From Mycobacterium botniense (GTDB taxonomy: Bacteria; Actinomycetota; Actinomycetes; Mycobacteriales; Mycobacteriaceae), in NCBI RefSeq assembly GCF_010723305.1, contig NZ_BLKW01000004.1:310001-374000 (forward strand): DNA of 64,000 nucleotides. Reading direction: 5' to 3'. A program made the translations under genes and the position numbers. Of the stretch, positions 1 to 64,000 are shown in pieces (positions within the stretch are counted from its first letter, which is position 1; each line of letters opens with the position of its first letter). Below the pieces are notes generated by a model. It saw only the letters and a program-made list of their open reading frames with translations. It was not told the origin of the DNA and did not search any database.

Positions 1-141
1 ACACATCTGAACTGCCCGTGCGGCGAGGCCATCGTCGGCAAGGATGAGGACGAGCTGGTAGAGCTGACCCAGGCGCACCTGGCCAGTTCTCACCCCGGCC
101 TGGAGTATGACCGCGACGCCATTTTGTTCATGGCGTATTGA
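1..141 (+). CDS. C-terminal part of a DUF1059-like small protein
   Basis: The frame is open from the first base and ends at TGA 139-141, giving 46 residues, so the gene begins before the window. The visible part has a CPCGE motif followed by an acidic KDEDELVE stretch and ends in ILFMAY. This resembles the small DUF1059-type proteins of actinobacteria, which have no established function. In M. tuberculosis a small gene of this kind lies next to the Rv1157c orthologue. The next gene converges on it. The start codon and full length cannot be seen. Confidence 0.6.
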   Translation, partial: THLNCPCGEAIVGKDEDELVELTQAHLASSHPGLEYDRDAILFMAY

Positions 142-229
142 TCGTGTTGATCGTGCCGTCGTGATCGTGTCGTAGTGCCCGCGCCCGGCGATGCCGGGCC
201 GTGGAGCGCCGTGTTGCCGAGAGCGGCGG

Positions 230-1222
230 TCAGGGCACCACTGTCGAGCCGATGGTGGGCATGAACTGACACTGTTTGTCCTTGGTGGTGACCTGTCCGA
301 AGATCGTGGACACGATGCTGCCCGATCCGGTGTCGGCAATCGCGGTCAGCGTCGTCGGCCCGTCGGGGTTGATATCCGGGCGTGGTTTGAGCGTGGTGGT
401 GCCGGATTTTCCGGTGGTCAGGTTCACCCAGGTGACATTCAAGGGCAATTTCTGCACCTCGGCGGGCCCCGGAGTGCCGATGGCGGTGAATACGTAGGCG
501 GTCTGGCCGGGACCCGGACCCGGTGCAGGGATCTTGGCCGGCCCGGCGACCGAGAGCGCCGTCGCGATGGAGTTGCTGCCGTCGGCCAGGCAAGCGGTGC
601 CGATCGAGGGGTACAGGAAGTCTTGTGTCGGCGGTGCGTCCGGGCCGAAAGCCGATGCCGCAGGTGCCGGTGCGGCGGGCGCCCCCGCCGGTGATCCGAC
701 AGGCGGCGCCGGCGCGGCCGCTGGTGGGGGAGCGGACGCGACCGGCGGTGCCGCCTGAACGGTTGGCCCCGCCGCGTGCGCGGGGTCAACGCCGGTGGGT
801 AAGTGCGCCTGTGCACCCGGCTCCACCCCCGGTGGGGGCATATGAGCCGCGGGAGCGGCGCCCGTGGTTTCGTTGCGTGCCGGCTGGTTCAGATCCGCAT
901 GGCCCGGGACTTGGCCGGTGGGCTCCTGCACGAACTGGTTCACCGACGACGCGACGTTTTTGGACTCGTCGGGCGTGGACGGATTATGGGTGAACATGGA
1001 CGCGGCGGCCATCAACAGCTGCGACGCCTGCTCGGGGTGGGTCGCAGCCTGTTGGATGATCGGGCTTAACTGGGTGAGAGCCGGCAGGCCCGGTAGCTGT
1101 TGGGACGGGATCGGCGGCGGTGGTGCCGGTTCGGCGACTGCCGCAGGAGAGGCGACCAGGGCAATCGTCGACACAACCGCGCCGGCGACCAAGCCGCTGG
1201 CCAGGTTCCAGGTACGTACCAC
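230..1222 (-). CDS. Secreted Ala/Pro-rich protein (Rv1157c-like)
   Basis: 330 residues from a GTG start preceded by a GGGGGA ribosome site. Residues 1-31 form a typical Sec signal peptide (Arg near the start, hydrophobic core, Ala-x-Ala before a Pro-rich mature start). Residues about 100-190 are low-complexity Ala/Pro/Gly-rich sequence. The last 130 residues look folded and contain two Cys residues that could pair outside the cell. By sequence character and position it matches Rv1157c, an exported Ala/Pro-rich protein of unknown function. It lies in tandem with a second exported Pro-rich gene 43 bases upstream, so the two may be co-transcribed. No enzyme motif is visible. Confidence 0.85.
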   Translation of the reverse strand: MVRTWNLASGLVAGAVVSTIALVASPAAVAEPAPPPPIPSQQLPGLPALTQLSPIIQQAATHPEQASQLLMAAASMFTHNPSTPDESKNVASSVNQFVQEPTGQVPGHADLNQPARNETTGAAPAAHMPPPGVEPGAQAHLPTGVDPAHAAGPTVQAAPPVASAPPPAAAPAPPVGSPAGAPAAPAPAASAFGPDAPPTQDFLYPSIGTACLADGSNSIATALSVAGPAKIPAPGPGPGQTAYVFTAIGTPGPAEVQKLPLNVTWVNLTTGKSGTTTLKPRPDINPDGPTTLTAIADTGSGSIVSTIFGQVTTKDKQCQFMPTIGSTVVP

Positions 1223-1265
1223 GGTATTCCCCCAGTCGTCGACGGTGGTTTAGCCGGCTGACACC

Positions 1266-1907
1266 TCAGGGCAGCCCGGACAGAGGCAGGAGCAGGGCGT
1301 CGCGCGCGGCGGCGGGTGCTGCACCCGGAGCAGCCGCGGCAACCGTGGCCGGTGGGGTCGCGCCCCGCGCGCCCGGCATGCCGCCCGACGCGATCGACAA
1401 CAGATCGCCCGGGAACGACACCTGCTGGGGCAGCGGTACTGGCAGGAACGGCAGCTGTGGCAGGTCAACCTTCGCCGAAGGCAGCAACTGATTCGATCCG
1501 GCGGCCGGGACCGTGGTGGTCGCGCCCGGGATGACCGATGTCGTGGCCGGCAGACCCGTCGTCGCCCCGGGAAGTACCGACGTCATCCCGGGCATCGCAG
1601 CAGGCGTTCCGGGCAGGCCCACCGGCGTGCCGGGCAGCGTTCCCGGCTGCGGCACACTGATCGCGGCGCTGGCCAACGGCGGCGGCGTTTGAGGTACCGG
1701 CGGCGGGGCACCTAAGGCGGTTGCGAGGTTCTGCAGCATCTGCGGGGCCCTAACGGCCGTGTTCGCGAGCTGTTCCCCGACGTTGGGGACTGGTGCCGGC
1801 GCCGCCGGGTCGGCGTGGGCTGTGCCCATCAGCCCGCCTGCGAGGAGTGCGGCTGACGATCCCACGACGACGATGGTGGGGCGCAATAACGTCCACGGTG
1901 TTGGCAT
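1266..1907 (-). CDS. Secreted Ala/Pro-rich protein (Rv1158c-like)
   Basis: 213 residues from ATG 1907, chosen over a longer frame to 1973 because AGGGAG lies just upstream and the protein then begins with a proper signal peptide (residues 1-32, ending in Ala-His-Ala before DPAAPAP). The mature part contains imperfect repeats of the form LPGxxxxLP or MPGxTSVLPGAT at about residues 85-135, then Pro/Ala-rich sequence to the end. It corresponds to Rv1158c. It is exported, probably unstructured and possibly cell-wall associated; no function is known. It shares the 162-base upstream gap with the divergent pimE. Confidence 0.83.
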   Translation of the reverse strand: MPTPWTLLRPTIVVVGSSAALLAGGLMGTAHADPAAPAPVPNVGEQLANTAVRAPQMLQNLATALGAPPPVPQTPPPLASAAISVPQPGTLPGTPVGLPGTPAAMPGMTSVLPGATTGLPATTSVIPGATTTVPAAGSNQLLPSAKVDLPQLPFLPVPLPQQVSFPGDLLSIASGGMPGARGATPPATVAAAAPGAAPAAARDALLLPLSGLP

Positions 1908-2069
1908 GATTCTCCCTAGGTCTCGACGACAGGTCCCAGGGCCGATCGTTCGCCTGTGGTCAAAGTGACTCAAGTGACACGTGTGGCGGTTATTCGATCG
2001 TTACGCACCCGAGCGGTGACGGTGACCGGCCTGCCGGCGCCCGGTTGCGCCGTTCGCGCAACCGAGAGC

Positions 2070-3380
2070 ATGACCCGTGACGAGTTAAGCCCTAAAGTCG
2101 GAGAAATCGACACCACCTCGGCCGCCCCGGCGGCACCACTCATCCGCCGGCAGGCGGTCGCATGGGACGCTGCCGCGCCGCTGGTGTTGGCCCTCAGCAT
2201 CGCGGCGCGTCTGGCCTGGACATATCTCGCGCCGAACGGCGCGAACTTCGTCGATCTGCATGTCTACATTGGTGGCGCAGCCACCATTGACCATCCCGAC
2301 ACGCTCTACAGCTATGTCTACGCCGACCAGACACCGGATTTTCCCCTGCCGTTTACTTACCCGCCGTTCGCGGCGGTTGTCTTCTACCCACTGCACCTGC
2401 TGCCGTTCGGGGTAGTGGCTTTTGCCTGGCAGATCGGAACCATGGCCGCGCTATACGGCGTGGTGCGAATCAGCCAGCGTCTGCTCGGTATCCCGGCCGG
2501 CCGCGGTCAGCGTGCTGCGATGCTATGGACGGCGGTCAGCATCTGGATCGAGCCGCTGCGGGGCACATTCGACTACGGGCAGGTCAATGTGCCGCTGGTG
2601 CTGGCCGTCCTGTGGGCCGCCTACAGCCTGCGGTGGTGGGTATCGGGCCTGTTGATCGGCCTCGCCGCGGGGGTGAAATTGACACCGGCGATCGCCGGCG
2701 TGTACTTGGTCGGTGTCCGCCGGTGGGGCGCGGCGGTATTTTCCGCCGCGGTGTTTGTGGCCAGCGTCGCGGTGTCGGCCCTGGTAGTCGGCGACCAGGC
2801 CCGCTACTACTTCACCCACCTGCTGGGTGACACCCACCGGGTGGGGCCGGTCGAAACATCGGTCAACCAATCCTGGCGCGGCGGTATCTCCCGTATTTTC
2901 GGCCATGATGCCGGCTATGGCCCGTTGGTCTTGGCCGCGCTTGCGCTCACCGCGATCATCGCGGTCGCCGCTTGGCGAGCACTCGACGGCATCAGAACCG
3001 GTGAGGCCACCCAACCCGACCGGCTGGGCAAACTGCTGGTGGTCGAATTGTTCGGGCTGCTGCTCTCACCGATTTCGTGGACGCACCACTGGGTGTGGCT
3101 GGTGCCGTTGATGATCTGGCTCATTCACGGGCCGCTGCGCGAACGTCGCGGCGCGCGGATCCTGGGCTGGGGGTGGCTTGTGCTGACCATCATCGGTGTG
3201 CCGTGGTTGCTCAGCTTCGCCCAACCGACCATTTGGCAAGCTGGACGCCCGTGGTATCTGGCCTGGGGTGGGCTCGTCTATATCGTGGCGACGCTGGCGA
3301 CTTTGACCTGGATCGCCGCGGCGAGGGGTCGCAGCGCCGGGTCAGGCACGACACCGGTGACAATGGCAACGGTGTGCTAG
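2070..3380 (+). CDS. pimE: Polyprenol-phosphate-mannose alpha-1,2-mannosyltransferase PimE
   Basis: A multi-spanning GT-C glycosyltransferase that adds the fifth mannose in an alpha-1,2 link to phosphatidylinositol mannosides at the plasma membrane, giving the polar PIMs. The start at ATG 2070 gives 436 residues, close to the roughly 430 of the family; an upstream GTG at 1956 would add 38 unlikely residues. The first periplasmic loop holds the motif NFVDLHVY, in which D62 matches the essential GT-C aspartate (D58 in M. smegmatis PimE). About ten hydrophobic helices follow. The stop codon shares a CTAG palindrome with the stop of convergent phhB. lpqW, which controls PIM/LAM balance, is also in this window. 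Confidence 0.93.
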
Positions 3381-3661
3381 GTGCCGAGCATCTCGTTGAT
3401 GTCGCGTGCCATTGCGATGTCGTTTTCGGTAATACCGCCCGCTGAATGGGTGACCAACGAAAAAGTCACCGTCCGCCAACGGATATCGATATCGGGATGA
3501 TGATTTTTCGCTTCGGCGTGCTCGGCCACCCGGCGTACCGCGTCGATACCCGCCATAAACGACGGGAACTTGATCGACCGGCGCAGGACGCCTTCGGCGC
3601 GCGTCCAGCCGGTCAGGGCGGGCAGTGCGGCGTCTACTTGCTCATCCGATAACACAGCCAT
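3377..3661 (-). CDS. phhB: Pterin-4a-carbinolamine dehydratase
   Basis: 94 residues from ATG 3661; the longer frame to 3694 lacks a credible start. The PCD signature is clear: [13 protein letters not shown] near residues 50-62 carries the catalytic His pair, followed by [14 protein letters not shown]. The family dehydrates 4a-hydroxy-tetrahydropterin or acts as a DcoH-type protein; its role in mycobacteria is unproven, since no phenylalanine hydroxylase is evident here. It matches Rv1159A. A TACCGT hexamer six bases before ATG suggests a leaderless transcript from a promoter that overlaps the mutT2 promoter on the other strand. Confidence 0.9.
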
Positions 3662-3666
3662 ACACC

Positions 3667-3680
3667 GACGGTATACCGTC
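3667..3680. promoter_or_regulatory. 14-bp perfect palindrome between phhB and mutT2
   Basis: GACGGTATACCGTC is identical to its reverse complement. It lies in the 26-base gap between the divergent start codons. On each strand it provides TACCGT, a TANNNT-type -10 hexamer, six bases before the phhB ATG and eight bases before the mutT2 ATG. This looks like two overlapping, back-to-back -10 elements giving leaderless transcripts in both directions. It could also be a repressor site. Confidence 0.55.
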
Positions 3681-3687
3681 ACTGACC

Positions 3688-4077
3688 ATGCCAAACCAGA
3701 TCGTTGTGGCCGGCGCGATCATCTGCGGCTCTGCGGTCTTGCTGGCCCAGCGGCGTCGGCCACCGGAATTGGCGGGGCGGTGGGAGTTACCCGGTGGCAA
3801 GGTGGCGCCCGGCGAGACCGACCGCGCCGCGCTGGCCCGTGAATTGGCCGAGGAGTTGGGCCTTGAGGTCGTGGTAGGTGCGCGCCTGGGCGACGACGTT
3901 GCCCTCGACGGAACGATGACGCTTCGCGCGTACCGGGTGCGGGTGATCCGGGGTCAACCGCATCCACGCGACCACTGCGCGCTACGGTGGGTGACCGCGG
4001 CCGAACTTCCCGACATCGATTGGGTTCCGGCCGATCGCGAGTGGTTGGCACAGTTGACCGAAGCCCTCACCACGTGA
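3688..4077 (+). CDS. mutT2: Nudix NTP pyrophosphohydrolase MutT2
   Basis: 129 residues from ATG 3688; the family is about 140. The Nudix box runs from GGKVAPGET to RELAEELGL (about residues 36-59) with the RELxEELG core intact. Members cleave nucleoside triphosphates to the monophosphate plus pyrophosphate; the M. tuberculosis protein is described as preferring cytidine nucleotides, which suggests pool cleaning. It is the Rv1160 orthologue by order and sequence. The start is set by the conserved beginning [11 protein letters not shown] and by the divergent promoter that it shares with phhB. Confidence 0.9.
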
Positions 4078-4543
4078 TCAGTCACGACACCCGGTCGCAG
4101 ACAAGACGAGGCTCGAGACGCACAGAATTCTTGCAGACAAGTCACAGCATATGCGAAGGTCGGCGCGATGAAATTCTATGGTGGGCTTCCCATTACACAG
4201 ATAGTCAAATCATTGACGCGGAATTGGCATCGCGCTAGTAGAAAAGATGATTTTCGGCCACATATGGGTACGGACGATGGCCTATGGCGTGCGATGAGCG
4301 CGGCGTGTGCTCGCCGGATTTACGCGGAACAGCGGCAGTGTCGCACGCGCTAGCATGCCGGGCCGCAGCATCTATGCTTTATGGGCTGTTGTCGACACGC
4401 ATGTGGGCTGACGGTGTGGTCGGCCCCGCACTGATGGTGACCGGCCGGGTCGCGCCGTCGGCTGGTCTGCGATACACCGTGACAGGGCTGCGCGCTCACG
4501 GCGGGCGACGAGACGCTCCGCCGGCTGTTAAGGAGGTCTTTGT
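4078..4543 (+). promoter_or_regulatory. narG upstream region with AT-rich core and candidate promoter
   Basis: 466 bases without a convincing gene. The part from about 4165 to 4270 is visibly AT-richer than its surroundings. In it, TTGACG at 4213-4218 and TAGTAG at 4236-4241 are 17 bases apart, a plausible sigma-A-type promoter that would leave a leader of about 300 bases before narG. TAAGGAGG at 4529-4536, seven bases before the TTG start, is a very strong ribosome site. I did not recognise a specific regulator site. The long leader leaves room for post-transcriptional control, which is inference. Confidence 0.35.
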
Positions 4544-7500
4544 TTGACCACGACACCCCACGTTGGCGGACCTCTCGAGGAGTTGCTTGAGCGCAGTGGC
4601 CGCTTCTTCACCCCCGGCGAGTTCTCCACAGACCTGCGCACTGTCACCCGCCGCGGCGGGAGGGATGCAGATGTTTTTTATCGCGACCGCTGGAGCCACG
4701 ACAAAGTAGTGCGCTCGACCCACGGGGTCAACTGCACTGGGTCGTGCTCGTGGAAGATCTACGTCAAAGACGGCATCATCACGTGGGAAACGCAGCAGAC
4801 CGATTACCCGTCGGTGGGACCTGACCGGCCCGAATACGAACCGCGCGGCTGCCCGCGGGGCGCGTCGTTCTCCTGGTACAGCTACTCGCCGACCCGCGTG
4901 CGCTACCCCTATGCCCGCGGTGTGCTCGTGGAAATGTTCCGGGAAGCCAAAGCCCGACTCGGCGACCCGGTGCTGGCCTGGGCCGATATCCAGGCCGACC
5001 CCGAGCGTCGCCGCCGCTACCAGCGGGCCCGTGGTAAAGGCGGCCTGGTGCGGGTGACCTGGGCCGAAGCCACCGAAATGATCGCCGCAGCCCATGTGCA
5101 CACCATCAAGACCTACGGGCCCGACAGGATCGCCGGATTTTCCCCGATCCCGGCGATGTCGATGGTCAGTCACGCCGCGGGCTGCCGGTTCGTCGAGTTG
5201 ATCGGCGGCGCGATGGTTTCGTTCTACGACTGGTACGCGGATTTGCCGGTGGCCTCGCCGCAGGTGTTTGGTGATCAGACCGACGTACCGGAATCCGGGG
5301 ACTGGTGGGACGCCGCGTATCTGGTGATGTGGGGTTCCAATGTCCCGATCACCCGGACACCCGACGCGCACTGGATGGCCGAGGCCCGTTACCGCGGAAC
5401 CAAAGTTGTTGTCGTCAGCCCCGATTACGCCGATAACACCAAGTTCGCCGACGAGTGGATGCCGTGCGCTGCGGGTACTGACGCAGCGCTGGCCATGGCC
5501 ATGGGCCACGTAATACTCACCGAATGTTACGTGCGCAAACAGGTTCCGTTCTTCGTCGACTATGTGCGCCGCTACACAGATCTGCCGTTTTTGATCAAGC
5601 TGGAAAAGCGCGGGGACGCGCTGGTACCCGGGAAGTTTCTCACCGCCGCTGACATCGGTCAGGAGGTCGAGAACGCGGCGTTCAAACCCGCACTGCTGGA
5701 TGAGGTCACCGACACCGTCGTGGTGCCCCATGGCTCGCTGGGATTCCGCTACGGCGAAGACGGTGTGGGTAAGTGGAACCTTGACTTGGGTGAGGTGGTC
5801 CCGGCGCTCAGTGCCCAACGTGTCAGCGGCGCCGACAGCGAGACGGCGCTGGTCGCACTGCCCAGCTTCGATACGGTCGACGGGCACGGCGAAACGGTGA
5901 CGCGGGGGGTTCCGGTACGCCGTGTTGGAAAGCATTTGGTGTGCACGGTCTTTGACTTGATGCTTGCCCACTACGGGGTGATGCGCCCGGGGCTGCCCGG
6001 CCAGTGGCCCACCGGCTATGACGATCCCAGTCAGCCGAACACCCCGGCCTGGCAGGAGCCGATCACCGGGGTATCGGCCGCGCAGGCGATCCGCATCGCC
6101 CGGGAATTCGCTCGCAGCGCGGAGGAATCCGGCGGGCGGTCGATGGTGATCATGGGCGGCGGGATCTGCCACTGGTTCCACGGGGACGCCACCTATCGGT
6201 CGGTGCTTACGCTGCTGCTGCTGACCGGGTCGATGGGACGCAACGGCGGGGGTTGGGCCCATTACGTCGGCCAGGAGAAGATCCGGCCGCTGACTGGGTG
6301 GCAGACGATGGCGATGGCCAGCGACTGGTCGCGCCCCCCGCGGCAGGTGCCCGGCGCCTCCTACTGGTATACCCACACCGACCAGTGGCGCTACGACGCC
6401 TACGGAGCGGACAAGCTGGCCAGCCCGGTGGGACGCGGCCGGTTCGCCGGCAAGCACACGATCGACCTGCTGGCTTCCGCGGTGGCAATGGGGTGGAGCC
6501 CGTTTTATCCGCAATTCGACCGCTCCAGCCTCGACGTCGCCGACGAGGCCCGTGCGGCCGGTCGTGAGGTCGGCGAATACGTTGGCGAGCAGCTGGCGGC
6601 GGGGACACTGAAACTGTCGATCACCGATCCTGACAACCCGGTCAACTGGCCGCGGGTGCTCACGGTGTGGCGAGCCAACCTGATCGGTTCATCAGGAAAG
6701 GGCGGGGAATACTTCCTGCGGCACCTCCTGGGCACCGACTCCGACATCCAGTGCGATCCGCCGGCCGGTGGGGTGCGGCCCGGTGTTGTCGCCTGCGATG
6801 GGGACATTCCGGACGGAAAACTGGATCTGTTGTTGTCGCTCGACTTCCGGATGACGTCGACGACTTTGGTGTCGGACGTGGTGCTGCCCGCGGCGACCTG
6901 GTACGAGAAGGCCGACTTGTCCAGCACCGACATGCATCCGTATGTGCATGCGTTCAGTCCGGCGATCGACCCTCCATGGGAAACGCGTTCGGACTTCGAA
7001 GCATTCGGTGCTATTGCCCGCGCTTTCAGCGCGTTGGCCAAGCGGCATTTAGGCACTCGCAGTGACGTGGTACTGACCGCGTTGTTGCATGACACCCCGG
7101 ACGCGATGACGTATGCCGATGGTGCCGAACATGATTGGCTGCGTACCGGGGAAGTTCCGGTCGCCGGAAGGACTATGGGCAAGCTCGCTGTGGTGGAGCG
7201 CGACTACGGCGCGATCTATGACAAGTGGGTGACGCTGGGACCGTTGGTGGAAAAGTTCGGGCTGACCACCAAGGGTTTCACCGTGCATCCTTTCCGGGAG
7301 GTCGACGAGCTATCGGCGAAATTCGGGGTGATGAATTCCGGTGCGGCGGCGGGCCGTCCGGCTATTACCACGGCCCAGCGGATGGCCGATGTGATACTGG
7401 CGCTGTCGGGGACATGCAACGGCCGGCTCGCGGTCGAAGGTTTCCGGGAGCTGGAAAAACGCACCGGCCAGCGACTGGCGCACCTGGCCGAAGGCAGTGA

Positions 7501-8230
7501 GGAGCGCCGCATCACCTATGCCGATATCCAGGCACGCCCGGTGCCGGTGATCACCAGCCCGGAGTGGTCCGGCAGTGAGTCGGGCGGGCGGCGCTATGCC
7601 CCGTTCACGATCAACATCGAGAACCTCAAGCCTTTCCACACGATCACCGGCCGGATGCACTTCTATCTGGCCCACGACTGGCTGGAGGAACTCGGCGAGC
7701 AGCTACCCGTCTACCGCCCGCCGCTGGACATGGCGCGGTTATTCAACGCACCCCAACTTGGACATGACGGAATCGGGCTGACCGTGCGGTATCTGACCCC
7801 GCACTCCAAGTGGTCGTTCCACTCGACCTATCAGGACAACCTGTACATGCTCTCGTTGTCCCGCGGCGGCCCCACCATGTGGATGAGTCCCGGGGACGCA
7901 GCGAAAATCAATGTGCGCGACAATGATTGGGTCGAGGCGGTTAACGCCAACGGTGTCTTCGTGTGCCGGGCGATCGTCTCACACCGCATGCCCGACGGTG
8001 TGGTGTTCGTCTACCACGTGCAGGAACGCACCGTCGACACACCGCGAACGGAGACCAGCGGTCGGCGCGGGGGTAACCACAATGCGCTGACCCGGGTGCG
8101 GATCAAGCCCAGCCACCTGGCCGGTGGCTACGGTCAGTTCGCATTCGCATTCAATTACCTGGGACCGACCGGCAATCAGCGTGACGAGGTGACCGTGGTG
8201 CGCCGCCGCAACCAGGAGGTGCGGTACTGA
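4544..8230 (+). CDS. narG: Respiratory nitrate reductase alpha subunit
   Basis: 1228 residues from a TTG start with a near-perfect TAAGGAGG site, matching M. tuberculosis NarG (Rv1161) almost residue for residue over long stretches. It is the catalytic subunit that reduces nitrate to nitrite on the cytoplasmic side of the membrane, with a Mo-bis-MGD cofactor and one [4Fe-4S] cluster (FS0). The FS0 ligands are H60, C64, C68 and C103 in an H-x3-C-x3-C-x34-C pattern. D229, in SFYDWYADLP, corresponds to the aspartate that coordinates molybdenum in E. coli NarG. No twin-arginine signal is seen, as expected for a cytoplasm-facing enzyme. It is the first gene of narGHJI. Confidence 0.97.
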   Translation: MTTTPHVGGPLEELLERSGRFFTPGEFSTDLRTVTRRGGRDADVFYRDRWSHDKVVRSTHGVNCTGSCSWKIYVKDGIITWETQQTDYPSVGPDRPEYEPRGCPRGASFSWYSYSPTRVRYPYARGVLVEMFREAKARLGDPVLAWADIQADPERRRRYQRARGKGGLVRVTWAEATEMIAAAHVHTIKTYGPDRIAGFSPIPAMSMVSHAAGCRFVELIGGAMVSFYDWYADLPVASPQVFGDQTDVPESGDWWDAAYLVMWGSNVPITRTPDAHWMAEARYRGTKVVVVSPDYADNTKFADEWMPCAAGTDAALAMAMGHVILTECYVRKQVPFFVDYVRRYTDLPFLIKLEKRGDALVPGKFLTAADIGQEVENAAFKPALLDEVTDTVVVPHGSLGFRYGEDGVGKWNLDLGEVVPALSAQRVSGADSETALVALPSFDTVDGHGETVTRGVPVRRVGKHLVCTVFDLMLAHYGVMRPGLPGQWPTGYDDPSQPNTPAWQEPITGVSAAQAIRIAREFARSAEESGGRSMVIMGGGICHWFHGDATYRSVLTLLLLTGSMGRNGGGWAHYVGQEKIRPLTGWQTMAMASDWSRPPRQVPGASYWYTHTDQWRYDAYGADKLASPVGRGRFAGKHTIDLLASAVAMGWSPFYPQFDRSSLDVADEARAAGREVGEYVGEQLAAGTLKLSITDPDNPVNWPRVLTVWRANLIGSSGKGGEYFLRHLLGTDSDIQCDPPAGGVRPGVVACDGDIPDGKLDLLLSLDFRMTSTTLVSDVVLPAATWYEKADLSSTDMHPYVHAFSPAIDPPWETRSDFEAFGAIARAFSALAKRHLGTRSDVVLTALLHDTPDAMTYADGAEHDWLRTGEVPVAGRTMGKLAVVERDYGAIYDKWVTLGPLVEKFGLTTKGFTVHPFREVDELSAKFGVMNSGAAAGRPAITTAQRMADVILALSGTCNGRLAVEGFRELEKRTGQRLAHLAEGSEERRITYADIQARPVPVITSPEWSGSESGGRRYAPFTINIENLKPFHTITGRMHFYLAHDWLEELGEQLPVYRPPLDMARLFNAPQLGHDGIGLTVRYLTPHSKWSFHSTYQDNLYMLSLSRGGPTMWMSPGDAAKINVRDNDWVEAVNANGVFVCRAIVSHRMPDGVVFVYHVQERTVDTPRTETSGRRGGNHNALTRVRIKPSHLAGGYGQFAFAFNYLGPTGNQRDEVTVVRRRNQEVRY

Positions 8231-8264
8231 TGCGCCGAGTAGAGCGCCGGGAGCGAGGCCTGCG

Positions 8265-9935
8265 ATGAAGGTCATGGCGCAGATGGCGATGGTGATGAAC
8301 CTCGACAAGTGCATTGGTTGTCACACCTGCTCGGTGACCTGCAAGCAGGCCTGGACGAACCGCGCCGGCACCGAGTACGTGTGGTTCAACAACGTCGAAA
8401 CCCGTCCGGGGGTCGGCTATCCGCGCAGCTACGAAGACCAGGACCACTGGCGCGGGGGATGGGTGCGCGACAAGAAGGGACGGCTGCGGCTGCGCGACGG
8501 CGGGCGCATCCGAAAGTTGTTACGTATTTTCGCCAACCCGAAGCTGCCCACCATCGGCGACTACTACGAGCCGTGGACCTACGACTACGAGAATCTCACC
8601 TCCGCGCCGATGGGCGACACATTCCCGGTCGCCGCACCGCGCAGCCAGCTCACCGGTAAGCCGATGAAGGTGTCGTGGGGACCCAACTGGGACGACAACT
8701 TGGCCGGATCACCGGAGACCTTGCCCAACGACCCGGTCCTGAAGAAGGTCAGCGATGAGGTCAAGCTCAAGTTCGAAGAGACCTTCATGTTCTACCTGCC
8801 GCGCATCTGTGAGCATTGCCTGAACCCGTCGTGCGTGGCCTCGTGTCCGTCGGGAGCGATGTACAAGCGCAGTGAGGACGGCATCGTGCTCGTCGACCAG
8901 GACCGCTGCCGTGGCTGGCGGATGTGTGTGTCCGGATGCCCGTACAAGAAGGTCTATTTCAACCACAAGACCGGCAAGGCCGAGAAGTGCACGTTGTGTT
9001 ATCCGCGCATCGAGGTCGGGTTGCCGACGGTGTGTTCGGAAACGTGTGTGGGCCGGCTGCGCTACCTCGGGCTGGTGCTCTACGACGTGGACCGGGTGCT
9101 GGAGGCAGCGTCAGTGGAAAACGACACCGAGCTCTACCAGGCACAGTGCCGGATCTTGTTGGACCCCAACGATCCTGAGGTCATCACCGCAGCGCGGGCC
9201 GAAGGCATCTCTGACGAGTGGATCGAGGCCGCTCAGCGCTCGCCGGTGTACGCGCTGATTAACACCTACAAGGTGGCGCTGCCGCTGCATCCGGAGTATC
9301 GGACCCTGCCGATGGTCTGGTATATCCCACCGTTGTCGCCGGTGGTCGACGCGGTCAGCCGTGACGGGCACGACGGCGAGGACCTGGGCAACCTGTTCGG
9401 GGCGATCGAGGCGCTGCGCATCCCGATGGCTTACCTGGCTGAACTGTTCACCGCCGGGGATATCACGGTCGTGGAAGGAGTGCTGCGGCGGCTGGCGGCA
9501 ATGCGGTCCTATATGCGCGACATCAACCTGGGTCGTGAGACTCAACCGCATATTCCGCATGCCGTGGGGATGACCGAAGAACAGATCTACGAGATGTACC
9601 GGCTGCTCGCGATCGCCAAATACGACGAGCGCTACGTGATCCCGACCGCCTATTCGATTGACCATGCGGCAGCCGCAGACGAGCTGCAGTGCTCATTATC
9701 GTTTGACGGTGGACCGGGGATGTATGAGTTCGGCGGGTTCGGCGACGACGGCGGCGAGCCGGTGCCGGTCGCCGTGGAGACATTTCACGCGCGCCAGCAC
9801 CCCAATGACGTGGCCGACGTGCAGCGTCGCGGCAGGGTGAATTTGCTCAACTGGGACGTTCGGGGTGCGCCCGCGGGTCTGTTCCCGCCGCGAAATGACC
9901 GCGGCACCGCCAGTGATCACGCGGTGCAGCGATGA
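8265..9935 (+). CDS. narH: Respiratory nitrate reductase beta subunit
   Basis: 556 residues. It carries the iron-sulfur wire between NarI and NarG. The first cluster motif is C16-x2-C19-x2-C22-x3-C26. Further Cys groups occur at about residues 184-196 (CEHCLNPSCVASCP) and 217-227, where CRGWRMCVSGCP has Trp in place of one Cys; this is the known feature that makes one cluster [3Fe-4S] in NarH. The start at ATG 8265 is 34 bases after narG and begins with the conserved MKVMAQMAMVMNLDKC. The last four bases overlap narJ (ATGA). Confidence 0.97.
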   Translation: MKVMAQMAMVMNLDKCIGCHTCSVTCKQAWTNRAGTEYVWFNNVETRPGVGYPRSYEDQDHWRGGWVRDKKGRLRLRDGGRIRKLLRIFANPKLPTIGDYYEPWTYDYENLTSAPMGDTFPVAAPRSQLTGKPMKVSWGPNWDDNLAGSPETLPNDPVLKKVSDEVKLKFEETFMFYLPRICEHCLNPSCVASCPSGAMYKRSEDGIVLVDQDRCRGWRMCVSGCPYKKVYFNHKTGKAEKCTLCYPRIEVGLPTVCSETCVGRLRYLGLVLYDVDRVLEAASVENDTELYQAQCRILLDPNDPEVITAARAEGISDEWIEAAQRSPVYALINTYKVALPLHPEYRTLPMVWYIPPLSPVVDAVSRDGHDGEDLGNLFGAIEALRIPMAYLAELFTAGDITVVEGVLRRLAAMRSYMRDINLGRETQPHIPHAVGMTEEQIYEMYRLLAIAKYDERYVIPTAYSIDHAAAADELQCSLSFDGGPGMYEFGGFGDDGGEPVPVAVETFHARQHPNDVADVQRRGRVNLLNWDVRGAPAGLFPPRNDRGTASDHAVQR

Positions 9936-10600
9936 GGTTGCTGACCCGGGACCGCTCCGGCGCCCGCATGTTACACAACCGGCTGGTTTGGCAGGCGGCT
10001 TCGTTGCTGCTGGCTTACCCCGACGAGCGATTCGCCGAGCGGCTGGACACCGTCGAGGCGTTGCGGGCGCATCTCAGCGGGCCGGCGGCGGCGCTGCTGG
10101 GGGAGACCGTCGCAGCGTTGCGGGCCCGCGATCCGATGAGCGCTGCGATGGACTATGTCGAGACATTCGATATGCGGCGGCGCTCGACGATGTATCTGAC
10201 GTACTGGACCGCCGGGGACACCCGCAACCGCGGCAGGGAGATGCTGGCATTCGCCACCGCCTACCGCGCTGCCGGTGTCGAGCCGCCGCGCGACGAGGCC
10301 CCGGATCACCTGGCCGTGGTGCTGGAGTTCGCCGCCACCGTCGACCCCGAAGCCGGGCGGCGACTGCTGACCGAGCACCGGGTTCCCATTGGTGTCTTGC
10401 GCGACGCGTTAGCCAGGGCCCACTCGCCGTACCAGTACGCTGTGGGCGCGGTTTGTGAGACATTGCCCGCCGCGACAGATCAGGATGTGCGCCGGGCGCA
10501 ACGACTCGCGCAGGCCGGCCCGCCCGTGGAGTCCGTTGGACTACAACCGTTCACGCTAACCGTGCCGCCTCGGCGCCAGGGAGGCTCGTTAGATGAGTAG
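9932..10600 (+). CDS. narJ: Nitrate reductase assembly chaperone NarJ
   Basis: 222 residues, TorD/NarJ family. The protein binds the apo alpha subunit and directs molybdenum cofactor insertion and membrane docking; it is not part of the final enzyme. The helix-rich sequence shows the NarJ landmarks WQAASLLLAYPDE (about residues 15-27) and the central MDYVETFDMRRRSTMYLTYW. Its ATG overlaps the narH stop by four bases and its end overlaps narI by eight, so its translation is coupled to both neighbours. Confidence 0.94.
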   Translation: MRLLTRDRSGARMLHNRLVWQAASLLLAYPDERFAERLDTVEALRAHLSGPAAALLGETVAALRARDPMSAAMDYVETFDMRRRSTMYLTYWTAGDTRNRGREMLAFATAYRAAGVEPPRDEAPDHLAVVLEFAATVDPEAGRRLLTEHRVPIGVLRDALARAHSPYQYAVGAVCETLPAATDQDVRRAQRLAQAGPPVESVGLQPFTLTVPPRRQGGSLDE

Positions 10601-11321
10601 CCCCGTGTTCTGGGACATCGCGCCGTATGTGACGTTGGCGATCCTGATCGTCGGCACTTGGTGGCGGTACCGCTACGACAAATTCGGCTGGACATCACGC
10701 TCGTCGCAGATCTATGAGTCGCGGCTTCTGCAAATCGCCAGCCCCGTCTTTCATTTCGGCATCCTGGTGGTGTTGGCCGGGCACCTTATGGGTTTGCTGG
10801 TCCCGCCGCGTGTGACGCAGCTGATGCATGTGAGCTCCGAGATGTACCACGTGCAGGCGGTCCTGCTCGGGGGTGTCGCCGGGTTCGCCACGGTGATCGG
10901 TCTGGGGCTGCTGATCTACCGGCGCGTCACCCAGGGCCCGGTACGTCTGGCCACCGCCCGCAGCGACGTCGTGATGTATGTGGTACTGGTGCTTGCGCTG
11001 CTGGTGGGCTTGTACTGCACGCTGTTGGGCACCGGACCACATGGCGGCGTATACCACTACCGCCACACCGTCGGGGTGTGGTTTCGCGGAATCTGGATCT
11101 TGCAGCCGCGTGGCGATCTCATGGTCGGCGCGCCGTTGGACTACCAACTGCACGCCGTCATCGGCATGGCGCTGTTCTGCTTATGGCCGTTCACCCGGCT
11201 GGTGCACGCGTTCAGCGCGCCGATCGCCTATTTGTTCCGCCCGTACATCGTCTATCGCAGCCGGGAGGTGGCGGCGAACAACGAACTGCTCGGATCGCAG
11301 CCGCGTCGGCGGGGCTGGTGA
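10593..11321 (+). CDS. narI: Respiratory nitrate reductase gamma subunit (cytochrome b)
   Basis: 242 residues with five membrane helices. It oxidises menaquinol on the outer side and passes electrons through two b hemes to NarH. The heme-ligand histidines are visible at H54, H64, H187 and H205, nearly the same spacing as E. coli NarI (56, 66, 187, 205). An AGGGAGG site inside the narJ end precedes ATG 10593. In M. tuberculosis typA follows narI; here the next gene is lpqW, and typA is absent. Confidence 0.95.
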   Translation: MSSPVFWDIAPYVTLAILIVGTWWRYRYDKFGWTSRSSQIYESRLLQIASPVFHFGILVVLAGHLMGLLVPPRVTQLMHVSSEMYHVQAVLLGGVAGFATVIGLGLLIYRRVTQGPVRLATARSDVVMYVVLVLALLVGLYCTLLGTGPHGGVYHYRHTVGVWFRGIWILQPRGDLMVGAPLDYQLHAVIGMALFCLWPFTRLVHAFSAPIAYLFRPYIVYRSREVAANNELLGSQPRRRGW

Positions 11322-11510
11322 GCGCGGGGTGCCAGAGCACGTTTCTGCTGGACCGCCGTGTGTGGCCCAGCGGTGCGGGTCAACGCCGGCGGTGACGGCT
11401 CGGCATACGGGAAGAGTTGCGCCCCTTCTGCGCCGCGCGGCCCGGAGCACGCCGTGTCCGGCAAACTTAGGTCAGGCGCTGGGGACGTCGTACCATTCCC
11501 CGATACCCTG

Positions 11511-13418
11511 ATGGACGTGCCGAAACGAGCCAGGGTCTGCGTAGTGGTCGGCGTGCTCGTTTCGGTGTGGACTTTGGTGGTGTCCGCATGCACCGTCCAT
11601 CCACCGCCGGCGCCGCAAAGCACCGAAACGTCGAAGAGCACGCCACCGCCGCCACCGCGGGTCATGCAGATCATCGTGGGTATCGACTCGATCGGCGCCG
11701 GGTTCAACCCGCATCTGCTGTCCGACCTGTCGGCGGTGAACGCGGCGATCAGTGCCTTGGTGCTCCCCAGTGCGTTCCGGCCGGTGCCTGATCCCGATAC
11801 CCCGACAGGCTCACGCTGGGAGATGGATCCCACCTTGTTGGTGTCTGCTGAGGTGACCAACGATAACCCGTTCACGGTGACCTACAAGATCCGGCCCGAG
11901 GCCCAGTGGACCGACAACGCTCCCATCGGCGCCGACGATTTCTGGTACCTGTGGCGGCAAATGGTCAGCCAGCCCGGGGTGGTTGACCCCGCCGGCTACG
12001 ACCTGATCACCGGTGTGCAGTCGATCGACGGCGGCAAACAGGCGGTGGTGACGTTCTCGCAACCGTATCCGGCGTGGCGGGAGTTGTTCAGCAACATCTT
12101 GCCGGCGCACATCGTCAAGGACGTACCGGGTGGTTTCCCGGCCGGTCTGGCCAGAGCGCTTCCCGTGACCGGCGGCCAGTTCCGGGTGGAGACGATCGAT
12201 CCGCAGCGCGACGAGATCCTGCTTGCGCGCAACGACCGCTACTGGGGTCCTCCGGCGAAACCCGATCTCATTCTCTTCCGCCGGGCCGGCGCGCCCGCGG
12301 CGCTGGCCGACTCCATCCGCAACGGTGACACCCAGGTAGCCCAGGTGCATGGCGGGTCCGCTGCGTTCGCGCAGTTGTCGGCTATTCCGGATGTGCGCAC
12401 GGCCCGGATCATGACACCCCGGGTCATGCAGCTCACGTTGCGCGCGAATGTCCCCAAGTTGGCCGATACGCAGGTCCGCAAAGCCATTCTGGGGTTACTC
12501 GACGTTGACCTGCTGGCCGCAGTGGGTGCCGGCAGTGACAACACCGTCACCCTGGACCAGGCGCAGATTCGGGCACCCAGCGACCCCGGGTATGTGCCGA
12601 CCGCGCCGCCCGCGATGACCCGGGATGCAGCGCTGGGGCTTCTGGAGGCGGCCGGATACGAGATCGAAAACGACACCTCCGCCTCGGTGACGGCACCCGC
12701 CGCGGATTCGCCGACAACACCAGTGACGAGCGGGCCGCCGGAGATCACCCACGGCCGAATCACCAAGGACGGCAAGCAGTTGTCGCTCGTCATCGGGGTG
12801 GCGTCCAACGACCCTACATCGGTGGCGGTCGCCAATACCGCGGCTGATCAATTACGCAATGTCGGCATCGCCGCGACTGTGCTGGCGCTGGACCCGGTGA
12901 CGCTCTACCGCGACGCCTTGATCAACAATCGGGTGGACGCGATCGTCGGTTGGCGTCAGGCTGGCGGCAACTTGGCGACACTGCTGGCCTCGCGGTACGG
13001 CTGCCCGGCATTGGAGGCGACCGCAGTGTCGACGTCGGGTACTGCGCCGACCACCCGCGCCGCCGCGCCCTCCGGTTCGTCGGCGGATCCCGCCACCGCC
13101 TCGACGACGCCGACGGCGACCACACCCAGCCGCGCACCCGAGCCGGGTGCGTTGGTGCAAGCGCCGTCGAACATCACCGGAATCTGTGATCGCAGCATCC
13201 AGTCGAATATCGATGCTGCGCTCAACGGCACCAAGAACATCAACGAGGTGATCAACGCGGTCGAACCGCGCCTATGGAATATGTCGACCGTGCTGCCGAT
13301 CCTGCAGGACACCACCATCGTCGCCGCGGGCCCCAGTGTGCAGAACGTCAGCCTGTCCGGCGCGGTGCCGGTCGGTATCGTCGGTGACGCTGGCCAGTGG
13401 GTCAAGACCGGGCAGTGA
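11511..13418 (+). CDS. lpqW: Lipoprotein LpqW
   Basis: 635 residues from ATG 11511. Residues 1-26 are a lipoprotein signal with lipobox VSAC, so C27 is the lipidated Cys. The mature protein has the peptide/oligopeptide-binding (SBP family 5) fold with phrases such as [14 protein letters not shown] typical of that family. LpqW is known to channel intermediates between polar PIM and lipomannan/LAM synthesis in mycobacteria. A Thr/Pro/Ser-rich insert lies at about residues 500-545. A TACCCT hexamer ends one base before this ATG and seven before GTG 11517, so the real first codon may be the GTG of a leaderless mRNA. Confidence 0.93.
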
Positions 13419-13664
13419 GCACTCATCAACGTGGCCGCCACAACGGCAACGGTATCCAGTTGGAGGGCTTGCCGCGCGACAACGTCGAACGGGTGGCGCG
13501 CCGACCACGTGGGCACGTCCACCTACGGTCGGTATCTTCGGCGCGCAGACTCTGGCCTACCTGCAGCAGAGAATGGGTTCGCGGCCGGGTATGGCCGACC
13601 GGTTCACGCCGTTAGACGATCGGCTCCGCCTCATCGAGGCTCAGGTCGCCACCACCCGCGTGGA

Positions 13665-14294
13665 CTAACTCGGCGTGCCGCTGGCCTGTCTGCCGGTGCG
13701 CGCGACCGGTGCACGTGCCATGACGGTGTCGACAATGCGGGTGAGCTGACGCCGGTTGGGCGGCGCCCCGGTAAGGAGGAGATGCTGATTGATCAGCGCC
13801 GGCCCCACCCGCGCGGTGAGCGGAGTGAGCGCGCCCCCGTCGATCTCGCCCCGGCGCACGCCGGCCCGCAGGATGGATTCGATGATCCGTAAACGAGGCG
13901 CCACCACCGCGTCGGCGTAAAGCGTGCGCAGTTCGGGTTCATGAATCAGCTGGCCCATGATCGCCAGGCTGGGGAACGCGGTTTTGCCGGCGAGCACGTC
14001 GCAATGCGCAGTGAATACCGCCAGCAAGTTCTCCCGCGCCGGGCGGTCGGCACGGGGCTCGGGCAACGGCGGTACAGCATAAATTAATGCGGCCTGCACC
14101 AAGTCATGTTTGCTAGACCAGCGCCGGTACAGTGCGGCCTTGCCGGTGCGGGCGCGCGTCGCGATCCCCTCCATGGTCAGCCCGCCGTAGCCTACGGCAG
14201 CCAGTTCGGCTAGTGTCGCCTCGTACAGCGCACGCTCGAGGACTTCGCCGCGCCTGCGGCTGCGGACGGTTTTCGCTCCGGCCTGCTGGGGCAT
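13665..14294 (-). CDS. TetR-family transcriptional regulator (Rv1167c-like)
   Basis: 209 residues. The N-terminal helix-turn-helix lies at about residues 38-60 (LTMEGIATRARTGKAALYRR), and the rest is the helical ligand/dimer domain. Position after lpqW and before the PPE gene matches Rv1167c, whose ligand and targets are not known to me. TACTAT six bases before ATG suggests a leaderless transcript. The stop codon overlaps the stop of a short open stretch on the other strand that may be the remains of a lost gene. Confidence 0.88.
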   Translation of the reverse strand: MPQQAGAKTVRSRRRGEVLERALYEATLAELAAVGYGGLTMEGIATRARTGKAALYRRWSSKHDLVQAALIYAVPPLPEPRADRPARENLLAVFTAHCDVLAGKTAFPSLAIMGQLIHEPELRTLYADAVVAPRLRIIESILRAGVRRGEIDGGALTPLTARVGPALINQHLLLTGAPPNRRQLTRIVDTVMARAPVARTGRQASGTPS

Positions 14295-14492
14295 TCCCCG
14301 ATAGTAGCCGTTGACGTTCCTAGCTGGTGTGCAGGCTAGGGCGGTTTCGGTGAACGAACGCTACCGTCTCCAGCACAATGGGGATTGGCCGCTGATAGTC
14401 CCTGAACCGCCTTCGTGCGCTTTGAGGGACCGAGCCCGAATCTCCTGAAAGGGCGGCGATATCGGCACTGTGATCCAGCGGCGTCATCTGCC

Positions 14493-15683
14493 CTAACCGC
14501 CCGCCGGCACCCGTGGCATCACGCTGATGCGGGCCCGGGCAGTCACACCGGTGAGGGCCCGCCCGGCCAGTGCGCCCAGCAGCGACTGGCCGAACGAGTG
14601 TGCCGGGAGTGCTGTCGAGGCCGCCGGGGCAGCTGTCGGAGCAGTCTCGGCGCTGGTGTGTGCTGCCGCCGCAAGCCGGACCGCCGGCGCTGCCGCAGCC
14701 CAACTGGGCGGCACCGATAATCCGCCGACAGCGGGCGCCTGGCCTAAACCAGCCGAGATCGGCGAGCTCGCACCCACTGCCCCAAGCGCAGCCGGGGTGC
14801 CCGGACTGCCGCCCAGGATCGATCCCAAGCCGCCCGGACCGACAGTCTGCAGTAGGCCTATCGCGCGCCCCACGTTATTGCCGAAGACGGCGGCTCCCAG
14901 ATATGTCACTGGTGTTGTGGCGATCCGGGCCGCCAGAGGCGGCAAACTGAACGTCGACAGCGAATTCACCGACGCCGGCGATAACGCCAGCGATACCAGA
15001 TTCGTCAGTCCTGACAGAGACGGCGCGGGTGACACGAGCCCCTGCAGTGCCGGTGGCACCGCGACGAGCAGCTGGTAGAGCGTCACGAAGGGGTCCACCG
15101 TGTCTGTCACCAGAGACTGACCCACAACCTGCGCGAGCGTGACGAGCTGGCCCGCCAGCCCGGTCGGGTGGGTCGGCGGTGTGAACGGAGCCAATTTCGC
15201 CGCAGCCGCCGACGCAGCTGCATACCCGTACATCGCCGTTGCGTCCTGGGCCCACATCTCGTGATAGTCGGCTTCGTTCGCCGCTATCGCTGGAGTGTTT
15301 TGCCCCAGGAAGTTGGTTGCGATCAACGACATCAAAGAAGCCCGGTTGGCAGCGACCACGGGCGGAGGCACGGTCATAGCAAACGCGGTCTCAAAGGCCC
15401 TGGCCGCCGCGTTGGCCTGTAGTGCAGTCTGTTCGGCCTGTGCGGCGGTGGCGCTCATCCATGCCACATAGGGAACGGCCGCGGCCACCATCGCGGCCGA
15501 CGACGGTCCCAGCCACGGCCCGCTGGTCAGTTCGGAGATCACCGACTGAAATGAGCTCGCCATGGAATAGAGCTCGGTGGCCAGCTCACTCCAGGCCGCC
15601 GCGGCGGCCAACATCGGTCCCGATCCCGGACCAGCATACATGTTGCCGGAGTTTATTTCCGGTGGCAGTGCGCCGAAATCCAT
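14493..15683 (-). CDS. PPE family protein, SVP subgroup (PPE17-like)
   Basis: 396 residues. The Pro-Pro-Glu signature is at residues 7-9, and the WxG-type turn SGPWLGPSS occurs near residue 55. The N-terminal 180 residues are the conserved helical PPE domain. GGLSVPPSW in the C-terminal third marks the PPE-SVP subgroup. AAGGAGG precedes the ATG. PPE proteins are type VII secretion substrates exported as heterodimers with a PE partner. The site is that of PPE17 (Rv1168c), but the adjacent PE gene here is broken, so a partner must come from elsewhere if the protein is exported. Confidence 0.9.
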
Positions 15684-15743
15684 TGCTAGAAACCTCCTTC
15701 AGTGGGCTGCGATCGCATCGGCAGACGAGGCTGTGGATACCCG

Positions 15744-15930
15744 CTAGCGGCCTTGGGATTCGGCCACCACAAATCGTTCAGGTGCACCGGAGGTGAGCGC
15801 GGCCGCTTCATGACGGGGCGAAAACCCCGGCGATCAGCGCCGCGGCAGCGTTCCGTGCGCTCATCGCAGAGCCAATGCCCCGGCCGTTGCCGGCCGCTGG
15901 TATCGGCAGTCCTGGTTGGGTAATCGCCGA
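15744..15930 (-). pseudogene. Remnant of a PE-family gene
   Basis: Reading leftward from about 15930, one frame gives TQPGLPIPAAGNGRGIGSAM then SARNAAAALIAGVFAP. This is the N-terminal pattern of a PE domain (compare GNLQGIGSAMSAxNAAAA in PE proteins). After the stop at 15808 the match continues in another frame as HEAAALTSGA, corresponding to the DEVSALT part of PE domains, until a stop at 15744. There is no good start codon, and only part of the PE domain survives. M. tuberculosis has PE11 (lipX) at this place upstream of PPE17, so this is probably its decayed counterpart. Confidence 0.5.
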
Positions 15931-16415
15931 CAACACGCGCGTGTCGGCGGCACATGTTTCGGTGGCCGAATAGCGTTGCACGTTCGACAGATCTGTGGTC
16001 AAACGGCGAATCGTCGCAATTTCTGACTGTCGGTGATGCTGGCGGTTGGCGACGTGTCCACTGTGAAGCTCCACCCGTGTTGTCCCCGCCTTCGGACTGA
16101 ACGGCGCGGCCCGAGCGAATTGGGCGTGCCCGGATTACGCCCCCGGACTCGGCGGCTTTATCTGCTGTTGCCGCCACACTTGGCTCGTGCGTGGATGAGC
16201 GCAGGAGCGCCACCGCTCCAACATTTTGTAGACGGCTACGTTCACTATATGGCTCATCATACCCGGATTAGTGGAGCGGCGGTAGCGGCTCGGTGAGGTC
16301 GTGACGGGTTGAGCAGCGGTCTGGGCCTGCTCGTGGTGGCGCGGTACTTCACATGTCAAAGCCGCATCACACTGGTCGTTGCCCAGCGCAGATCCCGCGC
16401 GGGTATGGTGCGCGC
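15931..16415. other. Intergenic stretch before mshB
   Basis: No gene is supported here. The sequence is mixed in composition and all short frames look random. The only signal is at the right end: TATGGT at 16404-16409, six bases before the mshB ATG, a likely -10 hexamer for a leaderless transcript. Confidence 0.4.
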
Positions 16416-17321
16416 ATGCAGGAGACGCCGCGGCTGCTGTTCGTGCACGCACATCCGGACGATGAAAGCATCGCCAACGGTGCCACTATCGCCCATTACA
16501 CCGCGCGCGGTGCCCACGTCCAGGTTGTCACCTGCACCCTCGGCGAGGAAGGCGAGGTGATCGGGGACCGCTGGGCTCGGCTGGCCGTTGACCATGCTGA
16601 CCAACTCGGCGGTTATCGGATCGGCGAGTTGACCGCGGCGCTGCACGCCCTGGGTGTGGACGCGCCCATCTTTCTCGGTGGAGCGGGTCGCTGGCGTGAC
16701 TCCGGTATGCCCGGTACCCCGGCGCGGCGCCAGCAAAAGTTCGTTGACGCCGACGACCGCGAGGCGGTCGGCGCGCTGGTATCGATAATCCGCGAGCAGC
16801 GCCCGCATGTCGTGGTGACTTATGACCCCAACGGCGGCTATGGGCATCCCGACCACGTCCGCACCCACGCCGTGACCGCGGCGGCGGTGCGCGCGGCCGC
16901 CACCGCTGACCACCCCGGCTCGCCGTGGACCGTGCCGAAGTTCTATTGGACGGTGCTAGCGACCAACGCGTTGGTGGCCGGCTGGCGGGCACTGAGCCCC
17001 CAGGATGTGCGGCCCGGCTGGGTTATTCCGCCAAGCACCAATGATTTTGAAGGTTTCGGCTACTCTGACGAGCACATCGACGCCGTCATCGAGGCCGGGA
17101 ATGCTCTACCCGCCAAAGTTGCGGCATTGGCTGCGCACCAAACCCAGGTCAGTGTCGGCCCCACTGGCCGCGCATTTGCCCTCTCGAACAACCTCGCGCT
17201 GCCCATTTTGGCCGACGAGCACTACGTTCTCGCCGCCGGCACCGCTGGTGAGCGCGATGAGCGCGGCTGGGAAACCGATCTTCTGGCCGGACTTGATCTG
17301 ACCGAGCCGGGCGCGCGGTAG
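16416..17321 (+). CDS. mshB: GlcNAc-Ins deacetylase (mycothiol biosynthesis)
   Basis: 301 residues. It removes the acetyl group from N-acetylglucosaminyl-inositol, the second step of mycothiol synthesis, using a metal of the PIG-L/LmbE fold. The AHPDDE motif gives metal ligands H13 and D16 with D15 as catalytic base; the third ligand is H147 in YGHPDH, with H144 nearby, the same numbering as the M. tuberculosis enzyme. ATG 16416 was chosen over an upstream start because it fits the family and follows a TATGGT hexamer by six bases. The Rv1171-like membrane gene follows. Confidence 0.95.
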
Positions 17322-17353
17322 GCTGCCTCCAGCAGGCCACGGAAGGAATCGGT

Positions 17354-17461
17354 ATGGACCCTGATCTGGACCCCAACCTGCAGCACTGGCAGGACCGGCT
17401 TGACAACTTCCAGTGGGTAATCGCCTCTCTGGTCGCAGAACTCGACAGCGTCCCGACCTGA
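17354..17461 (+). CDS. Candidate 35-residue small protein after mshB
   Basis: ATG 17354 is preceded by GGAAGG at a seven-base distance and opens a 35-codon frame ending at TGA 17459-17461. The product is acidic at its start and amphipathic (MDPDLDPNLQHWQDRLDNF is the first part), like a short helical peptide. The TGA overlaps the region where the conserved part of the next protein begins. It may be a real small protein coupled to the downstream gene or a leader peptide. I do not recognise a family. Confidence 0.45.
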   Translation: MDPDLDPNLQHWQDRLDNFQWVIASLVAELDSVPT

Positions 17462-17904
17462 TCACCACCAAGACCAGCGCCGGGCCGGCGGCCGACGCCG
17501 GCACGACGGATCCTGCCATTCGCATCGTGGTCCTGACACTGCTCGCCGTCGACGGCATCTTGTCCGCGCTCACCGCGGCGTTGCTCATGCCTGCCTACAT
17601 CGGTGCCGTGCCGTTTCCGGTGAGCGCGCTGATCAGTGGCCTGGTCAATGCGGCCCTGGTGTGGGCCGCCCGTGGATGGACCAGGTCAGCCCGGGTGGCG
17701 GGTTTGCCGTTGTGGACCTGGCTTTTGACCGTGACCGTGATGTCATTGGGTGGTCCCGGTGACGACATCATCCTGGGCGGTCGGGGAGTGCTGGCTTACA
17801 GCGTTCTGCTGTTGATCGCCTTCGGGGTAGTGCCACCGGCGTGGGTGTTGCGGCCCCGCCGGTCCGGCCGGCGGCCGGACCGGGCCGAACCGCGGCCTGG
17901 TTAG
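17413..17904 (+). CDS. Integral membrane protein (Rv1171-like)
   Basis: Up to 163 residues from GTG 17413. The part that looks conserved starts near 17461 (ITTKTSAGPA), so the first 16 or so residues may be spurious. In that case translation would begin at a CTG or ATC codon near 17458, right at the stop of the small upstream frame. Four membrane helices are visible, followed by an Arg-rich cytoplasmic tail. It follows mshB as Rv1171 does. The function is unknown. Confidence 0.72.
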   Translation: MGNRLSGRRTRQRPDLITTKTSAGPAADAGTTDPAIRIVVLTLLAVDGILSALTAALLMPAYIGAVPFPVSALISGLVNAALVWAARGWTRSARVAGLPLWTWLLTVTVMSLGGPGDDIILGGRGVLAYSVLLLIAFGVVPPAWVLRPRRSGRRPDRAEPRPG

Positions 17905-18083
17905 CGCGCGACCCACGCCCCGATGAGTTTGAGTCGGATCCGGGTCGCCATCGCGGCCAGTGCTGTCATCGGCGCGGCAGTCTCCACCACGGGCATAGGC
18001 TGGGTCTAGTGTGACGGGCATGTAGGGCCGAGATTTTCCGGAGGTGTGCGGATGATTCTCGATCAAAGCAACGTTAAGGAGGC

Positions 18084-20660
18084 GTGGCTCTGAACCCGCG
18101 GCGCAGTGTCGCTCTGCCTACTCCGGTCGTTCCAGCCCGAACCGCGGCTGCTGGCACCAGCGCACTGCGGCGCGTGCTGCGCCGGGCCCGCGACGGGGTG
18201 GTGCTCAACGTCGACGAGGCGGCCGTTGCGATGACTGCCCGCGGTGACGACCTGGTGGAGCTGTGTCGCAGCGCGGCGCGGGTACGAGACGCGGGACTGG
18301 AATCGGCGGGCCGCCGCGGCGCAGCCGGACGGCTGCCGATTAGCTACTCACGCAAAGTGTTCATCCCGGTCACCCGACTGTGCCGCGACAGCTGCCACTA
18401 CTGCACGTTCGTCACGGTACCGGGCAAGCTGCGCGCCCAGGGCGCGGGCATGTACCTCGAACCCGAAGAGGTTGTCGACATCGCCCGGCGCGGCGGCGAA
18501 CTCGGTTGTAAGGAAGCGCTGTTCACCCTGGGTGACCGACCCGAGCAACGCTGGCCCGAAGCACGCGAGTGGCTGGCGCAACGCGGCTACGACTCCACGC
18601 TGTCGTACGTGCGGGCGCTGGCAATCCGCGTGTTAGAGGAAACCGGGCTGCTGCCACACCTGAACCCGGGAGTGATGAGCTGGTCGGAGCTCGCGCGGCT
18701 CAAGCCGGTCGCCCCGTCGATGGGCTTGATGCTGGAGAGCACGTCGCGGCGGCTGTTCGAAACCAAGGGGCTCCCGCATTACGGATGCCCGGACAAGGAT
18801 CCGGCTGTCCGCTTGCGCGTCGTAACCGATGCGGGCCGGCTGTCGATCCCTTTCACAACCGGCCTTTTGGTCGGGATCGGCGAGACACTGCAGGAACGCG
18901 CCGAGACCTTACATGCGATCCGCAAGTCGCATAAGGAGTTCGGGCACATCCAGGAAGTGATCGTGCAGAACTTCCGGGCCAAGGAACATACCGCGATGGC
19001 CTCGGCGCCTGACGCCGACATTCAGGATTTCCTGGCGACGGTGGCCACGGCGCGCCTGGTGCTCGGGCCGGGGATGCGGGTTCAGGCGCCGCCGAATCTG
19101 GTGTCGCGCGAGGAGTGCCTGGCGCTGATCGCTGCCGGCATCGACGACTGGGGTGGGGTGTCACCATTGACGCCTGACCACGTCAACCCGGAACGGCCTT
19201 GGCCCGCTTTGACGGAGCTGGCTGCCGTCACCGCGCAGGCCGGCTACGATCTGGTGCAGCGGCTCACCGCGCATCCCAAGTACGTGCAGGCCGGTGCGGC
19301 GTGGATCGATCCGCGGGTGCGTGGGCACGTGCTGGCACTGGCGGATCCGGCGACGGGCCTGGCGCGCGACGTCAACCCGGTGGGTATGCCGTGGCAGGAA
19401 CCCGACGAGGTGCAATCTGGTGGGCGCGTCGACCTGCACACGGCTCTCGATGTCGAGGGTCGCGCCCGGCAGCTTCGGAGTGATCTCGACAGCGCGTTCG
19501 GGGACTGGGATTCCATTCGCGCGCAAGCGCGCGAGCTGGTAGCCCGCGCACCTGAGCGCATCGACAGCGACGTGCTGGGGGCGCTGCGCTCAGCGGAGCG
19601 TGATCCCGCCGGCTGCAGTGACGCCGAGTACCTGGCATTGGCTACCGCTGACGGACCTGCGTTGGATGCGGTGGCGGCACTGGCTGATGCGCTGCGCCGG
19701 GACGCGGTCGGCGACGATGTGACTTTCGTGGTGAACCGCAACATCAACTTCACCAACATCTGTTACACCGGATGCCGGTTCTGTGCGTTCGCCCAGCGCA
19801 AAGGCGACCCCGACGCCTACTCTCTGTCGGTTGCCGAGGTCGCCGAGCGGGCTTGGGAGGCCCACCTCGCCGGGGCCACCGAAGTATGTATGCAGGGAGG
19901 TATCGACCCGGAGCTGCCGGTGAGCGGCTACGCCGACCTGGTGCGGGCCGTTAAGGCCAAAGTGCCCTCAATGCATGTGCACGCGTTCTCGCCGATGGAG
20001 ATTGCCAACGGGGTTACCAGGAGCGGGTTGAGCATTCGCGAATGGCTCATCAGCTTGCGCGAGGCGGGTCTGGACACCATCCCCGGTACGGCCGCCGAGA
20101 TTCTCGACGACGAGATCCGCTGGGTGCTCACCAAGGGGAAGCTGCCGACATCGCTGTGGATCGAGATCGTCACCACCGCCCACGAGGTGGGCTTGCGCTC
20201 GTCGTCGACCATGATGTACGGGCATGTCGACAGCCCCCGCCACTGGGTGGCTCACCTCAACGTGTTACGCGACATTCAGGACCGCACTGGCGGTTTCACC
20301 GAGTTCGTGCCGCTCCCGTTCGTGCACCAGAATTCGCCGCTGTATCTGGCCGGCGCGTCGCGGCCCGGGCCCAGCCACCGCGACAATCGCGCCGTTCACG
20401 CCCTGGCTCGGATCATGCTGCACGGTCGCATCTCCCACATCCAGACCAGCTGGGTCAAACTCGGGGTGCAGCGCACGCAGGTGATGCTGAACGGGGGTGC
20501 CAACGATCTGGGCGGCACGCTGATGGAAGAGACGATCTCGCGGATGGCCGGTTCTGAGCACGGGTCGGCCAAGACCGTTGCGGAGCTGGTCGCTATCGCC
20601 GCGGGCATCGGCCGTCCGGCCCGCCAGCGCACCACCACCTACGCGCCACTGGCCGCCTGA
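18084..20660 (+). CDS. fbiC: F420 biosynthesis bifunctional FO synthase
   Basis: 858 residues, two radical-SAM halves fused as in other actinobacteria (CofG plus CofH). It joins tyrosine with the flavin precursor 5-amino-6-ribitylaminouracil to make FO, the deazaflavin core of cofactor F420. The [4Fe-4S] motifs are C100-x3-C104-x2-C107 and C560-x3-C564-x2-C567. AAGGAGG at 18076-18082 ends only one base before GTG 18084, too close for normal initiation; CTG at 18090, seven bases away, fits the spacing better. The upstream PE12 gene of M. tuberculosis is absent. Confidence 0.96.
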
Positions 20661-20818
20661 GCCTGGAATCGGGTGTCACCACGACCGGGATAGAGCCGCG
20701 TCAGCTGAGCACTGTGGTGATAAGCGCTGACCAGCACAGACCCAGTTCACGGATCGGGCGTGTCCGCTCCCCTCACGCCCTTTACGCCACGCCTGCCCAG
20801 CGGGTATACACACGCTTC

Positions 20819-21403
20819 ATGAGGGTGGCGCTTGCGGCTTTAGCGTTGCTTGTTTTCACCTTGCCCGCGTGTGGCGGCGGCACAGTGAGCTCGGAACAAA
20901 AACCTGCTCACAGCACTTCGGGAACCGTGATGACCACGGCATCGCCGTCGCCGGCCGCCTTCGGGTTGAGCAGCCCCGCATTCGCCGACAATTCACAAAT
21001 TCCGATCGACTACTCATGCAAGGGCCGCAACGTTTCTCCGCCGCTGCGCTGGGAGAACGTTCCCACTGGCACCCAATCGCTGGCATTGGTCGTCGACGAC
21101 CCCGACGCCCCTGCCGGGCTTTATGTCCACTGGGTGGTCACCGGCATCACGCCGTCAACCACCGAAATCGCCGAAGGCGCGCTCCCAGAAGGAGCCGTGG
21201 TCAGCCTCAACTCGGGCGGCAAAGCGCAGTATTTCGGGCCCTGCCCACCGGCCGGCACGGGTGTCCATCACTACCGCTTCCAGCTGTACGCGCTGGGTAA
21301 ACCCGTCACAGTGGCGCCGACGACACCGGCCGGAGAAGCGACCGCAACGATCGCTGAGGCCGCCACCGCCGTCGCCCGAACCATCGGCGTGTTCAGCAGC
21401 TGA
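20819..21403 (+). CDS. PEBP/YbhB-family lipoprotein
   Basis: 194 residues. A short lipoprotein signal ends in LPAC, with lipidated C18, followed by a Ser/Thr-rich linker and a phosphatidylethanolamine-binding-protein domain (about residues 50-190). PEBP landmarks are DDPDAP, VHWVV and a GPCPPAGTGVHHYRF segment. Bacterial members have no agreed biochemical role. LppC (Rv1911c) is a comparable M. tuberculosis lipoprotein, but nothing similar lies at this locus there, so the gene is probably accessory. TATACA at 20805-20810 is eight bases before ATG, which suggests a leaderless mRNA. Confidence 0.82.
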   Translation: MRVALAALALLVFTLPACGGGTVSSEQKPAHSTSGTVMTTASPSPAAFGLSSPAFADNSQIPIDYSCKGRNVSPPLRWENVPTGTQSLALVVDDPDAPAGLYVHWVVTGITPSTTEIAEGALPEGAVVSLNSGGKAQYFGPCPPAGTGVHHYRFQLYALGKPVTVAPTTPAGEATATIAEAATAVARTIGVFSS

Positions 21404-21901
21404 CGCCGTGGTTGGCCAGGGCCGCGCCGGCTGTGCCCGGTGCACGATCGTGGATCGACGGCCGGGACGACTGCCACCCTCGCCGGTCCCACACACCCGC
21501 GGGTTCCCTTACACTGCAGTTGCCGCGGCGAGACGTGGGCACGACGGTGATGGCAGATGCGGCGGCGCGGGTGGATAGTAACGCCGCGCACGGGCCCGGA
21601 CGCGGTGGTCAGGGGGCGGGTTGGTTAACGAGTCCGCACCCGCACTGCGCGGGTGGCGCGCCGCCGGGTGTCCGCTGCGGGTAGACCGGCACTGCGCCCG
21701 CGCGCACAACCTGGTGGTGGTTGAAGTGTATGTGCAACGTCTAGTATCAGTAACCATCGGAACCGTATCTCCGGGAAGCGAAACGATAGGGCACACTGAA
21801 GTTCGGGGACCGGCATCGGGTAGGGTCAGCGACTTCCCAGGACGTCCTTCTCGGGCGACGGACACACCAGCCATATTGAACAGCACGTGGAGGAGACCTT
21901 C
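21404..21901. other. Non-coding stretch upstream of fdxC
   Basis: 498 bases with no supportable gene on either strand. M. tuberculosis has TB8.4, fadH and Rv1176c between fbiC and fdxC, and none is visible here. TAGGGT at 21821-21826 is a possible -10 hexamer for fdxC, without a clear -35. GGAGGAG at 21889-21895 is the fdxC ribosome site. Confidence 0.4.
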
Positions 21902-22228
21902 GTGACGTACACGATCGCCGAACCCTGTGTCGACATCAAGGACAAGGCCTGCATTGAGGAGTGCCCGGTCGACTGCATCTACGAGGGTGTTCGGATGCTC
22001 TACATCCACCCCGACGAATGTGTTGACTGCGGGGCCTGCGAGCCGGTCTGCCCCGTCGAAGCGATCTTCTACGAAGATGATGTGCCCGAACAGTGGAGTC
22101 ACTACACGCAGATCAACGCCGACTTTTTCGCCGAACTCGGTTCGCCGGGCGGTGCAGCGAAGGTCGGCATGACCGAGAACGATCCGCAAGTGGTCAAGGA
22201 TCTGCCCCCGCAGGGCGAGAGCGCCTGA
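21902..22228 (+). CDS. fdxC: Seven-iron ferredoxin
   Basis: 108 residues from GTG 21902, set by GGAGGAG six bases upstream and the conserved beginning TYTIAEPC. The Cys pattern matches Azotobacter ferredoxin I with an offset of one. C9, C17 and C50 should bind the [3Fe-4S] cluster, and C21, C40, C43 and C46 the [4Fe-4S] cluster; C25 is the extra free Cys. It is a low-potential soluble electron carrier. It lies 23 bases before dapC, as Rv1177 lies before Rv1178. Confidence 0.95.
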
Positions 22229-22251
22229 GCGGGCACGTGACCCGCGGGCGT

Positions 22252-23391
22252 ATGTCGGCGGCTTTGCCGATCTTTCCGTGGGACACCCTGGCCGACGCAA
22301 GGGTCGTCGCCGAGGCCCATCCCGACGGCATCGTCGATTTGTCCATCGGCACACCGGTCGACCCTGTCGCGCCGCTGATCCGGGAAGCGCTTGCCGACGC
22401 GAGTGCGGCGCCCGGATACCCCACCACCGCCGGCACCGCGGAGCTTCGCCGCTCCATTGTGGCGGCGCTTGGGCGCCGTCACGGTGTCACCGGCGTCACC
22501 GAGGCCGCCGTGCTGCCCGTCATCGGTACCAAAGAACTCATCGCATGGTTGCCAACGTTGCTCGGCCTGGGGGCGAAGGATCTGGTCGTAGTGCCCGAAC
22601 TGGCGTATCCGACGTACGAAGTGGGTGCCCGGCTGGCCGGGACGCAGGTGGCACGGGCGGACTCGCTGACCCAGCTGGGTCCGCAGTCTCCGGCCCTGGT
22701 GTACCTGAACTCGCCGAGCAATCCGACCGGGCGGGTGCTTGGTGTCGATCACTTGCGCAAGGTGGTGGGCTGGGCACGTGAACGGGGCGTGCTGGTGGTA
22801 TCCGATGAGTGCTACCTGGGCCTGGGGTGGGATGTGCAGCCGTTGTCGGTGCTGCACCCCGCGGTGTGTGGCGAAGACCACACCGGTCTGCTTGCGGTGC
22901 ATTCGCTGTCGAAGACCTCGTCACTGGCCGGCTACCGGGCCGGTTTCGCCGCCGGCGATCCCAGCGTGATCGCCGAACTGCTGGCGGTGCGCAGACACGC
23001 GGGAATGATGGTGCCGACGCCGGTACAGGCGGCCATGGTCGCAGCCCTCGGCGATGACGCTCATCAACAGGAGCAGCGGGATCGCTACGCGCGCCGGCGG
23101 AACGCCCTGTTGCCTGCGATCCGGTCGGCCGGATTCGCCGTCGACCATTCCGAAGCCGGGTTGTATCTGTGGGCCACCCGCGGCGAGTCGTGTCGCGACA
23201 GCGTTGCCTGGCTGGCGGAGCGCGGCATCTTGGTGGCGCCGGGCGAAGTCTATGGCGCCGGCGGTGCGCGGCACGTGCGTATCGCGCTCACAGCGACCGA
23301 CGAGCGGATCGCGGCCGCCGTGGCGCGGCTGCGGGCGAGCGGACACGAGCAGCCTGAGGCTGGACTACCTCGCTGTTCGACGCAATCGTGA
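22252..23391 (+). CDS. dapC: N-succinyldiaminopimelate aminotransferase
   Basis: 379 residues from ATG 22252; GTG 22237 in the same frame is a possible alternative. It is a class I/II PLP aminotransferase in the succinylase branch of diaminopimelate and lysine synthesis, which feeds peptidoglycan; dapD and dapE of the same branch are at 45460-47577. The PLP lysine is in HSLSKTSSLAGYRAGF, the substrate-binding region is LNSPSNPTGRV, and the phosphate-binding aspartate is in VVSDECY. The C-terminus is about 15 residues longer than I recall for M. tuberculosis. Confidence 0.92.
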   Translation: MSAALPIFPWDTLADARVVAEAHPDGIVDLSIGTPVDPVAPLIREALADASAAPGYPTTAGTAELRRSIVAALGRRHGVTGVTEAAVLPVIGTKELIAWLPTLLGLGAKDLVVVPELAYPTYEVGARLAGTQVARADSLTQLGPQSPALVYLNSPSNPTGRVLGVDHLRKVVGWARERGVLVVSDECYLGLGWDVQPLSVLHPAVCGEDHTGLLAVHSLSKTSSLAGYRAGFAAGDPSVIAELLAVRRHAGMMVPTPVQAAMVAALGDDAHQQEQRDRYARRRNALLPAIRSAGFAVDHSEAGLYLWATRGESCRDSVAWLAERGILVAPGEVYGAGGARHVRIALTATDERIAAAVARLRASGHEQPEAGLPRCSTQS

Positions 23392-23440
23392 TAGCGCCGC
23401 GGATGCTGCTGAGCAGCCCCTGCTCGGGTAAGGAAAGTGG

Positions 23441-25768
23441 ATGACATCATCGGCGGGACGGGCGGTGATCCCGATCTCGGTCGGAGACGCTTTCAAGCGT
23501 GTCTTCCTGGGAAAGCCCCTGATCAGCGAGCAGCTGAAATCCGAGAAATTATCGAATCCAGTTGCACTGGGCGCGCTTTCACCCGATGCGATCTCGTCGA
23601 CCGCCTACGGGCCGGAGCAGATCTTGATCGAACTGCTTCCGCATGCGGGGCTGGCTGCGTTCGTGTTGATACTTCCTATCACCGGCGTCCTGTTGCTGAT
23701 CTTGGCATTGGTCACCGCATCGTATCGGCAGGTCGTCATGGCCTACACCAGAGCGGGCGGCTCCTATATCGTGGCGCGGGAGAATTTCGGGCCCAGGGTA
23801 GCCCAGATCGCCGCCGCGGCATTGCTGATCGACTACGTGGTCACCGTGGCGGTGCAGGCGGCGGCGGGTACGGTAGCAGTTGCGTCGGCGATTCGCCCAC
23901 TGGGTCCCTACAGCCTGGAAATCACTGTCGCCGTGGTGATTCTCATCTGTTACGCAAACCTGCGCGGATTGCGGGAAGCCGGGATGCCGTTCGCGGTGGC
24001 CACCTACTCGTTTGTGGTCATGATCGGCTTGACCATCGTCGTCGGGATCATCCGCGAAATCTTTTGGGGTTTACCGGCATGCGATCCTGAGCACATCGTC
24101 GGGGCGGTGCCGGTTCATCACGGCAGCGGGCTGGTGATGGGCGCGACGGTCTTGGTGTTGCTGCGCGCGTTCGCCAACGGCGGTTCTTCGTTGACCGGTG
24201 TCGAAGCGATTTCCAACACGGTCACTGTCTTTCGGAAACCGCAGGGAGTCAACGCTCGTCGGGTTCTCACCGTGATGGCCTGTATTTTGGGGTTTTTGTT
24301 GGCGGGTGTCGCCTACCTCGCCCACGTCACCCGCGCCACGCCCTATGTCGACGAATACCCGTCGGTGCTGTCGCAGGTAGCCCGCGCGGTTTTCGGCCAA
24401 GGTGTGGCCGGCCAGACGCTGTACTTGCTGGTTCAGGCCTCCAGCGCCGCCATCTTGTACACGGGCGCGAATACCAGTTTCAACGGATTCCCGGCATTGG
24501 CGAATTTCGTTGCTGAAGACCGCTTTTTGCCGCGCCAACTCATGAAGCGCGGCCACCGTCTAGTATTTTCGAACGGCATTATCACCCTAGCCACGTTGTC
24601 GGTGGTGTTGCTGGTGGTGACCGGCGGCTCGGTCAACGCGCTAGTGCCGTTCTACGCCATCGGTGTGTTCACCGGATTTTCGATGGCCGGCTACGGCATG
24701 ACCAGACACCACCTCAGGTATCGCGAACCGGGTTGGCGGCACCGGCTGGTGATCAACTTCTCCGCGGCGATCTTGTCCACGATCGTGGTGGGAATCTTCG
24801 CCGTGGCGAAGTTCACCGAAGGCGCCTGGCTGGTTGTGGTCGTCTTTCCGCTGCTGGTGTTCGTGTTGATCCGGCTGAACCGGGAATACCGTGCTGAGGC
24901 GGCTATTTTGGAGGCGTTCCGCACGGACCGACCGGAGGTCGTCAAATACGCCCGGCATCGGGTCTTCGTCTTCGTGAATTCGGTGGATCTGGCTGTGCTG
25001 GAGGCCCTGCGCTACGGGAAGGGGTTGCGGGCCGACGAGTTGACCGCGGTGCATTTCATGGTTGATGCCGCTCATGCGGCGCAGTTGCGAAACCGCTGGG
25101 ACCACTTCGACCTCGACACTCCGCTGCGCGTGGTGGACTGCCCCGATCGACGGATCACCCGGGCTGCTCAAGTGCTGGTCGCAACAGCGGCCAAGCAGCA
25201 TCCTGACACCAACGTGACCGTGCTGTTGCCTCGCCGAACATACGCCCCCCTGCTGGGACGTCTGTTGCATGACCGCACCGCGGACAAGATCGCGCGCGCC
25301 ATCAGCCGGATCCCGGACGCCGCAGCGACGATTGTGCCCTACGACGTGCAATCCCGGATCAAGGAAGCGTTCCCCGAAGGCTTGGAGCACCGGATCGCGC
25401 GGGAGATCGATAGGCTGTGGGCGCGGATCTCCCGCGATGACCAGCGGGACATCGAAGCCTATGCACACCCGGAGCGGACGTCGGCGGTGATCCCGGTGCA
25501 AAGCCTCATTCCCGGGCAGCAGGCCACCGTCGAAGGACGGGTCAGCCAAGTCGAAGACATCACCAAACGGCGGCGAACGTTTCGATGGATTGTCATCGGC
25601 GATGACAGCGGAGACCTGCGCGTCATGTTCCACCCCGGCCACGGCGCCAATATCCAGCCCGGCCAGCTGCTGCGGATCACCGGAAAGGTACGCCAAAGCG
25701 GTAACCAGCCCATCTGCATGGTGGATCCCACTTACCGGATTGTCGAAGAAGCCCAAGAAGCGCAATAG
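23441..25768 (+). CDS. KimA-like APC potassium transporter with C-terminal OB-like domain
   Basis: 775 residues. Residues 1-480 hold about twelve membrane helices and align with Bacillus KimA: RVFLGKPL, then LSPDAISSTAYGPEQIL, YTRAGGSYIV and LLIDYVVTVAV. D49, Y56 and D131 sit at the positions used for potassium binding in KimA (D36, Y43, D117), so potassium/proton uptake is the best guess. Residues about 490-640 resemble the KimA USP-like cytoplasmic domain. Residues about 680-770 form an added beta-rich segment (TVEGRVSQVED...GDLRVMFHP...GQLLRITGKV) that looks like an OB fold, which KimA lacks. No c-di-AMP riboswitch fits in the 49 bases upstream. Confidence 0.82.
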   Translation: MTSSAGRAVIPISVGDAFKRVFLGKPLISEQLKSEKLSNPVALGALSPDAISSTAYGPEQILIELLPHAGLAAFVLILPITGVLLLILALVTASYRQVVMAYTRAGGSYIVARENFGPRVAQIAAAALLIDYVVTVAVQAAAGTVAVASAIRPLGPYSLEITVAVVILICYANLRGLREAGMPFAVATYSFVVMIGLTIVVGIIREIFWGLPACDPEHIVGAVPVHHGSGLVMGATVLVLLRAFANGGSSLTGVEAISNTVTVFRKPQGVNARRVLTVMACILGFLLAGVAYLAHVTRATPYVDEYPSVLSQVARAVFGQGVAGQTLYLLVQASSAAILYTGANTSFNGFPALANFVAEDRFLPRQLMKRGHRLVFSNGIITLATLSVVLLVVTGGSVNALVPFYAIGVFTGFSMAGYGMTRHHLRYREPGWRHRLVINFSAAILSTIVVGIFAVAKFTEGAWLVVVVFPLLVFVLIRLNREYRAEAAILEAFRTDRPEVVKYARHRVFVFVNSVDLAVLEALRYGKGLRADELTAVHFMVDAAHAAQLRNRWDHFDLDTPLRVVDCPDRRITRAAQVLVATAAKQHPDTNVTVLLPRRTYAPLLGRLLHDRTADKIARAISRIPDAAATIVPYDVQSRIKEAFPEGLEHRIAREIDRLWARISRDDQRDIEAYAHPERTSAVIPVQSLIPGQQATVEGRVSQVEDITKRRRTFRWIVIGDDSGDLRVMFHPGHGANIQPGQLLRITGKVRQSGNQPICMVDPTYRIVEEAQEAQ

Positions 25769-25835
25769 TTTCCGATCACCGATGCGGTGACGCGGTATTT
25801 GGGCAGGCGTGGTGATTGCGACGTAGGGTGCAACC

Positions 25836-26741
25836 GTGCGTATCCATCCCGAGGTCGCGGATGCGCTGACGGCGCGGCGGCCGGTCGTCGCACTGGAAAG
25901 CGCCATTATCAGCCATGGCCTGCCGCGTCCGGACAACCTGCGCATCGCCCGCGAGATCGAGGCGGCAGTGCGTTCCGGCGGTGCCGTGCCGGCCACCATC
26001 GCGATTGTCGGCGGTGAGCCGCACATCGGCCTGGACGACACGTCGCTGCAGCGTATCGCCGAGAGCGACACGGTGGTGAAGGTCAGTGTCCGGGATGCCG
26101 CGGTGCTCGCGGCCCGGGGTGGTGACGGCGCGACGACGGTCGCCTCGACCGCGCATTTCGCGGCGGCAGCGGGGATCACAGTGCTCGCCACCGGCGGGCT
26201 GGGCGGTGTGCACCGGGGGGCGCGTGACAGCTGGGACGAGTCCGCGGACCTCATGACCCTATCGCGCACCGGCGTTTTGGTGGTATGTGCCGGAGTCAAG
26301 TCGATTCTCGATGTCGCGGCTACCCTGGAACGGCTGGAGACGCTCAACATCGCGGTGATCGGTTACCGCACCGACTGGTTCCCCGGCTTCTACCTCGCCG
26401 ACTCCGGCCACCGGGTCGGCTGGCGGGTGGATACGCCCGAACAGGCCGCCGACGTGCTCCGCGCCCGACGCCGGCTGGGCACCGACGGGTACGGGCTGGT
26501 ACTGGCCAACCCGATCGCCGCTGAGGACGAGATGGACCGCACGCTGCACGACCAGGTGCTCGCCGCCGGCCTGGCCGCCGCCGAGGCGAGCGGTGTGCGC
26601 GGCAAGGATCTCACGCCGTTTTTACTTGACTTCTTCCACCGCGAGACGCGCGGCGCGTCAGTCGCCGCCAACATCGCACTGGTGCTGTCCAATGCCCGGC
26701 TGGCGGCGGAGGTCGCCGTCGCCGACGCCGCCGGCGGGTGA
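25836..26741 (+). CDS. psuG: Pseudouridine-5'-phosphate glycosidase
   Basis: 301 residues. The enzyme reversibly splits pseudouridine 5'-phosphate into uracil and ribose 5-phosphate. The catalytic K155 lies in CAGVKSILDV (K166 in E. coli), E21 is in ALESAIISHG, and the metal/substrate loop GGVHRGARDSWDESAD follows the GG turn near 120. No pseudouridine kinase gene (psuK) is adjacent, so the pathway is incomplete here. TAGGGT six bases before GTG 25836 suggests a leaderless mRNA. I know of no counterpart at this site in M. tuberculosis. Confidence 0.93.
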   Translation: MRIHPEVADALTARRPVVALESAIISHGLPRPDNLRIAREIEAAVRSGGAVPATIAIVGGEPHIGLDDTSLQRIAESDTVVKVSVRDAAVLAARGGDGATTVASTAHFAAAAGITVLATGGLGGVHRGARDSWDESADLMTLSRTGVLVVCAGVKSILDVAATLERLETLNIAVIGYRTDWFPGFYLADSGHRVGWRVDTPEQAADVLRARRRLGTDGYGLVLANPIAAEDEMDRTLHDQVLAAGLAAAEASGVRGKDLTPFLLDFFHRETRGASVAANIALVLSNARLAAEVAVADAAGG

Positions 26742-26988
26742 CTTGCGGGTGTGTGGGCGATCGGGTGGCCGGTGCATTGGCGGATCGCGGCATCCTTCGG
26801 TCGGTACCAGCATGGACAGCGCCCGCGAGGGTTCCCGGCCGGAGTCTCAGCGTGCAGACCGCGGCGAAGGGCGCGGATGCGCACGTCGGCAGAACGTCTC
26901 CGCTCGGCCCGGTGTCGACGGGCGCATGGTTAGATGCGTTGACCAGCGGGTCGTTGCGCAATGTGCGAAGCCGAGGAAAGGGACGATC

Positions 26989-28254
26989 GTGACGAAGCTG
27001 GCAGCAGTGCTGGGCTCGCTGGCCGGGTTGATCTTCACTGCCAATGGTTACCGGCCGCTGTCCAGCCGCGGGTACCCCTCGTTATATGCGTTCGTCTTCG
27101 GGGTTTTCGCCTCGGAGCTTCCGCTGCCCATTCTGGGCGCTCAGCTGGCGGCACTGGCCGCGGTGACGCGCCGGCTGTCGCCGCGGGTGCGCCGGTTCAG
27201 CTGGCTGGTGTCCGGTATCTCGTGGTTGGGGATGCTCGGGCTGCACCGTATCGGCAGTCGTGCCGATGAGCCACTCGCCGCCGCGCTGGATGCCGGGCTG
27301 GGCACGCACCGTCGCACCGACTCCGCGGGTCTGTGGAAGCGACCGGCGGGGCCGGGCACCGCTAAGTCACCCGGTGTGATCCGGATGCTCCGGGTTTACC
27401 GCGATTATGTCCACGATGCCGACATCAGCTATGGCGAATACGGCTCGCGCAACCATCTCGACATCTGGCGGCGCCCCGACCTCGAGCGTCGCGGCCGGGC
27501 GCCGGTGCTGCTGCAGGTGCCCGGCGGTGGCTGGACGCTGGGGAGCAAACGCGGACAAGCGCATCCGTTGATGAGCCACTTAACCGAACTGGGTTGGATA
27601 TGTGTCTCGATCAACTATCGGCTCAGCCCGCGCTCGACCTGGCCCGACCACATCGTCGACGTCAAGCGCGCGATCAGCTGGGTTAAGGAGCATATCGCCG
27701 AATACGGCGGCGACCCGGACTGGATCGCGATCACCGGCGGCTCGGCGGGCGGCCACCTGTGTGCATTGGCCGCGCTTACCCCCAATGACCCTCAGTTTCA
27801 ACCGGGTTTCGAAGACGCCGACACCCGGGTTCGGGCCGCGGTGCCGTTCTACGGCGTCTACGACTTCACCCGTACGTCGATACATCCGCTGATGGCACCC
27901 ATGCTGGGTAAGTACGTGTTCAAGCTGAGCCGCACCGAGACGTCGGACGCCTTCCGCGCCGCCTCACCGATCACTCATGTATCTGCCGACGCGCCACCCT
28001 TTTTCGTGCTGCACGGCCGCAACGACTCCCTGATCCCGGTGCAGCAGGCACGCAGCTTCACGGCGCGGCTGCGCGAGGTGAGCCGCCGGCCCGTGGTCTA
28101 CGCCGAGCTGCCGTTCGCCCAGCACGCCTTCGACATCTTCGGTTCAGCGCGGGCGGCGCACGCGGCAGTGGCCGTCGAACAGTTCCTCGCCGACGTCTAT
28201 GCGTCGGATCACGCGGCCGCGGACGTGACCAGCTTGTCCAGCCCGGCGCGGTAG
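26989..28254 (+). CDS. Membrane-anchored alpha/beta-hydrolase esterase (LipC/LipO type)
   Basis: 421 residues from GTG 26989, preceded by GGAAAGG. Two or three hydrophobic N-terminal helices (residues 1-90) are followed by an esterase domain of the hormone-sensitive-lipase group. The oxyanion motif is VPGGGW (177-182), the nucleophile S252 lies in GGSAGG, and HGRNDSLIP and FAQHAFD supply the acid and His. The architecture and wording match mycobacterial LipC/LipO (Rv0220/Rv1426c). The natural substrate is unknown; short-chain lipids are likely. Its last 46 bases overlap the end of the convergent lipase gene. Confidence 0.85.
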   Translation: MTKLAAVLGSLAGLIFTANGYRPLSSRGYPSLYAFVFGVFASELPLPILGAQLAALAAVTRRLSPRVRRFSWLVSGISWLGMLGLHRIGSRADEPLAAALDAGLGTHRRTDSAGLWKRPAGPGTAKSPGVIRMLRVYRDYVHDADISYGEYGSRNHLDIWRRPDLERRGRAPVLLQVPGGGWTLGSKRGQAHPLMSHLTELGWICVSINYRLSPRSTWPDHIVDVKRAISWVKEHIAEYGGDPDWIAITGGSAGGHLCALAALTPNDPQFQPGFEDADTRVRAAVPFYGVYDFTRTSIHPLMAPMLGKYVFKLSRTETSDAFRAASPITHVSADAPPFFVLHGRNDSLIPVQQARSFTARLREVSRRPVVYAELPFAQHAFDIFGSARAAHAAVAVEQFLADVYASDHAAADVTSLSSPAR

Positions 28255-29000
28255 GCCGCGAGGCGGTGCCGGTCGACCGGGTCGATCGGGCCGCCGGAGT
28301 CGACCGCGATTTCGACGCCGACGTGCTCGTAGGGCAGTCCGGGAAGCGGCAGCGGGACATGAGGGACCACGTCGAAGAGGTTGACGACGCGGTAGCAGCT
28401 GTCGATGGTCATGTTGAAGGACATGGCGAAGTCGTGCAGCCCGGTGCGCGGTCCGCCGAACGTGGTCAGCGCGGGTTCCAGATTCGGCGGCATGTTTGTG
28501 AAAATGTCGGGCGCGGCGAGCACCGCCAGCGCGGCGCCCAGGCTATGGCCGGTGACGACGATGTGATTGCACCCGGCGCATGCGGTCGCGAGATTCGACG
28601 CGAGGCTGTCCCGTATCGTCGCGTAAAGGGCCATCCAGCCGAGGTGTACATGCCCGAAGCCGGCGACGGGCCGATAATCGCCGGCGAATGCGTCGAAGTC
28701 GTCCAGCCATTCCGCTGCGGTGAGTGTTCCGCGGAACGCGACGAACACCGTCCTGGCCGCTCGGCTGTTCGCGATCAAACCGAATACCGGGCCTGCGCCG
28801 GTGAGCCGTTCGACAAGCGACCGCGCACTGTCGGGTAGGCCGGTGATCGCGTCCAGGACGCCGACATCGGCTTGGAGGAGGGCGGTTTTGCGGTAACCGG
28901 CGGGGAGAGCCGGCTCGGCAGCAGGGGTGGTGAACACTGCGTAGGCGGCCTCAGCCATGGGCAACACGGTGTCACGGGTGAATCGCGGGTTGAAACTCAT
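28209..29000 (-). CDS. Class 3 lipase family protein
   Basis: 263 residues. A fungal-type lipase (class 3) domain spans about 80-225, with AFRGT as the oxyanion region, nucleophile S153 in GHSLG, aspartate in DVVPHVP and histidine near YEHVG. There is no signal peptide. Lipases of this class cleave acylglycerols; a role in storage lipid turnover is inference. It converges with the esterase gene and overlaps it by 46 bases, so long read-through transcripts of the two would be antisense. Confidence 0.85.
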   Translation of the reverse strand: MSFNPRFTRDTVLPMAEAAYAVFTTPAAEPALPAGYRKTALLQADVGVLDAITGLPDSARSLVERLTGAGPVFGLIANSRAARTVFVAFRGTLTAAEWLDDFDAFAGDYRPVAGFGHVHLGWMALYATIRDSLASNLATACAGCNHIVVTGHSLGAALAVLAAPDIFTNMPPNLEPALTTFGGPRTGLHDFAMSFNMTIDSCYRVVNLFDVVPHVPLPLPGLPYEHVGVEIAVDSGGPIDPVDRHRLAAYRAGLDKLVTSAAA

Positions 29001-29089
29001 AGTGCACGGTGTACTCGACTCGGTGTCCCAGCAGGCCGGATTGACGTTTTTGAGTTCGTTACCGCGACAACTGTCCGGAAGACCGCCGG

Positions 29090-29860
29090 CTAAAGGGCGC
29101 GACTCCCGTGCTCAGGCGTGCCTGAGCCGAGATGTTTTCGCGGCCAGGGCAACAACATCGGCACACGGCGGCGGTAGTCGCGGTATTCATCGCCGAGCCC
29201 GGCCACCAGGTCGTGTTCCTCCAGCTGCACGGCGATGACGATGTACCCGGTGGTGGCGACGGCGAACAGCAGGTGCCCGGCGGTCAGTTTCGGTGTCGCC
29301 CAAAACGCGATGACAAAGCCCAGCATGATCGGATGCCGCACCAGCCGGTACAGCAGACGGGAGCGAAATCCGATGTTTGCGTGTGGTTTCCCACGCCCAG
29401 CCAGGTACGCCTGCCTGAGCCCGAACAGGTCGAAATGGCTGATCATGAATGTCGACGCCAGCGCCATCAGCCAGCCCAGCCAGAACAGCACCCACAGTCC
29501 GAGCCTGCCGGCTGGTGCTGTCACGTTCCACACCACAGCGGGAATGGACCTCCACTGCCAAAACAGCAGGAACAGCACGAGATTCGTCACCAACACATAG
29601 GTGCTGCGTTCGATCGGCGGCGCCACGTAATGCGTCCACCATCGTTTGAACGCCGGGCGGGCCATCACGCTGTGCTGGATGGCGAACACCGAAAGCAGCA
29701 CCATGTCGATCGCGACCGCCTGTCCCGCCGGGGCCACCGCGGCGGAGTCGACACTGCGCGGCACCCCAAAGTCGCCGACGAACCCGATCGCGTAAATGAA
29801 GGCGGCGACAAACATCACGTAACACATCACGGCGTAGCCGATTACCAGGAAGCGGCTCAT
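29090..29860 (-). CDS. mddA: Methanethiol S-methyltransferase (MddA-like)
   Basis: 256 residues from ATG 29860, chosen because GGGAGG lies just upstream. About five membrane helices; the N-terminal pattern FIYAIGFVGDFGVPRSVDS is characteristic of MddA proteins. The C-terminal RHPIMLGFVIAFWATP and EEHDLVAGLGDEYRDYRRRVPMLLPW are the SAM-binding parts of the isoprenylcysteine methyltransferase/NnrU superfamily. MddA makes dimethylsulfide from methanethiol and SAM. The M. tuberculosis homologue sits elsewhere in that genome. Confidence 0.82.
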   Translation of the reverse strand: MSRFLVIGYAVMCYVMFVAAFIYAIGFVGDFGVPRSVDSAAVAPAGQAVAIDMVLLSVFAIQHSVMARPAFKRWWTHYVAPPIERSTYVLVTNLVLFLLFWQWRSIPAVVWNVTAPAGRLGLWVLFWLGWLMALASTFMISHFDLFGLRQAYLAGRGKPHANIGFRSRLLYRLVRHPIMLGFVIAFWATPKLTAGHLLFAVATTGYIVIAVQLEEHDLVAGLGDEYRDYRRRVPMLLPWPRKHLGSGTPEHGSRAL

Positions 29861-30015
29861 GGTGGCCTCCCAGCTGGTCGCTGCTCTTGTGAGCCGGGCT
29901 GAGCGGAATGCCCGGCAAATCGCCAACCGCCGTGACCAACTGCCCTAACAGTACAGCTGTGCACCGCCTGGGTCGAGACTTCCGCGATGGGTGCTTCGCG
30001 GTGGTGATCCGGGGC

Positions 30016-31596
30016 TCAGCCCTCGGTCGCCCGCAGACCCAGCGAAAGCAGCAGTCGCACATCGGGATCGGCCAGCGACACAGACAGTATTCTCTCGATT
30101 CGGCGTACCCGGTAGCGCACGGTGTTGGGGTGGACGTGTAGCCGGGTCGCTGCGGCGCTGATATCCCCGAAGCTGTCCAGGTACGCGCGCAGCGTCTCGG
30201 CCAGCACCGGGTCACGCGCCCGCAGCTCCCGTACCCGCGGGTCGATCAGTCGCTCGTCGGCGCTGACCAGGGTCACGATTTCGTCGAGCAGCACGGTGGT
30301 GCGCGCTTCGGCCAGCGACGTCACCTGGGCGATGGAAACCGGGTGGCGCTCAGCGCTGTCGAGCACCCGGTCCACTTCGGCGCGCGCGGCGGCTGCCCCG
30401 GCCAAACCGGTCACCGGGGCGGCGATGACGGCGCGCAGCTCGAGTCCCAGCTCGCTGCGCAGTGCGGCGATCGTCCCCCGAATCCAGGAGGTGACAGCGC
30501 GGGTGTTCGTGGCCTGCGGTAGCAGCACATATACCCGTGAGCCTTTCGAGACGACTTGAGCATCATGGCGAAAAGCACTGGCACTCAATGCTAAGACGTC
30601 GGACGGCTGCCGGTCACGGCCGATGCTGTCGAAGCCGATGACTGCGGCGTCGGCGTCGGCCACGATGCCGAGTTCGCGGGCGATGACGGCGACGGTGTCA
30701 GCGCTGTCCATCTCGCGCAGGCCTAGAAGTTGCTGCACCCGCAACGCATGGGAGGAGGGCCGGGCCGCCAGCCGCCCCATGATGCGCGCCGCCAGCACCG
30801 CAGCCCCGCGCAGCATCTGCTCGGCATCCTCAGCCAGCGGTCGAGAACCCTGCTGAACCCAGATAGTGCCGGCAAACACCGACGCTCGGCGGGTGTCGAC
30901 CGGAGGCAGATGGATACCGACCGCCAGCCGCGGCCGCAGCCCCAGTTCCGGGCGTTCCGCGACGCGGACGACCTCGTTGCCGGCCCGCAGCGCATCGAAG
31001 ATGCCCCACTTGCCGATCCATTCCAGATGCTCAGGCGGGCCGGCCCGGCCCAGGATGGACGACCGCCGCAGTTCGTCGGCCTCCTCGTTGGAGGCCGAAT
31101 AGGCCAGCACGTGCGAGCGGTCGTCTTCGATGCTGACCATCCCGTGGATGCGGTCGGCCAGTGATTGCGCCAGGCTGAACAGATCGGCGCCGGAGTCGTA
31201 CAGCGGATCGGCACGGTGATGCTCGAAGACGTGGTTGACCAATCGATACAGCCGCTCCCAGCGGGCTCGCGGGTCCACCGCCACCACCGCCGACCCTGCG
31301 GCGACCGCCGTGGCCACCAGTTCATCGGAGGGCTTTTTGACGAAGATGGCCACCGGTGTCCACCCGCTGGGCTGCTCGCCGATCCAGCGCAGCGCCTCGT
31401 CGTCGCTCACACCGAGCAAGAAGAACACGTCGGCAGAGTCCGCTCCCGCAGCCAGACCCCACCGTACATCGTCGGAATCGATCAACGCCGCCGACCCCAC
31501 CGGCAGGTCCAGGCCACGCGGGGCGTCGATGAGGCTGACCATCGTGGTGTCCAGCGCGAGCAGCAACTGACCCAGCCCGACGCCAGCGGCCCGCAT
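30016..31596 (-). CDS. pruC: PucR-type regulator of proline catabolism
   Basis: 526 residues from ATG 31596; GTG 31617 would add seven. TAGGAT eight bases before ATG suggests a leaderless mRNA. The N-terminal half resembles the PucR sensory region; the C-terminal 60 residues hold the PucR-type helix-turn-helix with GDISAAATRLHVHPNTVRYR. It matches Rv1186c, which has been called PruC and is needed for expression of pruAB. It is divergent from pruA across an 83-base gap holding a small palindrome, the expected place for its operator. Confidence 0.88.
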   Translation of the reverse strand: MRAAGVGLGQLLLALDTTMVSLIDAPRGLDLPVGSAALIDSDDVRWGLAAGADSADVFFLLGVSDDEALRWIGEQPSGWTPVAIFVKKPSDELVATAVAAGSAVVAVDPRARWERLYRLVNHVFEHHRADPLYDSGADLFSLAQSLADRIHGMVSIEDDRSHVLAYSASNEEADELRRSSILGRAGPPEHLEWIGKWGIFDALRAGNEVVRVAERPELGLRPRLAVGIHLPPVDTRRASVFAGTIWVQQGSRPLAEDAEQMLRGAAVLAARIMGRLAARPSSHALRVQQLLGLREMDSADTVAVIARELGIVADADAAVIGFDSIGRDRQPSDVLALSASAFRHDAQVVSKGSRVYVLLPQATNTRAVTSWIRGTIAALRSELGLELRAVIAAPVTGLAGAAAARAEVDRVLDSAERHPVSIAQVTSLAEARTTVLLDEIVTLVSADERLIDPRVRELRARDPVLAETLRAYLDSFGDISAAATRLHVHPNTVRYRVRRIERILSVSLADPDVRLLLSLGLRATEG

Positions 31597-31634
31597 GTTG
31601 TCCGATCCTACTAGCACTGCCGGGCTATCTTGTT

Positions 31635-31648
31635 CGATTAACCAATCG
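31635..31648. promoter_or_regulatory. Palindrome between pruC and pruA
   Basis: CGATT-AACC-AATCG is a perfect inverted repeat with 5-base arms and a 4-base spacer. It lies 39 bases from the pruC ATG and 32 from the pruA ATG. Its location in the only shared intergenic gap makes it a candidate PruC site. The arms are short, so chance cannot be excluded. Confidence 0.35.
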
Positions 31649-31679
31649 TCTGGGGCTGGGTACGCGCGACCCTGGCAGT

Positions 31680-33311
31680 ATGGATGCGATCACCCGGGTA
31701 CCGCTGCCGGTCAACGAGCCGGTGCACGACTACGCCCCGCATTCCCCCGAACGACGGAGGCTGCGCGCCGCGCTGGCCTCGTTGGGTGGTGAGCCGATCG
31801 ACCTGCCGCACGTCATCGCCGGTCAGCACCGGATGGGCGACGGTGAGCGCATCGACGTCGTGCAGCCGCACCGGCACGCCGCGAAACTGGGCACGCTGAC
31901 CAACGCCACTCACGCCGACGCCGCTGCCGCGATCGACGCCGCGATGGCCGCAAAGAACGATTGGGCGGCGACGCCGTTCGACGAACGCGCCGCGGTCTTC
32001 CTGCGTGCCGCCGATCTGCTGGCTGGCCCGTGGCGGGAAACGATCGCCGCCGCAACGATGCTCGGCCAATCCAAGACCGCTTATCAGGCCGAGATCGACG
32101 CGCCCTGCGAGCTGATCGACTTCTGGCGGTTCAACGTCGCCTTCGCCCGCCAGATCCTGGCGCAGCAGCCGATCAGCACGCCTGGCGAGTGGAACCGCGC
32201 CGACTACCGGCCGCTGGATGGCTTTGTCTATGCGATCACGCCGTTCAACTTCTCCTCGATCGCCGGCAACCTGCCCACGGCGCCCGCGCTGATGGGCAAC
32301 ACCGTCGTGTGGAAGCCGTCAATCACACAAACCCTGGCGGCCTACTTGACAATGCAACTGCTGGAGGCGGCGGGACTGCCGCCCGGGGTGGTCAACCTCG
32401 TGACCGGTGACGGCTACGCGGTTTCCGATATCGCGCTGACCGATCCGCGGCTGGCCGGTATCCACTTCACCGGCTCGACAGCCACTTTCAAGCACCTCTG
32501 GCAGCAGGTGGGAGCCAATATCGGCCGCTACATCAGCTATCCGCGGCTGGTCGGAGAAACCGGCGGCAAGGACTTCGTGGTGGCGCACGCGTCGGCGCAA
32601 CCGGACGTTTTGCGTACCGCGTTGATCCGCGGCGCGTTTGACTACCAAGGCCAGAAATGCTCTGCGGCGTCGCGAGCCTTTATCGCGCGCTCGGTGTGGC
32701 AGCGGATGGGCGACGATTTCCTGGCCGCCACTGCTGAGCTGCGTTACGGCGACATCACCGACTTCTCCAACTTCGGCGGAGCGTTGATCGACAGACGCGC
32801 TTTCACCAAGAATGTCAACGCTATTGAACGAGCAAAGGGCGCACCCGGTGTCACGATCGCAGTCGGCGGCGGATACGACGACAGCGAAGGCTATTTCGTG
32901 CATCCCACGGTGCTGCTTGGTGATGACCCGGGCGACGAGGCTTTCACGACCGAGTATTTCGGGCCGATCCTGTCGGTGCACGTCTACCCCGACGAACACT
33001 ACGAGCAGATCCTCGAGGTCATCGACACCGGGTCTCGCTACGCGCTCACCGGCGCGGTCATCGCCGACGACCGAGCTGCTGTGCGTACCGCGCTCGAACG
33101 GCTACGGTTCGCGGCGGGCAATTTTTATATCAACGACAAGCCGACGGCGGCGGTGGTGGGGCGGCAGCCGTTCGGCGGGTCGCGCGGGTCAGGAACCAAT
33201 GACAAGGCGGGTTCAGCACTGAACCTGTTGCGCTGGACGTCCGCCCGCTCGATCAAGGAGACTTTCGTCCCGGCCACCGATCACCGCTACCCGCATATGG
33301 CGGCCGAGTGA
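31680..33311 (+). CDS. pruA: L-glutamate gamma-semialdehyde (P5C) dehydrogenase
   Basis: 543 residues, the length I recall for the M. tuberculosis enzyme (Rv1187, also rocA). It oxidises P5C/glutamate semialdehyde to glutamate with NAD, the second step of proline breakdown. Catalytic C327 lies in GQKCSAASR and general base E293 in VGETGGKD; the cofactor region GSTATFK and the C-terminal GGSRGSGTND are present. It overlaps pruB by four bases. Confidence 0.96.
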   Translation: MDAITRVPLPVNEPVHDYAPHSPERRRLRAALASLGGEPIDLPHVIAGQHRMGDGERIDVVQPHRHAAKLGTLTNATHADAAAAIDAAMAAKNDWAATPFDERAAVFLRAADLLAGPWRETIAAATMLGQSKTAYQAEIDAPCELIDFWRFNVAFARQILAQQPISTPGEWNRADYRPLDGFVYAITPFNFSSIAGNLPTAPALMGNTVVWKPSITQTLAAYLTMQLLEAAGLPPGVVNLVTGDGYAVSDIALTDPRLAGIHFTGSTATFKHLWQQVGANIGRYISYPRLVGETGGKDFVVAHASAQPDVLRTALIRGAFDYQGQKCSAASRAFIARSVWQRMGDDFLAATAELRYGDITDFSNFGGALIDRRAFTKNVNAIERAKGAPGVTIAVGGGYDDSEGYFVHPTVLLGDDPGDEAFTTEYFGPILSVHVYPDEHYEQILEVIDTGSRYALTGAVIADDRAAVRTALERLRFAAGNFYINDKPTAAVVGRQPFGGSRGSGTNDKAGSALNLLRWTSARSIKETFVPATDHRYPHMAAE

Positions 33312-34288
33312 TGCCAGGACTGTTCGCCCGCAGTATCCGTCCGGTTATTTTGGCTGCCGGCCGGGCTGACCGGTTACGGCGAATAGTGGAACGCCTGCCG
33401 GTCACTCGGACGGTTGTGCGCCGTTTCGTCGCCGGAGAGACGCTTGACGCAGTATTGGAAAACGTTGCAGCGCTGCGGAAGTCCGGCCGCTACGTCAGTA
33501 TCGACTACCTGGGGGAGGATATCACCGATCGCGACGGCGCCGACGCGTCCGTGCAGGCCTACGTGGATCTGCTCGATGTGCTGGGCTGGTGCGGTGAGCC
33601 GGTATTCGACGGAGTTCGGCCGCTGGAAGTATCGCTGAAGCTCTCCGCGTTGGGGCAAGCTCTTCACCGTGACGGCGAGAAGATCGCCCGCGAGAACGCC
33701 TACGCGATTTGCGCCGCCGCGCAGCGTGCAGGTGTATGGGTGACGGTGGATGCCGAGAGCTCTGCCACCACAGAGTCGACGCTGTCGATTGTGCGCGACC
33801 TGCGGGTCGACTTTCCATGGCTGGGGTTGGTTTTGCAGGCCTACTTGCGGCGCACGTTCAGCGATTGCCAAGAATTCGCCGCAGCCGGTGCGCGGATCCG
33901 GCTGGTCAAGGGCGCTTACGACGAGCCGGCCTCGGTTGCCTACCGGGACCGCGCCGAGATCACCGACTCGTATCTGCGGTGCCTTCGGGTGCTGATGGCG
34001 GGGTCGGGGTATCCGATGGTGGCGTCGCACGATCCCGTGGTAATTAGTTCGGTGCCTGCCTTAGCCCGCGAATCGGGGCGTGGACCGGGCGATTTCGAGT
34101 ACCAGATGCTGTATGGCATCCGCGACGCCGAACAGTGCCGTCTGGTCGACACCGGTAACCGCGTACGGGTGTATATGCCGTTCGGCACTCAGTGGTACGG
34201 GTACTTCGTGCGGCGGTTGGCGGAGCGGCCGGCGAACCTGATGTTCTTCTTGCGGGCGTTGACCGAACGTCAACAGCGGAACCCGTAG
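33308..34288 (+). CDS. pruB: Proline dehydrogenase (monofunctional)
   Basis: 326 residues, FAD-dependent PRODH barrel (Rv1188; putA in older naming). It oxidises proline to P5C and passes electrons to quinone. Landmarks are SLKLSALG, VTVDAESSATTESTL, RLVKGAYDEP, VASHDP and EYQMLYGIRDAEQ, with RVYMPFGTQWYGYFVRRLAERPAN near the C-terminus, the typical YxxRRxxExxxN substrate motif. It starts at GTG 33308, overlapping pruA by GTGA. The island of mobile and defence genes begins directly after its stop. Confidence 0.95.
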   Translation: MMPGLFARSIRPVILAAGRADRLRRIVERLPVTRTVVRRFVAGETLDAVLENVAALRKSGRYVSIDYLGEDITDRDGADASVQAYVDLLDVLGWCGEPVFDGVRPLEVSLKLSALGQALHRDGEKIARENAYAICAAAQRAGVWVTVDAESSATTESTLSIVRDLRVDFPWLGLVLQAYLRRTFSDCQEFAAAGARIRLVKGAYDEPASVAYRDRAEITDSYLRCLRVLMAGSGYPMVASHDPVVISSVPALARESGRGPGDFEYQMLYGIRDAEQCRLVDTGNRVRVYMPFGTQWYGYFVRRLAERPANLMFFLRALTERQQRNP

Positions 34289-34290
34289 GC

Positions 34291-34520
34291 CGTACCGGGG
34301 TGCGTACGCCATCACGGCGGGCACACCTACGCGTTCGATGACACGGTGGCCTGGCTGACGGTGGCGTGTTCGAAACTGCGGTGTGTGAGGTGATGCGCAT
34401 CGCCTGGCGCACCATGGAGGCGATTGTGGCCCGGGTGTGGGCCGACACCGAGAAGAGCATCGGCCGGTTCGCGAACCTGCGCCGGATCGGTATCAACGAG
34501 ATCTCCTAGAAGCGTCACCA
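34291..34520 (+). pseudogene. ISL3-family transposase fragment with frameshift and nonsense change
   Basis: From about 34291 the frame reads CVRHHGGHTYAFDDTVAWLTVACSK. It then shifts by one base near 34370 to AVCEVMRIAWRTMEAIVARVWAD and RFANLRRIGINEIS. These are the middle parts of an ISL3 transposase, ending just at the DDE-domain start. ISL3 proteins normally continue EISYKRHH; here TAG 34507-34509 replaces the Tyr codon and AAGCGTCACCAC (KRHH) follows. No start, zinc finger or C-terminal half remains, so this is a dead fragment. Confidence 0.7.
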
Positions 34521-34589
34521 CACGCCGACCGTTGCTGAACTCGGGCATAAGCAGCTCCTCTCGGATCACCCGAGAAGACTGCCAGCATT

Positions 34590-34622
34590 GGGTAATTTCC
34601 CACCCCGATGTCTGCGGCGAAC

Positions 34623-34639
<17 letters not shown>
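34590..34639. repeat. 9-bp inverted repeat between transposase fragments
   Basis: GGGTAATTT at 34590-34598 and AAATTACCC at 34631-34639 are perfect inverted copies, 32 bases apart. They lie between the two convergent ISL3 remnants, at the point where the minus-strand transposase loses its homology. This could be the end of a third element or a stem formed by chance. Confidence 0.35.
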
Positions 34640-36049
<1,410 letters not shown>

Positions 36050-36089
36050 CTCCGGCCAGTTCTTTGCGTGGGGGCGAGAAGCGCCCGGA

Positions 36090-37640
36090 TCAATCAGAGT
36101 TAGGCCAGTCCGGCGGCAAGCCAAATAGACTGGCCGCCGTCGCGGACGCATCAGTGCGAGCCAGCTTGCCGTCGTCGCCGACCACTACTGTTGCGAAAGG
36201 TGGCAACGAAGGCATAGAGTTCACTGCCCACGGGTTGATCCACAGTTCGGGCAGTTTGGATGCGACCGACCAGGCCCGCATTGCATCGCCGAACAGTACA
36301 GCCGATATCCGGCTCCCGCGGGGATCTGCCCCGGGGCGCCAATACCCGTCGGGTGTGTGTACAAAATGAGCCTCGTCTAGGTTATCCCGAGGTACCGCGA
36401 GCTTTATTGACCCGAAAAGCGCCTCCCTCAAATCGTCTTTATGGATAGAGTTCCAGGTTGTGATCGCAACGACAAGCGGCCTATCGGGTGTGTTATATTT
36501 TCCGCCCTTTTTGTTCAGAGTCTTCCTTAGTTGCTCAACGTCCTTACCGAATTGAGCTGGTTTTGTTGGGTAAATCGCGATCAAACGCCGAGGAGTGCCG
36601 CGACGATCAGGTCGCACGGGCACAGCGGTATAGTCAAGGATCCAGTCACCGGCAGTTAGCTGAGTATGCGGTAATGGGTGCCCCGCGGCCTGTTCAGCTA
36701 TGACGCGGTCAGCATCCAGGCTTGCGAGCCACTTCTCGAGTGGAGCGATGATGTCCCGTGCCCGGGGACGCTGCTTGCCCGGCGAACGTATCTCGAGGTC
36801 GACCATAAAGTCGGGGTTTTTGGCGTCGTTAACGCAGTCACACACCCAGTTCCAGGCATCCGAGTCGAGTTCGCCGTTGAACATCACCGCCGCTTCGACG
36901 TACATGCTTGACGAACCTTTGGTGACAAGGAAATCCGGTTTGTTGTTACTGCCGGACAGTTCTGGGTGGACCTTAATGTCGTATCCGAGGCAATCGAAGA
37001 GAGTGAATACGTACAGCTCCCACCATGCGGGAAGGTGTTGCCGCACGTCGGCCTTCCTCAGGCGACTGACCAGGCCTGGCTTGTGCTCCTCGGGAAAGGC
37101 TGCGTAGCAGATCTCAAGGTGATCTCGTACCCGATCCCAGAGTGCGCCGGCGCGGCGGTCCAGGAACGCGAATGTCGACTCAAGATGGCGCGCTGGTTTG
37201 TCGTCAAACCGAGTGAATTCATCGAACAGCTTCCCACTCGCGACGGCGGGCGCCACCGTGTCGGATAGTTGGCTGATTCGCTGTGGTGAGACTTCGAGCA
37301 GTTCGCCGGCGTCACGCACCGGAATCCCTGCGCTGACAAGCTCGTTCGCCAATGCTTCGGTTAGATCCTGGGCCTTCCTGGTTGCGATGGCGGCGCGCTC
37401 GCGCATATCGATGATGTCCTGTGCAGCTTCGTGAACGTCCCCGCACCCAGGCACGGTGATGCTGGAGACCTGCACGGAGACGTCGTCCAGAGGTGTTCCG
37501 GTGGTTACCGCGATCCACTCGCGGCCCATCAATTTGGCTTCGGATAGCCGTCGTGCCTGGGTTAAGCCATTCAGCTCGGGAACACGAACCATCCACCAGC
37601 GGCCGTCGCGTACGATCTCAATCTTGTATTCGCTCGTCAT
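36090..37640 (-). CDS. HicB-like antitoxin domain fused to a PD-(D/E)XK-like nuclease domain
   Basis: 516 residues. Residues 1-60 resemble the HicB partial RNase-H fold (YKIEIVRDGRWWMVRVPELN). A helix-turn-helix follows at about 96-128 (IPVRDAGELLEVSPQRISQL). From about 150 a separate domain begins. WWELYVFTLFDCLGYDIKVHP (207-226), KPDFLV with D236, and YVEAAV with E249 follow the alpha-D-E order of PD-(D/E)XK nucleases, although Ala replaces the usual Lys. The end, with LVVAITTW, ALFG and RISAVLF, resembles stand-alone actinobacterial proteins of this type. ATG overlaps the upstream hicA-like stop by four bases. HicB antitoxins are normally 70-150 residues, so the added 390 residues are unusual. 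The assignment is by eye. Confidence 0.72.
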   Translation of the reverse strand: MTSEYKIEIVRDGRWWMVRVPELNGLTQARRLSEAKLMGREWIAVTTGTPLDDVSVQVSSITVPGCGDVHEAAQDIIDMRERAAIATRKAQDLTEALANELVSAGIPVRDAGELLEVSPQRISQLSDTVAPAVASGKLFDEFTRFDDKPARHLESTFAFLDRRAGALWDRVRDHLEICYAAFPEEHKPGLVSRLRKADVRQHLPAWWELYVFTLFDCLGYDIKVHPELSGSNNKPDFLVTKGSSSMYVEAAVMFNGELDSDAWNWVCDCVNDAKNPDFMVDLEIRSPGKQRPRARDIIAPLEKWLASLDADRVIAEQAAGHPLPHTQLTAGDWILDYTAVPVRPDRRGTPRRLIAIYPTKPAQFGKDVEQLRKTLNKKGGKYNTPDRPLVVAITTWNSIHKDDLREALFGSIKLAVPRDNLDEAHFVHTPDGYWRPGADPRGSRISAVLFGDAMRAWSVASKLPELWINPWAVNSMPSLPPFATVVVGDDGKLARTDASATAASLFGLPPDWPNSD

Positions 37641-37873
37641 TTCCCCTCTTTCGCCTCTTTCTCTTCTTTGGCCAGTCGTTCGGCCTGTGCGATCGCGTTG
37701 TTAATTTGGCGTACGACGCCCGGCGATATCGTGCGGTGCCCGTACGGAATTGAAACCGAGGGCCCGAGCAGGTGGAGCCATTTGGTGTGGCTGCCAGCCG
37801 CATCGGTCGGGCTGAATCTCGATTTGCGAAGCCGCATGGTGATGGTTCTGGCTGGTTCCTCTTTGACCACCAT
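37637..37873 (-). CDS. HicA-like toxin
   Basis: 78 residues. The pattern RTITMRLRKSRF...GSHTKWLH...SVSIPYGHRTISPGVV follows the HicA double-stranded-RNA-binding-like fold, with H29 in GSHTKW as the expected catalytic His of the mRNA-cleaving toxin. A Lys/Glu-rich tail ends the protein. It precedes, and overlaps by ATGA, the HicB-like gene, the usual toxin-first order. ATG 37873 lacks a ribosome site; TAGACT on this strand is three bases before ATG and six before the next codon, GTG 37870, so a leaderless GTG start is possible. Confidence 0.7.
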   Translation of the reverse strand: MVVKEEPARTITMRLRKSRFSPTDAAGSHTKWLHLLGPSVSIPYGHRTISPGVVRQINNAIAQAERLAKEEKEAKEGK

Positions 37874-37876
37874 TTT

Positions 37877-37917
37877 AGTCTAATCAAGTAGACAAATTCT
37901 AGTAAAGCAAGCTAGAC
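37877..37917 (-). promoter_or_regulatory. Candidate hicAB promoter-operator with paired TAGAC motifs
   Basis: An AT-rich 40-base stretch directly upstream of the hicA start. GTCTA (37878-37882) and TAGAC (37889-37893) form an inverted repeat with a 6-base spacer. TCTAG (37898-37902) and CTAGA (37912-37916) form a second, with a 9-base spacer. The left arm on the minus strand reads TAGACT, a TANNNT -10 hexamer. Binding there by the fusion protein's helix-turn-helix would block transcription, the usual autoregulation of hicAB loci. Confidence 0.5.
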
Positions 37918-38121
37918 ACAGCCCCAGGCGGACTGCGGGTAGTTGGTGGACGATGAGGTTGAGAACAACAGTCCGGCGAGAACCACCCAAACTCAGCCCC
38001 CTGGCCAGGAGCTCATAACCCAGGGGTGCCGAGCGACGGGGCTCGACACTTCGCTTCGGCGCGGACTAGTCCGCTGCCGGTCATCTCTCGGAAGGCTCTC
38101 TCCTGCTTCGTGATTCGCGAC

Positions 38122-39009
38122 TCAGGTGCGCGCCGGAAAAGACGCGAGGGCCGTTTCCACCTCGTGAAGGTCTCGCTCGTTGCATTGGGCCCAGCGCTGC
38201 TCGTCGGCGTCAAGGTGAGTAAGGAATGCATAGCGGCTGCGGATGGTGGTGATCCAGTCCTTCATACGCACGGGCTTGGTCAGGTAGCCGATGTCTTCTT
38301 GACGGAACTCACGATCGTCCCGCTGCCTGAGGATCTCCTGCGGGTCGACTGGCTTGGTTCCGCGGCCGTCGACTACGACGTCGCGGTAGACCTTGAGCAC
38401 CCAGAGTCGGCGGATGAGGGACTCATCGAGCGCACCCGAGGTTGCGAACCATTGCAGATCGTAGAGGTCTCGTGCCAGCGACACCGGGCGGTAGCGTGCG
38501 AGCTTCTCGGCGACGGCTTCCTCGACGCGGACTACCGGAGTCGGCGACAGAATGAAGTCGTACCTGTCGTGGATCGGCAGCCGCACCGGGTCGAGCAACT
38601 CGGGTGCCAGACTTAGCGCGTGTCGCGCCAACTCTATCTTGGCGCCCAGCTGCGGTCGGCCGAATGGCGTGTCTACCAACAGGTCGCCACGTCGACCGTC
38701 GTCACCGAGATTTTCAATCGCGAAAGTAAAACCTTCGACCTCGACGCCGTCGAGAGCCTGCAGAGCGGCGAGCGCAACCTCCTCATCGGGCGCGGCGAAG
38801 TCGAGGTCGGTCGAGAAACGGCCCGCGTTGCCCGCTCTAAACTTTCGCAGCGCGGTACCGCCCTTGAAAACCAGGCCGCGCGCGAAGAGCCCGGCGTTGT
38901 GAAGCAAATGCAACGCGTGATCCTGGGCGATGTCGAGAAGAGCGGCATCGCGTCCACCCCTGACGCCTTGATAGTGGCGCGCGAGGTGCCCCTCGGTGAT
39001 CCGGGTCAC
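38122..39009 (-). CDS. abiEii: AbiEii nucleotidyltransferase toxin
   Basis: 295 residues, DUF1814/AbiEii family. The nucleotidyltransferase core is clear: FKGGTALRKF (48-57, motif I) and RFSTDLDF with D68 and D70 as metal-binding residues. Farther on, GAKIELARH and EEAVAEKLARYRPVSLARDLYDLQWF give the Lys and Asp motifs of the family. Such toxins transfer nucleotides (to tRNA in characterised mycobacterial MenT homologues) and stop growth, protecting against phage. It overlaps the antitoxin gene by four bases. Confidence 0.9.
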   Translation of the reverse strand: MTRITEGHLARHYQGVRGGRDAALLDIAQDHALHLLHNAGLFARGLVFKGGTALRKFRAGNAGRFSTDLDFAAPDEEVALAALQALDGVEVEGFTFAIENLGDDGRRGDLLVDTPFGRPQLGAKIELARHALSLAPELLDPVRLPIHDRYDFILSPTPVVRVEEAVAEKLARYRPVSLARDLYDLQWFATSGALDESLIRRLWVLKVYRDVVVDGRGTKPVDPQEILRQRDDREFRQEDIGYLTKPVRMKDWITTIRSRYAFLTHLDADEQRWAQCNERDLHEVETALASFPART

Positions 39010-39827
39010 GATCCGGTGCCCACGGTGAGGTATCGGTGCAGCAGAGTGTCATTGACCTTGGTCTCTGCGTCGAAGACACCTGCGCTGGCGACACGCGGTC
39101 CCAGCCAGACCGTCTCTGTCGCTGGGTGGGCCGCGACGATCGCGGCTCGGGCGTCGGTGTTGCCTGCCGACCCGAGAAGGTACGCGGCACGCTGCGCCGC
39201 TGCACGCGGCCTGGTCTGCAGCAAGCCAATGATGGTGTCGACGTCCACGCGCGTGACAGCATCTGGCAGCCACTGACCCAGGCCAGCCACGTCCTTATAG
39301 GCCGACGGGCGTACCGCAATGCCGACGATCAGTCCTTCGAGGTTCCATGACGGCAATCCGTTGACCGTCGTCAGCCCGACCTCGGGCAACTCGATGCGGA
39401 CGTAGCGCCAATCACCGGCGAGTGCCTTAGGAAAGGCTTGCTCGACAGGCAGGGCAACGACCTCCTGTTCCGGCAACCGCTGGGCCAGCCCAAGGAGGGA
39501 TGCCGCCGTTTCCATGGCCAGCACGCCGCGCCAATCGGGGTCCACGGCGCGCTGCGCGCGGAACTCGATGAATCGGTCCCCGGAGCCGTAGGCGCCGCCG
39601 CGCGCTGCAGGGAGGAACTCCCAGGCGTGCCGGGTCCGCAGCTGTCCCAGCCAGCCGCCGCGCTGGAGTTCGTACGCGAGACGCCGGGTCGCCACCTCAT
39701 CGCCATCAACGCCGACTTGGTGCATGACAGTAGCCAGCCGATCTGACGTCACGACCAGGTCGCCGTCGAGTTCGAGCTGCTCGACTACGTCGGCGACCGA
39801 ACGGGGAATGACTCGCGCCACTGTCAT
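39006..39827 (-). CDS. abiEi: AbiEi antitoxin
   Basis: 273 residues. An N-terminal winged-helix domain (about 1-85; note ATRRLAYELQRGGWLGQLR) is followed by the AbiEi C-terminal domain. In type IV systems AbiEi neutralises AbiEii and represses its own promoter by binding inverted repeats. Its start codon lies inside the left arm of a perfect 12-base inverted repeat. A GGTGG ribosome site precedes ATG. Confidence 0.88.
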   Translation of the reverse strand: MTVARVIPRSVADVVEQLELDGDLVVTSDRLATVMHQVGVDGDEVATRRLAYELQRGGWLGQLRTRHAWEFLPAARGGAYGSGDRFIEFRAQRAVDPDWRGVLAMETAASLLGLAQRLPEQEVVALPVEQAFPKALAGDWRYVRIELPEVGLTTVNGLPSWNLEGLIVGIAVRPSAYKDVAGLGQWLPDAVTRVDVDTIIGLLQTRPRAAAQRAAYLLGSAGNTDARAAIVAAHPATETVWLGPRVASAGVFDAETKVNDTLLHRYLTVGTGS

Positions 39828-39879
39828 TCACCACCTTTCTTTGGTCAATAGTAATAAACTACGGTCTTGAATGACAGTG
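39819..39879 (-). promoter_or_regulatory. abiE operator: perfect 12-bp inverted repeat
   Basis: CACTGTCATTCA (39819-39830) and TGAATGACAGTG (39868-39879) are exact inverted copies separated by 37 bases. The antitoxin ATG is in the left arm. Between the arms lies AT-rich sequence with TACTAT on the minus strand as a likely -10. AbiEi binding to both arms would enclose the promoter, as described for the Streptococcus AbiE system. Confidence 0.65.
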
Positions 39880-40261
39880 CTACGCGAATCGGCGCGGATA
39901 GAACACGCCGTCCATGGGGCGGTCCGGCGCGTTGACGCCGTCAACACGGCGAATCGAAAACCGCAGGTGACGAACTGCACTGAAATGGATCGAAGGAGAT
40001 CGAAGCCGCTGTTAGAGACGTTGACGGACGCCGAATTCAGGGGTTCGAGCCCCCTCCAGCACTGGGGATCTGTCGCCGCATCGGTGTGCGGGACACCGGC
40101 CCGCCCGCGCATCGGTGGAGCTCCTGCGGCCGGGGGACGCCGCTCGGCTCGCCGCCGGCGTTGTGGTCGCCGGCTCCACCCCCGGTCGCTCCGGTCACCT
40201 CAAAGCAGCTGCTGACACGGCGGCACGCCACTATCCCGCTAACCGATCACAGGAGCCAGGC
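39880..40261. other. Right junction of the defence island, no gene
   Basis: About 380 bases without a supportable gene. The plus-strand frame that begins at 39871 starts with MTV only because the abiE inverted repeat repeats the antitoxin start; it lacks coding character. A tRNA T-arm-like hairpin lies at 40039-40055. AGGAG just before 40262 is the ribosome site of the next gene. Confidence 0.4.
40039..40062 (+). other. tRNA 3'-end-like sequence, possible attachment-site remnant
   Basis: AGGGG-TTCGAGC-CCCCT forms a perfect five-base-pair stem with a seven-base TTCGANN loop, the exact shape and loop consensus of a tRNA T-arm. Seven bases (CCAGCAC) follow in the place of an acceptor strand. 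No matching 5' half (GTGCTGG) occurs in the 90 bases upstream, so this is not a tRNA gene. Integrative elements use such 3' ends as attachment sites, and this one lies at the island edge. Confidence 0.35.
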
Positions 40262-41782
40262 ATGAGTTTCAACCTTGCCGTCATTCTTCGCGAATCCCGC
40301 AATGCCCATCCGGACAAGCCGTTATGCCATATCGGCGACCGGTCCTTCAGCTACGCCCAGGTCGACGAGATCTCCGGCCGGATCGCTGCCAGTCTGCGCA
40401 GCCTCGGCATCCGCCCGGGGGACAAGGTCGCGCTCCAGCTGCCCAACCTGCCGCAGTTCTTGTTCGCCTACTTCGGCATTCTCAAAGCCGGTGCGGTAGT
40501 CGTGCCGCTGAACCCGCTGCTGCGCGCGCCGGAAATCAGCTATCACCTCAAGGATTCCGACTCGCGGATGCTGATCACTTTTGAGACCTCCGCCGACGAG
40601 GCGGTCCGGGGTGCCGCCGGAATCGCGGAGTTGAGCACTTATGTGGTGAATCTGCCTGGAAGTGACAAAAGATTTTCTCACACAAAGTCTTTCGATGAGT
40701 TGTACTTCGCGGACGACACGGGCGACATCGAGCCGACCAACGCCGAAGACACCGCGGTGATCATCTACACGTCGGGCACCACCGGCAAACCCAAGGGCGC
40801 CGAGTTGACGCACTTTCAGCTGTTCATGAACTGCACGGTCAGCGGCGAGCTGTTCGGCTTCCGCGATGATGACATCGGCTTGGCGGTGCTGCCGATGTTT
40901 CATGTCTTCGGCCTGTCCAGTGTGCTCAACGTGACGGTGCGGTTCGGGGGAACGCTGGTTCTGGTGCCCCGATTCGACCCGAAAACCGTCATCGACGAAC
41001 TCGTCCTGCACCGCTGCACCATCTTCTCCGGCGTCCCGACAATGTATTTCGCGCTTCTTGCGGCCGACACCGAAGGTCGTGACCTCTCGGCGCTGCGGGT
41101 CGGGGTATCCGGCGGTGCCGCGATCCCCGGTGAGGTAATCCGGGCGTTCGAAGAGAAATTCCCCGGCGTGGTGATCCTCGAGGGATACGGATTGTCCGAA
41201 ACGGCGTCCACCGCGACGTTCAACATCAGCGCCGAACAGCGCAAAGTGCTCTCGATCGGCAAGCCGATTTGGGGGGTTGAGGTCCGCGTGGTCGACGAGA
41301 ACGGCACCCCGTTACCGCCAGGACCCGGCAACGTCGGGGAAATCGTGATCCGCGGACACAACCTGATGAAGGGGTACTACAAAAAGCCTGAGGCCACCGC
41401 CGAGGCGTTCCGCAACGGCTGGTTTCACACCGGCGATCTCGGCTACCGCGACGAGGACGGCTACTTCTTTATCGTCGACCGCAAGAAAGATCTCGTCATC
41501 CGCGGCGGCTACAACGTTTACCCCCGCGAGATCGAAGAAGTCCTCTTCGAACACTCCGGGATCGCCGCGGCAGCGGTGATCGGCAAGCCGGACGAGAAAC
41601 TCGGTCAAGAGGTGCTCGCCTTCGTCGTTGCCAAAGAGGGTGTCAGGCTGACCCCCGACGAGGTCATCGCCCACTGTAAAGAGCGATTGGCCGCCTATAA
41701 ATACCCGCGCGAGGTCCGCATCATCGATGAGCTGCCCACCGGCCCCACCGGTAAGGTCCTCAAAAAAGAGCTGCGCCCATAA
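40262..41782 (+). CDS. Long-chain fatty-acid-CoA ligase (FadD type)
   Basis: 506 residues from ATG 40262 (AGGAG upstream). ANL-family adenylating enzyme: IIYTSGTTGKPKGAE is the P-loop, EGYGLSETAST the adenine region, HTGDLGYRDEDGYFFIVDRKKD the hinge, and PTGPTGKVLKKEL carries the C-terminal catalytic Lys. It activates fatty acids as acyl-AMP and then acyl-CoA. It has no counterpart at this position in M. tuberculosis and lies next to an aldehyde dehydrogenase, which could supply its acid from an aldehyde. Which FadD it is cannot be settled from sequence alone. Confidence 0.88.
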   Translation: MSFNLAVILRESRNAHPDKPLCHIGDRSFSYAQVDEISGRIAASLRSLGIRPGDKVALQLPNLPQFLFAYFGILKAGAVVVPLNPLLRAPEISYHLKDSDSRMLITFETSADEAVRGAAGIAELSTYVVNLPGSDKRFSHTKSFDELYFADDTGDIEPTNAEDTAVIIYTSGTTGKPKGAELTHFQLFMNCTVSGELFGFRDDDIGLAVLPMFHVFGLSSVLNVTVRFGGTLVLVPRFDPKTVIDELVLHRCTIFSGVPTMYFALLAADTEGRDLSALRVGVSGGAAIPGEVIRAFEEKFPGVVILEGYGLSETASTATFNISAEQRKVLSIGKPIWGVEVRVVDENGTPLPPGPGNVGEIVIRGHNLMKGYYKKPEATAEAFRNGWFHTGDLGYRDEDGYFFIVDRKKDLVIRGGYNVYPREIEEVLFEHSGIAAAAVIGKPDEKLGQEVLAFVVAKEGVRLTPDEVIAHCKERLAAYKYPREVRIIDELPTGPTGKVLKKELRP

Positions 41783-41908
41783 GCCGCTGCGGACCCACCT
41801 CTATCAATGATGGTGCGGCTTAATGGAATAAAGGAATAGTCGTTGACGGGTGCCGCCCGGCGGTGTACACCAAATGCCGAGCTGGCGCCCTGCGCGAGGA
41901 GGATCCAG

Positions 41909-43357
41909 ATGGCCGATGCGAACACGCTCGTTGACACCTACCCGCTCTACATCGATGGGCGGTGGGTCGAGCCGCAGGCCGGCCGCTACGCTGACATCTG
42001 CCCGGCCACCGAGGCGGTGATCGCCACCGCGCCCGATGCGGACTGCTCCCAGGTCCAAGCCGCGATCGCGGCGGCGCGGCGGGCGTTCGACTCGGGACCG
42101 TGGGCGCAGGCCGGGCCTGAGGAGCGGGCGCGCTGCCTCCACCAGCTCGGCGAGGCTCTGCGAGATCATGGCGGCGAATTCTTCGCACTTTCCCAAATCG
42201 AATGGGGCTGCGTCGCGAACGAGCGGGCGATGCAGGTCGACAGCGCCGCGGTCATGGCCGATCGTTCCGCGGAGCTCGCCACCAAGCTGGGCGATGAGCC
42301 TCTCGGCGGGACCGCGCTGCTGTGCCATGAACCCCTTGGGGTGGTGTCGATTCTTACACCGTGGAATTTCCCGCACTGTCTGAACGTCATGAAGGTGAGC
42401 AATGCTCTCGCTGCGGGCAACACCGTCGTACTCAAGCCCTCTCCGCTGACACCGCTGGCCGGGCTCGCGCTGGCGCGAATGATCGATGAGTACACCGACA
42501 TCCCGCCGGGTGTCGTCAACGTCGTCACACCGTCGGGTGTCGAGGCGGCCAAACTACTCACCACCGATCCCCGCATCGATATGGTGAGTTTCACCGGCAG
42601 CTCGGCCGTGGGCTGTCAGGTCATGTCTGCGGCGGGCAGCACGATGAAGCGGATCTTGCTCGAATGCGGTGGGAAGTCGGCCAGCATCGTGCTTGACGAT
42701 GCGGAGATCACCGACGACATGCTGCAGCGGATGTTATTCGATTGCTGCTCAATGCATGCCGGCCAGGCTTGCATCCTGCACAGCCGGCTGCTGCTTCCCG
42801 ACCGGCTCCACGACGAGATTGTGGATCGGCTGGTCGACTTCGCGCGGGCGCTGCGCGTCGGCGACCCCACTGATCCGTCGGCGCAGATGGGGCCGCTGAT
42901 CAGTGCCACGCAGCTGGATCGCGTCCAGGCATATGTCGCCGGGGCGGTTGACGACGGAGCCAGGCTTGTGACAGGTGGTGCTCGTCCCCCCGGCTTGGAT
43001 GTCGGTTTTTACTTCGAGCCCACGATTCTCACCGAGGTCGACCCCGATGCGCGCATCGCTCAGGAGGAAGTCTTCGGACCTGTGCTGAGCGTGTTGCGCT
43101 ACCGCGATGACGAGGAGGCGGTCGCCATTGCCAACAACTCGCGGTACGGGCTCTCCGGCGCGGTGTGGGGCACCGACGTGAGCCGAGCTGTCGCCGTCGC
43201 GCGCCGCATCCGCACCGGCCAGATCGCTGTCAACGGCTGCGGTCTCGGTGAGGCGCCGTTCGGCGGATTCAAGCAGAGCGGGTTGGGTCGTGAGGGCGGC
43301 GGCATTGCCGGCCTGCACCAGTACATGGAGCCCAAAGCTATCGGTATCCCCGCCTAA
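41909..43357 (+). CDS. Aldehyde dehydrogenase
   Basis: 482 residues from ATG 41909 with GAGGAGG upstream. NAD(P)-dependent family: LTPWNFPH, GNTVVLKPSPLTP, FTGSSAVG, general base in LECGGKSA and catalytic C288 in HAGQACIL. The substrate aldehyde is unknown. It lies 126 bases after the acyl-CoA ligase on the same strand; together they could turn a fatty or aromatic aldehyde into its CoA ester. The stop overlaps the stop of the convergent Nudix gene. Confidence 0.88.
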   Translation: MADANTLVDTYPLYIDGRWVEPQAGRYADICPATEAVIATAPDADCSQVQAAIAAARRAFDSGPWAQAGPEERARCLHQLGEALRDHGGEFFALSQIEWGCVANERAMQVDSAAVMADRSAELATKLGDEPLGGTALLCHEPLGVVSILTPWNFPHCLNVMKVSNALAAGNTVVLKPSPLTPLAGLALARMIDEYTDIPPGVVNVVTPSGVEAAKLLTTDPRIDMVSFTGSSAVGCQVMSAAGSTMKRILLECGGKSASIVLDDAEITDDMLQRMLFDCCSMHAGQACILHSRLLLPDRLHDEIVDRLVDFARALRVGDPTDPSAQMGPLISATQLDRVQAYVAGAVDDGARLVTGGARPPGLDVGFYFEPTILTEVDPDARIAQEEVFGPVLSVLRYRDDEEAVAIANNSRYGLSGAVWGTDVSRAVAVARRIRTGQIAVNGCGLGEAPFGGFKQSGLGREGGGIAGLHQYMEPKAIGIPA

Positions 43358-43911
43358 TCGGGCGATTGGGCGCGAGACTGCGGTGACAGCAAAAACAGCG
43401 CCCATGCCGCGATCGACTGCGCATCGGTAATGGCCCCGTCGACAATCATCTGCTCCACGTCGGTGCGCGAGAACCACGAGCTGTGCATGTCCTGTTCTTC
43501 GTGTTCGCGTTCGTGCCGGCCCTCGGTGATTCCGGTCGCCAGGAACACCCGGCCGCGCTGGCTGCTCATTCCGGCCGCAACGTCGAGCAGGCCGAGGAGG
43601 ACCATTGACTCGGCGCGCAGCCCGGTCTCTTCGCGCAGTTCCCGCTCGGCCAGCGTGACGGGTTCGACCTCAGCCAGATCCGGCGCGGTGCCCTGGGGGA
43701 ACTCCCACCGCCGCAGCCCCAGCGGATAGCGGTACTGCTCGACGAGGCAGAATCGCTCCTCGTCGCGGGCGATCACCAACGCGTAGTCGGGTTTGTCGAT
43801 CACGCCGTAGCGTCCGTGGCTGCCGTCGGGACGACGGATCTGATCCTCGCGGACCCTCATCCAGCGGTTTCGGTACACCTCACGGGACGCAACGCGCACA
43901 ATGTGCTCCAC
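43354..43911 (-). CDS. Nudix hydrolase, ADP-ribose pyrophosphatase type
   Basis: 185 residues from GTG 43911; ATG 43956 would overlap the divergent fadD36 start. EQYRYPLGLRRWEFPQGT is typical of ADP-ribose pyrophosphatases, and ERELREETGL is the Nudix box core. The N-terminal beta strands GRYGVIDKPDYALVIARD support that group. It may clear ADP-ribose or a related nucleotide sugar. Not present at this locus in M. tuberculosis, as far as I recall. Confidence 0.82.
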   Translation of the reverse strand: MEHIVRVASREVYRNRWMRVREDQIRRPDGSHGRYGVIDKPDYALVIARDEERFCLVEQYRYPLGLRRWEFPQGTAPDLAEVEPVTLAERELREETGLRAESMVLLGLLDVAAGMSSQRGRVFLATGITEGRHEREHEEQDMHSSWFSRTDVEQMIVDGAITDAQSIAAWALFLLSPQSRAQSPD

Positions 43912-43954
43912 GCAGCCAGTATCGCGGTAACCGGCAGGCGGTAGCCTCGCTGGC

Positions 43955-45361
43955 ATGCTGCTGGCTTCGCTGGATCCCTCGGCTGCCGATATCGGCGATG
44001 CTGTGCGAATCGGCGATGTCACGCTGAGCCGCGACAACCTCGTCGGTGCGGCCAGCGCAGTGGCCGAGCGCATCGCCGGTGCTCACCGGGTTGCCGTGCT
44101 GGCCGCCCCGACGGTGTCGACCGTGCTGTCGGTCACCGGCTGCCTGCTCGCCGGCGTGCCCGTGGTGCCGGTGCCGGCCGATGTGGGGCGGGCGGAGCGG
44201 CGTCACATCCTCGCCGACTCGGGCGCACAGGTCTGGCTGGGCGACCGCCCCGACGAAGACGAGGGTTTGGCACATATCCCGGTGCGATTGCGTGCTCACT
44301 CCGGGCACAGCCATCCCGAGCCGCCGCCGGATGCGGTCGCGCTGGTGATCTACACCTCGGGCACGACCGGACCGCCCAAAGGTGTGCAGCTGAGCCGGCG
44401 AGCGATCGCCGCCGACCTGGACGCGTTGGCGCTGGCCTGGCAGTGGACCGCCGGCGACACGCTGGTGCATGGATTGCCGCTGTTTCACGTCCATGGGCTG
44501 GTGCTGGGCCTGCTCGGGTCACTACGGATTGGAAATCGGTTCGTGCACACCGGAAAGCCGACACCGGCTGCGTATGCTCGGGCCTGTTCGGAAGCGGGCG
44601 GCACGTTGTATTTCGGTGTCCCCACCGTGTGGTCGCGGGTAGTAGCCGACCCTGCGGCGGCCGAGGCGCTCAGGCCCGCGCGGCTGCTGGTATCCGGAAG
44701 TGCGCCGTTGCCGGTACCGGTGTTCGGGGAACTGGCGCGGCTCACCGGGCACTCACCCGTCGAACGGTATGGCAGTACCGAATCGCTGATCACGTTGTCG
44801 ACCAGAGCCGACGGCGAGCGTCGGCCGGGCTGGGTGGGTCTACCGCTGGCGGGTGTGCAGACTCGGCTCATCGACGATGCCGGAGATCCTGTGCCGCAGG
44901 ACGGGAAAACGATCGGGCAGCTTCAGGTTCGGGGTCCGACGTTGTTCGACGGTTACCTCAACCGTCCGGACGCCACCGCGGAGGTGTTTGACGCCGACGG
45001 CTGGTATCGCACCGGGGATGTCGCGGTCGTCGATCGCGGCGGGATGCACCGCATCGTGGGGCGCGAGTCGGTCGATTTGATCAAGTCCGGGGGATACCGG
45101 GTCGGCGCGGGCGAAATCGAAACCGCGTTGCTCGGGCATCCGGATGTGGCGGAGGCGGCTGTCGTCGGGTTGCCCGACGAGGATCTCGGCCAGCGGATCG
45201 TCGCGTTCGTCGTCGGGGACGCCGAGCCGGATTCGTTGATAGACTATGTCGCCCAACAGCTTTCGGTGCATAAGCGGCCACGCGAGGTACGCATTGTGGA
45301 TTCGCTGCCCCGTAACGCGATGGGCAAGGTGCTCAAAACCGAGTTGCTCGCCCAAGGCTGA
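43955..45361 (+). CDS. fadD36: Acyl-CoA synthetase FadD36
   Basis: 468 residues, shorter than most FadD proteins, as in Rv1193. P-loop IYTSGTTGPPKGVQ, ERYGSTESL, YRTGDVAVVD and the final PRNAMGKVLKTEL are intact. The enzyme adenylates a carboxylic acid and loads it on CoA; the precise substrate is not established. TAGCCT seven bases before ATG suggests a leaderless transcript. Downstream, dapD follows after only 98 bases: the PE13/PPE18/esx block of M. tuberculosis is absent. Confidence 0.9.
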   Translation: MLLASLDPSAADIGDAVRIGDVTLSRDNLVGAASAVAERIAGAHRVAVLAAPTVSTVLSVTGCLLAGVPVVPVPADVGRAERRHILADSGAQVWLGDRPDEDEGLAHIPVRLRAHSGHSHPEPPPDAVALVIYTSGTTGPPKGVQLSRRAIAADLDALALAWQWTAGDTLVHGLPLFHVHGLVLGLLGSLRIGNRFVHTGKPTPAAYARACSEAGGTLYFGVPTVWSRVVADPAAAEALRPARLLVSGSAPLPVPVFGELARLTGHSPVERYGSTESLITLSTRADGERRPGWVGLPLAGVQTRLIDDAGDPVPQDGKTIGQLQVRGPTLFDGYLNRPDATAEVFDADGWYRTGDVAVVDRGGMHRIVGRESVDLIKSGGYRVGAGEIETALLGHPDVAEAAVVGLPDEDLGQRIVAFVVGDAEPDSLIDYVAQQLSVHKRPREVRIVDSLPRNAMGKVLKTELLAQG

Positions 45362-45459
45362 GTCACCACATTCCACCGCGAGCGTGCATAGTTGGACGCG
45401 GTTTGGCGGCGTGTCGCGTACAGACACGCACGTTCGCGGCGCTTACCCGGGGCCCAGGA

Positions 45460-46407
45460 CTAGTTGGCGTGCAGATCAGGGTTGAGGTCGATGCCCCGAC
45501 CGTCGCGCGCTACCACCTCGACGGCGCCGGTCATGGAGTTGCGGCGGAACAGCAGGCCGCTGCTGCCGGAGAGTTCTCGCGCCTTGACCGAGCTGCCGTC
45601 GGGCATCCTGACCTTCGTTCCTGCGGTGAGGTACAGTCCGGCTTCGACGACGCAGTCGTCGCCCAGTGAGATACCCAGCCCCGAGTTGGCGCCCAGCAGG
45701 CAGCGTTTGCCGATCGAGATGACCTCGGTCCCGCCGCCGGACAGCGTGCCCATGATCGACGCGCCGCCACCGATGTCGGAGCCGTCGCCGACGACCACGC
45801 CCGCCGAGATGCGGCCCTCCACCATCGAAGCGCCCAGGGTGCCGGCGTTGTAGTTGACGAATCCCTCGTGCATCACCGTGGTTCCCGGTGCCAGGTGGGC
45901 GCCGAGCCGCACGCGGTCGGCGTCGGCGATACGCACTCCGGTCGGGATCACGTAGTCGACCATCCGGGGAAACTTGTCGATGCCGTACACCGTCACCGGT
46001 CCGCGCCGGCGCAGCCGCGCCCGCACCGCCTCGAAACCGTCCACCGCGCACGGTCCGTGGTTAGTCCACACCACATTGGTCAAGACCCCGAACAAGCCGC
46101 CGGCGTTCAGTCCGTGCGGCGCGACCAGGCGGTGCGACAACAGGTGCAGCCGCAGGTAGGCGTCGTAGGCGTCGGCGGCGACCTCGTCCAGCGAGCCGAT
46201 TACCGTGCGGATCGCCACGGTCTCGGTCCCGCGGTCCTCGTCGCGGCCGGTCAGCGCGGCCAGCTCGTCGGGTACCTCGGCCAGGCGCGTCGTGCCGCTG
46301 GCTCCCGATTCAATCAGTTGCGGTGCGGGAAACCAGCTATCGAGCACCGAGCCGTCGGCGGCGAGCGTCGCCAGCCCGATACCAGAAGCTCCAGTCACGA
46401 CGGTCAC
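45460..46407 (-). CDS. dapD: Tetrahydrodipicolinate N-succinyltransferase
   Basis: 315 residues from GTG 46407 (GGGGGAAAG upstream), matching the roughly 317 of M. tuberculosis DapD (Rv1201c). It transfers succinyl from succinyl-CoA to tetrahydrodipicolinate, the first committed step of the succinylase DAP branch. The central left-handed beta-helix hexapeptide repeats run from about residue 165 to 270 ([20 protein letters not shown]). It is divergent from dapE, which acts two steps later; the aminotransferase dapC between them in the pathway is at 22252. Confidence 0.95.
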
Positions 46408-46512
46408 GCTACTTTCCCCCCGCCGGGCACACGCAAAGGCCCCCGGCAGGCGGGGGTGAACAGGGGCTTTTGTGGCTGCCCGGGCCACCGGGTGACCCAC
46501 TACCCTGAGATC

Positions 46513-47577
46513 GTGCTGGACCTATGCGGCGATCCGATTGAGCTGACTGCGGCGCTGGTCGATATCCCCAGCGAATCCCGGCGGGAGGCGCGCATCGCCG
46601 ATGAGGTGGAAGCCGCGTTGCGCGCCCAGGCGCCGGGTTTTGAGATCATCCGCAACGGCAACGCGGTGCTGGCGCGCACCCGGTTGCATCGGCCGACCCG
46701 GGTGCTGCTGGCAGGACACCTGGACACCGTCCCGGTCGCGGGCAACCTGCCCAGCCGCCGGGACGCTCAGATGCTGTACGGCTGCGGCAGCGTCGACATG
46801 AAATCCGGTTGCGCGGTCTTTCTTCATCTGGCTGCCACGATCGCCGCACCCCTGCACGATCTGACACTGGTGTTCTACGACTGCGAGGAAATCGATTCGA
46901 CGGCAAACGGTTTGGGCCGTATTCAGCGTGAGCTGCCGGACTGGCTGTCGGCTGACGTGGCCATTTTGGGCGAGCCGACGGGCGGTTATATCGAGGCCGG
47001 GTGTCAGGGCACGCTGCGCGTCGACATCCACACGACCGGAACTCGCTCGCATTCGGCACGCTCCTGGCTGGGCGATAACGCTATTCACAAACTGGGCGCG
47101 GTGCTGGACCGGCTGGCGGGCTATCAGGCCCGCATTGTCGAGATCGACGGCTGCACCTACCGCGAAGGGCTGTCGGCGGTGCACATCGACGGCGGGGTCG
47201 CAGGCAACGTGATTCCGGATGCGGCCTCGGTCACGGTCAACTACCGGTTCGCCCCGGACCGCTCCGTTGCAGAAGCGCTGGCACATGTGCACGACGTGTT
47301 CGACGGGCTCGACGTGCGGATCGAGCAGACCGACGCCGCCGCGGGCGCACTGCCCGGCCTGTCCGCGCCGGCCGCCAAGGCCTTGGTCGAGGCCGCCGCC
47401 GGGCGGTTGCGGGCCAAATACGGCTGGACCGACGTGTCGCGCTTCGCCGCCCTGGGTATCCCGGCGGTCAACTATGGTCCGGGCGACCCCAATCTCGCGC
47501 ATCGCCGCGACGAGCGGGTGCCGCTCGACCAGATCACGGCCGCGGTGGACCTGTTGCGCCGCTATCTGACGGGCTGA
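46513..47577 (+). CDS. dapE: Succinyl-diaminopimelate desuccinylase
   Basis: 354 residues from GTG 46513, the same length as Rv1202. A TACCCT hexamer lies six bases before GTG, so the mRNA is probably leaderless; the longer upstream frame is not real. M20 metallopeptidase family: AGHLDTVP carries the first zinc ligand and catalytic Asp, [10 protein letters not shown] the bridging Asp, YDCEEIDS the catalytic Glu pair, and ILGEPT a further ligand region. It releases LL-DAP for lysine and peptidoglycan. Its last 16 bases overlap the end of the convergent ATPase gene. Confidence 0.95.
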
Positions 47578-49817
47578 GCGCGCTGGGCTTGCGCGGCGGC
47601 GTCAGCGGCCGCCGCACGCAGCCCCGTCTCGGCCAGGTCGGCGGCCACCTCGGCCAGCGCCGCCGTATCCCCGGCCGCCAGTGCGCGGGCATGAGCAACG
47701 GTGAGCCGACCCAGCACGCAGTCCACCTCGAAAGACAGGCGTTCAGCCCGGTAGACGGCACGGGTGTCGCCGAGTCGTGTCGCGTCATGCAGTGCACGCA
47801 GCGCGATCGCCGACTGTCCGCCGCGCTCAGCGGCCTGCACCGCCTCACGGGCCGCCTCGATCGCAGCCGTCCGGTCACCGCGCGCCGCCTTCGACCACGC
47901 CTTGGCCAGCGCCAGCTCGGGAGCGAACAGCGCCGATTTCAGGCCGTGCCGCGACTCTGCTCGACTGAAAACCTTTGCCGCCTCGAACTGTTCACCGTGT
48001 TGGCCGAGGGCCTGGGCGAGCAGCATCATCGACAGCGGTCCCCACGAGTAGCCGGTCGGCGCCAGCGTGTCGGCGGCCCGGGCGAGCAGCGCGACGGCGC
48101 TGTCGAACTCGCCCTGCGCGAGAGCCACATAGCCCACCAACACCTCGCCGATCGCCCGGCCCGGTTGCTGCAACTCGGCGAAATCGGTGTAACGCTGCGC
48201 CACGGTGCGTGCTTCGTCGAGCCGCCCCGCCAGTAGCAGCGCGGTGACCCGGGCGAAACCGCCGGTGAACCGCAACAAGCCCGGATGCTCGCCCCCCAGC
48301 GCTCGGGCGGCGAGCGCCTCCACGTCGTCGAGCCGGCCGATGCGGGCCGAGCACAGCGCCGCGGCCGACGCCGCCCATCCCACAGCTGTCTCATCGGCGT
48401 GCGGTGAGGCCAGCACCTCAGTGGCCAGCTGCAGCGCGCGCAGCGGGGTGCCGGCGTTCATGGCGAACGTCGCCGCCAGGGCGTCAAGTGTGGCCCGGGC
48501 CGCCGGTGCGGTCAGCCGGTTACGGGTGGTGTGCAGGAACGCCATGGCCCGCTCCGGCTCGCTGAGCATCCAAAACTGGTTGGCCGCCCGCGGCAGCGCC
48601 CAGGCCATCAGCTCAGTCTCCGATAACTGGTCGGGATCCACCGCCGCCAGCAGCGCCCCGGCTTCCCGGCCGCGGCCCTGCCAGGCCAGCGCGTGCGCCA
48701 ACGGCAGCCGCGCCGCCAGCCCGCCCGAGCGGTCCAGCGCGGCCCGCGCCAGCCGCTCGGCCAGTGCCAGGCCGCCTTGCCGCAGCGCCTGCTGGGCCGC
48801 GGCCACGACATCCGCGACCGGGCCGGGCATCTCGCTGTCGACGGCCAGCGCCGCCAATCGCAGCGGGTCGTACGGGCGTTGAGCCAGCTGCCCGACGATC
48901 GCCGTGCGCAAGGCCCGGGCGCTGGTTGCGTCGAGGGCGGCGCCGGTGCGCTCGGTGTAGAGCGGATGCGCCGCGTAGAGGTGATCGCCGCGGGCGGTGA
49001 TCGCTCCGAGGGTTTCGGCCTGCGCGACGGCCTGCTCGCCGGCCAGCGCCGCCAGATCCGCCCGGGCCAGGGGTTCCGCGACGGCCAGATACCCCAGCAC
49101 CGTGCGCACCGGCGCCGGCAGGCCGCGCAGGTATTCATCGATCAACCCGGACAGCGACGGGGGGTCCTCGTCACGGCAGCGCCAGCCGCCGTCGGCGGCC
49201 AGCAGTCCGCCGCCTTCGACGAGGTGTCGCAGATACAGCGGGTTGCCCTGGCTGCGCCGGAACACCTCCTCGGCCACCGCCCCCAGCGGTGCGCCGACGG
49301 CTGCTTCGACCTTCGCCGCGCTGCTCGCCTGGTCGAGGGGTTCGACATCGACCAGGGTGAGCAGGTTGTCTGACCACAGCGCAGCGACGGGGTCCGGCAC
49401 CTCCGGGCCCGCACGGGCCGTCACCAGCAGCCGCACCTGTACGGTGCGCGCCAGCTGGTATACCAACGTGGCCGACAGGTTATCCAGCTCGTGAGCGTCG
49501 TCAACCACCAACAGCAGATCGGCGTGCTCCCGGATGAGGGTGTCACGGGCGGCCCGCAGCAGCGCGGCGGGCCGCTCCCCGGACATCTCGACGACACCGT
49601 GAAAGGCGCCGAATGGAACCATTTGCTGCGAGGGGGTGCCCGTCACCCAGCGGATCGTCGTCAAGGGGTGCGCCGCGGCGAACTTCTCGGCGACCGCCCG
49701 GGCCAGCAGCGTTTTGCCGACCCCGTCAGGCCCTGCCAGCACCACACCGCGCCGGCGGTCCAGGGCGGCGTACACCCGGTGCATGGCGGTGTCCTGCGGT
49801 GCGGCTGGCCAGGGCAC
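47562..49817 (-). CDS. STAND-type AAA ATPase with TPR-like region (Rv1203c-Rv1204c)
   Basis: 751 residues. Walker A GPDGVGKT is at 29-36 and Walker B LLLVVDD at 101-107, followed by a winged-helix-like section and then, from about 330 on, helical repeats rich in Ala/Leu/Arg. It resembles the ATPase and repeat parts of large LuxR (LAL/MalT-like) regulators but has no LuxR helix-turn-helix at its C-terminus. M. tuberculosis has two adjacent genes here, 194 and 562 residues as I remember them, whose sum is about this length. TAGAAT seven bases before the GTG start suggests a leaderless mRNA. Confidence 0.8.
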
Positions 49818-49900
49818 CCGCCGGATTCTATGGCCCGCACGTGTGGCGCCGCCACTAGGGCGAAATGCGGGCGGCGGCAGGGTGGTTTACGTTTCGATGT

Positions 49901-50452
49901 GTGGCGCCGAATTCGCCGTGGGCCGTCTGCGTGTTTTGTGCGTCCGCACCCACCCAACCCGAGTTGCTGGCGCTCGCCGCCCGGCTCGGCGAGGCGATCG
50001 CCGCGCGGGGCTGGACGCTGGTGTGGGGCGGCGGCAACGTCTCGGCCATGGGTGCCCTGGCCACCGCGGCGCGGGCACGCGGGGGCCGGACCGTCGGTGT
50101 GATCCCCAAAATGCTGGTCCATCGCGAGGTTGCCGACCACGATGCCGACGAGCTGATCGTCACCGACACCATGCGCGAGCGCAAACAGGTGATGGAAGAC
50201 CGCGCCGACGCGTTCATCGCGCTACCGGGTGGTCTCGGCACCCTCGAAGAGCTGTTTGAGGTCTGGACGGCGGGGTATCTCGGCGTGCACGACAAACCCG
50301 TGGTGCTGCTGGACCCGACCGGGCATTATGACGGGCTGCGTGCCTGGCTGTGCGGGCTGGTCGACGCCGGCTACGTTGCGCAGGCATCGCTGGACCGGCT
50401 GGTGGTGGTCGACGAGGTCAGCGCGGCGCTGGCGGCGTGCTCACCCGGCTGA
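49901..50452 (+). CDS. LOG-family cytokinin riboside 5'-monophosphate phosphoribohydrolase
   Basis: 183 residues from GTG 49901, set by a TACGTT hexamer seven bases upstream; a longer frame begins at 49865. The LOG signature PGGLGTLEELFE and the upstream TMRERKQVMEDRADAFIALP are intact, as is the nucleotide loop VWGGGNVSAMGA. The family hydrolyses N6-modified AMP, releasing a free cytokinin base; the Rv1205 orthologue is reported to be turned over by the mycobacterial proteasome. Confidence 0.9.
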   Translation: MAPNSPWAVCVFCASAPTQPELLALAARLGEAIAARGWTLVWGGGNVSAMGALATAARARGGRTVGVIPKMLVHREVADHDADELIVTDTMRERKQVMEDRADAFIALPGGLGTLEELFEVWTAGYLGVHDKPVVLLDPTGHYDGLRAWLCGLVDAGYVAQASLDRLVVVDEVSAALAACSPG

Positions 50453-50504
50453 GCGCACTCGGTTAGGCTGGCCGCCGACTGCGGTTGAGCGAATCGAGGG
50501 ATCC

Positions 50505-52271
50505 GTGTCCGAGGGTGGACGCACAGCGGTCAGGCTGACCGATATCGCGACCCGGGTGCCGGGCGTAGTGGCTGACCTGCCGGTGATCGTGCGGGGCGTG
50601 CTGACGGGGTTGCTGGTGCAGCCGCATTCCAAAGCGTCGATCGGCACGGTGTTTCAGCAGCGGGCGAACCGCTTCGCGGACCGCGTCTTCCTGCGGTTCG
50701 CTGACCAACAGCTGACCTACCGGGAGGCGAACACCACGGCCAACCGGTATGCCGCGGTGCTGGCCGCCCGCGGTGTCGGTCGCGGCGATGTCGTGGGGAT
50801 CATGCTGCGCAACTCGCCTGATGCGGTGCTGATGATGCTGGCTGCGGCCAAATGCGGGGCGATCGCCGGCATGGTCAACTACCACCAGCGCGGCGAGGTT
50901 CTGGCACACAGCCTGGGTCTGCTGGACGCCAAGGTCTTGGTCGCCGAATCCGATCTGGTGGGCGCCGTCGCCGACTGCGGGGCGCCCGAGCCGCTGACCA
51001 TTGAAGAGCTGCACCGGCTGGCGGCCACCGCGCCCACCGCCAACCCGGCGTCGGCGTCAGCGGTGCTGGCCAAAGACACCGCGTTTTACATCTTCACCTC
51101 GGGCACCACCGGATTCCCTAAGGCCAGCGTGATGACGCATCAGCGGTGGCTGCGCGCACTGGCTGTGTTCGGCGGGCTGGGATTGCGCCTGAAGAGCTCC
51201 GACACGCTGTATTGTTGCCTTCCGCTGTACCACAACAACGCGCTGACGGTCGCAGTGGCATCGGTGATCAATTCCGGTGCCACACTGGCGCTGGGTCGCT
51301 CATTTTCGGCGTCGCGGTTCTGGGATGAGGTGATCGCCGCCGACGCGACGGCGTTTATCTATATCGGGGAGATTTGCCGGTATCTGTTGAACCAGCCACC
51401 CAAGCCGACCGATCGTGCCCATAGGGTGCGGCTGATCGCCGGCAACGGGCTGCGCCCGGAGATTTGGGACGAGTTCACCACCCGGTTCGGCATCGCGCGA
51501 GTGTGCGAGTTCTACGCCGCCAGCGAGGGCAACACCGCCTTCATCAACATCTTCAACATCTCCAAAACGACGGGGATCTCACCGATGCCGTTGGCGTATG
51601 TCGAATATGACCCCGACACCGGCGCTCCGCTGCGTGACGAGTCCGGCCGGGTGCGCCGGGTACCGCGCGGGCAGCCCGGGTTGCTGCTCAGCCCAGTCAA
51701 CCGGTTGCAGCCGTTCGATGGCTACACCGATCCCGTGGCAAGCGAAAAGAAGTTGGTGCGCAACGCTTTCCGTGATGGCGACTGCTGGTTCAACACCGGT
51801 GATGTGATGCGCCCCCAAGGCATGGGTCACGCCGCGTTTGTGGATCGGCTCGGTGACACGTTCCGTTGGAAAGGTGAAAATGTCGCCACTACACAGGTCG
51901 AGGCGGCGCTGGCCGCCAACGAGGCCGTCGAAGAATGCGCGGTGTATGGCGTCGAGGTACCGCGCACCGGCGGCCGTGCCGGGATGGCTGCGGTCAAGCT
52001 GCACGACGGTGCTCGGTTCGACGGCCGCGCGCTGGCCCGCACGCTCTATGACCGGCTCCCGGTGTACGCGGTGCCGTTGTTCGTGCGGGTGGTGGACTCG
52101 ATGGACCATACTTCGACATTCAAGAGCCGCAAAGTGGATTTGCGTGAGCAGGGCTACGGCCCCGGCGTCGAGGATCCGCTTTACGTGTTGGCCGGCCGTG
52201 ACGACGGCTATGTGCCGTTCTATCCCGAATACCCGGACGAAGTCGCGGCCGGTAAGCGACCGCAGGGCTGA
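50505..52271 (+). CDS. fadD6: Long-chain acyl-CoA synthetase FadD6
   Basis: 588 residues from GTG 50505 (GAGGGA upstream), Rv1206 type. It belongs to the FATP/very-long-chain group: YIFTSGTTGFPKAS, EFYAASEGN, DRLGDTFRWKGENVATTQVE and TSTFKSRKVDLR are all characteristic. It activates long-chain fatty acids and may also help their uptake. The coding end runs into the first copy of a 59-bp tandem repeat; the stop codon TGA lies inside the repeat hairpin. Confidence 0.93.
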   Translation: MSEGGRTAVRLTDIATRVPGVVADLPVIVRGVLTGLLVQPHSKASIGTVFQQRANRFADRVFLRFADQQLTYREANTTANRYAAVLAARGVGRGDVVGIMLRNSPDAVLMMLAAAKCGAIAGMVNYHQRGEVLAHSLGLLDAKVLVAESDLVGAVADCGAPEPLTIEELHRLAATAPTANPASASAVLAKDTAFYIFTSGTTGFPKASVMTHQRWLRALAVFGGLGLRLKSSDTLYCCLPLYHNNALTVAVASVINSGATLALGRSFSASRFWDEVIAADATAFIYIGEICRYLLNQPPKPTDRAHRVRLIAGNGLRPEIWDEFTTRFGIARVCEFYAASEGNTAFINIFNISKTTGISPMPLAYVEYDPDTGAPLRDESGRVRRVPRGQPGLLLSPVNRLQPFDGYTDPVASEKKLVRNAFRDGDCWFNTGDVMRPQGMGHAAFVDRLGDTFRWKGENVATTQVEAALAANEAVEECAVYGVEVPRTGGRAGMAAVKLHDGARFDGRALARTLYDRLPVYAVPLFVRVVDSMDHTSTFKSRKVDLREQGYGPGVEDPLYVLAGRDDGYVPFYPEYPDEVAAGKRPQG

Positions 52272-52470
52272 AAGCCCTGGGGGAGCGCGCCGGCCCCACA
52301 GCGCGAGCCGGTAAGCGACCGCAGGGCTGAAAGCCCTGGGGGAGCGCGCCGGCCCCACAGCGCGAGCCGGTAAGCGACCGCAGGGCTGAAAGCCCTGGGG
52401 GAGCGCGCCGGCCCCACAGCGCGAGCCGGTAAGCGACCGCAGGGCTGAAAGCCCTGGGGGAGCGCGCCGG
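52251..52470. repeat. 59-bp tandem repeat, three full copies plus a 43-base partial
   Basis: Copies start at 52251, 52310, 52369 and 52428, each beginning GGTAAGCGACCGCAGGGC; the copies appear identical, and the last stops after 43 bases. Each holds CAGGGCT-GAA-AGCCCTG, a seven-base-pair stem with a three-base loop. The first copy encodes the last seven residues of FadD6 and its stop. The repeats may act as a multiplied transcription terminator. Identical copies point to recent expansion, so copy number probably varies between strains, like a MIRU/VNTR locus. Confidence 0.92.
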
Positions 52471-52550
52471 AGCGTAACCGTGCTACTTCGACATGCTCGC
52501 CCCGATGACCTCATTCGCGCACGCTGTAGCCCACCAGGCACCATAGACGC

Positions 52551-53453
52551 GTGCGGCAGACAGCTCCGATCGCATCCGGGCAATCGACACTATGCGGCCG
52601 TCCGGTCGCAGGTGACCGCGCGCTGATCATGGCGATCGTCAACCGCACCCCGGATTCGTTTTATGACCGGGGCGCGACCTACAGCGACGAGGCGGCCAAA
52701 TCGGCCGTGCACCAAGCGATCGCCGACGGCGCCGACGTCATCGACGTCGGCGGCGTCAAAGCCGGTCCGGGCCGAAGCGTCGACACCGAGACCGAGGTCG
52801 CGCGGGTGGTGCCGTTTATCGCGTGGCTGCGTGACACCTACCCCGACCAACTGATCAGCGTCGACACCTGGCGCGCAGCGGTGGCCCGGCAGGCCTGCGC
52901 GGCCGGCGCCGACCTGATCAACGACACGTGGGGCGGCGTCGACCCACAAATGCCCGAGGTGGCCGCCGAGTTCGGAGCCGGTCTGGTGTGCTCGCACACC
53001 GGCGGTGCGCCGCCGCGCACCCGCCCGTTCCGGGTGAGTTACGGGACGACTACCCGCGGGGTGGTGGACGAGGTGATCCGCGAACTGACCGCCGCCGCTG
53101 AGCGCGCGGTTGCGGCCGGCGTGGCGCCTGACCGTGTGCTGATCGACCCGACCCACGATTTCGGCAAGAACACCTTTCATGGTCTGGCCTTGTTGCGTCA
53201 CGCCGATGATCTTGTTAAGACCGGGTGGCCCGTGCTGATGGCTTTGAGCAACAAGGACTTCGTCGGGGAGACTTTGGGCGTGGATTTGACCGAAAGGCTG
53301 GAGGGCACATTGGCAGCCACCGCAATCGCAGCCGCGGCCGGAGCCCGCATGTTCCGGGTACACGAGGTCAGGCCCACTAGGCGGGTATTGGAGATGGTGG
53401 CCTCCATCTGTGGCAGGCGCCCGCCCGCGCGTGCGGTGAGGGGTCTGGCGTGA
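52551..53453 (+). CDS. folP2: Dihydropteroate synthase homologue FolP2
   Basis: 300 residues from GTG 52551. It has the DHPS barrel and the start of the signature (IMAIVNRTPDSFYDRG), but key loops differ from true DHPS: the substrate loop reads DVGGVKAGPG rather than DIGGESTRPG, and the pterin loop reads DPTHDFGKN rather than DPGIGFGK. M. tuberculosis FolP2 (Rv1207) is reported to lack DHPS activity. It overlaps gpgS by four bases, so a role linked to glucosylglycerate or polysaccharide synthesis is possible but unproven. Confidence 0.92.
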   Translation: MRQTAPIASGQSTLCGRPVAGDRALIMAIVNRTPDSFYDRGATYSDEAAKSAVHQAIADGADVIDVGGVKAGPGRSVDTETEVARVVPFIAWLRDTYPDQLISVDTWRAAVARQACAAGADLINDTWGGVDPQMPEVAAEFGAGLVCSHTGGAPPRTRPFRVSYGTTTRGVVDEVIRELTAAAERAVAAGVAPDRVLIDPTHDFGKNTFHGLALLRHADDLVKTGWPVLMALSNKDFVGETLGVDLTERLEGTLAATAIAAAAGARMFRVHEVRPTRRVLEMVASICGRRPPARAVRGLA

Positions 53454-54400
53454 CGACATCGGAGTTACTCGCCGGCGATCAGGCGCTGCCGGGTGACGCG
53501 TGGCTCGCCGACCGCAGCTGGGGTCGTCCAAGCTGGACTGTCAGCGAGTTGGAGGCGACGAAGGCCGAGCGAACGATCTCGGTGGTGCTGCCGGCCCTGA
53601 ATGAGGAAGACACCATCGAAGCGGTGATCGAGAGCATCTCACCGCTGGTGGGCGGGCTGGTCGATGAGCTGATCGTGCTGGATTCGGGCTCCACCGACGA
53701 TACGGAGATCCGGGCGATGGCCGCGGGAGCCCGTGTGGTCAGCCGCGAACAGGCCCTCCCCGAAGTGGCGCCACGACCCGGGAAAGGCGAGGCGTTGTGG
53801 CGATCGCTGGCGGTCACCAGCGGCGACATCGTGGTATTCGTCGACTCCGACCTCATCGACCCGCACCCCATGTTCGTGCCGTGGCTGGTGGGCCCGCTGC
53901 TTACCGGCGATGGGATTCACCTGGTCAAAAGCTTCTACCGACGGCCGTTGAACGTCAGTGGTGGCGATGGTGCAACCGGCGGAGGGCGCGTGACCGAGCT
54001 GGTGGCGCGCCCGCTGCTGGCGGCGCTGCGGCCCGAACTTGGCTGTGTGCTGCAGCCGCTGGGCGGTGAATACGCGGCAACCCGGGAGTTGCTGATGTCA
54101 CTGCCGTTCGCGCCGGGCTACGGCGTGGAGATCGGCCTGCTGATCGACACCTACGACCGGCTGGGACTGGACGCCATCGCTCAGGTCAACTTGGGTGTGC
54201 GGGCTCACCGCAACCGGCCGCTTTCCGAGCTGGGTGCGATGAGCCGCCAGGTCATCGCGACGCTGCTGTCACGCTGCGGCATTCCCGACTCCGGGGTAGG
54301 GCTCACCCAGTTCTTCCTCGACGACGACGGTTACACCCCCCGCACCTGGCCGGTCTCACTGGTGGACCGGCCCCCGATGAAGGCGCTGCGCCCGCACTGA
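53450..54400 (+). CDS. gpgS: Glucosyl-3-phosphoglycerate synthase
   Basis: 316 residues, GT81 retaining glycosyltransferase (Rv1208). It makes glucosyl-3-phosphoglycerate from a nucleotide-glucose and 3-phosphoglycerate, the first step toward methylglucose lipopolysaccharides. The GT-A features are VVLPALNEED, the metal motif D132-S-D134 in FVDSDLID, and YGVEIGLLIDTYDRLG. It is translationally coupled to folP2 (GTGA). glgC, which makes ADP-glucose, lies 1.5 kb downstream. Confidence 0.95.
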   Translation: MTTSELLAGDQALPGDAWLADRSWGRPSWTVSELEATKAERTISVVLPALNEEDTIEAVIESISPLVGGLVDELIVLDSGSTDDTEIRAMAAGARVVSREQALPEVAPRPGKGEALWRSLAVTSGDIVVFVDSDLIDPHPMFVPWLVGPLLTGDGIHLVKSFYRRPLNVSGGDGATGGGRVTELVARPLLAALRPELGCVLQPLGGEYAATRELLMSLPFAPGYGVEIGLLIDTYDRLGLDAIAQVNLGVRAHRNRPLSELGAMSRQVIATLLSRCGIPDSGVGLTQFFLDDDGYTPRTWPVSLVDRPPMKALRPH

Positions 54401-54438
54401 GGTACACCGCACCGCGGTGATGAGGCAATATCGGTGAC

Positions 54439-54792
54439 GTGGCGTTGATATTGCTCTACCTGGTGGTGCTGATTCTGGTGGCAGTCGTCTTGTTCGGTGT
54501 CGCCGCCTTCGTGTTCGGCCGCGGCGAACAGCTACCGCCCCTGCCGCGGGCAACGACAGCAACGGTGCTGCCGGCATCGGAAATCACCGGTGCTGATGTC
54601 GACGCGATCAAGTTCACCCAGGTGCTGCGCGGGTACAAAACGAGTGAGGTGGATTGGGTGCTGGACCGCCTCGGCCGGGAACTCGACCTGCTTCGTGGCA
54701 AGTTGGCGGCGGCGCACGCCACATCGGCTGCTGCTACCGACACCCAGCCCGCCGGTGGCCAGGGCAGCGAGGATAGCCAGGATCGCACGTGA
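54439..54792 (+). CDS. Membrane protein with DivIVA-like domain (Rv1209-like)
   Basis: 117 residues. One membrane helix at residues 2-25, then a short Pro-rich linker and a DivIVA-type segment at about 50-90 (ADVDAIKFTQVLRGYKTSEV and DWVLDRLGREL, a coiled-coil start). The tail is polar and disordered. Such DivIVA-domain proteins can be drawn to curved or polar membrane; its role is unknown. Its stop overlaps the tagA start by four bases. Confidence 0.85.
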   Translation: MALILLYLVVLILVAVVLFGVAAFVFGRGEQLPPLPRATTATVLPASEITGADVDAIKFTQVLRGYKTSEVDWVLDRLGRELDLLRGKLAAAHATSAAATDTQPAGGQGSEDSQDRT

Positions 54793-55364
54793 CCGCACGA
54801 TGCGATGACGGGTTAGTCCGCTGCGACTGGGCGATGACCAGCTCTGGGCTCTACCGCGACTATCACGACCACGAGTGGGGCCGGCCCGTGCACGACCGGA
54901 TAGCCCTGTTCGAGCGGATGAGTCTGGAAGCGTTCCAGAGTGGTCTATCGTGGCTGACTATCTTGCGCAAACGGGACAATTTCCGGCGCGCTTTTTCCGG
55001 GTTCGACATCGAGACGGTCGCTCATTACACCGACGCCGATATCGCCCGGCTGATGGCCGACGACGGAATCGTTCGCAACCGGGCCAAGATCGAGGCGACG
55101 ATCGCCAACGCACGCGCCGCGGCCGATCTCGATCTTTCCCGGCTGCTGTGGTCGTTCGCCCCGCCGCCGCGGGAACGGCCCGCCAGTGTATCCGAAATCC
55201 CATCGGCCACTGTGGAATCGAAAGCTATGGCAGGCGAATTGAAGCGGCGCGGTTTTCGGTTCGTTGGGCCCACCACCGCCTACGCGCTGATGCAGGCGAC
55301 CGGGATGGTCGACGACCACGTCCGCAGCTGCTGGGTGCCCCGGCAGTCCCCTGAGACCCGCTAA
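54789..55364 (+). CDS. tagA: 3-methyladenine DNA glycosylase I
   Basis: 191 residues, HhH family TAG (Rv1210). It removes 3-methyladenine from alkylated DNA. The zinc site is visible as RCDWA with YHDHEW at the N-terminus and DDHVRSCW at the C-terminus; FERMSLEAFQSGLSWLTILRKR is the family core. GTG 54789 overlaps the preceding gene by four bases, placing it in the folP2-gpgS transcription unit. Confidence 0.93.
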   Translation: MTARCDDGLVRCDWAMTSSGLYRDYHDHEWGRPVHDRIALFERMSLEAFQSGLSWLTILRKRDNFRRAFSGFDIETVAHYTDADIARLMADDGIVRNRAKIEATIANARAAADLDLSRLLWSFAPPPRERPASVSEIPSATVESKAMAGELKRRGFRFVGPTTAYALMQATGMVDDHVRSCWVPRQSPETR

Positions 55365-55513
55365 CAACCGGGTCTGGTGCGCGCGCCGAAGTGTATAGGG
55401 AACAATAGAGGAGTGAATTGGCAGTTCAACGCCGGGTGTGGAAACGGCGGGGCATGCCCGGCACCCACCGGGCCCGTGATGACGGGCTGGCTCGAACCTG
55501 GAGGGAGCATTCG

Positions 55514-55681
55514 ATGGCGGCGATGAAGCCCCGGACCGGCGACGGTCCTCTGGAAGCGACCAAGGAGGGGCGCGGCATCGTGATGCGGGTACCACTCGAA
55601 GGTGGCGGTCGGCTCGTCGTCGAGCTGACACCCGACGAAGCCGCCGCACTGGGCGACGAGCTTAAGGGCGTCACCAGCTAA
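55514..55681 (+). CDS. DUF3117 small protein (Rv1211-like)
   Basis: 55 residues from ATG 55514, chosen because GGAGGGAG lies directly upstream and the DUF3117 family starts MAAMKPRTGDGPLEATKEGR. The compact sequence ends in ELTPDEAAALGDELKGV. It is highly conserved in actinobacteria. The M. tuberculosis homologue has been described as a calmodulin-like protein, but no EF-hand is visible to me. In M. tuberculosis glgM follows on the other strand; here it is absent. Confidence 0.9.
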   Translation: MAAMKPRTGDGPLEATKEGRGIVMRVPLEGGGRLVVELTPDEAAALGDELKGVTS

Positions 55682-55937
55682 CAGAGCCGACCGAAATCGG
55701 CCGCGGCGCCGCGGTTCGTGTCGGTTCAGCAGTTGGCCTTTTGCGCGCCCAGCCCGTCGACACGTGCGCCGGTTACCTGAGGTGGTCTCGGCATGCGCGC
55801 TGTGGCGGTTCTGCCCTGCGCCCGGTGCCTGGAGAGGCGTGGCCAAGCCAAAAACCTTGACCGCCAGCCGTGTCAGAACGGCGAGCAATCGTGCGATTGC
55901 CCTGGCAGCGGTGCACGGCTGCCGATAGGTTTGAGCT

Positions 55938-57152
55938 ATGCGGGAATCGCCACATGTGCTGGGGATCGTCCTAGCCGGGGGGGAGGGCAAGCGACTGTAT
56001 CCGCTCACCGCAGACCGGGCCAAACCTGCGGTCCCTTTTGGGGGCGCCTACCGGTTGATCGACTTCGTGCTCTCGAACCTCGTCAATGCCCGGTATTTGA
56101 GAATCTGTGTTCTGACCCAATACAAATCGCACTCGCTGGACCGCCATATCTCCCAGAACTGGCGGTTGTCCGGTCTGGCCGGCGAGTACATCACCCCGGT
56201 ACCCGCCCAGCAGCGTCTCGGCCCTCGTTGGTACACCGGCTCAGCCGACGCGATCTACCAATCGCTCAACCTGATCTACGACGAAGACCCGGACTATGTC
56301 GTGGTTTTCGGGGCCGACCACGTATACCGAATGGACCCGGAGCAAATGGTGCGGTTTCACATCGAAAGCGGGGCGGGGGCGACGGTGGCCGGTATCCGGG
56401 TGCCGCGGACCGAAGCGTCCGCATTCGGGTGCCTGGACGCCGACGACTCCGGTCGCATCCGCAGCTTCGTCGAAAAGCCGGCCGACCCGCCCGGCGCACC
56501 GGATAATCCCGCGACCACCTTCGTTTCAATGGGTAACTACGTCTTCACTACCAAAGTACTCATCGATGCGATCCGGGCCGACGCCGATGATGACCGCTCC
56601 GACCACGACATGGGTGGTGACATCATTCCGCGGTTGGTCGCCGACGGGATGGCCGCGGTCTACGATTTTTCCGATAACGAGGTGCCGGGCGCCACCGACC
56701 GCGACCGCGGTTACTGGCGCGACGTCGGGACACTGGACGCGTTCTACGACGCTCACATGGATCTGGTGTCGGTCCATCCGGTGTTCAACCTGTACAACAA
56801 ACGCTGGCCCATCCGCGGGGCGTCGGAGAACCTGGCACCGGCCAAGTTCGTGAAAGGCGGCTCGGCTCAGGAGTCGGTGGTCGGAGCAGGCAGCATTATC
56901 TCGGCGGCCTCGGTGCGCAACTCGGTGTTATCGTCGAATGTCGTGGTCGACGACGGCGCGATCGTGGAGGACAGCGTGATCATGCCGGGCACCCGAGTCG
57001 GCCGGGGCGCGGTGGTGCGACACGCCATCCTGGATAAAAACGTGGTGGTCGGACCCGGCGAGATGGTCGGTGTGGATCTGGAGAAGGACCGGGAACGGTT
57101 CGCTGTCAGCGCCGGCGGCGTCGTGGCGGTGGGCAAGGGTGTTTGGATCTAA
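55938..57152 (+). CDS. glgC: Glucose-1-phosphate adenylyltransferase
   Basis: 404 residues (Rv1213). It makes ADP-glucose from ATP and glucose 1-phosphate, for glycogen and alpha-glucan synthesis. The N-terminal [20 protein letters not shown] holds the nucleotide loop; [18 protein letters not shown] and the C-terminal left-handed helix ([20 protein letters not shown]) are typical. TAGGTT six bases before ATG suggests a leaderless mRNA. Its usual divergent partner glgM, which uses ADP-glucose, is missing from this locus. Confidence 0.95.
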
Positions 57153-57389
57153 CCCGGGATCGGCTTCCACGCCGGGATCTTTGGCAGCAGGAGAGGCCTG
57201 TCGAAATCCGGTTCCCCAGTCCAGGGTGACGTGACACGACCCTGCGGGGAATGTATACGCGGCCGCCCACCCGGCCGGATACTCGGAACGACCGGGTAAC
57301 CGCCTCATCGACAGTACCGAACACATTGTGTGACAACACGTTTCCTTCGTGTACGCCCAATACCTCGGGGGGTGTTGCGGTCGATTGGC

Positions 57390-58064
57390 CTACCAGATAT
57401 AGGGCACCAAGCGGTAGCGCACCTTGTGCTGATATTCGCGATACCCGGCCAGTTCGCGTTGCAGGACCTGTTCTTCATCGCGGATGCGCAGGACGAGCAC
57501 TACCAATCCGGGGATGAGGAAGACGAGTCCCCAGTAGGAGCCGAGGGCGAGCGGCACACCCAGCATCAGGATCACGTTGCCGACGTACATCGGGTGGCGG
57601 ACGATGCCGTACAGCCCGGTGGAGACCAGCTTCTGTTCCGCCTCGACGGTGACGTTGGCGGCCGCGTAACTGTTTTGGATGACCACGAGCATCGCCAGCC
57701 CAAGTCCGAGCATCACCAAGACATCACCGACGACGCAGACCGAGGCCGGAACCCGCGACCACCCCAAGCGATGATCCAGGGCGCTGACCGCCATCATTGC
57801 GGTGAACGAGACGAAGACGACGGAGATGATGATCTTCTGCAGCGTCCTGGTCTCGGCAAAAGGTCCCGCACGCATGCGACGCTCAAGTGCGGCCGGGTTC
57901 GTCCGAAGCACGTAGATGCTCGGAATCCATGTCGAGAGCGCGAAGACGGCCAGGAAAGCCCACGCCTGCCAGTAGTGCAAGGTGCCGGCCGGCAAAAACA
58001 GCGTCAATCCGAAGGCCGCTAGGCCCAAAGCGGATGACACTGCGCCTTTACCGAGTGTTTTCAT
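57390..58064 (-). CDS. Membrane methyltransferase, ICMT-like (Rv1216c-like)
   Basis: 224 residues with five membrane helices. The C-terminal third carries the isoprenylcysteine-methyltransferase-type SAM site: STGLYGIVRHPMYVGNV and RDEEQVLQRELAGYREYQHK. The acceptor substrate is unknown. It lies 10 bases after the ABC permease gene on the same strand and may be the last gene of the exporter operon. It belongs to the same superfamily as the mddA-like gene at 29090 but is not a close copy. Confidence 0.87.
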   Translation of the reverse strand: MKTLGKGAVSSALGLAAFGLTLFLPAGTLHYWQAWAFLAVFALSTWIPSIYVLRTNPAALERRMRAGPFAETRTLQKIIISVVFVSFTAMMAVSALDHRLGWSRVPASVCVVGDVLVMLGLGLAMLVVIQNSYAAANVTVEAEQKLVSTGLYGIVRHPMYVGNVILMLGVPLALGSYWGLVFLIPGLVVLVLRIRDEEQVLQRELAGYREYQHKVRYRLVPYIW

Positions 58065-58074
58065 GACGGCATCC

Positions 58075-59721
58075 TCAGCTTCGCACGTCGCGGCGCCGGA
58101 AGAACACCGCTGCCAGCCCGATCAGTGCCGCATCGACCGCCAGGAGCCAGAGCAGTGGAACGGCCCTGAAGTCGCCGCCGCCGACTTGCGGGATATGCGT
58201 GAACGGTTCGAGGTCGAGCACCCACTGCGGAGCACCCGACAGCGAGCCGAGCAGGTACACCGCGATGAACCCGACCAGCACCCCCCACGCCAGCGGGGTG
58301 AACCGCGGGGCCAGACCGAACAGCGTAACGGTCACCGCGGCGAGCAGCCAGGCGGCGGGCAACTGCACGGCGGCACTGCCGAGGACGGTGGCCAGCTTGC
58401 CGCCGACATCACCGGCGGCCAAGCCGTACGTGAGCCCGGCCGCCAGCCCGGCACCCAGCATCGCCACCGCCGATCCGGTCAGTGCGATCACCAAATGACT
58501 TGCCAACCAGCGGGTCCGGCTGATCGCTCCGGCAAGTAGTGTCTCCGCTCGCTGGCCAGTCTCCTCCTGGTGCAGTCGCAGCGTCAGCGAGATAGTGAAC
58601 GCGGCGGCCGCTACGGCCAGCATGTTGAACGCCACCGCGATAAAGGCCTGCTCCAGCACACCCGTGCCGCCCAGCCGCGCGAGGATACTGCGTGCGGCCG
58701 TGCCGTCGCCCAGTTCGTCCCCGATGCCGTGCACCACGCTGCCGATCAGCAGGCCATACAGACATAGTCCGGCGGTCCACAACAACACTGCGGCGCGGTC
58801 GAGCCGCCACGCCAGCCCGAACACCCCTCGCAGCGCCACTGCGGCAGTTGCGGGACCGAGACGTTCGGCGATCAACCCGGCGCCCACGTCGCGGCGCGCG
58901 AGCAATCCGTAGGCCAGCACAGTGAGCACCACCGTCGTCGCCAGATGCAGCACCAGTACCCACCAGCGCTCGCCCGCGTAGGGCCTGACCTGCAGCGACC
59001 AGCCCAGTGGGGAAGACCATGACAACCTGCCAGAACCGGCATCGCCCACGGCGCGCAACGCGAACGCGGCCGCCAGCACGGTGAACGCGGCCGCGCGGGC
59101 GAACCGGGCGCTCGGCGACAACTGCGCGGCCACCGCGGCCACGGCGGTGAACACCAGCCCGGACGCGGCCAGCGCCGCGCCGAACGCTAGCGACCCGCTG
59201 CGCGCAACGTCGGTGCTTAACAGCCCCGCAACACCAACCACGCCGGTGGCGATCGACGCCCCGAAGGACAACAGCAGCGCGGCCGTCAGGTTGGCGTAAC
59301 GGCCGACAGCGGTTGAGTCGATTAGTTCGGCGCGTCCCGCCTCCTCCTCGGCGCGGGTATGGCGGATCACGGTGAGGATGACCGCTATTGCGATGAGCAC
59401 GTGGAACATCCCGGCTTTCCAGATGGCGACTGCGCCGAGGCTGTCGTTGTAGACCGGGCCGTACAAAGCCCGCTGCGCGGGGCTGGTCATGATCGAGGCC
59501 GCGAATGCTGCGCGCGCGGCCTCGGTGGGGTAGACCTTCTCGACGCTGCCGACGTAGATGGTCGCCAGTGGCACGGACAGCAGCAAGACCCACAACGGCA
59601 GGACGATCCGGTCGCGGCGCAGAAAGAGCCGCAGCATGCCCAGCGTGCCGGAGACGTTCGAACCGTGTCCGGGCACCCGGTGTGCCGGGCGATGCGACCG
59701 GTCCACGGCGAGCATGCTCAT
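58075..59721 (-). CDS. ABC exporter permease (Rv1217c-like)
   Basis: 548 residues with about twelve hydrophobic helices, like tetronasin-type ABC-2 permeases. Paired with the ATPase next door (four-base overlap), it should form a drug or lipid exporter; the M. tuberculosis Rv1217c-Rv1218c pair is implicated in multidrug efflux. The first 25 residues are polar and cytoplasmic. The last codons precede the ICMT-like gene by 10 bases. Confidence 0.92.
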
Positions 59722-60656
59722 GGCGTCCGCACTTCCTGTCCGCTGCGCGCCCGCTCACCGTCGACGCTGTAGTGGCGCAAAAACAGTTCCTCCAAGGTCG
59801 GCGGGTGGCTGACCAGGTTGCGCACACCCGCTTCGCCGAGTACCCGAATGAGTTCACCCAGGCTTTCACTGCCGACCTGCGCGTGCAGGATGTTGCCTAC
59901 GACGCTGACATTCTCCACGCCCTTGATCCGCGTGAGATCTCCTGGGTCACCAATCATTTCGGCTTTAATCGAGGTACGGCTGAGGTGGCGCATAGAGTCC
60001 AGAGAACCGCTATCGACGGTCTTGCCGGCCCGGATGATAGTCAGCCGATCGCAGAGCGCCTCAGTCTCAGCCAGGAGATGGCTCGACAACAAGACAGTCA
60101 CGCCGCGGTCGCGTGCTTCTCCCACACACTGCTGAAAGACGTGCTCCATCAACGGATCCAGTCCGGTGCTCGGCTCGTCGAGCAGCAGCAGCTCGGCCCG
60201 TGACGAGAACGCCGAGACGAGGGAGACTTTCTGGCGGTTACCCTTGGAGTAGGTGCGGGCCTTCTTGCGCGGGTCGAGGTCGAAGCGCTCGATCAGCTCG
60301 GCGCGGCGCTTCCGGTCGATACCGCCGCGCATCCGGGCCAGTAAATCGATGATTTCGCCGCCGGTGAGCGAGGGCCATAGTGTGACATCGCCTGGCACAT
60401 AGGCGATACGACGGTGCAGCCCGACAGCGTCGGTCCACGGGTCGCCGCCGAGCAGTCGAGCTGTCCCGCTATCGGCCCTGACCGCGCCCAGCAGTATCCG
60501 GATCGTCGTCGTCTTACCGGCGCCGTTGGGGCCCAGAAAGCCGTGCACCTCGCCTTCGCGCACTGTCAGGTCCAAGCCATCCAGCGCTCGCACCGAGCCG
60601 AAATGTTTTGTGAGGGAGTGAATGTCGATAGCGATATGGCTAGTGTCAGCGGGCAT
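59718..60656 (-). CDS. ABC exporter ATPase (Rv1218c-like)
   Basis: 312 residues. Walker [10 protein letters not shown] is at 42-50, the signature loop YSKGNRQKV at 136-144 (a variant of LSGGQ, as in daunorubicin-type exporters), and Walker B LLLLD-E at 156-161. The C-terminal 90 residues are the DrrA-like extension ending in LEELFLRHY. It powers the adjacent permease. It overlaps the RaaS-type regulator by 11 bases, so regulator, ATPase, permease and methyltransferase form one operon. Confidence 0.95.
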
Positions 60657-61284
60657 CGGAGGCTCCTTGCCGGGCCGCGGCCAGCAACGCGTCGTACATC
60701 GTGGGATCGGCCATCAGGCCCTCGGTGTAGACCTCCAGGGAGGGCAGCAGCATGTCGTTGCGGTAGTCGCGCAGCACCGCCCGCAGATCGGTGGGGTTTT
60801 CGTGCAATTGCAGGTACAGCAAAAAACCGCCGCCACCGGTGATTGCCAAAAACCTGGCCCTGGCCTTCGGGTCGCGGCTGGGTTTGATGGCGCCGGCCCG
60901 CACACCCTCGTCCAGATACTCCTCGGCGTTTTCAATCATCCTGCGCCACAGCACTTTTCCTAATTCGCTGCCAGACTGCACACTGCGCACCAGGTATGCC
61001 ATGATGGGCGCATACGACTCGATCTCAGCCAACTGGGCGAACCAGGTGGCCGGGTCGTTGGAGCGCATTGACTCCGACTTTGCGGTGCGGATCTCGTCAG
61101 CGACGTAGTCATCGCAGGCCCGGCGCAGGCCGTCTTTGGAGCCGAAGTGATGGATCACCAACGCGGCACTTACCTCGGCGGCGTCAGCGATGGCGCGCAG
61201 GCTGACACCGAAGCCATGCTCGCCGAACTGCCGGATCGCCGCATCGCGGATTCGGGCGGCGGCGGTCAGATCGGCTGAACGCAT
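60646..61284 (-). CDS. raaS: TetR-family repressor RaaS
   Basis: 212 residues from ATG 61284, matching Rv1219c, known as RaaS (regulator of antimicrobial-assisted survival), which represses the downstream efflux genes. Helix-turn-helix at about 28-50 ([20 protein letters not shown]). The remaining helices form the ligand pocket. TTGACA at 61316-61321 and TTTAAT at 61294-61299 on the minus strand make a good promoter, with the direct repeat described separately around the -10. Confidence 0.93.
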
Positions 61285-61321
61285 GTTCAGCACATTAAAC
61301 AGTTGTTCAGGACGCTGTCAA
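61284..61321 (-). promoter_or_regulatory. raaS promoter with TGTTCAG direct repeat
   Basis: On the minus strand TTGACA and TTTAAT are 16 bases apart just upstream of the raaS ATG. The heptamer TGTTCAG (plus-strand reading) occurs at 61284-61290 and 61304-61310, a 20-base period on either side of the -10. This spacing suggests a site for the TetR dimer and autoregulation. Confidence 0.5.
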
Positions 61322-61354
61322 TGCGACACCGGGCCCGAAATCCGGAACGACGCG

Positions 61355-62020
61355 TTAATCGCGGACCGCGGCCAGCAGCCCGTCGCCGAGCGGGACCAAG
61401 GCCGGGGTGAGCCGCTCGTCCTCGGCGATCAGCCGGGCCGCTTCCCGGACCGCTGTCACCTCAGCGTCGTGCGCTGCGGGATCGCCTGCACGCCCGCCCA
61501 GGGCCGCGCCGTGCACGATGACCACCCCGCCGGGGCGCAACAACCGCACCGCTTCGGCGACGTAGCTGGGCTGGTCGAGCGGATCGGCGTCAATGAACAC
61601 CAGGTCATACGACGCATCGGCGAGCCGGGTCAGCACCTCCTGGGCCCGGCCGCTGATCAGGCGCGTTCGTGACGGCCCGATCCCGGCCTCGGCGAACGCC
61701 TCTTTGGCGATCCGCTGGTATTCGGGTTCGACGTCGATCGTGGTCAAAACCCCGTCCTCACTCATGCCCGACAACAACCACAGGCCGCTCACCCCGGCGC
61801 CGGTACCCACCTCGACGACAGCCTTACCACCGCTGAGCTTGACCAGCAGGCTCAGCAGCGCGCCGACCGCCGGGGTTACCGCCCCGGCGCCAATGTCCAT
61901 GGCGCGGTCGCGCGCGGCCACGAGAATCGCATCCTCTGATATCGATCCTTCGGCGTGTGCGGTGAGAGATTCGGCCCGACTCAGAGCCGCCTGACCGGGG
62001 GGGTGGTCGGTACTGGGCAT
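61355..62020 (-). CDS. SAM-dependent O-methyltransferase (Rv1220c-like)
   Basis: 221 residues. The class I methyltransferase motif [12 protein letters not shown] is at 69-79, [10 protein letters not shown] is motif II, and [12 protein letters not shown] the metal/catalytic region of COMT/caffeoyl-CoA-type enzymes. The substrate is unknown. TACGCT six bases before ATG suggests a leaderless mRNA. It is divergent from sigE and has the place of Rv1220c. Confidence 0.9.
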
Positions 62021-62169
62021 GCCCGCAGCGTAAGTCCAACCGGCGTCGCCGTCAGGCAGGCACGCCCGATTCCGCGGGGTGCCCGACCTCGCGACACACC
62101 CGGGCAGGCACGTTGATGAATGTCACACGGCACCGCATATCTGCAGTACGTGACTGTGCGGCCGGGCTT

Positions 62170-62186
62170 CTCAGTGAAAGCTCAGT
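62170..62186 (+). promoter_or_regulatory. Candidate MprA site upstream of sigE
   Basis: CTCAGT occurs at 62170-62175 and again at 62181-62186, an 11-base direct repeat, about 45 bases before the sigE ATG. The two-component regulator MprA is known to control sigE through paired CTCA-type repeats about one helical turn apart. The match is by eye, and the sites are short. Confidence 0.4.
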
Positions 62187-62229
62187 CGGGTCACATACCG
62201 ACCACACGCCGGTAGGCGACCGTAGTTGC

Positions 62230-63006
62230 ATGGAACGCGCCGACAGCTGGGACGGGAATACCCCGTGGGAGCTGCGCGTTACGCGCGGTGACCAACTGTC
62301 GATCAGTTACGGCAGGCCCGATTCGGAGGATCCGATCATCACCACACTCATGAGCCCGACCAGTATGTCGCATCCTCAGCGGCGCCGCGACACGGACTGG
62401 GTGGAGTCATCCGAGGAACTATTCGGCACCGCCGTGTTCGACGCGACCGGTGACAAGGCCACGATGCCGTCCTGGGATGAGTTGGTGCGCCAGCACGCCG
62501 ACCGGGTATACCGGTTGGCCTACCGGCTCTCGGGCAATCAGCACGACGCCGAAGATTTAACCCAAGAGACCTTTATCCGGGTGTTTCGATCGGTTCAGAA
62601 CTACCAGCCCGGAACATTCGAAGGCTGGCTGCACCGCATCACCACGAACCTGTTTTTGGACATGGTGCGTCGACGTGCACGCATTCGCATGGAAGCGTTG
62701 CCAGACGATTACGATCGGGTGCCCGCCAGCGATCCCAACCCCGAGCAGATCTACCACGATTCGCGCCTTGGGCCCGACCTGCAGGCGGCCCTGGATTCGC
62801 TGCCGCCGGAGTTCCGCGCCGCAGTGGTGTTGTGCGATATCGAAGGCCTGTCCTACGAGGAAATCGGTGCGACGCTGGGCGTGAAGCTGGGGACGGTACG
62901 CAGCCGCATCCACCGGGGCCGCCAGGCGCTGCGCGACTATCTGGCCGCTCATCCGGCGCACGATGCGCGTCCCGATGTGCCGGGAGCGACGGTCAACCCC
63001 GCATAA
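62230..63006 (+). CDS. sigE: ECF sigma factor SigE
   Basis: 258 residues from ATG 62230 (Rv1221 is 257). Region 2 starts at [20 protein letters not shown] (-10 recognition further on in [12 protein letters not shown]), and region 4 contains [20 protein letters not shown] for -35 binding. The first 75 residues are variable. Internal ATGs, one within the segment [10 protein letters not shown], match the alternative starts reported for M. tuberculosis SigE. It directs the envelope, heat and detergent stress response and is held by RseA, encoded next. Confidence 0.96.
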
Positions 63007-63147
63007 CCGGACAAGGCGGGGTCGCGGTGGTGGATCGGCTTCAGCACCACTGTGCGGGTCTGGCCGGCTGTGTGATGGGTGCTCATGCATCAGGCCGCGC
63101 GCTACATTCGAGGTACGCACGTGGAGGTGGGGTGGAAAGGAGCTGTC

Positions 63148-63540
63148 ATGGGCGACCGGGGACATGTGTTCCGTCGCGCGTTTTCCTGGCTCCCATCACC
63201 GTTTGCCTCTCAAAATGACGCTCCGGTCGGCGCTCCCCGCCAGTTCAGCTCCACTGAGCATCTGTCCACCGAGGCCATCGCGGCGTTCGTGGATGGGGAG
63301 CTGCGCATGAGCGCGCACCTGCGTGCGGCGCATCATCTGTCGCTGTGTCCTGAGTGCGCTGCCGAAGTGGATGGCCAGAACCGGGCGCGGGCGGCGCTGC
63401 GCGATTCGCATCCCATACGGATTCCCAGCACACTGCTCGGGGTATTGTCACAGATCCCGCACTCGCCGCCCGGCGCGGCGCCGCTGTCATCGGAGCAGCT
63501 CACCGACGATGACGGGCATGACCCGGGTAAGCGCCGCTAG
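63148..63540 (+). CDS. rseA: Anti-sigma-E factor RseA
   Basis: 130 residues from ATG 63148 with a GAAAGGAG site. A zinc-binding anti-sigma motif H-x3-C-x2-C is present in HHLSLCPECAAEV. It is soluble, with no membrane helix, as in M. tuberculosis, where oxidation and phosphorylation by PknB release SigE. The C-terminal tail is shorter than the 154-residue M. tuberculosis protein. Confidence 0.94.
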   Translation: MGDRGHVFRRAFSWLPSPFASQNDAPVGAPRQFSSTEHLSTEAIAAFVDGELRMSAHLRAAHHLSLCPECAAEVDGQNRARAALRDSHPIRIPSTLLGVLSQIPHSPPGAAPLSSEQLTDDDGHDPGKRR

Positions 63541-63602
63541 GCTGGACAGCACGTGCAGATTGGCTTAGCGCGCGGTTTGGTGACGGGTCGAAAGAGGACA
63601 AG

Positions 63603-64000
63603 GTGAGCGCCGACCAGGACAACTATCGCGGTGACCGCTTAGGGCCGCGCCCCATTTCCCGCCCCCCGGTCGACCCCGTTTCGCGCCAGGTTTTCGGGCG
63701 CCCGCACGGGGTCCACGGGTCTTTCGTGGCCGAAGCGGTGCGCCCGCCGAAGTACCGCAACGAAAGCACGTTCACTCCGCATCATCGGCCGGCCGACCCT
63801 GTGCTCGAGGAGGCCTTCGGCCGCCCGTATCCGGGTGCCGAGTCACTCCAGCGTCACCCCGTCGACGCCGGTGCGTTGGATGAAGACAGGGACAGCGGGC
63901 CGGAAGAGCCCGACGACCCGTGGCGGGATCCCGCGTCCGCTGCGGCTCTGGGCGGCCCGGCGCTGGCACCACCCCAGCCGCATGCCGTCATCGGGGGAAG
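63603..64000 (+). CDS. htrA: HtrA-like serine protease, N-terminal part (cut by window end)
   Basis: GTG 63603, preceded by GAGGA, opens a frame that runs off the window (132 codons seen). The product begins with a long Pro/Arg-rich cytoplasmic tail containing RPISRPPVDPVSRQVFGRP, then ADPVLEEAFGRP and EEPDDPWRDP, which match the N-terminal region of M. tuberculosis HtrA (Rv1223) before its membrane helix. The protease and PDZ domains lie beyond the end. It follows rseA in the sigE locus as expected. Confidence 0.88.
   Translation, partial: MSADQDNYRGDRLGPRPISRPPVDPVSRQVFGRPHGVHGSFVAEAVRPPKYRNESTFTPHHRPADPVLEEAFGRPYPGAESLQRHPVDAGALDEDRDSGPEEPDDPWRDPASAAALGGPALAPPQPHAVIGG

Follow-up and report, generated by a model that had tools for sequence, protein, structure and literature searches.

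A predicted PD-(D/E)XK nuclease fused to the HicB antitoxin of a toxin-first hicAB operon in Mycobacterium botniense

Among described toxin–antitoxin (TA) systems, the closest relatives of the locus considered here are the hicAB modules of class 3, characterized by a toxin gene that comes first and overlaps the antitoxin gene, a conserved His in HicA, an antitoxin with a HicB fold and a C-terminal helix-turn-helix (HTH), and a palindromic operator at the promoter (Gerdes, 2024; PMC10865869). The closest described defence proteins are PD-T7-5 and PD-T7-1, phage-defence proteins of E. coli of the PD-(D/E)XK type (Vassallo, 2022; PMC9519451), both classed as PD(D/E)XK in a review (PMC10952713); how orphan DNase-like defence proteins sense the phage was stated to be unclear by the authors of the screen (PMC9519451). 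TA modules that have gained an additional domain or gene and are tied to phage defence are likewise known, namely, CapRel, which fuses the toxin to the antitoxin, and CmdTAC, which adds a chaperone (PMC10865869, PMC9519451), and the coupling of immunity and dormancy is, as a general idea, already in print (PMC3506569).

The window, i.e., the whole 64,000-nucleotide stretch of DNA that was analysed, carries on its minus strand a 78-codon frame (hicA, 37873-37637) followed by a 516-codon frame (the hicB–nuclease fusion gene, 37640-36090), which overlap by the ATGA at 37637-37640. Frames and translations were rechecked, and the coordinates, lengths and overlap given in an earlier note on this DNA are all correct. 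The locus shares the features of class 3 listed above, its operator being a predicted one; unlike class 3, its HicB is extended by about 385 residues that form a domain of the PD-(D/E)XK type, and, unlike CapRel and CmdTAC, it adds to the antitoxin a second, predicted nuclease. We interpret it, with a probability of about 0.58, as a type II, toxin-first hicAB module with an HTH-bearing antitoxin fused in frame, after the HTH, to a complete defence-type PD-(D/E)XK nuclease of predicted activity. This reading draws on the architecture, conservation, common operator, purifying selection and recurrence of antitoxin fusions, all evident at the level of sequence. A HicB–nuclease fusion is in none of the 14 HicA classes in the main text of the published classification (PMC10865869), and is undescribed in titles and abstract openings of the open-licence literature, among the matches listed.

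The 78-residue product scores 19.9 bits against the Pfam HicA_toxin model, under the cut-off of 27, and only weak matches to solved HicA structures (9svk, E 0.015; 4p78, E 0.016) come from the profile of its relatives. Its identification as HicA, proposed in the earlier note, is borne out by its relatives. Thirteen database proteins match at E ≤ 0.01, including the window's own (P0122), and the 12 others (P0123-P0134) bear PF07927; the homologue from a second genome with the same arrangement, G295, has a Pfam HicA score of 38.9; and His29, present within GSHTKW as had been noted, is invariant in 14/14 aligned HicA sequences. With 78 residues and H29, the protein also fits the class, in which HicA is about 60-85 residues long and has a conserved His. 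Taking all this together, we assign the protein, by its sequence relationships, to the HicA toxins.

For the partner protein, the first 60 residues had been described as HicB-like; the assignment to HicB stands, while the extent does not, as the HicB unit comprises residues 1-128 with an HTH of its own. Its core (residues 1-65, 37446..37640, minus strand) is followed by the HTH region (residues 85-128, 37257..37388, minus strand), where the HTH proper occupies 108-127, with helices 108-115 and 119-127 and with matches to DeoR and HetR, and the HicB half has the partial RNase-H fold of HicB. The search with residues 1-130 yielded 185 proteins at E ≤ 1e-3, several of them named HicB by NCBI among the matches listed; their median length of 128.5 aa (118 among the matches listed) is partly set by construction, since the search admits only proteins 0.55-1.75 times as long as 130 aa, and phage HicBs from annotated records, which are independent of that search, have about 127-146 aa. 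The general statement that HicB antitoxins are small has exceptions, e.g., class 8 HicBs of up to 356 aa (PMC10865869). The window protein, with its 516 aa, does not end at the DNA-binding domain, as HicBs of its class do.

The HTH is followed by a linker (residues 129-136, 37233..37256, minus strand) that joins two ancestral proteins and lies where stand-alone HicBs stop and stand-alone proteins of the nuclease family start. An LFD-like motif after the linker also begins most of the ~390-aa relatives among the matches listed. Given this motif and the lengths of stand-alone relatives, HicB reaches its natural end and the second protein has its natural start; the 516-aa protein is, according to these comparisons, two complete proteins joined at their natural ends.

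The C-terminal part (residues 137-516, 36090..37232 with the stop codon, minus strand) has the α-β-β-β-α-β core of the PD-(D/E)XK fold, in agreement with the PD-(D/E)XK-like assignment of the earlier note, its start being refined to about residue 137. A check of both halves for structural matches, named in that note, was run and produced fold matches for each of them; Foldseek alone gave no PDB match below 1e-3. The AF2 model of the fusion protein has a mean pLDDT of 93.1. Residues E208, D236 and E249, present as had been claimed, lie in the nuclease core (residues 199-286, 36783..37046, minus strand) and make up an acidic metal site of the PD…(D/E) kind, with PD235-236, E249 and E208 near invariant. 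In the active-site alignment (173 stretches from 172 sequences, some genes being represented twice; only rows with a residue at the given position were counted), E208 is conserved in 166/166 rows, D236 in 167/168, E249 in 169/169, and K378 (codon 36507..36509, minus strand) in 169/171. The canonical Lys of (D/E)-x-K is absent from the window protein, which has Ala251 at this position; the 170 rows contain here A (64), V (41), T (40), I (7), K (7), R (6), L (3), Q (1), and one other residue. E-x-K is thus found in seven rows, including one HicB fusion, P0034, which has the canonical E-C-K.

The near-invariant acidic residues argue for a working metal site, and among candidates for a migrated lysine K378 is the best, and it may replace the canonical one. 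The substitution of Ala for Lys was already a caveat of the earlier note; Ala251 is indeed there, and the caveat is weakened by the near invariance of E208, D236, E249 and K378 and by the seven E-x-K rows. The corresponding alternative is a pseudo-nuclease, that is, a C-terminal domain that binds nucleic acid or oligomerises and does not cut, the module acting through HicA only. The Ala at the canonical position speaks for it, and the Lys is absent from most family members, but all four residues are kept in at least 98% of the rows in which they are covered, and E-x-K persists in P0034 and the other six rows. Dead nuclease domains seldom keep their metal ligands, and we regard this alternative as unlikely. 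Thus, of the proposal that an antitoxin was joined to a nucleic acid-cutting effector, the architecture (HicB, HTH, nuclease fold) is upheld and recurs in a second genome, and cutting is predicted.

Comparison with defence systems places the nuclease part near PD-T7-5 and PD-T7-1. The PADLOC profiles of these systems match 86 and 65, respectively, of the 128 scanned proteins (93 containing the nuclease part, 35 only HicB), with best E-values of 6e-9 and 1.2e-9. In most members scanned, the matches lie around D236 and E249. In the window protein, residues 205-263 align with positions 57-110 of 346 of PD-T7-5 (E 1.7e-4), and residues 207-253 with positions 168-208 of 452 of PD-T7-1 (E 7.7e-4); neither profile matches over its whole length. 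PD-T7-5 and PD-T7-1 are of different length, only ~45-100 residues match in those family members that were inspected individually, and the window member differs from them in its fusion to an antitoxin.

Family members also occur beside other defence and toxin genes. In plasmid pWM98-2 of Acinetobacter baumannii (L122, 2840-7158), a nuclease-family gene annotated as hypothetical starts 3 bp after nucC and is the fifth gene of a CBASS operon that comprises, according to PADLOC, the cyclase, HORMA, TRIP13 and NucC. This link was seen in this one plasmid; of two other Acinetobacter plasmids inspected (15 Acinetobacter records were listed), one lacks the CBASS setting, and the record of the other begins too late to show it. 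In a mycobacterial genome (L102), the nuclease gene lies downstream of a RES toxin gene, separated from it by a single small gene.

The surroundings of the module in the window agree with the earlier description. Directly upstream of hicA, there is an apparently intact AbiE pair (38122-39827, minus strand), consisting of the type IV TA toxin gene abiEii (38122..39009, minus strand; Pfam 69 bits, PADLOC 2.7e-123) and the antitoxin gene abiEi (39006..39827, minus strand; Pfam AbiEi_1, 36.8 bits), both outside the module; hence, one island contains two TA systems arranged head to tail, and this island presumably lies between pruB-like and fadD-like genes. On the other side of the module from AbiE are a C-terminal remnant of hsdM (35404-35853, plus strand), recognised by one PDB sequence match (2okc, E 7.5e-4), with nothing detected by Pfam in its inner open frame, and a fragment of an ISL3-family transposase (34623-35348, minus strand). 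The remnant and the fragment look like signs of a reshuffled defence island. As for a linked DNA methyltransferase, which would be expected of a restriction-modification system, the hsdM remnant is the only trace near the window module, and inspection by eye of six genes next to the fusion in G295, two of them Pfam-scanned, revealed no methylase.

The search with the whole 516-aa protein matched 120 proteins, the query included (7996 candidates scored). Apart from the query, 8/119 are full-length fusions, namely, P0002-P0008 with 62-85% identity to the window protein and P0034 with 39%; a truncated fusion of 193 aa (P0135) is also present among the database proteins. The protein cluster to which the window's fusion belongs has a single member, from one contig, which tells against a widely sequenced pathogen as its source. 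Most other relatives align only with about residues 135-516 and usually have ~390 aa. These stand-alone nucleases (most of P0009-P0119, and L034-L062) belong to the same unnamed family as residues 137-516, with identities of up to 69%; they are devoid of the antitoxin half and mostly have neither HicA nor HicB in the examined flanks. The family is sporadic, occurring in 28/396 genomes of the genus and 10/397 genomes of the order (three of them shared with the genus set), with further loci in Acidobacteria, Chloroflexi, an archaeal MAG and others. Carriage of the fusion or the nuclease by phages was looked for and not found: a search of viral contigs yielded no relative, matches in the phage records listed (30 of 37) were confined to the HicB part, and Foldseek against viral models found nothing below 1e-3.

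The full arrangement is repeated in G295 (L096), where a 71-aa HicA overlaps a 524-aa fusion; the toxin gene comes first and overlaps the fusion gene by four bases in both cases. Conservation of the linkage, which the earlier note had proposed to check, was thus found, in this one other genome only, and within the material covered the intact HicA–fusion pair occurs in only two genomes, the window genome and G295. The flanks of the G295 fusion encode a 266-aa protein without a Pfam match (6668-7468) and a 926-aa AAA/STAND-like NTPase (1744-4524) with matches under the Pfam cut-offs.

Linkage of the whole family to HicAB was considered and rejected. HicA is near the nuclease in 5/103 locus records, which reduce to two distinct places (many records repeat one place), again the window genome and G295, and HicB in 10/103 records from four places; HicA is absent from the examined flanks in 26/28 genomes of the genus with the nuclease family (within 2 kb where the locus reaches). 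In two mycobacterial genomes (L104, 5334-6762; L105, 7378-5506), the nuclease gene is closely preceded by an N-terminal piece of HicB that lacks the HTH and has no HicA with it; this may be a fusion that has split or decayed, or else an intermediate.

The pair of fusions from the window and G295 was used to estimate selection. For the whole fusion, dS is 1.06, dN 0.17 and omega 0.159; for the HicB–HTH segment, 1.05, 0.16 and 0.149; and for the nuclease segment, 1.05, 0.165 and 0.158, respectively, the omega ratios being rough because they come from a single pair with high dS. Among the segments measured, the linker region (129-150) has the highest dN, 0.43; for HicA, dN is 0.28, with dS saturated. 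These values clearly point to purifying selection on both halves. Broken neighbours (the hsdM remnant and the transposase piece), the truncated P0135 and the broken mosaic of locus L059, described below, might have suggested that the fusion is an accidental or decaying read-through, or an assembly artefact; but full-length fusions with 39-85% identity exist in other data sets and in G295, and an omega of 0.16 tells against decay, making this explanation, already largely refuted, scarcely credible.

Two palindromic, operator-like boxes precede hicA. Box 2, GTCTA-N6-TAGAC (37878..37893), just before hicA, overlaps a TAGACT element resembling a -10 box by eye, and box 1, the palindrome GTCTAGCTTGCTTTACTAGA (minus-strand reading), is at 37898..37917; by eye, a second box resembling box 1 is found upstream of most related hicA genes among the loci listed. 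Among the 16 loci with HicA (17 were supplied, and L128 had no HicA match), 11 have an exact GTCTA-N6-TAGAC and 14 have it with at most one mismatch; in 12/16 the end of the box, as reported, is 7-8 bases ahead of the modelled hicA start, while control windows drawn at random (up to 300 per locus) contained none within one mismatch. The window has one site vs. 0.01 expected. In the whole genome (4,335,050 bases) the box occurs at two places only, the promoters of the fusion hicA and of another hicAB (L004), and the reversed box, used as a control, has no site. L004 (contig C2 of the same genome, ~34.2-34.8 kb) is an ordinary hicAB and shares the box with the fusion operon. Read most simply, the HTH of the fusion protein would still repress its own operon and may cross-talk with this ordinary hicAB.

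The box also occurs in phages: it is exact in hicAB of the mycobacteriophages Babsiella and IdentityCrisis, and differs by more than one mismatch in prophiGD102-1; its 14-base form was found in 52 viral stretches, six of which encode HicA alongside. One could imagine from this that the HTH guides the nuclease to phage or prophage DNA entering the cell, wherever such DNA has hicAB operators with this box. However, the two hicA promoters of the host itself carry the box as well, and self-cutting would require protection, none of which is seen. Moreover, fusions with antitoxins of the ribbon-helix-helix (RHH) type, considered next, use another DNA reader, which leaves operator-guided cutting very improbable.

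In P0030 and P0064, the N-terminal region is of the RHH type in place of HicB. Their Pfam RHH_1 scores are weak (17.2 and 15.7 bits vs. the cut-off of 20.5), and both scanned stand-alone RHH relatives pass RHH_1 (2/2). The RHH fusions rest on these two database proteins only, as no such RHH antitoxin is near the nuclease family in any of the 103 locus records. At four loci (L131, 1151-1785; L135, 2108-1492; L136, 1253-1791; L137, 2281-1510) an RHH antitoxin-like gene comes just after a short gene of 82-149 codons for amino acids, as called by script, with no Pfam family in the three scanned; it is a guess from the layout, toxin-first as in hicAB, that the short gene is a toxin, and the pair is perhaps an undescribed toxin-first module. 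One more locus, L059 (9400-10500), is a mosaic, now broken, in which a HigB-like gene (Gp49), a HigA-like HTH (HTH_37), a HicB-type HTH and a nuclease start are combined, which suggests that a further antitoxin type was once joined.

On the tree of the nuclease family, the fusion states require five changes overall, and HicB vs. stand-alone requires three. The topology tests reject a clade uniting P0034 and the remaining HicB fusions (p-AU 5e-11) and likewise one uniting the RHH fusions P0030 and P0064 (p 0.001, with a long branch), and a single origin of P0001-P0008 and L096 is compatible with the data (p 0.549), hence these may have one origin. Fusions of antitoxins to the nuclease family therefore seem to have arisen several times, and what they appear to share is an operon that begins with the toxin gene and closes with the antitoxin gene.

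There are two further interpretations. According to one, which we hold as tentative, the fusion of antitoxin and nuclease is an immune design that recurs: a mobile PD-(D/E)XK family repeatedly settles behind toxin-first TA pairs (HicAB, RHH-type and perhaps HigBA) and fuses to the antitoxin, and TA occupancy triggers the nuclease. Once infection had removed or titrated HicA, or else the complex with the antitoxin, the antitoxin half would activate the nuclease and the freed toxin would arrest the cell, so that a single operon of two genes would mount a response with two nucleases. According to the other, equally doubtful, the nuclease acts as its stand-alone relatives do, HicB providing a promoter, autoregulation and selfish retention, and no signal passing from one half to the other. 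Separate proteins that lack the antitoxin half do exist, with identities of up to 69%, conservation is lowest in the linker among the segments measured, and the position behind nucC suggests hitch-hiking at the tail of an operon; furthermore, since two unrelated kinds of antitoxin, HicB and RHH, are joined to the same nuclease family, no specific interface seems to be needed. Yet co-transcription would suffice for this without a fusion, while fusions have recurred, and omega in the one measured pair is low.

Under the reading we prefer, a hicAB module with an antitoxin fused to a defence nuclease, the HicB part would still mask HicA and repress the operon at the predicted operator. One autoregulated, translationally coupled mRNA would then make both the toxin and the nuclease, the latter in small, TA-controlled amounts, and the cell would be addicted to it. 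The nuclease is likely catalytic and would, upon infection, cut the invading DNA or kill by nucleic-acid damage. If the fusion protein were lost, titrated or shut off, HicA would be set free; HicA would thus both addict the cell to the nuclease and serve as a second, growth-arresting line of defence. When infection lowers or engages the fusion protein, HicA may cleave mRNA and the nuclease may cut nucleic acid. Release of the nuclease by a phage that disturbs HicB, as supposed in the earlier note, may likewise occur.

What keeps single-protein DNase-like defence proteins inactive, and what activates them, was called unclear by the finders of five such systems (PMC9519451). Here, a distant relative is fused to an antitoxin of a well-understood kind, with a conserved operator and a toxin, which makes TA control testable in a two-gene system. 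The fusion adds a class to the catalogue of HicA modules and indicates that TA antitoxins can carry effectors, cases that annotation of antitoxins by length would miss. As similar joinings of antitoxins and nucleases seem to have arisen several times, our results suggest that bacteria can put a nuclease under a toxin–antitoxin switch.
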